Assembly: GCF_023264895.1 (NCBI RefSeq) | Contig: NZ_JAHFUY010000044.1 | Coordinates: forward strand, 1-35,147 | Source of the DNA: Herbiconiux sp. | GTDB lineage: Bacteria > Actinomycetota > Actinomycetes > Actinomycetales > Microbacteriaceae | Direction: 5' to 3' | DNA: 35,147 bases | Shown: one piece after another, positions 1-35,147 of the stretch | How the letters are laid out: every line of letters begins with the position of its first letter | Position numbering within the stretch: the first letter of the stretch is position 1 | Notes under the pieces: model-generated | What the model was told of the DNA's origin: nothing | The model's input: the letters and a program-made list of their open reading frames with translations, nothing else | The model's database searches: none | Program-made: the position numbers and the translations under genes

Positions 1-246
1 GCGGGCTCGGCCCTTGAGGGCCTCGGTCTCGCGGGACTTGGGTGGGGCGCTGGTGGTGAGGCCGTCGAGGAAGCGGCGGGTGGCCGCCGCGATCTCGTCG
101 ATGGCCTCGTCGAAGGCCTCGGCGTTGGCACGGGAGGGGCGGGTGGATCCGCTCACCTTGCGCACGAACTGGAGGGCCGCCTCGCGCACCTCGTCATCGG
201 TCGTGGGCGGGTCGAAGTTGTGGAGCACACGGATGTTCCTGCACAT
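1..246 (-). CDS. DUF2277 family protein (3' end cut off)
   Basis: The leftward reading frame starts at ATG 246 with MCRNIRVLHNFDPP, the hallmark N-terminus of the DUF2277 family, followed by a conserved QFVRKVSG segment. The 82 codons seen run off the left edge without a stop, so the C-terminus is missing. The family is small, soluble and of unknown biochemical function. It is widespread in actinobacteria, usually about 85-100 residues, so nearly all of the protein is present. It follows the small gene at 279-620 by 32 bases on the same strand and may be co-transcribed with it. The family call is sure; no function can be given. Confidence 0.88.
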   Translation of the reverse strand, partial: MCRNIRVLHNFDPPTTDDEVREAALQFVRKVSGSTRPSRANAEAFDEAIDEIAAATRRFLDGLTTSAPPKSRETEALKGRAR

Positions 247-278
247 GCCCGCGAGGATACTCCGGCTGCGCCGCCGAG

Positions 279-620
279 TCACAGGTCGTCGAGCCAGCCG
301 TCCTGCTGCGACAGGTCTTCGGTCGCCACCGGGGTGATGACGTCACCGCGACGGAGCTCCTCCGCATCGTGCCTGAGCTTCTGCACGACCTCGTCGTCGA
401 CAAGCTCGTCGTGCTCGCTCTCCTCGGCGTCGCTGATGAGCTGACTGGCCGGGCCGATCAGGATCGTGGAACGGCTGAGGGATCCGTCGTCACTCACGGT
501 CGGGATGTCGACCGTGGCGGACATGTCGTGCTCGGCCAGCACATGCGCGTACTCGAGAAGAGCTCGGGCGATCTCGGTTCCGGTGACCACGGAGTCCCCG
601 GCGTAGTGAATGCGGTCCAT
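279..620 (-). CDS. Small conserved hypothetical protein (113 aa)
   Basis: I chose the ATG at 620 (MDRIHYAGDS...) rather than the upstream in-frame start at 653, because a GAGG ribosome site lies shortly before it and the MDRIHYAGD N-terminus looks like known small Microbacteriaceae proteins. The protein is acidic. It has a GPASQLISDAEESEHDE segment in the middle and a C-terminal half rich in Asp and Glu. There is no signal peptide or membrane segment. From memory, similar proteins occur in many Microbacteriaceae without known function. It lies just upstream of the DUF2277 gene on the same strand. Function unknown. Confidence 0.75.
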   Translation of the reverse strand: MDRIHYAGDSVVTGTEIARALLEYAHVLAEHDMSATVDIPTVSDDGSLSRSTILIGPASQLISDAEESEHDELVDDEVVQKLRHDAEELRRGDVITPVATEDLSQQDGWLDDL

Positions 621-832
621 GATGTCTATCCCTACCTCGACTCCGCGCGCCACGCCAGACGACGACTACGGACGGAACACGGCGCGAACACGTTCCCGCC
701 GATTCAACCCTCGACCCGACCCGGCCGCACCGCCTCGGGGTTGACAGACGCCGGGGATGCCCGAAAGCCGCACCCGGGGCACAGTGGAAGAGCTGCCGCA
801 CGCGGCGGCGCCGACCACGAAGGAGGAACCCC

Positions 833-2134
833 GTGCCCACCGACGACTCCCTCTCCCTGCTCACCCGTGGCTACGGGTTCGGTGCGCGCATCTGGCGCCG
901 CCGGCACGCCGGGGCCCGATCCGCCCCCATGCGACTGCTCGGCGACGAGACGATGCTCGTGCGCGGTGCGGAGGGGGTGGAGCTCTTCTACGACGACCAG
1001 AACGTGGCCCGGCACGGCGCCATGCCGGCCCTCGTGCAGGAGACGCTCTTCGGCCACGGCTCGGTGCACAGCCTCGACGGAGCCGAGCACCGGCACCGCA
1101 AGGCCACGTTCGTCGACGTCGCCTACGAGGACGAGCAGGTGGAGCGGTTCACCCCGCTGCTCGAACGCGAGTGGGGCGCCGAGCTCGACGCCTGGCTGGC
1201 GGGCGGCCGCCGCTCGGCGTACGACGCCGCCGTGGGGGCGTTCGGCCGCGCGAGCATGCGCTGGGCCGGGCTGCCGGGCACTCCGGATGCGAAGACCAGG
1301 TGGGCCGCGCGCCTCGCGCAGATCGTCGACGGCTTCGGTGCGCCCTACTCGCCGGAGTACCTGCTCGCCTACGCCAACCGCCTGTGGTCGGATCGGCACG
1401 CCGAGCGGCTGATCGAGGCCGTGCGCTCCGGCAGGCTCGACAGCGTCGAGGGCACCGCGCTGCACGAGTGGGCGTGGCACCGCGATCCGGAGGGCGAGCT
1501 GCTGCCGGCGCGACTGGCCGGCACCGAGCTGCAGAACAGCATCCGCCCGATGATCGCCGTGGCGCGCTTCGTGGCCTTCGCGGCCAAGGAACTGCACGAC
1601 CGGCCCGAGTGGCGCTCACGCATCCACGAGGAGACGCGCGAGCGTGGCACGGTCGTGGGCGGGCCGCTGGCGGTCGCGTTCGCGCAGGAGATCCGGCGCA
1701 CCGCGCCCTTCGTGCCGATGCTGCCCGGGTGGGCGCTCCGCGATCTCGAGCTCGACGGGGAGCGGGTGGAGGCCGGCGGCCGGGTGGTGCTCGACATCCT
1801 CGGCACCGACACCGACGACCGGTCGTGGGAGCGCGCGCAGCTGTTCGACCCCGAGCGGTTCGTGGGGGTCGACGACTACGAGGCGCTCGCCGCCTTCGTT
1901 CCGCACGGAGGCGCGGGGGTGGCGACCGGTCACCGCTGCCCCGGCGAGAAGCTCGCGATCGCGGGGCTCGCGGCCGCCGTGGCGACGCTCAGCGACCCGC
2001 GGGTGCAGATCCTCGACGAGGGGCTCGAGGTGAACCGGCGCCGGCTGCCCACGAAGCCCGCGTCGGGCGGCCGCCTGCGAGCCGCCGCGGGGGCCGGCAC
2101 GGCGGCAGGCGCAGCGCGCTGCCCGTTCCACTGA
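833..2134 (+). CDS. Cytochrome P450, CYP152-like fatty-acid peroxygenase/decarboxylase
   Basis: The 433-aa soluble protein has the heme-binding loop HGGAGVATGHRCPGE with the heme-ligand cysteine at residue 369. The ATGHRCPGE form, instead of the usual FGxGxHxCxG, is characteristic of the CYP152 family (P450 BS-beta, SP-alpha, OleT). These enzymes use hydrogen peroxide to hydroxylate or decarboxylate fatty acids without redox partners. Other family marks are a distal LFGHGSVHSLDG region, an EIRRTAPF segment in the region that holds the substrate-carboxylate arginine, and ILGTDTDDRSWERAQLF before the meander. No ferredoxin or reductase gene is adjacent, as expected for a peroxygenase. The GTG start is set by a strong AAGGAGG at 820-826, six bases upstream. 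The short C-terminal tail ends in CPFH. Alpha- versus beta-hydroxylation versus decarboxylation cannot be told from sequence. Confidence 0.88.
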   Translation: MPTDDSLSLLTRGYGFGARIWRRRHAGARSAPMRLLGDETMLVRGAEGVELFYDDQNVARHGAMPALVQETLFGHGSVHSLDGAEHRHRKATFVDVAYEDEQVERFTPLLEREWGAELDAWLAGGRRSAYDAAVGAFGRASMRWAGLPGTPDAKTRWAARLAQIVDGFGAPYSPEYLLAYANRLWSDRHAERLIEAVRSGRLDSVEGTALHEWAWHRDPEGELLPARLAGTELQNSIRPMIAVARFVAFAAKELHDRPEWRSRIHEETRERGTVVGGPLAVAFAQEIRRTAPFVPMLPGWALRDLELDGERVEAGGRVVLDILGTDTDDRSWERAQLFDPERFVGVDDYEALAAFVPHGGAGVATGHRCPGEKLAIAGLAAAVATLSDPRVQILDEGLEVNRRRLPTKPASGGRLRAAAGAGTAAGAARCPFH

Positions 2135-2250
2135 GTCGCCGATCAGGAGGCCCAGAAAGGGGATCGAGCGCCGGATGGGGGCGTGGATCAACTCGTGGGC
2201 CGAAAATCAAGCCCCTGGCAGGATCCGTGCACGGGTGTTCGCTCGGAAGC

Positions 2251-2436
2251 ATGCACCACGCAGCACCGCAGCTCACCACCCGGAACCGTCTCGCTCCGCG
2301 CGAGGACTGGCGCCGGCCGTGCAAGAACGTCGCGTGCGCCCTGACCGTGACGATGCGGCGGAGCCGTGCAGCCGGCCACCCGGGATACTGCTCCGAGGCG
2401 TGCGCCGATGCCGCCGCCCGTCGACGCGCCGGCTGA
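2251..2436 (+). CDS. Small Cys-containing protein, possible zinc knuckle (61 aa)
   Basis: A short frame from ATG 2251 contains two cysteine pairs, CKNVAC and CSEAC, about 22 residues apart, in a basic and arginine-rich context. The YCSEAC pattern resembles the second half of small treble-clef or FCS-type zinc fingers. GGAAG just before the ATG may serve as a weak ribosome site. The last 29 bases overlap the start of the next gene (2408), which suggests translational coupling. The Cys pattern is seen directly; zinc binding and any nucleic-acid role are inference. It may be a real small protein, but coding support is limited by its length. Confidence 0.5.
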   Translation: MHHAAPQLTTRNRLAPREDWRRPCKNVACALTVTMRRSRAAGHPGYCSEACADAAARRRAG

Positions 2437-2800
2437 CGACCCGCGCGTGGAGCCCGACGGACGGGCCGCCGACCTCGAGCGGCGGGCGGAGCTCGAACGC
2501 CACGCGGCGACGCTCTTCGTGGGCGCCGTGCTGTGCGTGGCGGTCGTCTGCGGCGCCGTGATCGTGTCGGGCTGGTTCGCCGGTGTGCTCGTCGACTCGT
2601 GGGAGCGGCTGTTCTGGCTGGGCTTCGTGCTCGCCCTCGTGATGGTGGGGGTCTTCGCGGCCGCGGCGGCGCCGGGCGGCAGGGATGCGCGGCGTGCGAG
2701 CCTCCGCATCGCCTGGCTGCTGCGGGTGGGCCTGGTGCTGTTCGTGCTGTCGCCCGCCCTGTGCATCCTGGCCCTCGTGGGAGACTTCTACCGGCTCTGA
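2408..2800 (+). CDS. Small integral membrane protein, three TM helices (130 aa)
   Basis: The protein has a charged N-terminus (about 35 residues, rich in Asp, Glu and Arg) followed by three hydrophobic segments at roughly residues 36-62, 68-90 and 99-126. The start ATG 2408 is preceded by GAGG about ten bases upstream and lies inside the end of the preceding small gene. It ends 17 bases before the converging copper-bundle gene. I recognise no family. It looks like a DUF-type actinobacterial membrane protein whose N-terminus faces the cytoplasm. Confidence 0.7.
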   Translation: MPPPVDAPADDPRVEPDGRAADLERRAELERHAATLFVGAVLCVAVVCGAVIVSGWFAGVLVDSWERLFWLGFVLALVMVGVFAAAAAPGGRDARRASLRIAWLLRVGLVLFVLSPALCILALVGDFYRL

Positions 2801-2817
2801 GCGGTCGCCGCCGGCGA

Positions 2818-3264
2818 TCAGTCGAGTGAGGTCAGCAGGGCCTCGCAGGCCGCCGCACACCGGCGGCAGGCCTCGGCGCACAGGCGGCAGTGCTCGTGGT
2901 GGCCGGCGTGGCTCTCGCACTCGTCGGCGCAGGCCTGACAGGCGAGCCGGCAGGCCTCGAGGAGAGCCCGCAGAGCGCCGCCGGCTCCGTGACCGTCCTC
3001 ATTGCCCGAGCGCCGCGAGAGCACGGCGGCGGTGGTGGCGCACAGGTCGGCGCAGTCGAGGTCGAGCCGGATGCACCGGGTGAGCTCGGCCACACCGGGC
3101 TCGGCCAGACACGCATCCGCGCACATCGTGCAGGCCGTCGCACACTCCGCACACGCGTCGAGGCACTCCACGAGTGCTCGGAGCCCGGCACCCGACCCCG
3201 CCGCGGGGTGGGCGCCGAGCATCTGCTCAGCGATCGAGGCCATCGGATGCGCCGGTCTCGTCAC
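2818..3264 (-). CDS. Four-helix-bundle cysteine-rich protein (copper storage, Csp/DUF326-like)
   Basis: The 148-aa protein has about 18 cysteines placed mostly as CxxxC or CxxC along predicted helices (CLDACAECATACTMCADAC near the N-terminus, CRLCAEACRRCAAAC near the C-terminus). This is the pattern of cytosolic copper-storage four-helix bundles, where inward-facing thiols bind many Cu(I) ions. There is no signal peptide, so a cytosolic Csp3-like form is likely. The start used is GTG 3264; an internal ATG at 3243 is possible, and neither has a strong ribosome site. It follows the CBS gene by 6 bases on the same strand, so coupled translation is likely. A function in copper buffering is known for the family and inferred here. 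Confidence 0.85.
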   Translation of the reverse strand: MTRPAHPMASIAEQMLGAHPAAGSGAGLRALVECLDACAECATACTMCADACLAEPGVAELTRCIRLDLDCADLCATTAAVLSRRSGNEDGHGAGGALRALLEACRLACQACADECESHAGHHEHCRLCAEACRRCAAACEALLTSLD

Positions 3265-3270
3265 CGTCGC

Positions 3271-3684
3271 TCATTCGGAGATCTCCTCCACGGTCTCGCC
3301 GGTCTCGGCCGACGAGAGGGAACGGGCGATGTCGGCCTGACTGATGATGCCCACGAGGTCGTGCCCGTCGATCACCGGCAGGCGCCGCACCTGGTGGTCC
3401 TGCATGGTCTGCAGGGCCTCCCGGATGTCGTCGTCGGCCCCGATGGTCACGGGCTTGCCCTCGCCGAGGCTGCCGGCGGTGGTCGTGGCCGGGTCGCCGC
3501 CCTCGGCGAGGCACTTCACCACGATGTCGCGGTCGGTGAGCATGCCCTTCAGCCGGCCGTCCTCGCCGCAGATCGGCATCGCCCCCACGTCGAGGTCGCG
3601 GAGCCGCCGAGCGGCCTCCACGAGGGTGTCGTTCTCGCCCACGCACTGCGGGTCGAAGGTCATGATGTCGCGAGCGGTGGTCAT
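3271..3684 (-). CDS. Hrp1-like CBS-domain protein
   Basis: The 137-aa protein consists almost only of two CBS domains (about residues 7-60 and 72-130). It closely resembles mycobacterial Hrp1 (Rv2626c): MTTARDIM at the N-terminus, CGEDGRLKGMLTDRDIVVK in the first domain and HQVRRLPVIDGHDLVGI in the second. In mycobacteria Hrp1 belongs to the hypoxia/dormancy regulon, and CBS pairs commonly bind adenine nucleotides. Ligand and role here are inferred. The in-frame region upstream of ATG 3684 reads as low-complexity Arg/Pro and is the wrong frame of the next gene, so the start is well set. It sits between a small unknown gene (5 bases upstream) and the copper-bundle gene, in a leftward operon. 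Confidence 0.88.
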   Translation of the reverse strand: MTTARDIMTFDPQCVGENDTLVEAARRLRDLDVGAMPICGEDGRLKGMLTDRDIVVKCLAEGGDPATTTAGSLGEGKPVTIGADDDIREALQTMQDHQVRRLPVIDGHDLVGIISQADIARSLSSAETGETVEEISE

Positions 3685-3689
3685 GACCG

Positions 3690-3938
3690 TCACCGCCCTT
3701 CGACGGCCTGGGCGGCGAGGGCCCCGCGGGCCTCGTCGAGGGTGGCGAAGGTGCCGAGGTCGTGCCCGGTGCAGGCGGTCACGACGAAGCCGCGCCGCCA
3801 CCGTTCCGACACGATCCCGGCGGGTCTGCCGTCGGTTCCCGTCGCGATCCAGAGGCCGGCCTGCGGGCAACGCCAGGTGACACCTTCCGCCGCCCGTGTC
3901 GCTGTCGTTCGTGTCGCTGTCGTCGTCATCGTCGTCAT
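3690..3938 (-). CDS. Small hypothetical protein (82 aa)
   Basis: From ATG 3938 the protein starts with a Thr-rich stretch (MTTMTTTATRTTATRAAEG), followed by a compact domain with WRCPQAGLWIATG, GIVSERWRRGFVVTAC and a C-terminal DLGTFATLDEARGALAA helix. An AAGG ribosome site lies about 11 bases upstream. It ends 5 bases before the CBS gene, so the two are probably one operon. The aromatic/beta pattern followed by a 'TLDEARGALAA' helix resembles small single-domain proteins that take a residue-by-residue modifier role, but I recognise no family. Function unknown. Confidence 0.65.
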   Translation of the reverse strand: MTTMTTTATRTTATRAAEGVTWRCPQAGLWIATGTDGRPAGIVSERWRRGFVVTACTGHDLGTFATLDEARGALAAQAVEGR

Positions 3939-4023
3939 CGTTCGCACCCTTCTCGACAACCGGTTCGTCGCCGGTTGCGAACGATCCAAACCCTCACGAC
4001 CGGGATCGGCGGGGGGCTTGACG

Positions 4024-4269
4024 TCAGTACGAATCGAAGTCCACGAACTCCGGTGCGCTCTCCGGATCGTCCGCTTCCACGTCGACGGTGTCGATCCGCA
4101 CGGCCGTGACGGGTGTGATGAGCACCTCGGGGCCGTCGGAGCGGTCGGCCACCAGCACCATCCGTCCGCCCGCGTGCACGGCTGCCTCGATGTCGTCGCG
4201 CACACGCGCGATCGACTCGTCGTCGTGCAGGATGTAGTGCTCGCGATTGACGGTGAGGACGATCGACAT
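4024..4269 (-). CDS. Small acidic protein, paralogue of the 6138-6392 product (81 aa)
   Basis: MSIVLTVNREHYILHDDES with a central helix RVRDDIEAAVHAGGRMVLV and an acidic C-terminus ending EFVDFDSY. The product of the gene at 6138-6392 has the same layout (MSVTITV..., RVRHDIQAAVRGGGGFVSI, TPQSSVRID, EFVDFSVF), so they are paralogues. A GGAG ribosome site lies 5 bases before ATG 4269. I know similar unannotated small proteins from Microbacteriaceae; function unknown. A copy of the GGGGCTTGAC motif lies just past its stop. Confidence 0.75.
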   Translation of the reverse strand: MSIVLTVNREHYILHDDESIARVRDDIEAAVHAGGRMVLVADRSDGPEVLITPVTAVRIDTVDVEADDPESAPEFVDFDSY

Positions 4270-4338
4270 GGTGGCTCCGTTCCCGCTTCACCCCGGAAGC
4301 GTGTGCGGGGATTCGGAGCCGCGGGCCCAGCCGATGGG

Positions 4339-5667
4339 TCAGGAGGAGGCGGAGCTCCGGGAGGCCGTGAACCTCCGGATGGCGTAGAGGATGCAGCCGA
4401 GCACGACGAATCCGCCGCCGAAGGCCCATACGATCGGCTCCTGCTGGGTGAGCAGGAGGACGCAGGAGAGCACGCCGAGCACCGGCACGAAGGTCCAGAC
4501 CCGGAAGTGCTCGTGCTCGACCTCGTCCTTCCGCAGCACGAGCACCGCCACGTTCGTGCTGATGAACACGAACAGCAGCAGGAGCACCACGGCCGAGGCG
4601 AGGGTCTCGAGGTCGCCGACGAGGGTGAGGAGCATCGCCACGACGGTGGTGGCGACGATCGCGACCCACGGCGTCCTCCGCTGCGGCAGCACGCGGCCGA
4701 GCACCGCGGGCAGCAGCCCCTGCTCGGCCATGCCGAAGGTCACCCGGCTCGTCATGATCATGGTCAGGAGCGCGCCGTTGGCGACGGCGATGAGAGCGAT
4801 CAGGCCGAAGAGCCACGACGGCACGGGGAACCCGGTCGCCGCGACCACCGCCAGGAGGGGCCCCGACGACTCCGTCAGCTCGTCGGCGGGCAGGGCGATG
4901 GCGGACGCCAGGCCCACGAGCAGGTAGACGACGCCCGCGGTGATGAGTGCGCCCAGCAGCGCCTTCGGGTAGACCCGGGAGGGGTTCTGAACCTCCTCGG
5001 CCACGTTCGCCGAGGTCTCGAATCCCACGAAGGAGTAGTAGGCGATGATCGCTCCGCCGAGCACCGCGAGGCCGGGGGACACTCCGGCCGGGAACTCCGT
5101 CACCCGGGAGACGTCTCCGCCGCCGCCGCCGAGCATGGCGGCCACCGCGACCACCACGATCACGAGGCCCGAGACCTCGATCACGGTCATCACGACGTTG
5201 CCCTTGAGCGACTCGCTGATGCCGCGGGCGTTCAGCGCCGCCACGAGCAGCAGGAACACCATGGCGGCCGGGATCGGGGGCACCGCGAGGAAGGCCTGCA
5301 GGTACTCGCCGGCGAACGCGAGGGCGAGGCCGGCCGCGCTCACGACACCGGCGGACAGCATGCAGAAGCCGACGAGGAACGAGATGACGGGCGGCTTGTA
5401 GGCCCGCTGGGCGAACACAGCGGCGCCGCCGGCCCGCGGATACTTGGTGACCAGCTCGGCGTAGGAGCCTGCGGTGAGCAGCGCGAGCAGCAGCGCGAGT
5501 GCGAGCGGCGCCCAGAGCGCCCCGCCGACCTCGCCCGCGAGCACACCCATGAGGGCGTAGATCCCGGCCCCGAGCACGTCACCGAGGATGAAGAGGAACA
5601 GCAGCGGGCCGGTGATGCGCCGCTTCAGTTTGGTGTCGGAATCCTTCGAATCTGTGCCTGCGGTCAT
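4339..5667 (-). CDS. APC-superfamily amino-acid permease
   Basis: A 442-aa integral membrane protein with about 12 hydrophobic segments. It shows the first-helix signature GAGIYALMGVLAGEVG, the helix-3 region SYAELVTKYPRAGGAAVFA, and GFETSANVAEEVQNPSRVYP before helix 7, as in APC transporters such as the YhdG and cationic amino-acid permease groups. Substrate is probably an amino acid or amine; which one cannot be read off. The start is placed at ATG 5667 (MTAGTDSKDSDTKLKRR), giving the usual short basic N-terminus. There is no clear ribosome site, and a TAGGCT box about 9-14 bases upstream could mean a leaderless transcript. No operon partner is obvious. Confidence 0.9.
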   Translation of the reverse strand: MTAGTDSKDSDTKLKRRITGPLLFLFILGDVLGAGIYALMGVLAGEVGGALWAPLALALLLALLTAGSYAELVTKYPRAGGAAVFAQRAYKPPVISFLVGFCMLSAGVVSAAGLALAFAGEYLQAFLAVPPIPAAMVFLLLVAALNARGISESLKGNVVMTVIEVSGLVIVVVAVAAMLGGGGGDVSRVTEFPAGVSPGLAVLGGAIIAYYSFVGFETSANVAEEVQNPSRVYPKALLGALITAGVVYLLVGLASAIALPADELTESSGPLLAVVAATGFPVPSWLFGLIALIAVANGALLTMIMTSRVTFGMAEQGLLPAVLGRVLPQRRTPWVAIVATTVVAMLLTLVGDLETLASAVVLLLLFVFISTNVAVLVLRKDEVEHEHFRVWTFVPVLGVLSCVLLLTQQEPIVWAFGGGFVVLGCILYAIRRFTASRSSASS

Positions 5668-5792
5668 GAGGAGCGAGCCTAGGCCGACCACGAGCCGACT
5701 CCACGGGGCTTGACATCCGCCGGGTGCCCGTTTGACTTGTGCCGCGGGGCCCGGAGGGGGATCGTGGTCTAGAGGACGAGGCGGGAGCACCC

Positions 5793-6134
5793 ATGGGATC
5801 GATCACCTACGACGGCACGCAGGTGCAGTTCGACGACCGGCTGCTCACGCACCTGCAGATCATCATCATCCAGAAGTTCCACCGCGGCGAGTCGTTCCTC
5901 ATGTCGTGGAAGGACTCGCCCTCGATCGGCGACGGCCGCGCCGCCATCTGGCTGGCCCCGAACATCCCGATCTACTTCAAGTTCTACGGATCGCGGCTGC
6001 CGGAGGTCAACCGCGAGTGGCTCAAGGTCCTCAGCGAATCGGCCGACGGGTCGAGCGGCCTCATCGTGGTGGGCGAAGACGGCAAGCTCGCGATGAGCAG
6101 CCACGAGGGCAAGTACCCCGGCACCCTGATGTGA
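5793..6134 (+). CDS. DUF7882-like small protein (often mis-annotated 'ATP-dependent DNA ligase')
   Basis: The 113-aa protein begins MGSITYDGTQVQFDDRLL and contains RGESFLMSWKD, GRAAIWLAPNIPIYFKFYG and NREWL. This is a pattern I associate with a short Microbacteriaceae family frequently annotated as ATP-dependent DNA ligase although it has no ligase catalytic domain. Its paralogue is encoded leftward at 6457-6789, with most residues of the first 80 shared. GGCGGGAG just before ATG 5793 is the ribosome site; the 18 upstream in-frame codons lack family similarity. It converges tail to tail with the gene at 6138-6392, only 3 bases away. Function unknown. Confidence 0.82.
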   Translation: MGSITYDGTQVQFDDRLLTHLQIIIIQKFHRGESFLMSWKDSPSIGDGRAAIWLAPNIPIYFKFYGSRLPEVNREWLKVLSESADGSSGLIVVGEDGKLAMSSHEGKYPGTLM

Positions 6135-6137
6135 CCG

Positions 6138-6392
6138 TCAGAACACGCTGAAGTCGACGAACTCCGCCGCGGACCGCGTGATGCCGGTCTCCCGATGGCC
6201 CCCGTCGCCATCCGGTGCGCGATCGATGCGCACCGAGCTCTGCGGCGTCACGAGCACGTCGGTCGTCGTTCCGCCGATGCTGACGAAGCCGCCGCCGCCC
6301 CTCACCGCGGCCTGGATGTCGTGCCGCACGCGGGACTCCGCGTCGTCGTCGAGGTGGAACGCCTCGCCCTGCACCGTGATCGTCACGCTCAT
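6138..6392 (-). CDS. Small acidic protein, paralogue of the 4024-4269 product (84 aa)
   Basis: MSVTITVQGEAFHLDDDAES, then RVRHDIQAAVRGGGGFVSI, a TPQSSVRID strand and a C-terminus EFVDFSVF. It is a clear paralogue of the 81-aa product at 4024-4269. GGAGGG lies about 6 bases before ATG 6392. Between this start and the stop of the upstream gene are 64 bases that hold a GGGGTTGAC motif. No catalytic motif or membrane segment is visible. Function unknown; an accessory role with the adjacent DUF7882-like proteins is suggested only by the repeated pairing. Confidence 0.76.
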   Translation of the reverse strand: MSVTITVQGEAFHLDDDAESRVRHDIQAAVRGGGGFVSIGGTTTDVLVTPQSSVRIDRAPDGDGGHRETGITRSAAEFVDFSVF

Positions 6393-6456
6393 CGTTCGCC
6401 CTCCGCTGTCGTGACCACAGCCGACACCGGGATCCGGATGACCACAGGGGGGTTGA

Positions 6457-6789
6457 CTACACCGCCCGCCCGCCCGAGGGGGTGCTCTCGGCCAGCGCGC
6501 CGTCCTCGGCGATCACCAGGAGCCCCTGCGGCCCGTCGGCCGTCTCGCCCAGCCGGGCGATCCAGTCCCGGTTGATCTTCGGCACGCGCGACCCGTAGAA
6601 CTTGAAGTAGATCGGGATGTTCGGGGCCAGCCAGATCGCCGCCCGCCCACTGCCGACCGCCACGCCGTCCTTCCAGGACATGAGGAAGGACTCCCCGCGG
6701 CGGAACTTGTTGATGATGACGATCTCGAGATGCGTGAGAAGCCGGTCGTCGAACTCCACGTGAGTCCCGTCATACGTGAGCGCGCCCAC
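6457..6789 (-). CDS. DUF7882-like small protein, paralogue of the 5793-6134 product (110 aa)
   Basis: GTG start at 6789 preceded by a strong AAGGAGGT, seven bases away. The sequence MGALTYDGTHVEFDDRLL, RGESFLMSWKDG, GRAAIWLAPNIPIYFKFYG and INRDWIARLGE matches the 113-aa product at 5793-6134 closely. The C-terminal 25 residues diverge. A TAAAAT -10-like box lies about 35 bases upstream. The family is short, soluble, and has no ligase active site despite frequent database names. It is probably expressed from its own promoter. Function unknown. Confidence 0.82.
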   Translation of the reverse strand: MGALTYDGTHVEFDDRLLTHLEIVIINKFRRGESFLMSWKDGVAVGSGRAAIWLAPNIPIYFKFYGSRVPKINRDWIARLGETADGPQGLLVIAEDGALAESTPSGGRAV

Positions 6790-6822
6790 GATCGTGACCT
6801 CCTTCCGGTCGATCTCCTCATT

Positions 6823-6828
6823 ATTTTA
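6823..6828 (-). promoter_or_regulatory. Possible -10 box for the 6457-6789 gene
   Basis: Read leftward, TAAAAT is the only AT-rich hexamer in this GC-rich gap (6790-6937). It stands about 35 bases before the GTG start, with the ribosome site in between. No good TTGACA-like -35 is seen at 16-18 bases. The CCCC of the recurring AAGCCCC motif (6849-6855) falls near the -35 position. Confidence 0.4.
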
Positions 6829-6937
6829 GATCGCAGGAGAAACCGAATGGGGCTTGTGGGCGACCGGTCCGATGCGCTATCGAGGTCGCTCGGTGTCGCC
6901 GGCGCGGAACGGAGCGGAACGGAGCCGCTGGATCGGG

Positions 6938-7651
6938 TCAGAACGTGAGCGAGCGGTCGACGAGGGCGGCCGCCACGCTCGAGAGCGTCATCTGGTGCGA
7001 GCGGGCGTAGGCGCGGATGACCTCGAACGCCTCCTCGGGCGTGATCGACCTCCGGTGGGCCACGACCCCCTTGGCCTGCTCGATCGTGATGCGGCTGTTG
7101 AGGGCGCTCTGCAGCTGAGCGCGCACCGTGTCGGTCTCGCGGATCGTGCGCTCCTGGATGATGCCGATGGTCGCGACATCGGCCAGGGCGCGCGCGGCGA
7201 CGAGGTCGTGCTCCGGGAGCTCCCCGGTGTCGTCGCGCAGCAGGTTGAGCGTGCCGATCGTGATCTCGCGCAGCTTCAGGGGAATCGCGTGCACCGATCG
7301 GAAGCCCTGCTCGAGCGCGCTGTCGCGGAAGACGCGCCACGCGTCGGGGGCGTCGCGGATGTCGGTCAGCGAGACGGTGCGTCCGCTGGCGAAGCTCTCG
7401 ATGCAGGGGCCGGCGTCGGCCGAGATCTGCATGGTCTCCACGAGGTTGCTGGCCTCGCTCGTCGACGCGATGAGCTCGAGCTCCCCGTGGTCGTCGGCCA
7501 GCATGATGCCCGCCGCCGTGGTGTCCAGAAGCAGCTGGCAGCGGTCGACGAGGGTCTGCAGGAGGTCGACCACGTCGTAGTCGGCCACCAGGGTGTCGGC
7601 GAGAAGGGCGAACGTCTGGAGCAGCTCGGCCTCGCGGCGCTCCAGCGTCAT
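6938..7651 (-). CDS. GAF-ANTAR regulator (237 aa)
   Basis: Residues about 10-165 form a GAF sensor domain (DLLQTLVDRCQLLLD, GIMLADDHGELEL, FRSVHAIPLKLREITIGTLNLL). Residues about 175-232 form an ANTAR RNA-binding domain (SRITIEQAKGVVAHRR, EEAFEVIRAYARSHQ). ANTAR proteins bind paired RNA hairpins and cause antitermination; in actinobacteria GAF-ANTAR proteins are common and mostly unassigned. The ATG at 7651 overlaps the stop of the upstream GAF-ANTAR gene by 4 bases (ATGA), so translation is coupled. There is no recognisable ligand-binding residue set. The domain call is firm, the target unknown. Confidence 0.9.
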   Translation of the reverse strand: MTLERREAELLQTFALLADTLVADYDVVDLLQTLVDRCQLLLDTTAAGIMLADDHGELELIASTSEASNLVETMQISADAGPCIESFASGRTVSLTDIRDAPDAWRVFRDSALEQGFRSVHAIPLKLREITIGTLNLLRDDTGELPEHDLVAARALADVATIGIIQERTIRETDTVRAQLQSALNSRITIEQAKGVVAHRRSITPEEAFEVIRAYARSHQMTLSSVAAALVDRSLTF

Positions 7652-8355
7652 CCCCGCTCCTCGATGCCGTCCGGGCCGGCGTGGAAGGACAGTCGCCCGG
7701 CGAGGATGTCATCGGCGACGCTCATCATCGAGCGCCCGGCGGCGAAGGCGTGGCCCTGCAGCACCAGCCCGGCCTCCTCCGCCGAGAGGTCGAGCTGCGC
7801 GATGAGCATGCCGGTCGCCTGATGGATCGTCCGGCGCGAGTGCTTCGACTCGCCGCCGCTGTCGTTGTTCGCCTCGATGACGGAGAGGCGCAGGATGTTC
7901 TGACCGACGAGGCCTGCGAGTCTCGCCGCCTGCCTGGCGTGCTGCGGCTCGAGCTCGGTCGGGGCCCCGGAGTAGAGGTCGATCGCACCGATGCGGAGGT
8001 GGCCCACGATCATCGGGAAGGCGAAGAGCGCGCCCACCTGCTCCCGTGACGCGGCAGGGGAGAAGAGCGGCCAGCGCTCGTGCGACGAGCCCCGCAGGTC
8101 GGGGGTGAGCACCGGTCGGCCGGTGGCGAGCGCATCCCAGCACGGCCCCTCCCCGAGGTCGAACTGGAGTTCGTCGATGCGGGCGGCGAGGTCGTCGGAC
8201 GCGGAGACGGTCTCGTTCCCGAGGAAGTCGCCGACCGTCGAGATCGACGCCCCCGCCACCGGGAACAGTCGCACCAGGGTGTCAGCGACCCCGGTCATCG
8301 AGGCGAGGGGAGCGGAGAGCTCCGCCACCGTCTCGTCGTACCCGTCGTGTGTCAC
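7648..8355 (-). CDS. GAF-ANTAR regulator (235 aa)
   Basis: GTG start at 8355 with GGGAGGG about seven bases upstream; the frame stays open far upstream, but that part is antisense to the amidase and not coding. The N-terminal GAF-like domain includes LQFDLGEGPCWDALATGRPVLTPDL and ALFAFPMIVGHLRIGAIDLYSG, the form typical of actinobacterial GAF-ANTAR proteins. The C-terminal ANTAR region is TIHQATGMLIAQLDLSAEEAG with VADDILAGRLSF. It is the first gene of a two-gene leftward operon with the next GAF-ANTAR gene. The two products may act as a pair or heterodimer, which is inference. Confidence 0.88.
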   Translation of the reverse strand: MTHDGYDETVAELSAPLASMTGVADTLVRLFPVAGASISTVGDFLGNETVSASDDLAARIDELQFDLGEGPCWDALATGRPVLTPDLRGSSHERWPLFSPAASREQVGALFAFPMIVGHLRIGAIDLYSGAPTELEPQHARQAARLAGLVGQNILRLSVIEANNDSGGESKHSRRTIHQATGMLIAQLDLSAEEAGLVLQGHAFAAGRSMMSVADDILAGRLSFHAGPDGIEERG

Positions 8356-8400
8356 GCTGCATCCCTCCCAGCTCTCCGGCGGCTCTCCCTCCATGCTAGA

Positions 8401-8412
8401 ACGCTGCAGCGT
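8401..8412. promoter_or_regulatory. 12-bp perfect palindrome between divergent genes
   Basis: ACGCTGCAGCGT is its own reverse complement. It lies in the 117-base gap between the leftward GAF-ANTAR gene and the rightward amidase gene. It could be an operator for either. The symmetry does not extend beyond 12 bp, and chance cannot be excluded in GC-rich DNA. Confidence 0.25.
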
Positions 8413-8472
8413 GCCCGGCCAGGCGTGGCGGCCCGCGGGCTGACAGGATGGACGGGACGGAAGGTATGGGGT

Positions 8473-10464
8473 ATGGAACGGATCGACGTCGTGGAGCTCG
8501 GCATCGGCGAGATGCTCGAGATGCTCGAGGCGGGGACGGTGACGAGCGTCGAGCTGGTGACCGCCTACCTCAATCGCATCGCGTACTACGACCGCACGGG
8601 GCTGTGCCTGCACGCCATCGCGGTCCTCGATCCGACCTGCCTCGAGCAGGCCGCGGCGTCGGATGCCCGGCGCCGGGCGGGCACGGCCGGTCCGCTCGAG
8701 GGCGTGCCGTTCACGGTCAAGGACAGCTACAAGGTGAAGGGTCTCACCGTCGCCTCGGGGAGCCCGGCCCTCGCGGAGCTGGTGGCGAACGACGACGCCG
8801 CATCCGTCGCCCAGCTGCGCGCCGCCGGAGCGGTGCTGATCGGCAAGACGAACATGCCGCCGATGGCGGCGGGCGGCATGCAGCCCGGCGTCTACGACTA
8901 CGCCCGCAGCCCCTACCACCCGCAGTACCTCACGGCGGCCTACGGCTCCGGTTCGTCGAACGGATCGGGCACCGCGACGGCCGCGAGCTTCAGCGCCTTC
9001 GGGATGGCCGAGGAGACGGTGTCGTCGGGCCGGGCACCGGCCTCCAACAACAGCCTCGTGGCCTACACGCCGTCGCGCGGCGTGCTCTCGATCCGGGGCA
9101 ACTGGCCCCTCCGGCCCACCTGCGACGTGGTGGTGCCGCACACCCGCACCGTCGCCGACCTGCTGCGGCTTCTCGACGTGCTCGCCGTCGACGACCCCGA
9201 CCGCTCGGGCGACTTCTGGCGCCAGCAGAGCGCGGTCGCGCTCCCCGCCCCCGAGTCGGTGCTGCCGAAGCCGGTCTCGCGGCGGCGACCGGAACGGCTC
9301 GACGGGCTCCGGATCGGCGTGCCCCGCCTCTACATCGGCGAGGACACCGAGCCGATCGACCCGCCGGCCATCCGCCCGAGCGTGCGGGCGCTCTGCGACC
9401 GGGCCGCCGACGACCTGCGCGCGCTCGGCGCCGAGGTGGTCGTGGTCGACTTCCCGGTGGTGTCGAACTACGAGGAGGACCGCCCCTCGGCCGAGGGGCT
9501 GCCCGCGCGCGGCCTCGTGCCCGCCGACTGGCGGGCGCTCGAGGGCGGCACGGTCACGGCGATGGCGCTCGACGGGTTCCTCCGCGACAACGCGGATCCG
9601 CAGCTCTCGAGCTGGGCCGACGTCGACGGCGACACGGTCTTCCCGGTCGCGGACGCGCCGGTGCCGGTGTGGATCACCCGTGCCCGCGGCGGTTTCGACT
9701 GGCAGCGCCTGGCCGAGCTCGTCAAGCAGGGGCTGCCCGAGACCTTCGACGACGTCCCGGGCCTCGACCACCTGCTGCGGGGCCTCGAGCGCGCCCGCAG
9801 GCAGGACTTCGAGGAGTGGATGGCGGCATCCGGGCTCGACCTCGTGGTGTTCCCGGCGGCGGGCGACGTGGGGCGGGTCGACCTGTTCGAACGGCCCGAG
9901 AGCCTCGAGGCCGCGTCGCGGAACGGTGTGGTCTACTCCAACGGCAACCGCGTCATCCGGCACCTCGGCATTCCGACCGTGACGGTGCCCATGGGGTTCA
10001 TGGCCGACATCCAGATGCCCGTGGGCCTCACCTTCGCGGGAGCCGCCTACAGCGACGACGCTCTGCTCGATCACGCGTCGGCCTACGAGCGGGCCACGAG
10101 ACGGCGGCAGCCGGCCTTCCTCACGCCGACTCTGCCGAGCAACCAGATCGAGCCGGGCGACCGGATCGAGGCGGGGGAGCAGATCGAGCCGGGCGGTGAG
10201 CTTGCCGACGCGATCGCGACCGTCGAGATCGAGGCGCGCGGCCGGTCGTGGGAGGTGGAGGTGCGGGTGCCGACGGGTTCAGCGCCCCACGCCCGGGTCT
10301 GGGCCGACGGCCACATCCTGCGCCCGGCGGCCGGCGAGCCCGGACTGTTCCGGGGCCGGGTCTCGCTGTCGCGGAAGCGCCTCACCGACGAGATGATGAT
10401 CGTCGTGCGGGCCGGCCGCTCGAGCGCGTCGTTCCAGCTGGCTCCCCTGCCGCCCCTTCCCTGA
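8473..10464 (+). CDS. Amidase-signature family hydrolase with C-terminal extension (663 aa)
   Basis: The core holds the Ser-cisSer-Lys triad region of the amidase signature family: VKDSYK (Lys 83), GSGSSNGSG (about 159-167, cis-Ser) and AEETVSSG with the likely nucleophile Ser 185. The core is followed at about residue 560 by a roughly 100-residue tail that starts with a repeated QIEPGDRIEAGEQIEPG segment and continues as a beta-rich domain. Family members hydrolyse amides or transfer amide nitrogen; substrate is unknown here. Usual members are 450-560 residues, so the tail is an addition. The second triad element ETVSSG deviates from the common DTGGS. CGGAAGG about eight bases upstream supports ATG 8473. 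It is divergent from the GAF-ANTAR pair and 53 bases before the SDR gene. Confidence 0.83.
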   Translation: MERIDVVELGIGEMLEMLEAGTVTSVELVTAYLNRIAYYDRTGLCLHAIAVLDPTCLEQAAASDARRRAGTAGPLEGVPFTVKDSYKVKGLTVASGSPALAELVANDDAASVAQLRAAGAVLIGKTNMPPMAAGGMQPGVYDYARSPYHPQYLTAAYGSGSSNGSGTATAASFSAFGMAEETVSSGRAPASNNSLVAYTPSRGVLSIRGNWPLRPTCDVVVPHTRTVADLLRLLDVLAVDDPDRSGDFWRQQSAVALPAPESVLPKPVSRRRPERLDGLRIGVPRLYIGEDTEPIDPPAIRPSVRALCDRAADDLRALGAEVVVVDFPVVSNYEEDRPSAEGLPARGLVPADWRALEGGTVTAMALDGFLRDNADPQLSSWADVDGDTVFPVADAPVPVWITRARGGFDWQRLAELVKQGLPETFDDVPGLDHLLRGLERARRQDFEEWMAASGLDLVVFPAAGDVGRVDLFERPESLEAASRNGVVYSNGNRVIRHLGIPTVTVPMGFMADIQMPVGLTFAGAAYSDDALLDHASAYERATRRRQPAFLTPTLPSNQIEPGDRIEAGEQIEPGGELADAIATVEIEARGRSWEVEVRVPTGSAPHARVWADGHILRPAAGEPGLFRGRVSLSRKRLTDEMMIVVRAGRSSASFQLAPLPPLP

Positions 10465-10482
10465 TCCGGCGTCTCGTGCTTA

Positions 10483-10501
10483 TATGTACTAGTCGTACAT
10501 A
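10483..10501. promoter_or_regulatory. TetR-type operator in front of the SDR-TetR operon
   Basis: TATGTACTAGTCGTACATA is a perfect 7-5-7 inverted repeat (TATGTAC / GTACATA) lying 16 bases before the SDR start. It is the only AT-rich spot in the gap and may overlap the promoter. The co-transcribed second gene encodes a TetR-family repressor, so autoregulation through this site is the simplest reading. Confidence 0.75.
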
Positions 10502-10517
10502 AACGAGAGGACGCATC

Positions 10518-11243
10518 ATGGGCAGCACAGTCGCCATCGTCACCGGGGCCTCGGGCGGGATCGGCCGCACGGTGGCCGAGCGCTTCGGCGCCCTCGGCCA
10601 CGACGTGGTCGTGCACTACGGCGGCGGCGCCGAGCGTGCCGCCGAGGTCGTCGAGGCGGTGCGCGCGGCCGGTGGCCGGGCGATCGCCGTGCGGGCCGAC
10701 GTGGCCGACGAGGGGGAGGTCGCCGCGCTGTTCGCGCAGGCGGAGGAGGAGTTCGGCGGGGTCGACGTGGTGGTGCACACCGCCGGCATCATGCCGCTCG
10801 CGCCGATCGCCGAGATGGACCTCGCCGACTTCGACCGCGTGCAGCGGGTGAACGTGCGCGGCACCTTCGTGGTCGACCAGGCCGCGGCCCGCACCGTGCG
10901 TGCCGGGGGCGCCATCGTGAACTTCTCCACCTCGGTCACCCGTCTGCAGCAGCCGGGCTACGGCGCCTACGCCGCGTCGAAGGGCGCGGTCGAGTCGCTC
11001 ACGCTCATCCTGGCACGTGAGCTCCGGGGGCGGGACGTCACGGTGAACGCCGTGGCTCCCGGGCCCACCGCGACCCCGCTGTTCCTCGAGGGCAAGTCGC
11101 CCGAGGCGATCGAGCACATCGCCTCGCTCGCGCCGCTCGGCAGGCTCGGCGAGCCCGCCGACATCGCCGACGCCGTGGTGGGCCTCGTCGCCTCGCGCTG
11201 GATCAACGGCCAGGTGGTCCACGTCAACGGCGGGATCGCGTGA
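10518..11243 (+). CDS. Short-chain dehydrogenase/reductase (SDR)
   Basis: The 241-aa protein is a classical SDR: NAD(P)-binding TGASGGIG at residues 9-16, HTAGIM near 88-92 in the position of NNAG, the Ser near 137-139, and the catalytic YAASK motif with Tyr 151 and Lys 155. GAGAGGA about six bases upstream supports ATG 10518. The downstream TetR gene starts inside its stop (GTGA), and a palindromic operator precedes it, so the enzyme is probably induced by its substrate or product. It could reduce or oxidise a carbonyl; substrate unknown. Confidence 0.92.
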   Translation: MGSTVAIVTGASGGIGRTVAERFGALGHDVVVHYGGGAERAAEVVEAVRAAGGRAIAVRADVADEGEVAALFAQAEEEFGGVDVVVHTAGIMPLAPIAEMDLADFDRVQRVNVRGTFVVDQAAARTVRAGGAIVNFSTSVTRLQQPGYGAYAASKGAVESLTLILARELRGRDVTVNAVAPGPTATPLFLEGKSPEAIEHIASLAPLGRLGEPADIADAVVGLVASRWINGQVVHVNGGIA

Positions 11244-11839
11244 CCGAGGCGATCGTGCGGCCGGGGCGGGGCCGGCGGCCGAGCGCCGAGGTGCGGCGCG
11301 ACGTGCTCGCCGCGGCCACCGAGCTGCTCCTGACCGACGGCGTGGCGGCCGTGACCTTCGAGCGGGTGGCCCAGGCGGCGCCGGCGAGCAAGGTGACGCT
11401 CTACAAGTGGTGGCCCACCCCCGGGGCGCTCGCGGCCGAGGCCTACTTCGCCCACGTCGAATCCGGTCTGCGCTTCGACGACTCCGGCGACCTGGCCGCC
11501 GACCTGCGGGCGCAGCTGCACGCCTTCGTGGCGACCCTCACCGACGAGCGGATCGGCCCGGTCATCGCGGGCTTCATCGGGGCGGCGCAGGCGGATGCGG
11601 CGCTCGCCGCGGCCTGGTCGGCCGGCTACTCCCTCGAGCGCCGGCGCCTGGCCGTGGAGCGGTTCGCCCGCGCCGAGGAGGCGGGGCAGCTGCGCGCCGG
11701 TCTCGACCTCGAGGTGCTCGTCGACCAGCTCTGGGGCGCCTGCTACCACCGCCTTCTCGTGCGCGACCAGCCGCTCACGCCGGCCTTCGCCGACGCGATC
11801 CTCGACAACCTGCTGCGAGGGGTCGCCATTGCGCCCTAG
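11240..11839 (+). CDS. TetR-family transcriptional regulator
   Basis: The 199-aa protein has an N-terminal TetR HTH (RRDVLAAATELLLTDG, then VTFERVAQAAPASKVTLYKWWP) and an all-helical ligand-binding C-terminal domain of the type found with YKWWP-containing TetR proteins. The GTG start overlaps the SDR stop by 4 bases, so it is translated with the SDR. It is likely to bind the TATGTAC/GTACATA palindrome at 10483-10501 and repress the operon. The ligand is unknown. Confidence 0.92.
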   Translation: MTEAIVRPGRGRRPSAEVRRDVLAAATELLLTDGVAAVTFERVAQAAPASKVTLYKWWPTPGALAAEAYFAHVESGLRFDDSGDLAADLRAQLHAFVATLTDERIGPVIAGFIGAAQADAALAAAWSAGYSLERRRLAVERFARAEEAGQLRAGLDLEVLVDQLWGACYHRLLVRDQPLTPAFADAILDNLLRGVAIAP

Positions 11840-11855
11840 GAGCGGATGCCGGTCC

Positions 11856-11892
11856 CGGTGTCGGTCCCGCTCGGGTCGCGGTGTCGGTCCCG
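11856..11892. repeat. Short GC-rich direct repeat between convergent genes
   Basis: CGGTGTCGGTCCCG occurs at 11856-11869 and again at 11879-11892 in the 70-base gap between the TetR gene and the converging cupin gene. Overlapping GGTCCCGG copies add to it. It looks like slippage-type low complexity. No clear terminator hairpin with a T run is seen. Confidence 0.55.
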
Positions 11893-11909
11893 GTCCCGGA
11901 CGGGATCGC

Positions 11910-12431
11910 TCAGGAGGGATCGACGAAGTGCACGCCCCACTTGGCCGAGGCGGCCAGGATGCGCTCCATGTCGGGCGGACCGGCCATGCCGGGGGCGTAC
12001 CAGAGGTCGGTGACGTCGCCGATGTCCTCGAAGAAGCGGTCGAGCCCTCCGGGAGTCGAGATCACGAACACCTTCGACTGGTCGACGCCCACGTTCTTGA
12101 ACGTGTGCACGACCGATCCGGGAATGGAGGCGATCGATCCGGGCCCGCCCGTGACGAGCTGCGGGCCGGAGTCGGTGACGTGCATGAACTGCACCTCGCC
12201 CGAGAGCACGTAGAAGAGCTCCGCCTGGGGGTGGTGGTGCGGGGGCGGGCCGCCGTTCGGCGGGGTCAGCTCCTCGAAGGCGCAGAACTGGTCGCCGGTC
12301 GAGGAGGAGGGCACCTTGACGGTGACGAGGTCGCCCACCACGTTGCGGGTGGGCCCCACCGGCTCACCGGGCAGGATGTGCCCGAACGGCATCGCGATCG
12401 GCGTGCCGAGAGCGAGCGCCGGGTCAGACAT
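11910..12431 (-). CDS. Cupin-domain protein (quercetin dioxygenase-like)
   Basis: The 173-aa protein has one cupin fold: motif 1 PPPHHHPQAELFYVLSGEV (metal ligands His, His, Glu) and motif 2 SIASIPGSVVHTFKNVG (His). This resembles quercetin 2,3-dioxygenase-type or small regulatory cupins. The start ATG 12431 lies 8 bases inside the preceding tautomerase gene, so the two are coupled. Later residues GGLDRFFEDIGDV resemble the tail of cupins acting on aromatic or flavonoid-like substrates. A dioxygenase or isomerase step in the nearby aromatic pathway is likely but inferred. Confidence 0.83.
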   Translation of the reverse strand: MSDPALALGTPIAMPFGHILPGEPVGPTRNVVGDLVTVKVPSSSTGDQFCAFEELTPPNGGPPPHHHPQAELFYVLSGEVQFMHVTDSGPQLVTGGPGSIASIPGSVVHTFKNVGVDQSKVFVISTPGGLDRFFEDIGDVTDLWYAPGMAGPPDMERILAASAKWGVHFVDPS

Positions 12432-12699
12432 CGGCCGTGACCGGCGCCGCCTGTGCGGGTGCGGGTGCGGCTGCCGCCTCGTTGCCCGCGGCGATGGCGC
12501 CGAGCACGAGCTCCGTCGTGATGCGATCGCCGCCACCGCCCCAGTCGCCGCTGTCGACCTCGTTGAGCAGCACGGTGACGAAGGGGCGCACGCCCTCTCC
12601 CTTCACGGCGACGACCGCGTTCGTGAAGCCCGCGATGAGCTCGCCCTTCTCGGCGGCGTCGTACGTTCCCGCAACCACGGTTGCGTTGATGACCGGCAT
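12424..12699 (-). CDS. Tautomerase-superfamily (4-oxalocrotonate tautomerase-like) protein
   Basis: The 91-aa protein starts MPVINATVVAGTY, with Pro directly after Met as in 4-OT-family enzymes that use the N-terminal proline as base. GFTNAVVAVKGE and FVTVLLNEV match the helix and strand of the fold, and a linker rich in Ala and Pro ends the chain. AAGGAGAG lies a few bases before ATG 12699. Members isomerise enol/keto acids in aromatic ring-fission pathways. It is the first gene of a leftward operon with the cupin gene. The exact substrate is not visible. Confidence 0.82.
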   Translation of the reverse strand: MPVINATVVAGTYDAAEKGELIAGFTNAVVAVKGEGVRPFVTVLLNEVDSGDWGGGGDRITTELVLGAIAAGNEAAAAPAPAQAAPVTADV

Positions 12700-12747
12700 G
12701 TTCTCTCCTTCTGCTGAACGGGGTTCGTCGCTGCACCGGCGGGCGGA

Positions 12748-12759
12748 GACGTGCACGTC
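12748..12759. promoter_or_regulatory. 12-bp perfect palindrome upstream of the tautomerase gene
   Basis: GACGTGCACGTC is its own reverse complement and lies 49 bases before the tautomerase ATG, downstream of the proposed transcription start. It may be an operator or a chance palindrome. Confidence 0.25.
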
Positions 12760-12775
12760 GCCAACCCGGATCCAG

Positions 12776-12850
12776 CTTGTCGACGAACATACCGTGCGGG
12801 AGGAAAGGGCGACAAGAGGCCCGGAATCCAGGGTGTTACAGTTGTGTTTC
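12776..12850 (-). promoter_or_regulatory. Leftward promoter region of the tautomerase-cupin operon
   Basis: Read leftward: box GAAACACAACTGTAAC (12850-12835), a TTGTCG -35-like hexamer (12815-12810), 18 bases, a TATGTT -10-like hexamer (12791-12786), and CGTCGACAAG (12785-12776). The same box and downstream block with nearly identical spacing (65 versus 66 bases) occur rightward at 13634-13709, on the other side of the XRE-OsmC gene. Confidence 0.6.
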
Positions 12851-12909
12851 CTCATCGTCGCCAAGGCCGTTCCGCCTTGTCGCCGACTCTCGATCACGCG
12901 GAGGTGCTC

Positions 12910-13599
12910 ATGGCGCACGACGACACTCTCGAGCTGGAGGTCGCGGTCACCGGCGAGCCCGTGACCGATCGCTTCGCGGCCAAGCTCCGCGCCCTCCGCG
13001 CCCAGCGCGAGTGGTCGCTCTCCCGCCTCGCCGCCGCGACGGACCTCTCGAAGGCCTACGTCTCCCGCCTGGAGCTCGGCGAGCGCCAGCCCTCGCTGCC
13101 CGCCCTCGTGGCTCTGGCCAGGGCCTACGGTCTCAGCGTGGGCGATCTCGTCGACGAGGAGCCGGCGTCGTCGAACATCACGCGCACCGGATCGTTCGAC
13201 TGGAACGCCGACGCCGCCACCCCGTACGGCCGCCTCGTGGGCGGGAGCGGCGCCCTCGACGCCGACTTCTCCTTCGACGGCCGGATGCTCGCCGAGGGGT
13301 CGAGCCCCGAGGAGATGGTGGCATGCGCGCAGGCCGCCTGCGCCGCCATGAGCCTCAACACCCTCCTCACGACCGCCGGCTACGAGCCCCGTGCGATCGG
13401 CACGCGGGTGTCGGTCACCATGGAGGTGTTCGACAGCAGCGCGGCGACCCTGCAGTCGATCGACATCGAGCTGCAGGCGGATGTGCCGGGCATGTCGTCG
13501 ACGGAGTTCGGGCAGCTCGCCCAGCGGGTCGCGCGCAACTCGACCATCGCCAAGGCGCTCGCGGTCGACATCCACATCGCCTCCACGCTCGTGGCCTGA
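12910..13599 (+). CDS. XRE-family HTH / OsmC-domain fusion regulator
   Basis: Residues about 22-80 are a typical XRE helix-turn-helix (FAAKLRALRAQREWSLSRLA, KAYVSRLELGERQPS, LARAYGLSVGDLV), as seen in XRE-cupin regulators. Instead of a cupin, residues about 88-229 are OsmC/Ohr-like: a GSSPEEMVACAQAACAAM helix with Cys 139 and Cys 144, then beta strands, then a VARNSTIAKAL helix. In OsmC peroxidases the first cysteine aligns with Cys 144, but the second (usually in a CPVS-type context) is replaced by Asn 210. Peroxidase chemistry is therefore unlikely; a ligand- or thiol-sensing role is inferred. GGAGGT stands 4 bases before ATG 12910. The gene lies between two look-alike promoter regions of catabolic operons, so it is the likely regulator. 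Confidence 0.87.
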   Translation: MAHDDTLELEVAVTGEPVTDRFAAKLRALRAQREWSLSRLAAATDLSKAYVSRLELGERQPSLPALVALARAYGLSVGDLVDEEPASSNITRTGSFDWNADAATPYGRLVGGSGALDADFSFDGRMLAEGSSPEEMVACAQAACAAMSLNTLLTTAGYEPRAIGTRVSVTMEVFDSSAATLQSIDIELQADVPGMSSTEFGQLAQRVARNSTIAKALAVDIHIASTLVA

Positions 13600-13633
13600 G
13601 GCTCGGTTCGTTCATTACGAGGCCGTGACGACA

Positions 13634-13709
13634 GAAACGCAACCGTAACAAACGCTTAACAAGCTCGTCCCATGAGCGGGTGCACCCCGACTGTAGTGTC
13701 GTCGACAAG
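13634..13709 (+). promoter_or_regulatory. Rightward promoter region of the hydrolase/monooxygenase operon
   Basis: GAAACGCAACCGTAAC (13634-13649), then a TAGTGT -10-like hexamer (13694-13699) and CGTCGACAAG (13700-13709). It mirrors the leftward region at 12776-12850. It also contains CGTAAC with a TAAC 8 bases after the CGTAA, echoing the spacing in the three palindrome elements at 22479, 28187 and 33057. No good -35 is visible, which would fit an activated promoter. Confidence 0.58.
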
Positions 13710-13789
13710 CGAGATCGGGTTTGGCGACGACCACCCTCCCGAACCGGATCCGCGTCCCTGTCCGACACGACGACGCCGAACGGATCCCC

Positions 13790-14809
13790 ATGGAACGCTC
13801 GATCGACCTGGAAGCCCCCGCCGCTCCCCACGAGCGCGCCGACGTCTCCGCGGTCACCGTGCGGAACGGTCGGTTCTGGATCCCGGGAGACGTCACGCAG
13901 GTCGGCATCACCGTGCAGAGCGGCCCGATGTACGTCTACTGGGAGGCGCCCGAGGTCGTCACCCGGCCGCATCCGGTGATCTTCGTGCACGGCGGCGGAT
14001 CGCAGGGCACCGACTGGCTCGGCACGGTCGACGGCCGCCCGGGGTGGGCCCGCCGCTTCGTGGAGGCCGGCTTCGCGGTCTACGTGGTCGACCGCCCCGG
14101 GCACGGGCGCTCGGCCTTCCACCCCGACGTGATCGGTGCGATGGGGCCGCAGTTCGGCTACGAGCCGGCGGTGGGCCTGTTCATCGACTCCGCCACCGAC
14201 GAGCCCCACACGGCCTGGCCCTGGGGGTCGGCGCCCGGCGACCCCGAGATGGACCAGCTGATCGCCGCCGTCGGCCCGCTGCCCGCCGACCTCGGACTCA
14301 GTGAGGAGCTCGACAGCGACCGCCTCGCCGCGCTGCTCGACCTCACGGGCCCCGCGGTGCTCGTGACCCACTCCGCGGGCGGCCCCTCCGGCTGGCTCAC
14401 CGCGGCGCTCCGGCCCGGCCTCGTGACGGCGATCGCCGCGATCGAGCCGATGGGCCCGGCCTTCGCCGAGTTCCCCGGTCTCGGCACCCTCACCTGGGGC
14501 CTCACGGCCGCACCGCTCGCCTACGACGCGGGCTACGAGACCCCCGCCGCGGTCGAGGCCGCGCCGGCCGGCGAGCGCACCGTCGCCGCTCTCGCGGGCC
14601 TGCCGGTCGCCGTCTTCACCGGGGGCAGCTCGCCGTTCTCGCACGTGGCGCCGGCCGTGGTCGAGTTCCTCGGGCACGCCGGGGCCGCCGCCGAGTGGGT
14701 GCACCTGCCCGACCTCGGCATCCACGGAAACGGCCACGGCCTCATGTACGAGCTCAACTCGGACGACACCGTGCGGCCGGTCATCGACTGGATCGCCGCC
14801 CACGACTGA
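13790..14809 (+). CDS. Alpha/beta-hydrolase
   Basis: The 339-aa protein has an N-terminal strand region (GRFWIPGDVTQVGITVQSGPMYVYW), the oxyanion HGGG (about 67-70), VDRPGHGRS, and the nucleophile elbow THSAGG with Ser 195. A GIHGNGHGLM segment near the C-terminus supplies the likely catalytic His. The family includes esterases and C-C hydrolases; substrate is not set by sequence. I chose ATG 13790, which leaves a leader of about 84 bases after the promoter; an in-frame TTG at 13721 would add 23 residues. Neither has a strong ribosome site. It is the first gene of the long rightward operon. Confidence 0.78.
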   Translation: MERSIDLEAPAAPHERADVSAVTVRNGRFWIPGDVTQVGITVQSGPMYVYWEAPEVVTRPHPVIFVHGGGSQGTDWLGTVDGRPGWARRFVEAGFAVYVVDRPGHGRSAFHPDVIGAMGPQFGYEPAVGLFIDSATDEPHTAWPWGSAPGDPEMDQLIAAVGPLPADLGLSEELDSDRLAALLDLTGPAVLVTHSAGGPSGWLTAALRPGLVTAIAAIEPMGPAFAEFPGLGTLTWGLTAAPLAYDAGYETPAAVEAAPAGERTVAALAGLPVAVFTGGSSPFSHVAPAVVEFLGHAGAAAEWVHLPDLGIHGNGHGLMYELNSDDTVRPVIDWIAAHD

Positions 14810-14959
14810 CCTGCTCCAGCGCACCACCTGCTCCTTGCACCGCCTGCTCCACCCCGTTCCACTGCACCGCCCGCACCGCCAGCTCCGCCGCACCGACTGC
14901 TCCGCCAGCTCCGCCGCACCGCCAGCCCCGCCCGCGCCACCGAACGAGAGAGAGCCGCC
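14810..14959. repeat. Degenerate 17-bp tandem repeats in the intergenic gap
   Basis: This 150-base gap between the hydrolase and the first flavin monooxygenase is made mostly of degenerate units of the form (C/A)(T/A)GCTCC-N3-GCACCG(C/A). Clear copies include CAGCTCCGCCGCACCG twice and CTGCTCCTTGCACCGC. It ends with GAGAGAGAG near the ribosome site of the next gene. No promoter is evident; it may be slippage-born spacer. Confidence 0.6.
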
Positions 14960-16162
14960 ATGCCTGTCAGCACCGCAGCCCCCCGCACCGCGGCCCCCCG
15001 CACCGCGCTCCATGTCAGCGATGACTTCGAGCCCCTGATGGAGCGCCTCGACGCGATCCTGCCGCTGATCACGGGGAGCGGCGCGCAGAACGACCTCGAC
15101 GGCCACCTCACGCCCGAGGTCGAACAGGCCCTCGCCGCCACCGGGGTCTACGGCATGACCGTGCCGGCCGAGCTCGGCGGCTACGAGTTCTCGCCCACCC
15201 AGGTCATCAAGGCGGTCGAGCGCCTCGCGGCCGCGGACGCCTCCACCGCCTGGGTCACCATGGCCCTCCAGATGGAGACCGGGAGCACCGCCGCCTACCT
15301 CGACCCCGCCGCGGCCCGCGAGCTCTACGCCGACGGCTTGCCGCTGCACGCCGGGCAGGGCACCAAGCCCGGCATCGCGGTGCCGGTCGAGGGCGGCTAC
15401 CGCCTCTCGGGCTCGTGGTCGTTCGCCTCGGGCATGCACCAGGCCACGCGCCTCCAGACCGCGGCGCTCGTGCGCGAGACGGGCGAGTCGCTCATGATCA
15501 CGGTGCCCGCCGCATCCGCGACCCTCATCGACAACTGGGACGTGATGGGGCTGAAGGCGACCGGCAGCATCGACTACGACCTCGAGGACGTGTTCGTGCC
15601 CGCCGAGCACGCCTGGCCGGCCGCCACCATGGAGCCCCGCACCGGCGGCGCGCTCTACCGCATCGGCATCGTGAACCTGTCGGGGCTCGGTCACGCCGGC
15701 TGGGCCCTCGGCGTGGCGCGCCGCATGCTCGACGAGCTGGGCGCGCTCGCCCGCCGCAAGACGGGTTCGCGGGGCGCGACCGTCGACTCCGCCCACTTCT
15801 ACGCCGAGTACGCGAAGGCCGAGGCGAAGGCGCGCTCGGCCCGCGCGTGGCTCCTCGAGGTGTGGGCCGACAACGAGGCCACGCTCGCCGCCGGGCTGCC
15901 GCTCTCGGACGAGCAGGAGACGCTCATCCGGCTCGCCCTCAGCAACGCGACCTGGATGGCCCACGAGGTCACGATGACCGTCTACACGTGGGCCGGCACC
16001 GCGGCGCTCCGCTCGGGCGACCTGCAGCGCTACTTCCGTGACATGCACGCCGGCACCCAGCACGTGACGAGCGGGCCCGGTGTGGTGCAGGGCTGCGGGC
16101 AGATGCTCGCGGGTCTCGCCCCCGGACGGCGCTGGATGTTCCTCGACCTCGTACCCGCCTGA
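14960..16162 (+). CDS. Acyl-CoA-dehydrogenase-fold flavin monooxygenase (group D)
   Basis: The 400-aa protein has the acyl-CoA dehydrogenase fold in the form of two-component FMN/FAD hydroxylases (HsaA, DszC, IacA, HpaH-type). Visible are TGVYGMTVPAELGGYEFSP, then DASTAWVTMALQME, SGSWSFASGMHQATR in the middle beta domain, VMGLKATGSIDYDLEDVFVP, and the C-terminal helix bundle ending HVTSGPGVVQGCGQMLAG. Such enzymes use reduced flavin from a separate reductase to hydroxylate an aromatic or heteroaromatic ring; no reductase gene is seen here. The N-terminus is a short Thr/Ala/Pro repeat (TAAPRTAAPRTA). A GAGAGAG site precedes ATG 14960. It is followed by the importer genes in the same operon. 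Confidence 0.88.
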   Translation: MPVSTAAPRTAAPRTALHVSDDFEPLMERLDAILPLITGSGAQNDLDGHLTPEVEQALAATGVYGMTVPAELGGYEFSPTQVIKAVERLAAADASTAWVTMALQMETGSTAAYLDPAAARELYADGLPLHAGQGTKPGIAVPVEGGYRLSGSWSFASGMHQATRLQTAALVRETGESLMITVPAASATLIDNWDVMGLKATGSIDYDLEDVFVPAEHAWPAATMEPRTGGALYRIGIVNLSGLGHAGWALGVARRMLDELGALARRKTGSRGATVDSAHFYAEYAKAEAKARSARAWLLEVWADNEATLAAGLPLSDEQETLIRLALSNATWMAHEVTMTVYTWAGTAALRSGDLQRYFRDMHAGTQHVTSGPGVVQGCGQMLAGLAPGRRWMFLDLVPA

Positions 16163-16198
16163 CCCCGTACCGCCTGACCCCCGCACCCGCCTGACCCG
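16151..16198. repeat. Three tandem 16-bp units over the stop codon of the monooxygenase gene
   Basis: GTACCCGCCTGACCCC, GTACCGCCTGACCCCC and GCACCCGCCTGACCCG stand end to end, each holding CCTGA. The first TGA is the real stop (16160-16162); the later copies lie in the gap before the lipoprotein gene. It looks like a duplication of the gene's 3' end. Confidence 0.75.
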
Positions 16199-16248
16199 TC
16201 CCTCCCCATCCCGATCCACTCGCAGCACGACGAAGCAAAGGACGCACC

Positions 16249-17280
16249 ATGAGAAACCGCAGACCGGCCGCAGTCGCCGCCGTCCTGGCCACCGCCACCG
16301 CCGTGGCCGTCGCCCTGACCGGCTGTGCCACGTCGTCGACCGCCACCCCCGACTCCACGGGCTCGGCCGAGGGCGACGCCCAGACCGTCACGGTCGGCAT
16401 CGACATCCCGTTCCACCCGCTCTACGCCTACCTCACCGCCAAGAGCGACGAGATCTTCGCCGATTCCGGCTACGACATCGACTTCGAGGTGCTCGACGCC
16501 ACGACCCTCGTGCCGAGCTTCGGCCGCGGCGACATCGACATCGTCACGACCGTTCCCTCGTTCCAGCCCCGGATCAAGGACCAGTACGGCATCGACACCC
16601 AGTTCTTCTACCCGATGGCCCGCTGGACCCCGGGCTCCGAGCTCTACGTCGCCGGCGACTCCGACATCCAGTCGATCGAGGACCTCGCGGGCAAGAAGGT
16701 CGCCATCCCGCCGCTCGCCACTCGCTTCGGTGCCGAGGAGGCCGCGGTGCTCGCCACCACGGGTGAGACCATCCAGGACTACTTCGAGCTCACCGAGACC
16801 GACGCCGCCGCGCAGGAGCTCACCCTCGGCCGTGCCGACGCCGCGTTCATCGAGGCTCCCGCCACCGCCCCGCTGATCGAGGCAGGCTTCCGTCCGGTCT
16901 ACAACGTGCAGGAGGCCTTCGAGGAGGAGTTCGGCGACCCGGCGGTGCTGAGCGGCGGGTTCATCGCGAGCAACGAGTTCGCCGAGGCCAACCCCGAGGT
17001 GATCGATCTCATCGTGCAGGCGACTCAGGATGTCTGGACCCAGTTCCAGGAGGACCCCGACTCGGTGCTCACCGTCGCGAGCGACGAGACCGGCATCCCG
17101 GTCGAGCAGCTCGAGCTCGTCTCGCAGATCCTCAACCTCGCCGAGATGCCCGACGACCAGAAGATCGTCTCCGAGACCGACGTGGCCACCTGGAGCGCGA
17201 TCTTCCCACTGCTCGTCGAGGCCGGCTTCCTCACCGAGGAGCCCGAGGACCCGGCATCGATGTTCATCGTCACGGAATGA
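16249..17280 (+). CDS. ABC importer substrate-binding lipoprotein, NMT1/SsuA-like
   Basis: The 343-aa protein begins with a basic signal peptide and lipobox LTGC (Cys 26), so it is anchored outside the membrane. The mature part shows an NMT1/THI5- or SsuA-like binding fold (IDIPFHPLYAYLTAKSDEIF, FGRGDIDIVTTVPSFQPRIK, DLAGKKVAIPP, LGRADAAFIEAPATAP). Family members bring in sulfonates, nitrate, aromatic acids, pyrimidine precursors and similar small molecules. Its stop overlaps the permease start (ATGA). Taken with the oxygenases, an aromatic substrate is likely, by inference. Confidence 0.92.
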   Translation: MRNRRPAAVAAVLATATAVAVALTGCATSSTATPDSTGSAEGDAQTVTVGIDIPFHPLYAYLTAKSDEIFADSGYDIDFEVLDATTLVPSFGRGDIDIVTTVPSFQPRIKDQYGIDTQFFYPMARWTPGSELYVAGDSDIQSIEDLAGKKVAIPPLATRFGAEEAAVLATTGETIQDYFELTETDAAAQELTLGRADAAFIEAPATAPLIEAGFRPVYNVQEAFEEEFGDPAVLSGGFIASNEFAEANPEVIDLIVQATQDVWTQFQEDPDSVLTVASDETGIPVEQLELVSQILNLAEMPDDQKIVSETDVATWSAIFPLLVEAGFLTEEPEDPASMFIVTE

Positions 17281-18152
17281 GTGTCGTGACGAGCCCCGCC
17301 CCCACCGTCGGTGCACCGGCTGCCACGTCGGCCGGTGCACCCGGGGCCCCGGCCGCCGCCGGCGCCTCCACTCCGTCCGCGCCCGTTCGCCGGCGCGGGG
17401 GCTGGAAGCGCCCCGCCCGCGTGATCCTGAGCGTCATCGTGATCTTCGCGGTCTGGGCGATCGCCTCCACCCAGTTCCCGTCGTACATCCTGCCCTCGCC
17501 GCTGGATGTCTGGGACCAGTTCCTCAGCGCCGTCGGCCGGGGGGTCTGGGTCGAGGAGATTCTCGCCACCGTGCAGCACCTGCTCGCCGCCTTCGGTCTG
17601 GTGATCGTGATCGGACTGCCGCTCGGCATCCTGATCGGCCGCTCGAAGATCGCCGAGGACCTCGCCCGGGTGCCGATGATCTTCCTGCAGACCGTGCCCA
17701 CGATCGTGCTGATCGCCCTCGCCCTCGTGATCATGGGCGTGAGCGACACCGCGGTGATCGGGGTGACGGTGGCCGGCTCGATCAGCTACTTCCTCATCAA
17801 CGTCATTCAGGGAACGCGCTCGATCGATCCCGACCTCACCGAGATGAGCCGGGCCTACCAGGCCTCGGAGGGCTCGATCATGCGCTCGGTCGTGCTGCCC
17901 TCGGTGGTCCCCTACCTCCTGGCGGGAGCCCGGATCACGCTCGGCGTGGCCTGGCAGATCACGCTCTTCTCGGAGTACCTGATGGGCACCGCGGGCGTGG
18001 GCTTCCAGGTCAACACCTCCATCAAGCTCCTCGACACCGCGGCGGTGTTCATGTGGGGCCTCTCCATCGTCGCGCTCACGCTGCTGGTGGAGTACGGCAT
18101 CTTCCGGCCGGTGGAGCGACTGCTCACCCGCCACGTGAAAGGACGATCATGA
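17277..18152 (+). CDS. ABC importer permease, SsuC/TauC type
   Basis: The 291-aa protein has an Ala/Pro-rich cytoplasmic N-terminus and about six membrane helices of the binding-protein-dependent transport type. Its coupling loop region is EMSRAYQASEGSIMRSVVLPSVVPYLLAGARI, the pattern EAAxxxGAxxxxxxxxVxLP. The start overlaps the lipoprotein stop by 4 bases and its stop overlaps the ATPase start by 4 bases, giving one translational block of importer genes. Confidence 0.93.
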   Translation: MSVVTSPAPTVGAPAATSAGAPGAPAAAGASTPSAPVRRRGGWKRPARVILSVIVIFAVWAIASTQFPSYILPSPLDVWDQFLSAVGRGVWVEEILATVQHLLAAFGLVIVIGLPLGILIGRSKIAEDLARVPMIFLQTVPTIVLIALALVIMGVSDTAVIGVTVAGSISYFLINVIQGTRSIDPDLTEMSRAYQASEGSIMRSVVLPSVVPYLLAGARITLGVAWQITLFSEYLMGTAGVGFQVNTSIKLLDTAAVFMWGLSIVALTLLVEYGIFRPVERLLTRHVKGRS

Positions 18153-18931
18153 CGATCACGGCCGATACCGGAGCGGCGACGGCGGCGCCCATGGTGGGCT
18201 TCCGCGGGGTGGGCAAGACCTACCCCAAGCAGGCCCTGCCGGTGCTCGAGGGCATCGACCTCGAGCTCCGCGAGGGCGAGGTGGTGGCCCTCATCGGCCC
18301 CTCCGGCTGCGGCAAGTCGACCCTGCTCAACATCCTCGCCGGGCTCACCGACGTCTCGACCGGCACCGTCGACCTCGCGCGGTCGGATCTCCGGAGTGCC
18401 TACGTGTTCCAGAACCCGCGGCTGCTGCCGTGGCGCACGGTGCTGAAGAACGTGGAGTTCGCCCTCGAGCAGATCGGCGTGCCGGCCGAGGAGCGCCGCC
18501 GGCGCGCCCTCGCGGCCCTCGAGACGGTGCACCTCGGCGAGCACGTCGACAAGTTCCCGAACCAGCTGAGCGGCGGCATGCAGCAGCGCGCCGCCCTCGC
18601 CAGGGGCATCGCGATCGAGCCCACCCTGCTGCTGCTCGACGAGCCGCTCGGGGCGCTCGACGCGCTCACCCGCAGCTACCTGCAGGAGGAGCTCCTCCGC
18701 ATCATCGCGGAGCTGAAGACCACGACCCTCCTCGTGACCCACGACATCGACGAGGCCATCCTGCTCGCCGACCGCGTGGTGGTGCTCTCCAGCCGGCCCG
18801 CGCGCATCCGGGAGATCTTCGAGGTGCCGTTCGGCGCCGCACGGTCGCTCGACACGATCATCGGCGACCCGCGCTTCGGCGCCCTCCGGCACGAGATCCG
18901 CGAGCTGCTGCGACCGGAGGTGGCGGCATGA
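18149..18931 (+). CDS. ABC importer ATP-binding protein, SsuB/TauB type
   Basis: The 260-aa protein has Walker A GPSGCGKST (residues 50-58), Q-loop FQNPRLLPW, signature LSGGMQQR (140-147) and Walker B LLLLDEP (160-166), followed by the switch His in VTHDIDEA. The QNPRLLPWRT form is characteristic of the nitrate/sulfonate/taurine subgroup. The start ATG 18149 has GAAAGGA upstream and overlaps the permease stop. It powers the importer encoded with it. Confidence 0.95.
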   Translation: MTITADTGAATAAPMVGFRGVGKTYPKQALPVLEGIDLELREGEVVALIGPSGCGKSTLLNILAGLTDVSTGTVDLARSDLRSAYVFQNPRLLPWRTVLKNVEFALEQIGVPAEERRRRALAALETVHLGEHVDKFPNQLSGGMQQRAALARGIAIEPTLLLLDEPLGALDALTRSYLQEELLRIIAELKTTTLLVTHDIDEAILLADRVVVLSSRPARIREIFEVPFGAARSLDTIIGDPRFGALRHEIRELLRPEVAA

Positions 18932-19461
18932 GCGAAACCGCCCAGACCCCACCGAGCCCGCGGACCGCGGCGGGCGAGGTCGTTATCGTCCGCGACACCG
19001 AGCGTGAGTCGCTCTGGTTCCTCGGTGACCTCGTCGAGATCATCGTCGACGGCTCGAAGACCGGCGGCCGCCTCACGGTGGCCATGCACCACGCCCGCCC
19101 GAGCTCACAGCCGCCGCTGCACGAGCACGACGCCGAGGACGAGATCTTCTTCATCCTCGAGGGCGAGATCACCTACTGGGCGCAGGGCATCACGGCGACC
19201 CTCGGCGCGGGCGACTTCATCCTGCTGCCGAAGGACGTGCCGCACAGCTTCCAGGTCTCGCCCGACCGGGAGGCGCGCTGGCTCGTCATCCTCGCCCCCT
19301 CGGGCTTCGAGGACTTTCTGCGCGAGGCCTCCGACCCGGCCGGGCACCGCGGGCTGCCGGCGGACTTCACGATGACCCCCGCGATCGAGTCGCGCCTCAT
19401 GACCGCGGCCGCGACGGCGGGGATCACCATCCTCGGCCCTCCCGGCACCCGCCCGTCCTGA
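18928..19461 (+). CDS. Cupin-domain protein (quercetin dioxygenase-like, 177 aa)
   Basis: A single cupin with motif 1 PPLHEHDAEDEIFFILEGEI and motif 2 GDFILLPKDVPHSFQV supplies His, His, Glu and His ligands. The layout resembles quercetin dioxygenase-like cupins that contain a C-terminal helix pair (GFEDFLREASDPAGH). Its ATG overlaps the ATPase stop by 4 bases with GGAGG upstream, so it is coupled to the importer. Its role is probably oxidation or isomerisation of a pathway intermediate. Metal and substrate are not known from sequence. Confidence 0.84.
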   Translation: MSETAQTPPSPRTAAGEVVIVRDTERESLWFLGDLVEIIVDGSKTGGRLTVAMHHARPSSQPPLHEHDAEDEIFFILEGEITYWAQGITATLGAGDFILLPKDVPHSFQVSPDREARWLVILAPSGFEDFLREASDPAGHRGLPADFTMTPAIESRLMTAAATAGITILGPPGTRPS

Positions 19462-19472
19462 CAGGAGAACCC

Positions 19473-19892
19473 ATGTCCAACCTCCCCCTCGTCGAGCGCT
19501 TCTGGGCGGCCAACGCCACGGGCGACGTCGACACCCTGAAGGCCGTGCTCGCTCCGGATGTCGAGTGGACGGTCGTCGGCCGCACCGTTCCCATCGCGAA
19601 GACCTACCACGGCCAGGACGAGTTCTTCGGCGAGCTCATCGCCACCCTCATCGCCTCGTTCACGCCCGGCACCGTGCAGATGACGGTCACCGGCATGTTC
19701 GAGGACCTCGAGCGCTCCACCGTCGTCACGCAGGTGCACGAGCGGGCCGAGTCCGTCACGGGCGCGACCTTCGACAACGACATCGTGACCGTCATGACCA
19801 TCGCCGACGGCCGGATCGTGGCCGCCGCCGAGTACATGGACCTCCTCGAGGTCTCCCGCAGCATCCCTGCGCCCACCGAAGCCCTCCAGTAG
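19473..19892 (+). CDS. SnoaL/NTF2-like protein (139 aa)
   Basis: The alpha+beta cone fold of the SnoaL/NTF2-like group is indicated by LVERFWAANATGDVDTLKAVLAPDVEWTVVG, the middle TPGTVQMTVTGMFEDLERSTVV and IADGRIVAAAEYMDLLEV. Proteins of this group are ketosteroid-isomerase-like enzymes, cyclases or hydrolases that use small aromatic or polyketide ligands. ACAGGAGAA stands just before ATG 19473 and the cupin gene ends 11 bases earlier. An isomerase or lyase step in the aromatic pathway is likely, inferred only from neighbours. Confidence 0.85.
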   Translation: MSNLPLVERFWAANATGDVDTLKAVLAPDVEWTVVGRTVPIAKTYHGQDEFFGELIATLIASFTPGTVQMTVTGMFEDLERSTVVTQVHERAESVTGATFDNDIVTVMTIADGRIVAAAEYMDLLEVSRSIPAPTEALQ

Positions 19893-19920
19893 CACTACCC
19901 ACATAAGAGGAGTCAGCACC

Positions 19921-21168
19921 ATGGAAAGCACCGCAACCCTCGAGGCCCCCGCCGCACCCACGCCCGCAGCACCCACGCCCGCCGAGAGCGTCGCGACCAC
20001 GGCGGAGATCGTGCGCCGCATCCACGAGATCGGCCCGACCCTCCGCGCAAACTGGGCCGCCGGCGAGGCCGGCCGCTGCCTGCCGGCCGAGTCGATCGCC
20101 GCCATCCAGTCGACCGGAGCCTTCGACATCGCACGCCTCGCCCGCTACGGCGGCTACGAGGGTGGCGCCCTCATGCTCGCCGAGGTCGCCCGCACCCTCG
20201 CCTACTACTGCGCTGCGTCCGGCTGGGTCACAGTCATCTCGAACGGCTCGGTCATGCTCACCAACCGTTTCGAGGACTCCGTGGTCGACGAGGTCTTCGG
20301 CTCGGGCGAGACCGTGAAGATGGCCTCGATCTTCGTGAGCCCGCACGGCTTCGCGAAGGGCGAGGGCGGCGGCTACCGGGTGGCGGGGGAGTGGCCGTAC
20401 TCCTCGAACGTCAACGACTCCGACTGGGCCATCGGCATCCTCCCCGTGCAGCGTGAAGGTGCCCCCGAGGGCGAGACCGAGATCGGCTTCGCCCTCATGA
20501 AGCGCGGCGAGTACACCGTCAAGGACACCTGGCACACCGTCGGCATGCGCGCCACGGGCAGCAACACGATCGTGGCGGAGGACGTCTGGATCCCCGCCGA
20601 CCGCATCTGCTTCTACGAGCGCCTGATGGGGGAGGACTTCGAGACGGATGCCTCGGCGCCGCTCGGCCGCCGGCTCACCCCCATGGCCACCATGGCCACC
20701 ACCATCTCGGCGCCGATCGTGGGCGCCGCCCAGGCCGCGCTCGACATCGTGGCCGCGAACGCGAAGAAGAGGGGTGTGGCGAACACGACCTACGCGAAGC
20801 AGAACGAGTCGGGTGCGTTCGTGAAGGATCTCGGCGAGGCGGCGATGAAGATCGACACCTCCATCCTGCATCTCACCCGCGCGGCCGAGCTCATCGACCG
20901 CACCGCGCAGGGCACCGTGCCGCTCACCTCCGAGCAGCGTGCGAAGATCCGCGGAGACGCCGGGCACTCGGGCCGCAGCACGGTCGAGGCCATGAACGAG
21001 CTGATGTGGCTGGCCGGCTCGTCGGCGTTCGCCGCGTCGAGCCCCCTCGAGAAGCTGTGGCGCGACGTCAACACGGGCGCCCGGCACGGCGCCGTGGCGG
21101 CTCCGATGAGCTACGAGGTGTTCGCCGACGGGCTCGTGGGCGCCGACTACATCGTCCCCGTGCTCTGA
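19921..21168 (+). CDS. Second acyl-CoA-dehydrogenase-fold flavin monooxygenase (415 aa)
   Basis: Same fold as the 14960-16162 product but only distantly similar: ESIAAIQSTGAFDIARLARYGGYEGG, YYCAASGWVTVISN, AGEWPYSSNVNDSDWAIG, VGMRATGSNTIVAEDVWIPADRI and a helical C-terminus (SAFAASSPLEKLWRDVNTGARH). These are marks of HpaB/HsaA/IacA-type two-component hydroxylases. The first 30 residues are Ala/Pro/Thr-rich linker. AGAGGAG stands upstream of ATG 19921. Two enzymes of this type in one operon suggest two sequential hydroxylations or two related substrates. Confidence 0.87.
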   Translation: MESTATLEAPAAPTPAAPTPAESVATTAEIVRRIHEIGPTLRANWAAGEAGRCLPAESIAAIQSTGAFDIARLARYGGYEGGALMLAEVARTLAYYCAASGWVTVISNGSVMLTNRFEDSVVDEVFGSGETVKMASIFVSPHGFAKGEGGGYRVAGEWPYSSNVNDSDWAIGILPVQREGAPEGETEIGFALMKRGEYTVKDTWHTVGMRATGSNTIVAEDVWIPADRICFYERLMGEDFETDASAPLGRRLTPMATMATTISAPIVGAAQAALDIVAANAKKRGVANTTYAKQNESGAFVKDLGEAAMKIDTSILHLTRAAELIDRTAQGTVPLTSEQRAKIRGDAGHSGRSTVEAMNELMWLAGSSAFAASSPLEKLWRDVNTGARHGAVAAPMSYEVFADGLVGADYIVPVL

Positions 21169-21182
21169 CGCGGCCCGGTCGA

Positions 21183-22478
21183 GTGAACCGCGTCATCGCG
21201 TCGTTCGGGCTGCGCTACGCCGAGCTCCCGGGCGGGGAGCGGTTCGCCGCCCCCGTCCGGGCTCGCGGCCCGGCAGGAGATCGGGACCGCGTGCGGCGCC
21301 TCGTCGACGTGCCCGTGTTCCCGCAGCTGCCGAGCCGGCTCTCGGCGGCGATGGGCACCGAGCTCGAGCGCAACCCGCAGTCCGAAGACGCCTTCCTCCT
21401 CAACGTGTGGGCGCCGGAGGGCGCCCGCGACCTCCCGGTGCTCGTCTACCTGCACGGCGGGGCGTGGGCGACGGGCGGCGGATCGGCGGCCTGGTACGAC
21501 GGATCGGTGCTCGCGGCCCGCGGCATCGTGGTGGTCACCGTCAACTACCGGGTGGGCCCCCTCGCACACCTGCAGCCGGGCGACACCGAGGTGCTGCACA
21601 ACCGCCCGGTGGAGGATCTGCTGCTCGCCCTCGACTGGGTGCAGGAGAACATCTCCTCCTACGGCGGCGACCCGCTCGAGGTGACGGTGGCCGGCCACTC
21701 CGCGGGCGGCTGGTACGGGCACGCGCTGAGCGTGCATCCGGCCGCCAGAGGGCTGCTCCGACGGGTGGCCCACCTCAGCATGGGCACCGAGCCCGGGCGC
21801 TCGCCGGAGCTCGCCCGCGCCATCACGGCGAGGGTGCAGGAGCTCACGGGGGATGCGTCGCTGCAGCGGGTGCCCCTCGACCAGCTGCTCGCGGCGGGCC
21901 GTGCGGCGCTCGCCGTCGACCGGCCGCTGGGGGAGCTCCCGCGCTCGTACCTCCCGGCGGAGGGCGAGTTCGCGGCACCCGACCTGTTCGACCCGCAGGT
22001 CGCGGCGGCGAGCTGTCACGCGGAGGCCGTGTACCTCCGCACCACGGCCGACGAGACGGGGATCTTCAGCTTCGCCGACCCGGCCGATCGCGCCGTGACC
22101 GATGCGCAGGTCGACGGCCTCGCGGACCAGTGGGGTGCCCCGCCGCCCGCCGGTGCCACGCCCTACGAGCGCCTCGTCTCCCTCACCACCCGGCGCCACT
22201 TCTCGGGGTTCGCCGGGGAGCTCGCCGCCGCCCACGCCGCCCTCGCCCGCCCCGTGCAGCTCGAGCTGTTCGAGGAGCGCAGCCCGCTCGAGGGCCTCGG
22301 CTCCGCCCACTGCTTCGACCTGCCCTTCCAGTTCGGCAACCGGCCGCTCTGGGGAGACGCCCCGATGCTCGAGGGCGTGCACCCCGTGCGCTTCGCCGAG
22401 GTCTCGGCCCACTGGGTGCAGAACCTGGCCGACTTCGTCTCCGGACATCCGGTGCCGAAAAAATCCATTCCGCACTAG
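21183..22478 (+). CDS. Carboxylesterase type B
   Basis: The 431-aa protein shows the type B carboxylesterase layout: RFAAPVRARGP at the N-terminus, LNVWAPEG, oxyanion LHGGAWATG, nucleophile elbow GHSAGG with Ser 173, acidic residue in TADETGIFS, and GSAHCFDLPFQFGN with the active-site His. It has no signal peptide, so it is cytoplasmic. It probably hydrolyses an ester or lactone intermediate. GTG 21183, 14 bases after the monooxygenase stop, has no strong ribosome site, so translation likely re-initiates after it. It is the last gene of the operon, and a regulatory palindrome starts right after its stop. Confidence 0.87.
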   Translation: MNRVIASFGLRYAELPGGERFAAPVRARGPAGDRDRVRRLVDVPVFPQLPSRLSAAMGTELERNPQSEDAFLLNVWAPEGARDLPVLVYLHGGAWATGGGSAAWYDGSVLAARGIVVVTVNYRVGPLAHLQPGDTEVLHNRPVEDLLLALDWVQENISSYGGDPLEVTVAGHSAGGWYGHALSVHPAARGLLRRVAHLSMGTEPGRSPELARAITARVQELTGDASLQRVPLDQLLAAGRAALAVDRPLGELPRSYLPAEGEFAAPDLFDPQVAAASCHAEAVYLRTTADETGIFSFADPADRAVTDAQVDGLADQWGAPPPAGATPYERLVSLTTRRHFSGFAGELAAAHAALARPVQLELFEERSPLEGLGSAHCFDLPFQFGNRPLWGDAPMLEGVHPVRFAEVSAHWVQNLADFVSGHPVPKKSIPH

Positions 22479-22504
22479 TGACGATCGTAACTGCAATGTA
22501 ATCT
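22479..22504 (+). promoter_or_regulatory. Operator/promoter element 1: TGACGATCGTAA palindrome and TAATCT
   Basis: TGACGATCGTAA (22479-22490) differs by one base from the perfect 12-bp palindrome TGACGATCGTCA. Eight bases later comes TAATCT (22499-22504), a -10-like box. Downstream GAAACGAA is also shared with element 2. The ligase operon starts at 22582. The same layout occurs at 28187 and 33057. Confidence 0.68.
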
Positions 22505-22581
22505 GGCCGAAACGAACGATGCCTACTGTCGATGGAGTACCCGCTCCATCACGCCGGAATCGAACGAAAGGTGATTCGCTG

Positions 22582-23901
22582 ATGAATGACAGCCCGTACT
22601 GGAACCCGAAGACGGAGACGATGTCGAGGGACGACCTGCGCGCCCTCCAGTTCGTGAAGTTCAAGCGGGTGGTGGAATGGGCCGAAGCACGCAGCGTCTT
22701 CTACCAGAAGTCGTTCCAGCGGGCCGGGTTCGACTCCTCGCAGCTGAACAGCTGGGACGACTACGACCGCGTGCCCTTCCTCACCCGTGAGGAGTGGATG
22801 CGCAGCCAGAACGACTTCCCGCCCTACGGCGAGCTGCCGGTGGCCGGCCACGAGAACGCCATCCGCTTCCACACCACGAGCGGCACCTCGGGCAAGACCC
22901 CGCTGCGGGCGCTCGACAGCCGCAAGGACTGGTCGTGGTCGGCCGAGATGTGGTCGTACGCGCTCTGGGGCATGGGGGTCCGCCCGAACGACATCGGCTA
23001 CGTGGCCTTCGGCTACGGCACCTTCATCGGCTTCTGGGGCCTGCACAACGGCCTCGAGAAGCTCGGCGCCACCACGATCCCCGGCGGCGCGCAGCCCACG
23101 CCGACCCGCGTGAAGCAGATCATCGACTACGACGTCACCGTCGTGGCCTCCACCCCCACCTACGCCCTTCGGCTCGCGCAGGAGGCCGAGAGCCTCGGCA
23201 TCGACCTCAAGAACTCCAAGGTGAGCCGGATCGTGCTCTCGGGCGAGCCGATCCCGCCGAAGACCAAGGAGCTGATCGAGGAGCTCTGGGGCGCCAAGTC
23301 GTTCGACACGGCCGGCATGACCGAGATCTCCACCATCTTCATGTTCGAGCCGGAGGACCAGCCGGGCGGCACCCACATCATCGAGGACCAGTTCGTGGAG
23401 CGGGTGATCGACCCCGAGACGGGCATCGAGCTGCCGTACGGCGAGCGGGGCGAGCGGATCACGACGTCGTTCGGCCGCAGCATGATCCCCCTCATCAAGT
23501 ACCGCACCTCCGACCTCGTGGTGAAGGTGCCGCACACCACCACGTCGAACGGGCGCACCTGGGACCTCTACCAGGGCGGCATCCTCGGCCGGGTCGACGA
23601 CATGAAGCTCGTGCGCGGCACGAACGTCTACCCCCGCGCCGTCGAGGCCATCGTGCGGGCGTTCCCCGTGATCGACGAGTTCCAGGTGAAGATCACCCGG
23701 GAGGGCATCCGCGACGAGATCACGCTGCTCGCCGAGCCCGTGCCCTCGGTGACGGATGCGGAGTGGGTCGAGCTCATCGCGAAGCTCGGCACCGAGCTGG
23801 CCGACGGCCACGAGGGCCTGCGCTTCATCATCGAGCGCGCGCCCGAGAACACCCTCCCCCGCTTCGAACTGAAGGCCAAGCGCCTCCAGGACCTGCGCTG
23901 A
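22582..23901 (+). CDS. Phenylacetate-CoA-ligase-like (PaaK family) aryl-CoA ligase
   Basis: The 439-aa AMP-forming ligase has the nucleotide loop TSGTSGKTP (residues 99-107), a DTAGMTEI adenine/aryl region, the hinge KYRTSDLV, GRVDDMKLVRGTNVYPRAVEA, and the family C-terminus LPRFELKAKRLQ with the catalytic Lys. This size and form match PaaK-type ligases for aromatic acids (phenylacetate, anthranilate, salicylate and similar). AAAGGTG about ten bases upstream sets ATG 22582. Because the bifunctional salicylyl-/2-aminobenzoyl-CoA hydroxylase shares the same regulatory element, this ligase probably makes that enzyme's CoA substrate (inference). Confidence 0.92.
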   Translation: MNDSPYWNPKTETMSRDDLRALQFVKFKRVVEWAEARSVFYQKSFQRAGFDSSQLNSWDDYDRVPFLTREEWMRSQNDFPPYGELPVAGHENAIRFHTTSGTSGKTPLRALDSRKDWSWSAEMWSYALWGMGVRPNDIGYVAFGYGTFIGFWGLHNGLEKLGATTIPGGAQPTPTRVKQIIDYDVTVVASTPTYALRLAQEAESLGIDLKNSKVSRIVLSGEPIPPKTKELIEELWGAKSFDTAGMTEISTIFMFEPEDQPGGTHIIEDQFVERVIDPETGIELPYGERGERITTSFGRSMIPLIKYRTSDLVVKVPHTTTSNGRTWDLYQGGILGRVDDMKLVRGTNVYPRAVEAIVRAFPVIDEFQVKITREGIRDEITLLAEPVPSVTDAEWVELIAKLGTELADGHEGLRFIIERAPENTLPRFELKAKRLQDLR

Positions 23902-23966
23902 AGCGCCCGACCCGCATCGCCGACACCAGGCAAGACGACACACACCAGACGCAAGGAGCTGACGAC

Positions 23967-24170
23967 ATGGCCGTTGACCTCATCGGCAACGAACTGACCG
24001 CCAAGGAGCAGCAGCTGCTCGACGCCTACGAGAGCCTCAAGGCCCTCGAGGCCGGCGGCGGGCTCGCCCCGAGCACCGAATCGAACGTGCGCGTGGCCCT
24101 CGCGGCGCTCGGCGTGGCGGTGGGCGATCTCGCGCTCTGCTACGAGCACCTCACCGACAGCAGCTGCTGA
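23967..24170 (+). CDS. Small helical protein of unknown function (67 aa)
   Basis: MAVDLIGNELTAKEQQLLDAYESLKALEAGGG, then a second helix NVRVALAALGVAVGDLALCYEHLTDSSC. The two predicted amphipathic helices have a Gly hinge; the C-terminus ends Ser-Ser-Cys. A strong AAGGAG stands 8 bases before ATG 23967. It lies between the CoA ligase (65 bases earlier) and the FAH gene, which starts 2 bases after its stop, so it is certainly part of this operon. There is no known family that I recognise. It might be an accessory subunit for the ligase or the FAH-family enzyme, by position only. Confidence 0.78.
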   Translation: MAVDLIGNELTAKEQQLLDAYESLKALEAGGGLAPSTESNVRVALAALGVAVGDLALCYEHLTDSSC

Positions 24171-24172
24171 GG

Positions 24173-25078
24173 ATGCGGCTCGCACGCATCGCGCTCGGCG
24201 GCTCCGGATCGACCGGAGCCTCACGCACGGCCGTGGTGGAGGGCGAGCAGCTGCTCGTGCTGCCCGCCGACGCCCCCACGATCGACGACCTCGTGCGGCT
24301 CGGCCTCGCAGCCGCGCTCGCCGCGGTCGAGGAGCTGCTGCCGGCGGCCGAGACGGTGGCGCTCGCCGACGCCGTGCTGCTCGCCCCGCTCGCGCGCTTC
24401 AACCGCGACATCCTCTGCACGGGCTGGAACTACACCGACCACTTCTACGAGTCGCTCGGCAAGCGCGCGGGCCAGGGGCCGGACGAGATGCCCGAGCACC
24501 CCACGTTCTTCACCAAGGGGCCCGGCGTCGTGATCGGGCCGGGCGATCCGATCGCCTTCGACGCCGCGCTCTCGGCGAAGTGGGACTACGAGGCCGAGGT
24601 GGCGCTCGTCATCGGCACCCGCGGGCGCTCGCTCCGCGCCGAGACCGCCGCCGACCACGTGTTCGGCTACTTCGTCGCCAACGACGTCTCGCAGCGCGAT
24701 CTGCAGCGCCAGCACGGCGGGCAGTGGCTGAAGGGCAAGTCGGTCGACGGCACGATGCCGATCGGCCCGTGGATCACGACGGCCGACGAGGTCGACCTCG
24801 ACGCCCTGCACCTCTCGCTCACGATCAACGGCGAGCTGCGGCAGAACTCCTCCGCCACCGCGATGGCGTTCCCCGTGCCCGTGCTGCTCGAGGAGCTCAG
24901 CCGCGGCATGACCCTCGAGGCCGGCGACGTGCTGCTCACGGGCACGCCGAGCGGCATCGGCAGCGCCCGCGAGCCCGCGGTGTTCCTCGCCGACGGCGAC
25001 GAGATCGTCACCCGCGTCGACGGCCTCGGCGAGCTCCGCAACCGTGTGACGGCGACGGATCTGACCTCACCCGCCTAG
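24173..25078 (+). CDS. Fumarylacetoacetate hydrolase (FAH) family protein
   Basis: The 301-aa protein has the FAH-fold metal site: WDYEAEVALVIG (Glu 140 and Glu 142) and VANDVSQRD (Asp 171), then GKSVDGTMPIGPWI and VLLTGTPSGIG in the C-terminal core. Members hydrolyse C-C bonds of diketo acids or decarboxylate/isomerise ring-fission products (fumarylpyruvate hydrolase, HpcE-like). The start ATG 24173 is two bases after the small-protein stop. A ring-fission-product step is likely; which one is not visible. Confidence 0.92.
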   Translation: MRLARIALGGSGSTGASRTAVVEGEQLLVLPADAPTIDDLVRLGLAAALAAVEELLPAAETVALADAVLLAPLARFNRDILCTGWNYTDHFYESLGKRAGQGPDEMPEHPTFFTKGPGVVIGPGDPIAFDAALSAKWDYEAEVALVIGTRGRSLRAETAADHVFGYFVANDVSQRDLQRQHGGQWLKGKSVDGTMPIGPWITTADEVDLDALHLSLTINGELRQNSSATAMAFPVPVLLEELSRGMTLEAGDVLLTGTPSGIGSAREPAVFLADGDEIVTRVDGLGELRNRVTATDLTSPA

Positions 25079-25082
25079 ACCA

Positions 25083-25096
25083 GCAAGCCCCTGGCA
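25083..25096 (+). promoter_or_regulatory. Copy of the CAAGCCCCTGGCA motif
   Basis: Immediately after the FAH stop, GCAAGCCCCTGGCA stands 25 bases before the VOC gene. The same 13-mer CAAGCCCCTGGCA is at 2208-2220. See the finding on the recurring motif. Confidence 0.4.
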
Positions 25097-25121
25097 TCCG
25101 CCCCCAAGGAAACGAGACACC

Positions 25122-25613
25122 ATGGCCACGCCTCCCCCCGCCACCGCCTTCAGCCACGCCGGAGTCACCGTGCCCGACCTCGAGGCCGCCATCGACTGGT
25201 ACCGCGACACGCTCGGCTACTACCTGCTGGCCGGCCCGCTCGAGGTGCTCGAGGACGACAGCCCCCTCGGCATCGCGGCCGCGAACATCTACGGCGTGGG
25301 CTTCACGAGCTTCCGCTTCGCTCACCTCTGCGGCGCCGACGGAGCGGGGCTCGAGCTCTTCACCTTCGCCTCGCCCGCCACCGTGGCGCCCGAGGACAAC
25401 TTCGAGTTCTGGAAGACGGGCATCAACCACATCTCGCTCACGGCCGTCGACTTCGAGGGCGTGAGCGACCGGATCGTGGCCGCCGGCGGCCGTGCTCGTT
25501 CTGCGACGGTGGTCATCGACCCGGCGAAGAACTACCGCATCCAGTACATGGAGGACCCCTGGGGCACGGTGGTGGAGCTCTGCTCCCACCCCTACACCCA
25601 GATGTGGGCCTGA
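25122..25613 (+). CDS. VOC-superfamily (glyoxalase/dioxygenase-like) protein
   Basis: The 163-aa protein has two betaalphabetabetabeta halves: SHAGVTVPDLEAAIDWYRDTLGY in the first and INHISLTAVDFEGVSDRIVAAGG with YMEDPWGTVVELCSHPY in the second. His 15, His 107-like and Glu residues in the GTVVEL context could bind a metal as in extradiol dioxygenases, glyoxalase I or epimerases. The CAAGGAAACGAG run before ATG 25122 supplies the ribosome site. It is the last gene before a strong inverted repeat. Methylmalonyl-CoA-epimerase-like or ring-cleavage roles are both possible. Confidence 0.84.
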   Translation: MATPPPATAFSHAGVTVPDLEAAIDWYRDTLGYYLLAGPLEVLEDDSPLGIAAANIYGVGFTSFRFAHLCGADGAGLELFTFASPATVAPEDNFEFWKTGINHISLTAVDFEGVSDRIVAAGGRARSATVVIDPAKNYRIQYMEDPWGTVVELCSHPYTQMWA

Positions 25614-25636
25614 CCCCCCTCTACCCCCCCACCCAC

Positions 25637-25704
25637 CTCTGCCGAGACGTCGAAATCCACGCCAAACCGCAGGTTTTGGCGTGGATTTCGACGTTTCGGC
25701 AGAG
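25637..25704. terminator. Long inverted repeat: bidirectional terminator (30-bp stem, 8-base loop)
   Basis: Left arm 25637-25666 and right arm 25675-25704 pair over 30 bases with one mismatch (a G-U pair in one transcript orientation), around the loop 25667-25674. It separates the converging VOC gene (ending 25613) and ThDP-enzyme gene (ending 25709), so it can stop transcripts from both sides. No T run follows, and the stem is longer than usual. Confidence 0.8.
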
Positions 25705-25708
25705 GGAG

Positions 25709-27337
25709 CTAGTGGCCCTTGAAGGCCTCGTGGAGCCACCAGGAGCCGCCGTCGGAGGCGATCTTGGCGTCGATCACGAGGGGGGCCGTGGGGGAGGACG
25801 CGAGCCAGTCGGTCACGCCCGCCAGGTCGGCGGGGCTCCGGACCGTGAGGGCCGCGGCCCCGTAGCCGCGCGCGATCGAGGCGATGTCGGTCTCCGGGAA
25901 CGTGACGGTCGAGAGATCCGTGCCCTCGCCGAAGTGGTGCACCTCCGCGCCGTAGGCGGCGTCGTTGTAGACGACCACCACGAGCGGCAGCCCGATCCGC
26001 ACGGCCGTCTCGAGCTCCGAGATGGCCATCAGGAACCCGCCGTCGCCCGTGCCGAGCACCGGCAGCCGCGAGGGCTGCGCGAGCGCTGCGCCGATGGCGG
26101 TGGCGAGCCCGAGGCCGATCGACTGGAAGGCCTGCGTGAAGCAGAAGCCCCGCTCGTCCGGCACCGCGAGGTAGGCGCTCGGGTAGCCCATGAAGTTGCC
26201 CGAGTCGATCGACACGATCCGCTCCGCCGGCAGCAGCCGGTCGAGCTCCTTCGAGAGCTCGCGCGGGTCGATCGCCGTGGCGGTCGACACATCCGGCGTC
26301 TCCTCGTCGTTCCAGCGCACCGAGCCCTCGAGCGGCGCCGAGCGGTAGCCGGCGCCCTCGCGCGGCGACGCCTCGAGCGCCGCGAGCACGTCGACGGCGG
26401 TGAGGGCCGAGTCGCCCACCACGCCGAGGTCGATCGGGCGGTTGGCGCCGAGGGCCCGGCCCTCGATATCCACCTGCACGACGGTCGCGTCGGGGCCGAT
26501 GAGGTGGCCGTGCCGCATGGTCCACATGTTGAGCGCGCAGCCCCAGCCCACCACGAGGTCGGCGGAGGAGATGAGCTCGGCCGTGCGGGGAGACGAGAAG
26601 CCGCCCGAGATGCCGAGCGCGAACGGCTGGCCCTGGAAGAGTCCGTTGGCCACGGCCGAGGTGGCCAGAAGGGCTCCGGATGCCTCGGCGAGGGCCACGA
26701 GCTCGGGCCCCGCACCGCGGGCTCCGCGGCCGGCCACGAACACCGGGCGGGAGGCGGCGCGGATGGCGGCGGCGAGCTCCTCGACGGCGGCGGCCGACGG
26801 GCGGATGGGGGTGTCGGCCAGCACCGAGAGGTCGTCCGGCAGCTCAGGGGCCGCGGCGGCCTGCACGTCGAGGGGCAGGCTGATCACGACGGTGCGGCGC
26901 TCGTTGACGGCCGTGCGGTAGGCCCGCACGACATCCGCGAGGGCCGTGCCCGCCGAGTGCACGCGCTCGGCGACGGCGCCGAGGCTGCGAGCGAGCGCAT
27001 CCTGATCGATCTTGAAGTTCGAGGTGACCGAACCGTTCGCCACGTCGGCCGTGAGCACGATCATGGGCGTGCGGCTCTTGGCCGCCTCGCCGATGCCCGT
27101 GGCCGCGTTGGTGAGGCCGCAGCCCTGGTGCGTGGTGAGCACGGCGGGCAGGTCGCTCATGCGGGAGAAGGCGTCGGCCATGGTGGCCGCACCGCCCTCG
27201 TGCCTGGCCGTGGTGACCGGCACGCCGGCGGCGGCGAGGGCGTTGGTGACCTCGAAGTTGCCACTGCCGACCACGGTGAAGACGTGGCCGACACCGAGCC
27301 GGCCGAGGGCGGTGCCGACGAGTTCTGCGACGTTCAC
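25709..27337 (-). CDS. Thiamine-diphosphate-dependent enzyme (decarboxylase/acetolactate synthase-like)
   Basis: The 542-aa protein has the three ThDP-family domains. At the N-terminus is the activating glutamate in RHEGGAATMADAF (Glu 47). The middle FAD-fold-like domain follows (RPVFVAGRGARGAG). The C-terminal ThDP motif is GDGGFLMAISELETA with VVYNDAAYG (GDG...N). Members decarboxylate 2-oxo acids (benzoylformate, pyruvate) or make acetolactate. The GTG start at 27337 is 3 bases after the cyclase stop and lacks a strong ribosome site, so it is translationally coupled to it. In the isatin/anthranilate model it would act on an aryl-glyoxylate such as isatinate; this is inference. Confidence 0.9.
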   Translation of the reverse strand: MNVAELVGTALGRLGVGHVFTVVGSGNFEVTNALAAAGVPVTTARHEGGAATMADAFSRMSDLPAVLTTHQGCGLTNAATGIGEAAKSRTPMIVLTADVANGSVTSNFKIDQDALARSLGAVAERVHSAGTALADVVRAYRTAVNERRTVVISLPLDVQAAAAPELPDDLSVLADTPIRPSAAAVEELAAAIRAASRPVFVAGRGARGAGPELVALAEASGALLATSAVANGLFQGQPFALGISGGFSSPRTAELISSADLVVGWGCALNMWTMRHGHLIGPDATVVQVDIEGRALGANRPIDLGVVGDSALTAVDVLAALEASPREGAGYRSAPLEGSVRWNDEETPDVSTATAIDPRELSKELDRLLPAERIVSIDSGNFMGYPSAYLAVPDERGFCFTQAFQSIGLGLATAIGAALAQPSRLPVLGTGDGGFLMAISELETAVRIGLPLVVVVYNDAAYGAEVHHFGEGTDLSTVTFPETDIASIARGYGAAALTVRSPADLAGVTDWLASSPTAPLVIDAKIASDGGSWWLHEAFKGH

Positions 27338-27340
27338 GAC

Positions 27341-28123
27341 TCAGGCGCCGGTGATCGCGAACACGCGGGTGGGGCTGCCCGTGCCGCCGACGATCGGCAG
27401 GGGGCTGACCACGATCATGGCGCCGGTGGCGGGAAGGTCGCCGAGGTTCTGCAGCGACGTGAGCCCGTACTTGTCGGCGCCGAGCAGGTAGTAGTGGGCC
27501 GGGAACGCGGGGTCCATGCCACCGGCCGAGCCGGCGTCGATGCCCACGGTCTCCACGCCGAAGCCCGAGATCGGGCGCTCCTCGGCGAGCCACTGGGCGC
27601 AGGCGGCCGAGATGCCCGGGGTGTGCGGGCCGTTCTCGTCGGCGTTGAGGAACGCATCCTGGTCGTCCGAGAACTTCTCCCAGCCGGTGCGGAGGAGGAG
27701 CCAGCTGTTCGCGGGGAGCTCGCCGTGCTCGGCCTCCCAGGCGAGGATGTCGTCGACCTCGAGCAGGAAGTCGGCGTCGGCCTCGACCTCGGCGGTCTTG
27801 TCGATCACGCAGGCCGGGCCGATCAGGCGCTCGGGCAGGATCTCGGAGACGTCGAGCCCCTCGCGGCCCGAGGCCCAGTGCACCGGGGCGTCGATGTGCG
27901 TGCCGATGTGCTCGCCGGTGTGGATGTTGTGGTGCTTCCAGTACGGGCCGGGCTCGTTGTAGGCGCTGACCTCTTCGAGGCTGAAGTCGATCAGATTGGC
28001 GAACGGATCCGGCAGGCGGAGGGTCGGGGTGGTGCTGCTCAGCCTGTTCGTCAGGTCGACGACCTTCAGTGAGCCTCCGGTGATCCCGGAGAGGAATTCT
28101 GCGATGACATTCGATCCGCTCAC
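27341..28123 (-). CDS. Cyclase-family metal-dependent hydrolase (kynurenine formamidase/isatin hydrolase-like)
   Basis: The 260-aa protein carries the cyclase-family metal site HIGTHIDAPVHW (His 72, His 76, Asp 78, His 82) and a C-terminal ALxxxx/VSPLPIVGGTGSP region. Known members are kynurenine formamidase and isatin hydrolase, which hydrolyse cyclic or aryl amides with a divalent metal. The GTG start 28123 has TTGGAGA upstream. It is transcribed leftward, first of a two-gene operon with the ThDP-enzyme gene. Amide-ring opening of an indole-derived intermediate is a reasonable inference, not proven. Confidence 0.87.
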   Translation of the reverse strand: MSGSNVIAEFLSGITGGSLKVVDLTNRLSSTTPTLRLPDPFANLIDFSLEEVSAYNEPGPYWKHHNIHTGEHIGTHIDAPVHWASGREGLDVSEILPERLIGPACVIDKTAEVEADADFLLEVDDILAWEAEHGELPANSWLLLRTGWEKFSDDQDAFLNADENGPHTPGISAACAQWLAEERPISGFGVETVGIDAGSAGGMDPAFPAHYYLLGADKYGLTSLQNLGDLPATGAMIVVSPLPIVGGTGSPTRVFAITGA

Positions 28124-28186
28124 GATTCTCCAATCAGATGTGTGTCCCGACTCTAGCGCCCACCGTTCGAATCTGGCACCCTCAAC

Positions 28187-28212
28187 TAACGATCGTCATG
28201 CGGCTGTAATTC
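28187..28212 (+). promoter_or_regulatory. Operator/promoter element 2: TAACGATCGTCA palindrome and TAATTC
   Basis: TAACGATCGTCA (28187-28198) is one base from the perfect palindrome TGACGATCGTCA. Eight bases on is TAATTC (28207-28212), then GAAACGAA, all as in element 1. It lies between the leftward cyclase gene and the rightward LIV importer operon, so it could serve both. Confidence 0.68.
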
Positions 28213-28305
28213 TCCGGAAACGAAAGCACCGTAGCTTGAGTCACCAGAAGGCACCGCATACCACCGCACAGCAACGCACCCGTATCCCTATCCCGGAGGT
28301 CCGTC

Positions 28306-29520
28306 ATGAAACCCATCGTCGCCCGAAGCGGAGCCGCTGTCGCGGTCGCCGCGTCGTTCGTGCTCCTCGCCGGCTGCGTCAGCAGCGCCCCGGCCGAGTC
28401 CGACTCCACCTCGTCCGCCGCCGGTGAGGGCGGGGGCCTCACCATCGGCGTCGTGATGGCCGAGACCGGCTTCATGTCGCCCTTCGACATCCCCGCGCTC
28501 AACACCATCAAGATGGAGGTCGACGCGGTCAACGAGGCCGGCGGCATCGACGGTGCTCCCATCGAGCTCAACATCGTCGACACCGGCTCCGACCTCGACC
28601 AGTACGCCTCGGCGGCCCAGCAGGTCATCGACGCCGGCGCCGACGTCATCGTCGTGACCTGCGACTACGACGTCGCGAGCCCCGCATCCCTCGTGGCCGA
28701 GGCCGCGGGCATCCTCAACATCGCCCCGTGCGTGGGCGACACCATCTACGGCCCCGCCGGTGGCCTCGAGCTCGGTTTCTCGATGGGCAACGGCACCCCC
28801 GGCGAGTCGTCGGTGATGGCCGAGTTCGCCTTCGCCGAGGGCTGGAAGAACGCGGTGTTCCTCACCGACACCTCGATCAAGTACACCGTCGGCCAGTGCG
28901 ACGTGGCCCAGAAGCGCTTCGAGGAGCTCGGCGGCACCACCGTCGGCACCTACGACTACGTGCAGGGCGAGTCGATCGTCGAGACCGTCTCCCAGATCAC
29001 CGCGGGCACCGCGCCCGACGTGGTGTTCAACTGCGGCTACAGCCCGGGCGGCGCCCAGGCGGCCAAGGACCTCCGTGACAACGGCGTGACCGCCCCGATC
29101 GTCTCGGGCTTCGGCATGGACGGCACCTTCTGGCTCGACTCGGTTCCCGGGCTGAGCGACTACTACACCGTGACCTACTCCTCGATCATGGGCGACGACC
29201 CCAACGCCGCGGTCAACGAACTGGCCGACGGCTACGAGGCCGAGTACGGTGAGCGCCCGAGCGTGGGCAGCTTCGTGACCGGCACCTCGACCGTGCAGGC
29301 GCTCGTCGCGGCTTACGAGACCGCCGGTTCGTGGGACGGCAAGGCCCTCGCCGACGCGTTCCTCGCCTTCGACGGCGAAGACCTCCTGGTGGGGCCGACG
29401 ACCTTCACCGACGAGCTGCACATCAACGTCGAGCGCCCTCAGCGCGTGATGAAGATCACCGGCGGCGAGCTCGCGTTCCTCGAGGAGCGGGCGCCCGAGA
29501 AGGTCGTCTTCGTTGACTGA
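28306..29520 (+). CDS. LIV-type ABC importer substrate-binding lipoprotein
   Basis: The 404-aa protein starts with a signal peptide and lipobox LLAGC (Cys 24). It continues as a type I periplasmic binding fold (Peripla_BP_6, branched-chain amino-acid type): ITIGVV-like GGLTIGVVMAET, VNEAGGIDG, VDTGSDLDQYASAAQQVI and AELAFEEG-like segments. LIV-type receptors are often used for aromatic acids in catabolic clusters. GGAGG is just before ATG 28306. The gene for its LivG ATPase starts inside its stop. Confidence 0.93.
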   Translation: MKPIVARSGAAVAVAASFVLLAGCVSSAPAESDSTSSAAGEGGGLTIGVVMAETGFMSPFDIPALNTIKMEVDAVNEAGGIDGAPIELNIVDTGSDLDQYASAAQQVIDAGADVIVVTCDYDVASPASLVAEAAGILNIAPCVGDTIYGPAGGLELGFSMGNGTPGESSVMAEFAFAEGWKNAVFLTDTSIKYTVGQCDVAQKRFEELGGTTVGTYDYVQGESIVETVSQITAGTAPDVVFNCGYSPGGAQAAKDLRDNGVTAPIVSGFGMDGTFWLDSVPGLSDYYTVTYSSIMGDDPNAAVNELADGYEAEYGERPSVGSFVTGTSTVQALVAAYETAGSWDGKALADAFLAFDGEDLLVGPTTFTDELHINVERPQRVMKITGGELAFLEERAPEKVVFVD

Positions 29521-30310
29521 CAGCTCCACCCCGCAGGGGTCGCCCTCTTCGCAGCCAGGGCCTTCGGGCACCCTGTCCGCGGAGGGGGTGACCCGGCACT
29601 TCGCCGGGGTCAAGGCCCTGAGCGACGTGCACCTCGAGGTGCCGGCCGGGCGCATCACGGGCCTGATCGGCCCGAACGGCGCCGGCAAGTCGACCCTCGT
29701 GAACATCCTGAGCGGCTACGACCGGCCCGACGAGGGCCGGGTGCTCCTCGGCGGTGTCGACCGCACCCGGGAGCGCTCCTACCGGCGCACCCGCCGCGGG
29801 GTCGCGCGCACCTTCCAGCACGGTCATATCTTCAAGGAGCAGACCATCCTCGAGAACGTGCAGCTCGGCGCCCTGGGCGTCGGCCGCAGCTCCCGGGCCG
29901 CCCGGCGGGAGGCGATCGAGATCCTCGACCGCTTCGACCTGCTCGAGCACGCCGGCGAGAGCGCCGCGCACCTCCCGCACGGCGTCGAGCGCCGGCTCGG
30001 GGTGGCCAGGGCCCTCGCCACCCGCCCCACCCACCTGCTGCTCGACGAACCCGCCGCCGGGCTCAACGACGGCGAGATGGAGCTATTCAAGAGCGCCATC
30101 CGCTCGGTCGTCGACGATCTCGACGTGGGCGTGCTGCTGATCGACCACAACATGCGGCTGATCTTCGGCGCCTGCGACCACATCCACGTGCTCGCCGCGG
30201 GCGCCAACGTGGTCGACGGACCGCCCGAGACCGTGCGCGCCGACCCGCGCCTCGCCGAGTCGTACCTCGGCAGCATGGCCGCCACGATCGCGGGAGGCGA
30301 CGATGCCTGA
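29513..30310 (+). CDS. livG: LIV-type ABC importer ATP-binding protein
   Basis: The 265-aa protein has Walker A GPNGAGKST (53-61), a VARTFQHGHIF Q-loop and LPHGVERRLGVARAL in place of LSGGQ (as usual for LivG), then LLLDEPAAGLND. The start is taken as TTG 29513, overlapping the SBP stop by 8 bases; it puts about 20 Ser/Pro/Gly-rich residues before the family N-terminus (LSAEGVTRHFAG). A GTG near 29588 with GGAGG upstream would remove part of the core and is less likely. Confidence 0.92.
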   Translation: MTDSSTPQGSPSSQPGPSGTLSAEGVTRHFAGVKALSDVHLEVPAGRITGLIGPNGAGKSTLVNILSGYDRPDEGRVLLGGVDRTRERSYRRTRRGVARTFQHGHIFKEQTILENVQLGALGVGRSSRAARREAIEILDRFDLLEHAGESAAHLPHGVERRLGVARALATRPTHLLLDEPAAGLNDGEMELFKSAIRSVVDDLDVGVLLIDHNMRLIFGACDHIHVLAAGANVVDGPPETVRADPRLAESYLGSMAATIAGGDDA

Positions 30311-30333
30311 ATACCCGACGATGCCTGAATCCC
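30298..30333. repeat. 18-bp tandem duplication over the livF start codon
   Basis: CGACGATGCCTGAATACC (30298-30315) and CGACGATGCCTGAATCCC (30316-30333) are adjacent and differ at one base. It gives an in-frame MPEYPTMPESPE with two ATGs; only the first has a ribosome site (GGGAGG, 30292-30297). Confidence 0.85.
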
Positions 30334-31088
30334 CTGAGAACGCTGCGACGTCGTCCGCACGCCCCGAGCCCATCCTCGACGTGCAGAACCTCACGGTCGC
30401 CTACGGCGGCGTCACCGCGGTGGCGGGCGTCACGTTCCACGTCGGCCCCGGCGAGCTCGTGGGCATCATCGGCCCGAACGGCGCCGGCAAGTCCTCCACC
30501 CTGCTCGCCCTCGCGGGGGCCGTGCGCGGCAAGGCGGATCGGCTGACCTTCGAGGGCACCTCCCTCCTCGGCCGGAAGCCCGAGCAGATCGCCCGCTCGG
30601 GCTTCGCGCTCGTGCCCGAGGGGCACCACATCTTCGGCGCCCTCTCGGTGAGCGACAACCTCCGCCTCGGTGAGGTCGCCCGGCACGGCAAGGGGCGCGG
30701 GAAGGAGGGGCTGGCTGCCACCCGTGAGTGGGTGCTCGAGCTCTTCCCCATCCTGCGCGAGTTCCTCGGCCGGCCCGCCGGCCTCCTCTCCGGCGGCCAG
30801 CAGCAGCAGCTCGCCATCGCGCGCGCCCTGCTCTCGGAACCCCGGCTGCTCGTGCTCGACGAGCCCTCGCTCGGGCTCTCGCCCACCGCGATCGACACCG
30901 TCTTCGAGGCCATCGCCGCGGTGCAGCGGGCCGGCACGGCCGTGCTGCTCGTGGAGCAGCGCGCGCAGCAGACCGTGGCCGCCGCGGCCCGCACCCATGT
31001 CCTCGGCGAAGGCAGGATCACGATGACCCTCGGCCCCGCCGACGCCACCGACGCCGAACTCCTCGCGAAGGCCTATCTCGGATCATGA
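30303..31088 (+). CDS. livF: LIV-type ABC importer ATP-binding protein
   Basis: The 261-aa protein has Walker A GPNGAGKSS (57-65), LVPEGHHIFGALSV, signature LSGGQQQQLAIARAL and Walker B LLVLDEPSLGLSP. The N-terminus has a duplicated MPE-P motif (18-bp tandem repeat), so the true start may be 30303 or 30321; the ribosome site favours the former. It overlaps livG by 8 bases and its stop overlaps livH by 4. Confidence 0.94.
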   Translation: MPEYPTMPESPENAATSSARPEPILDVQNLTVAYGGVTAVAGVTFHVGPGELVGIIGPNGAGKSSTLLALAGAVRGKADRLTFEGTSLLGRKPEQIARSGFALVPEGHHIFGALSVSDNLRLGEVARHGKGRGKEGLAATREWVLELFPILREFLGRPAGLLSGGQQQQLAIARALLSEPRLLVLDEPSLGLSPTAIDTVFEAIAAVQRAGTAVLLVEQRAQQTVAAAARTHVLGEGRITMTLGPADATDAELLAKAYLGS

Positions 31089-31969
31089 CCTCCTTCCTCC
31101 AGGCTCTCATCGACGCCACCTCCGCGGGCGCCGTCTACGCGCTCGCGGCGCTCGGCATCGGCCTCGTCTTCGGCGTGCTGCGGCTCGCGAACTTCGCCTA
31201 CGGCGAGATCATCACCGCCTCCGCCTACACGCTCATCATCGTCTGGCCGATCAACCCGGTGCTCGCCGTGCTGGGCGCGGCCGTCGTGGGCGTCGCCGTC
31301 GCGCTCCTCATGAACTACGCCGTGTTCTCCTGGCTGCGCTCGCAGTCGGCGGCCACGCTGCTCATCGCGAGCTTCGGCCTCAGCATCCTGCTGCAGCGCA
31401 TCTACGAGGGCATCTTCGGCGCCAACGTGCTCTCGGCCTCCGTGGCGAGCGGGCTCTCGACCTCCGTGAACCTCGGCGGCGTGCGGCTCAACCTGCTCTC
31501 GGTGGTCACGATCGTGCTCGCCGCCGTGCTCCTCGTGGGCGTGCAGCTCTTCCTCACCCGCACGAGCATCGGGCTGCAGGTGCAGGCCGCGTCGGCCGAC
31601 TTCCGGATCGCGCGCCTGCTCGGCGTCCGCTCCGGTCTCGTGATCGCCGTCACCTTCGCCATCAGCGGCTTCATCGCCGCGGCCGTCGCCTTCGTGCTCA
31701 CCGTGCAGTCGGGAACCGTGGGGCCCTCGTTCGGCGTGCAGCCCACGCTCTTCGGGCTCATCGGCGCCGTGATCGGCGGCCTCCGCAACCTCCGCGGCGC
31801 GGTCGTCGGCGGCTTCGTGGTGGGTGTCGCGCTCTCGCTCCTCACCAGCTGGCTGCCGCCGGAGATCAACCCCTTCCGCACGGCCTTCGTCTACCTCCTC
31901 GTCATCGCCGTGCTCGTGCTGCGGCCGAACGGCCTGTTCTCCGCAGGCGCCGGAAAGGTGCGCACATGA
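31085..31969 (+). CDS. livH: LIV-type ABC importer permease
   Basis: The 294-aa protein is a LivH-type permease with about eight hydrophobic helices: ALIDATSAGAVYALAALGIGLVFGVLRLANFAYGE at the N-terminus, IASFGLSILLQRIYEG, QVQAASADFRIARLLGV at the cytoplasmic coupling loop, and FGLIGAVIGGLRNLRGAVVGG at the end. It starts at ATG 31085 overlapping the livF stop (ATGA). Confidence 0.94.
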   Translation: MTSFLQALIDATSAGAVYALAALGIGLVFGVLRLANFAYGEIITASAYTLIIVWPINPVLAVLGAAVVGVAVALLMNYAVFSWLRSQSAATLLIASFGLSILLQRIYEGIFGANVLSASVASGLSTSVNLGGVRLNLLSVVTIVLAAVLLVGVQLFLTRTSIGLQVQAASADFRIARLLGVRSGLVIAVTFAISGFIAAAVAFVLTVQSGTVGPSFGVQPTLFGLIGAVIGGLRNLRGAVVGGFVVGVALSLLTSWLPPEINPFRTAFVYLLVIAVLVLRPNGLFSAGAGKVRT

Positions 31970-33045
31970 TGCGTCGCGACCGCAAGGCCCAGGGCCTCGT
32001 GCCCGTTCCCGAGTGGGTGGGCGACGCCTGGACGATCGCCGCACCGCTCGGCCTCCTCTACCTCGTCACCGCCGTCGCGAGCGGCGTCTCCTCCTCGGCC
32101 AGGGTCGACCTCGGCTACATGCTGGTCAATCTCGTGATCGTGGTGGGCCTGTCGATCTTCGTGAGCAACAGCGGCGTGCTCTCGTTCGGGCACCTCGCCT
32201 TCGTGGCGATCGGTGCGTGGACGATGTCGCTCCTCACCATCCCCGTCAACATGAAGGACTCGATCATGCCGGAGCTCCTGCCGGTGCTCCGCGACGCGTC
32301 GCTGCCGCCCCTCGTGGCGGTGCTGGTGGCCGCGGTCGTCGGCGGCGTCGTGGCGCTCCTCGCCGGGGCCGCACTCATGCGGCTGCACGGGCTCGAGGCC
32401 GGCATCGCGACCTTCGCGCTGCTCATGCTCGTGGTGCAGGTGCTCACCTACTCGACCGCGCTCGGACCCCGATCCGGTCAGTCGATGGTGGGCATCCCGC
32501 AGTCCCTCGACCTGCAGAGCATGCTCGTGATCGCGCTCCTCATGGTGGTCGTGGCCTGGTTCTACAGCCGCTCCCGCAGCGCTCGACTGCTCCGCGCCTC
32601 CCGCGACGACATCACCGCGGCACCCGCCTCGGGCATCCACGTGACCAAGCACCGGATCATCGCGTTCGCGATCTCGGGAGCCGTCGCCGCGGTCGGCGGA
32701 GCGCTCTGGGCGCAGACGAACCGGGTGGTGCAGGCGTCGCAGTTCAACCTCGACTTCACCTTCACCACGATCGCGATGCTCGTGATCGGCGGCATGTTCT
32801 CGCTCTGGGGAGCCGTCGTGGGCGTGATCGTCGTATCGGTGCTCAACCACGTGCTCGGGCTCCTGGAGTCGGGCCTCCAGCTCGGCGGCGTGATCGTGTC
32901 GCTGCCCTCGGGCAGCCGGCTGATCATCGTGGGCCTCGTGCTGATCGTCGTACTGATCCTCCGCCCGGGCGGTCTGACCGGCGGACGAGAGGCGAGGTGG
33001 CCGCTCCGGCCGAAGCTCGCCCTGGGACTCTCCCGCAATTCCTAA
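31966..33045 (+). CDS. livM: LIV-type ABC importer permease
   Basis: The 359-aa protein is a LivM-type permease: GYMLVNLVIVVGLSIFVSNSGVLSFGHLAFVAIGAW, MRLHGLEAGIATFALLMLVVQV, RLLRASRDDITAAPASGIHV at the coupling loop, and TTIAMLVIGGMFSLWGAVVGVIV with many membrane helices. Start at ATG 31966 overlaps the livH stop by 4 bases (a second ATG follows at 31969); AAAGGTG is upstream. It is the last gene of the importer operon. Confidence 0.93.
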   Translation: MMRRDRKAQGLVPVPEWVGDAWTIAAPLGLLYLVTAVASGVSSSARVDLGYMLVNLVIVVGLSIFVSNSGVLSFGHLAFVAIGAWTMSLLTIPVNMKDSIMPELLPVLRDASLPPLVAVLVAAVVGGVVALLAGAALMRLHGLEAGIATFALLMLVVQVLTYSTALGPRSGQSMVGIPQSLDLQSMLVIALLMVVVAWFYSRSRSARLLRASRDDITAAPASGIHVTKHRIIAFAISGAVAAVGGALWAQTNRVVQASQFNLDFTFTTIAMLVIGGMFSLWGAVVGVIVVSVLNHVLGLLESGLQLGGVIVSLPSGSRLIIVGLVLIVVLILRPGGLTGGREARWPLRPKLALGLSRNS

Positions 33046-33056
33046 TTCGCAATTCT

Positions 33057-33082
33057 TGACGATCGTCACTTCAGAGTAATAT
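33057..33082 (+). promoter_or_regulatory. Operator/promoter element 3: TGACGATCGTCA palindrome and TAATAT
   Basis: TGACGATCGTCA (33057-33068) is a perfect 12-bp palindrome; it starts 11 bases after the importer operon ends. Eight bases on stands TAATAT (33077-33082). The hydroxylase start is 46 bases downstream. A TTGACG -35-like hexamer overlaps the palindrome, so a bound repressor would block RNA polymerase. Confidence 0.72.
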
Positions 33083-33128
33083 AGAACTCGTATCCCACTC
33101 GCTTCGACGGAACGGAAAGCACCCCACG

Positions 33129-35147
33129 ATGAAAATCGCATGCATCGGTGGAGGCCCCGGCGGCCTGTACAGCGCCATCCTGCTCAAGCTCGCCGATCCC
33201 GCCCACGAGGTGACGGTCTACGAGCGCAACGCGGTCGACGAGACCTTCGGCTTCGGGGTCGTGTTCTCGGAGGAGACCCTCGACGGCCTCCGCACGGCCG
33301 ACCCGGTGAGCTTCGAGCGGATCGAGAAGCTCTGGCGCAAGTGGAGCGCCATGGACGTCGACTTCCTCGGCTACGAGGAGCGCAGCGACGGACACGCCTT
33401 CGCGGCCCTCGCCCGCAAGGACCTGCTGATGGTGCTCGCCGACCGCGCCGCCGAGCTCGGCGTCGAGCTCGTGCACAACACGGATGCGCCGCTCGCCGAG
33501 GAGCTGCGGCTCACCCACGACCTCGTGATCGCCTCCGACGGCGTCAACAGCCGCACCCGGGAGACCTACGCGGCCGAGTTCGGCGAGAAGGTCGAGGTGC
33601 GACCCTTCAAGTACGCCTGGTTCGGCACCGACCGGCCGGTGGACTGCTTCACCTTCGTGTTCGTCGACACGCCCTACGGCATGTTCTGGGCGCACATCTA
33701 CCCCTTCGGCGAGAACGGGTCGACCTTCCTCGTCGAGACCGACCCCGAGACCTGGCAGCGCGCGGGCCTCGACGCCTCGGTGCGGGTGCCCGGCCAGACC
33801 GACCAGACGGCGCTGGCGTTCTGCGAGGAGATCTTCGCCGACTACCTGCAGGGACACGCGCTGCAGGGCAACAACTCCAACTGGCTGAACTTCCGTGACG
33901 TCACGAACGAGCGCTGGCACACCGGCAACGTCGTGATCATCGGAGACGCCGCGCACACCGCCCACTTCTCCATCGGCTCCGGCACCAAGCAGGCGCTCGA
34001 GGACGCGGTGGCGCTCGTGGGCGCGGTCGCCGGTGAGCCCACCGTCGAAGACGCGCTGCTGCGCTACGAGGAGATCCGCCGGCCCGTCGCCGCCTCGCTC
34101 CGGCGCTCGGCCATGACGAGCCTCGAGTGGTTCGAGAGCATCCACCGCTACACCGTGCTGCCGCCCGCGCAGTTCGTGTTCCAGCTGCTCACCCGCAGCC
34201 AGCGCATCACGTACGACAACCTGCGCGTGCGCGATCCGCTCTACATGGCCCGTGTCGACGACTGGTTCGCCGAGGACCAGGCCGCCCGCGGCACCGGCGC
34301 ACCCTCGGGCACGCCGCCCATGTTCTACCCCTACAGGCTGCGCGACCTCGAGCTGAAGAACCGCGTGGTGGTCTCGCCCACCGCGCAGTACTCGGCCGTC
34401 GACGGCGTGCCGACCGACTGGCACCTCGTGCACCTCGGCTCCCGCGCCGTGGGCGGCGCCGGGCTCGTCTTCACCGAGATGACCTGCGTGTCGCCCGAGG
34501 GCCGCATCACCCCCGGCTGCCCCGGCATCTGGGACGACGAGCAGGAGCAGGCGTGGGCGCGGGTCGTCGACTTCGTGCACTCCAACAGCTCGGCCGCCAT
34601 CGGGCTGCAGATCGGCCACTCGGGCCGGAAGGGCAGCACCAAGCTCATGTGGGAGGGCATGGACGAGGCGCTCGACGAGGGCAACTGGCCCATCGTCGCT
34701 CCGTCGCCCATCCCGTACCTGGCCCACGGGCAGGTGCCGCACGAGCTCACCGAGGCCGAGATCGCGGGCATCGTGGAGGAGCACGTGCAGGCGGCCCTCC
34801 GCGGCGCCCGGGCGGGCTTCGACATCCTCGAGCTGCACTTCGCGCACGGGTACCTCGTGTCGAGCTTCCTCTCGCCGCTGTCGAACCAGCGCACCGACGG
34901 CTACGGCGGCGACGCCGAGGGCCGCAGCCGGATCGCGATCGAGATCTTCGACGCCGTGCGCGCCGTGTGGCCCGAGTCGAAGCCGATCAGCGTGCGCATC
35001 AGCGCCACCGAGTGGGTCGACGGCGGATTCTCCGGCGACGACGCGGTGGAGCTGTCACGCGTGCTCAAGGAGCACGGCTGCGACATCATCGACGTCTCGA
35101 CCGGGCAGACCAGCACCGAGGCCAAGCCCAACTACGGCCGGCTCTAC
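33129..35147 (+). CDS. Bifunctional salicylyl-CoA 5-hydroxylase / 2-aminobenzoyl-CoA monooxygenase-reductase (3' end cut off)
   Basis: The 673 residues seen hold two fused domains. The N-terminal part (about 1-390) is a group A FAD monooxygenase: GGGPGG (7-12) and GDAAHTAHF (Gly 272-Asp 273-...). From residue 398 an Old-Yellow-Enzyme-like domain follows: MFYPYRLRDLELKNRVVVSP, then DWHLVHLGSRAVGGAG, HFAHGYLVSSFLSPLS and RTDGYGG. This fusion is characteristic of salicylyl-CoA 5-hydroxylase (SdgC) and 2-aminobenzoyl-CoA monooxygenase/reductase. The family is about 760-790 residues, so about 90-120 residues lie beyond the right edge. The hydroxylase oxidises a CoA-bound aromatic ring with NAD(P)H and O2. 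Which of the two substrates applies cannot be read off, but the ligase upstream fits both. Confidence 0.93.
   Translation, partial: MKIACIGGGPGGLYSAILLKLADPAHEVTVYERNAVDETFGFGVVFSEETLDGLRTADPVSFERIEKLWRKWSAMDVDFLGYEERSDGHAFAALARKDLLMVLADRAAELGVELVHNTDAPLAEELRLTHDLVIASDGVNSRTRETYAAEFGEKVEVRPFKYAWFGTDRPVDCFTFVFVDTPYGMFWAHIYPFGENGSTFLVETDPETWQRAGLDASVRVPGQTDQTALAFCEEIFADYLQGHALQGNNSNWLNFRDVTNERWHTGNVVIIGDAAHTAHFSIGSGTKQALEDAVALVGAVAGEPTVEDALLRYEEIRRPVAASLRRSAMTSLEWFESIHRYTVLPPAQFVFQLLTRSQRITYDNLRVRDPLYMARVDDWFAEDQAARGTGAPSGTPPMFYPYRLRDLELKNRVVVSPTAQYSAVDGVPTDWHLVHLGSRAVGGAGLVFTEMTCVSPEGRITPGCPGIWDDEQEQAWARVVDFVHSNSSAAIGLQIGHSGRKGSTKLMWEGMDEALDEGNWPIVAPSPIPYLAHGQVPHELTEAEIAGIVEEHVQAALRGARAGFDILELHFAHGYLVSSFLSPLSNQRTDGYGGDAEGRSRIAIEIFDAVRAVWPESKPISVRISATEWVDGGFSGDDAVELSRVLKEHGCDIIDVSTGQTSTEAKPNYGRLY

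Follow-up and report, generated by a model that had tools for sequence, protein, structure and literature searches.

The open reading frame at 12910-13599 encodes a real fusion of an XRE-type helix-turn-helix (HTH) domain with an OsmC domain. We consider it probable, from sequence comparison, that the protein is a local, autoregulated repressor built in the manner of the XRE-cupin regulators, in which the OsmC domain would act as sensor and as dimer clamp. The gene lies on a complete contig of 35,147 bases (G000:C22), which is referred to as the window in the following.

12910-13599, plus strand: XRE-OsmC fusion gene, 229 aa; HTH at residues 21-82, OsmC at residues 92-222

Translation of this frame gives a product of 229 aa, to which Pfam assigns HTH_31 (53.7 bits, cut-off 27, residues 21-82) and HTH_3 (51.1 bits, cut-off 23). 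The Cro/C1-type HTH thus exceeds the curated cut-off for the XRE family. OsmC (PF02566) is matched at residues 129-222 with 43.1 bits (cut-off 27.5), and the NCBIfam model for OsmC family peroxiredoxins, TIGR03562, extends over residues 92-221 with an E value of 2.9e-22, its score of 79.2 bits narrowly missing the cut-off of 85.8. No cupin domain was matched in Pfam at E ≤ 0.01; OsmC stands in its place. When the PDB was searched with phmmer, the first half of the protein retrieved XRE proteins such as DdrOC and ClgR, while the second half retrieved the OsmC structures 1ukk, 1qwi and 1nye from E. coli and T. thermophilus. The Pfam match together with these structures excludes a chance similarity, so that the joining of the two domains, first proposed from the letters of the sequence, is confirmed. 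In addition, the fused frame is free of stops in three separate assemblies, namely the window and the corresponding loci of Herbiconiux oxytropis CPCC 203407 (L007) and Herbiconiux sp. nzgw89 (L008). Between the window and L008, changes at codon positions 1, 2 and 3 number 14, 17 and 67, third positions being dominant. An AlphaFold monomer model based on a three-row alignment was poor (mean pLDDT 47); with this model, OsmC structures headed the 50 Foldseek matches shown, the superposition being bad (rmsd 12.9 for the first).

To describe the active site of the OsmC half, the fusion was placed in an alignment with 21 rows of OsmC sequences, which are its phmmer matches among the fetched genus and class loci. 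These rows represent 19 distinct places, since L062/L099 and L006/L071 were each entered twice, and they omit more distant Ohr-type proteins that gave no phmmer match to the fusion. Cys144 stands in a column that holds Cys in 21/21 rows and corresponds to the peroxidatic position, and Glu134 likewise stands in a column that is Glu in all 21. Arg125 falls into a gapped loop with Arg in 2/21 rows, and is invariant in a four-row alignment. According to the accessible text of PMC5962072, Cys, Arg and Glu form the triad of Ohr, and in OsmC the Arg sits in a Gly-rich loop. The resolving position has changed: the column that is Cys in 21/21 rows holds Ser211, the adjacent Pro (21/21) is replaced by Thr212, and a His close to Cys144 that is invariant in all 21 rows is replaced by Gln141. 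Cys139 is an additional cysteine in a column that is otherwise Ala (21/21). Cys139, Cys144 and Ser211 are common to all three fusion-bearing species. Instead of the two redox cysteines that define the OsmC peroxidase subfamily, the fusion thus has Cys144 and, at the second site, Ser211. Judged by the columns of Cys144, Glu134 and Arg125 versus that of Ser211, the domain has retained its peroxidatic centre but not the resolving Cys. The sequence-only reading had correctly recognised Cys144 as the retained first cysteine of OsmC and Cys139 as an extra one. It had also noted the loss of the second redox cysteine, which is real, but had placed it at Asn210; the alignment rules this out, as Asn210 precedes the actual site, Ser211, by one residue.

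Full-length fusions were detected in 3 of the 16 Herbiconiux genomes, the two besides that of the window being L007 (99%) and L008 (90%). Both surfaced in the genus search and in a six-peptide scan of genome contigs, which reaches close relatives only. Apart from the genome of the window, no full-length fusion was present in samples of 299 genomes of the family (E ≤ 1e-25), 396 of the order (E ≤ 1e-14), 394 of the class (E ≤ 1e-13) and 296 of the phylum (E ≤ 1e-18); these samples overlap, and most genomes were scored on 7-9 first-look candidates only. The seven other matches in the class are XRE-cupin-like proteins (L009, L013, L014, L015) or stand-alone OsmC proteins (L010, L011, L012), a reading with which a Pfam check of L009, L011 and L013 agrees. 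The sole other match in the phylum (G904) covers residues 4-109 of the query and contains an internal stop. Among 72,556 plasmid records 39 matched the fusion, none of them over 80% of the query; none of 50,697 phage records matched, and no relative was found in viral contigs with either the fusion or OsmC sequences as query. The apparent rarity of the fusion concerns Actinomycetota; beyond that phylum the search covered the plasmid, phage and viral records together with the six-peptide contig scan only. Within the samples searched, this check of domain architecture confines full-length XRE-OsmC proteins to the three Herbiconiux genomes, and the fusion is a feature of a few related soil bacteria.

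The XRE domain had been described from the sequence as one of the kind normally fused to a cupin, and this holds for the relatives of the HTH: Pfam finds Cupin_2 in 9/9 of those tested, a set chosen as six of the best genus matches, two class-level matches and the XRE protein encoded beside a paralogous hydrolase, and not at random. Since all nine carry a cupin, the sensor domain was apparently swapped. As the simplest history, we infer that in one Herbiconiux lineage an OsmC domain took the place of the cupin in an XRE-cupin-like regulator. The paralogous hydrolase just mentioned is 53% identical to the one encoded next to the fusion and is itself encoded, in the genome of the window, beside a gene for an ordinary XRE-cupin protein (G000:C79:6534-8085; L029 6534-8079). 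This pair offers a natural comparison for the exchange of cupin for OsmC. Between the window and L008, 0/62 residues of the HTH half differ at a dS of 0.61, and the HTH shows no amino-acid difference across the three species; in the OsmC half 16/138 residues are changed (dN 0.064, dS 0.456). By these values both halves are under purifying selection, and the OsmC half is therefore no decaying remnant.

The fusion gene is flanked by two operons of enzymes and, at some distance, by a second regulator gene:

11240-11839: TetR gene, about 1 kb from the fusion gene
11910-12431, minus strand: cupin protein (Pfam), by its position sharing an operon with the tautomerase gene
12424-12702, minus strand: tautomerase of the 4-oxalocrotonate tautomerase family (profile matches), divergent from the fusion gene
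13790-14809, plus strand: alpha/beta hydrolase (Pfam), first gene of the plus-strand operon
14960-16162, plus strand: flavin monooxygenase of the acyl-CoA dehydrogenase fold, with HsaA as best NCBIfam match, far below the cut-off
16249-18931, plus strand: ABC transporter genes for an SsuA-like binding protein, a permease and an ATPase (profile matches)

For the hydrolase the ATG at 13790 is the preferred start, because indels in L008 break the frame between 13721 and 13790. Additional cupins, an FAA hydrolase, an AMP ligase and an SDR gene are further neighbours. With the tautomerase, the hydrolase, the HsaA-like monooxygenase, the cupins, the FAA hydrolase and the AMP ligase side by side, the enzymes suggest an aromatic pathway. 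In a distant genome (G587, L036 6895-10784) genes for a related hydrolase (58%) and monooxygenase (57%) are adjoined by ring-cleavage-dioxygenase-like and flavin-reductase-like genes, named from their translations, and this gene set hints at a ring-cleavage pathway. The stretch fetched around that hydrolase contains no match to the fusion. At 33129-35147 the window encodes a fusion of FAD_binding_3 and Oxidored_FMN, cut by the contig end, which we take to be of the kind of 2-aminobenzoyl-CoA monooxygenase/reductase or salicylyl-CoA 5-hydroxylase. In nzgw89 the cluster is bordered (L008 900-4700) by an apparent prophage lysis region and a sequence resembling the 3' end of a tRNA; ARAGORN found no whole tRNA at this border, and searches of the 35,147 bases of the window for tRNAs and Rfam elements gave no match.

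A comparison of the two promoter regions revealed a 30-bp inverted repeat, CGTCGnCAA-N12-TTGnCGACG, of which three copies surround the fusion gene:

12756-12785, unstranded: IR1, candidate operator of the minus-strand tautomerase-cupin operon, situated in its leader and immediately preceded by a -10-like TATGTT
12856-12885, unstranded: IR2, candidate operator with 1 mismatch, about 25 nt before the ATG of the fusion gene
13700-13729, unstranded: IR3, candidate operator of the hydrolase-monooxygenase operon, situated in its leader and immediately preceded by a -10-like TAGTGT

IR1 and IR3 served to define the pattern, IR2 was found afterwards by a pattern search, and the statistical tests were made after the element had been seen. 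IR1, IR3 and IR2 match 16, 16 and 15 of the 16 specified positions, respectively; when the two intergenic stretches were dinucleotide-shuffled 2000 times, no score rose above 14, a value reached in 2/2000. When up to 3 mismatches are allowed, 0.57 pattern matches are expected in the window, and 1/100 shuffles reached three. Dyad symmetry as such is common, since eight 30-bp stretches of the window, IR1 included, reach 12/15 self-matches. The -10-like elements were assigned by eye, and a promoter scan of 12600-13850 returned no sigma-70-like promoter.

All three repeats are present in L007 and L008. In each of the three species the starts of IR1 and IR2 (12756 and 12856) are separated by exactly 100 bp, despite diverged surroundings. 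Across the 16 genus genomes, 11 distinct sites carry at most one mismatch, 9 of which lie at this locus in the three fusion-bearing genomes; the remaining 2 are found among the 13 genomes that lack the fusion, one in G288 and one in G307. At up to two mismatches 39 sites were counted versus 33 for a reversed-pattern control, and these sites were therefore excluded from the count. Between the window and L008, 1/54 positions of the repeat arms are changed, compared to 79/275 other intergenic positions (Fisher p 1.4e-6); for the window and L007 the difference is not significant (1/54 versus 17/275, p 0.17). In a tblastn search with genes of the window, no regulator gene other than the fusion was found next to the repeats in both L007 and L008. 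The half-sites of the repeat are about 21 bp apart from centre to centre, which is wide for a single XRE dimer. For predicted XRE motifs, the accessible part of PMC12565409 gives spacers around 12-14 bp, and the spacer in the repeats of this locus is 12. A looser shared element, TCGTCGACAAGCNNGATCNGG, had been considered as well; it is exact only at this locus but has many matches with 1-2 mismatches across the 16 genomes, and it was dropped in favour of the inverted-repeat pattern.

The same promoter regions contain two GAAAC-n6-GTAAC boxes (GTTAC boxes), and a similar box recurs at a second locus:

12835-12850, minus strand: box 1, GAAAC-n6-GTAAC toward the tautomerase operon; probable GlnR/MtrA-like response-regulator site
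13634-13649, plus strand: box 2, GAAAC-n6-GTAAC when read toward the hydrolase operon; probably a response-regulator site
L088 560-575, L089 3920-3935 and L090 4015-4030: further box copies beside a ROK-type regulator

As had been read from the sequence, the gene lies between two matching promoter regions. Both boxes are present at the coordinates given for them, and they agree at 14/16 positions. It had further been suggested that the fusion protein itself reads these boxes. In a rival reading it would do so as an activator: the boxes stand 65 and 66 nt before the inverted repeats, at the same distance upstream of both operons and in the same orientation toward them. Conservation of the boxes in the three species would fit this proposal (1/32 positions changed in L008 versus 79/275 elsewhere, p 4.8e-4), as would the further exact or one-mismatch box that each fusion genome carries between the ROK-type regulator gene and a divergent transporter-type gene, names that were read from translations, and the restriction of exact copies to the fusion-bearing genomes (0 in the other 13 of the genus). 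Against it, one-mismatch boxes precede unrelated genes in genomes that lack the fusion (two in G288, one in G250), and at up to two mismatches the 16 genus genomes contain 29 sites, close to the 22 of a reversed-pattern control. Moreover, the boxes are direct repeats of 5-mers with a 6-bp spacer and a period of 11 bp, as for GlnR, whose published boxes include GAAAC-n6-GTATC and GTnAC-n6-GTnAC (PMC10704036, accessible text). The related direct repeat of MtrA, in which 5 bp separate two repeats of 5-6 bases (PMC5650626, accessible text), fits less well than the GlnR form. Because of the GlnR-type pattern and the copies near unrelated genes in genomes without the fusion, we provisionally assign the boxes to a global response regulator (GlnR/MtrA-like) and set them aside as the operator of the fusion. 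An activator acting through them is unlikely, and by sequence the inverted repeats appear to be the better operator candidates.

The inverted repeats could also serve another regulator, for example the TetR protein encoded at 11240-11839 or a distant one, while the fusion acts elsewhere. The TetR gene is only about 1 kb away, and palindromes of about 30 bp also suit TetR proteins. However, neither the TetR nor the SDR gene has a tblastn match in L008 within 5 kb upstream of the cupin gene, and all three repeats persist there; the fusion gene has one of the repeats in its own leader, and across the genus the occurrence of the repeats follows that of the fusion gene. We regard this explanation, like the activator, as having a low probability. 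Still less probable is that the OsmC half is a working peroxidase, tethered to DNA or part of a bifunctional enzyme, rather than a sensor. The retention of Cys144, Glu134 and the aligned Arg125, which correspond to the Ohr triad (PMC5962072, accessible text), would speak for catalysis, but residues that are invariant in the 21 rows, the resolving Cys, the Pro and the His, are replaced by Ser211, Thr212 and Gln141.

For the favoured reading, a local autoregulated repressor, we infer DNA binding, repression and a dimeric form along the following lines. Two OsmC domains would form the intertwined dimer of the family and hold two XRE domains together; such a dimer is known for OsmC proteins (PMC5962072, accessible text), and could supply the dimerisation of the regulator. 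The dimer, or a pair of dimers, would bind CGTCGnCAA-N12-TTGnCGACG at the three copies before the tautomerase-cupin operon, the regulator gene and the hydrolase-monooxygenase-transporter operon, where they would overlap or follow the presumed transcription starts. Repression and autoregulation are favoured because IR1 and IR3 follow the -10-like elements and IR2 lies shortly before the ATG of the fusion gene. XRE-cupin regulators are described in the accessible text of PMC7901475 as local repressors that inhibit neighbouring genes. A signal received in the OsmC pocket would then release the DNA. This signal may be the oxidation of Cys144, which would proceed without the usual disulfide, since the partner Cys is Ser211, or it may be a compound of the pathway that binds in the OsmC pocket. 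As Cys, Glu and Arg persist in the OsmC half, we give a thiol or peroxide signal a slight preference over a ligand. A more specific version can be offered only tentatively, at somewhat below an even chance: the OsmC peroxidase fold would have taken the place of the cupin as the sensing half, loss of the resolving Cys would have turned it into a one-Cys switch (Cys144, perhaps with Cys139), and peroxide or a pathway intermediate would open the catabolic cluster via three dedicated 30-bp operators.

Several known systems resemble the fusion in part. The XRE-cupin regulators PsdR, PauR and ErfA of Pseudomonas (PMC7901475, accessible text) also have an N-terminal XRE HTH and one C-terminal small-molecule domain, and like the fusion they are encoded beside catabolic enzymes and a transporter and probably regulate locally; in the fusion, however, the C-terminal domain is OsmC and not a cupin. 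The OsmC peroxidases (TIGR03562; 1nye and 1qwi of E. coli, 1ukk of T. thermophilus) share the domain at residues 92-222 with its Cys, Glu and Arg positions, whereas the fusion has a DNA-binding domain attached and carries Ser211, Thr and Gln in place of the resolving Cys, Pro and His. MsrR of Corynebacterium glutamicum is an actinobacterial XRE thiol-switch repressor that acts both on its own operon and on a divergent target (PMC7532634, accessible text). It senses oxidants via Cys, as is proposed as one option for the fusion, but it differs by using a single Cys62, and the accessible text of PMC7532634 names OsmC only once, in the reference list. The sequence-only reading had been aware of no described XRE-OsmC regulator class, and in agreement with this our searches of open-licence full texts turned up no description of one, the accessible parts of PMC7532634 and PMC5720513 included.

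Few regulators are more common in bacteria than those of the XRE family, and the signals to which they respond are often unknown. In the case presented here, the usual sensor module has apparently given way to a well-studied peroxidase fold whose active site is altered. One small protein and three short, defined candidate operators would therefore suffice for a direct test of whether the OsmC pocket can serve as a sensor.
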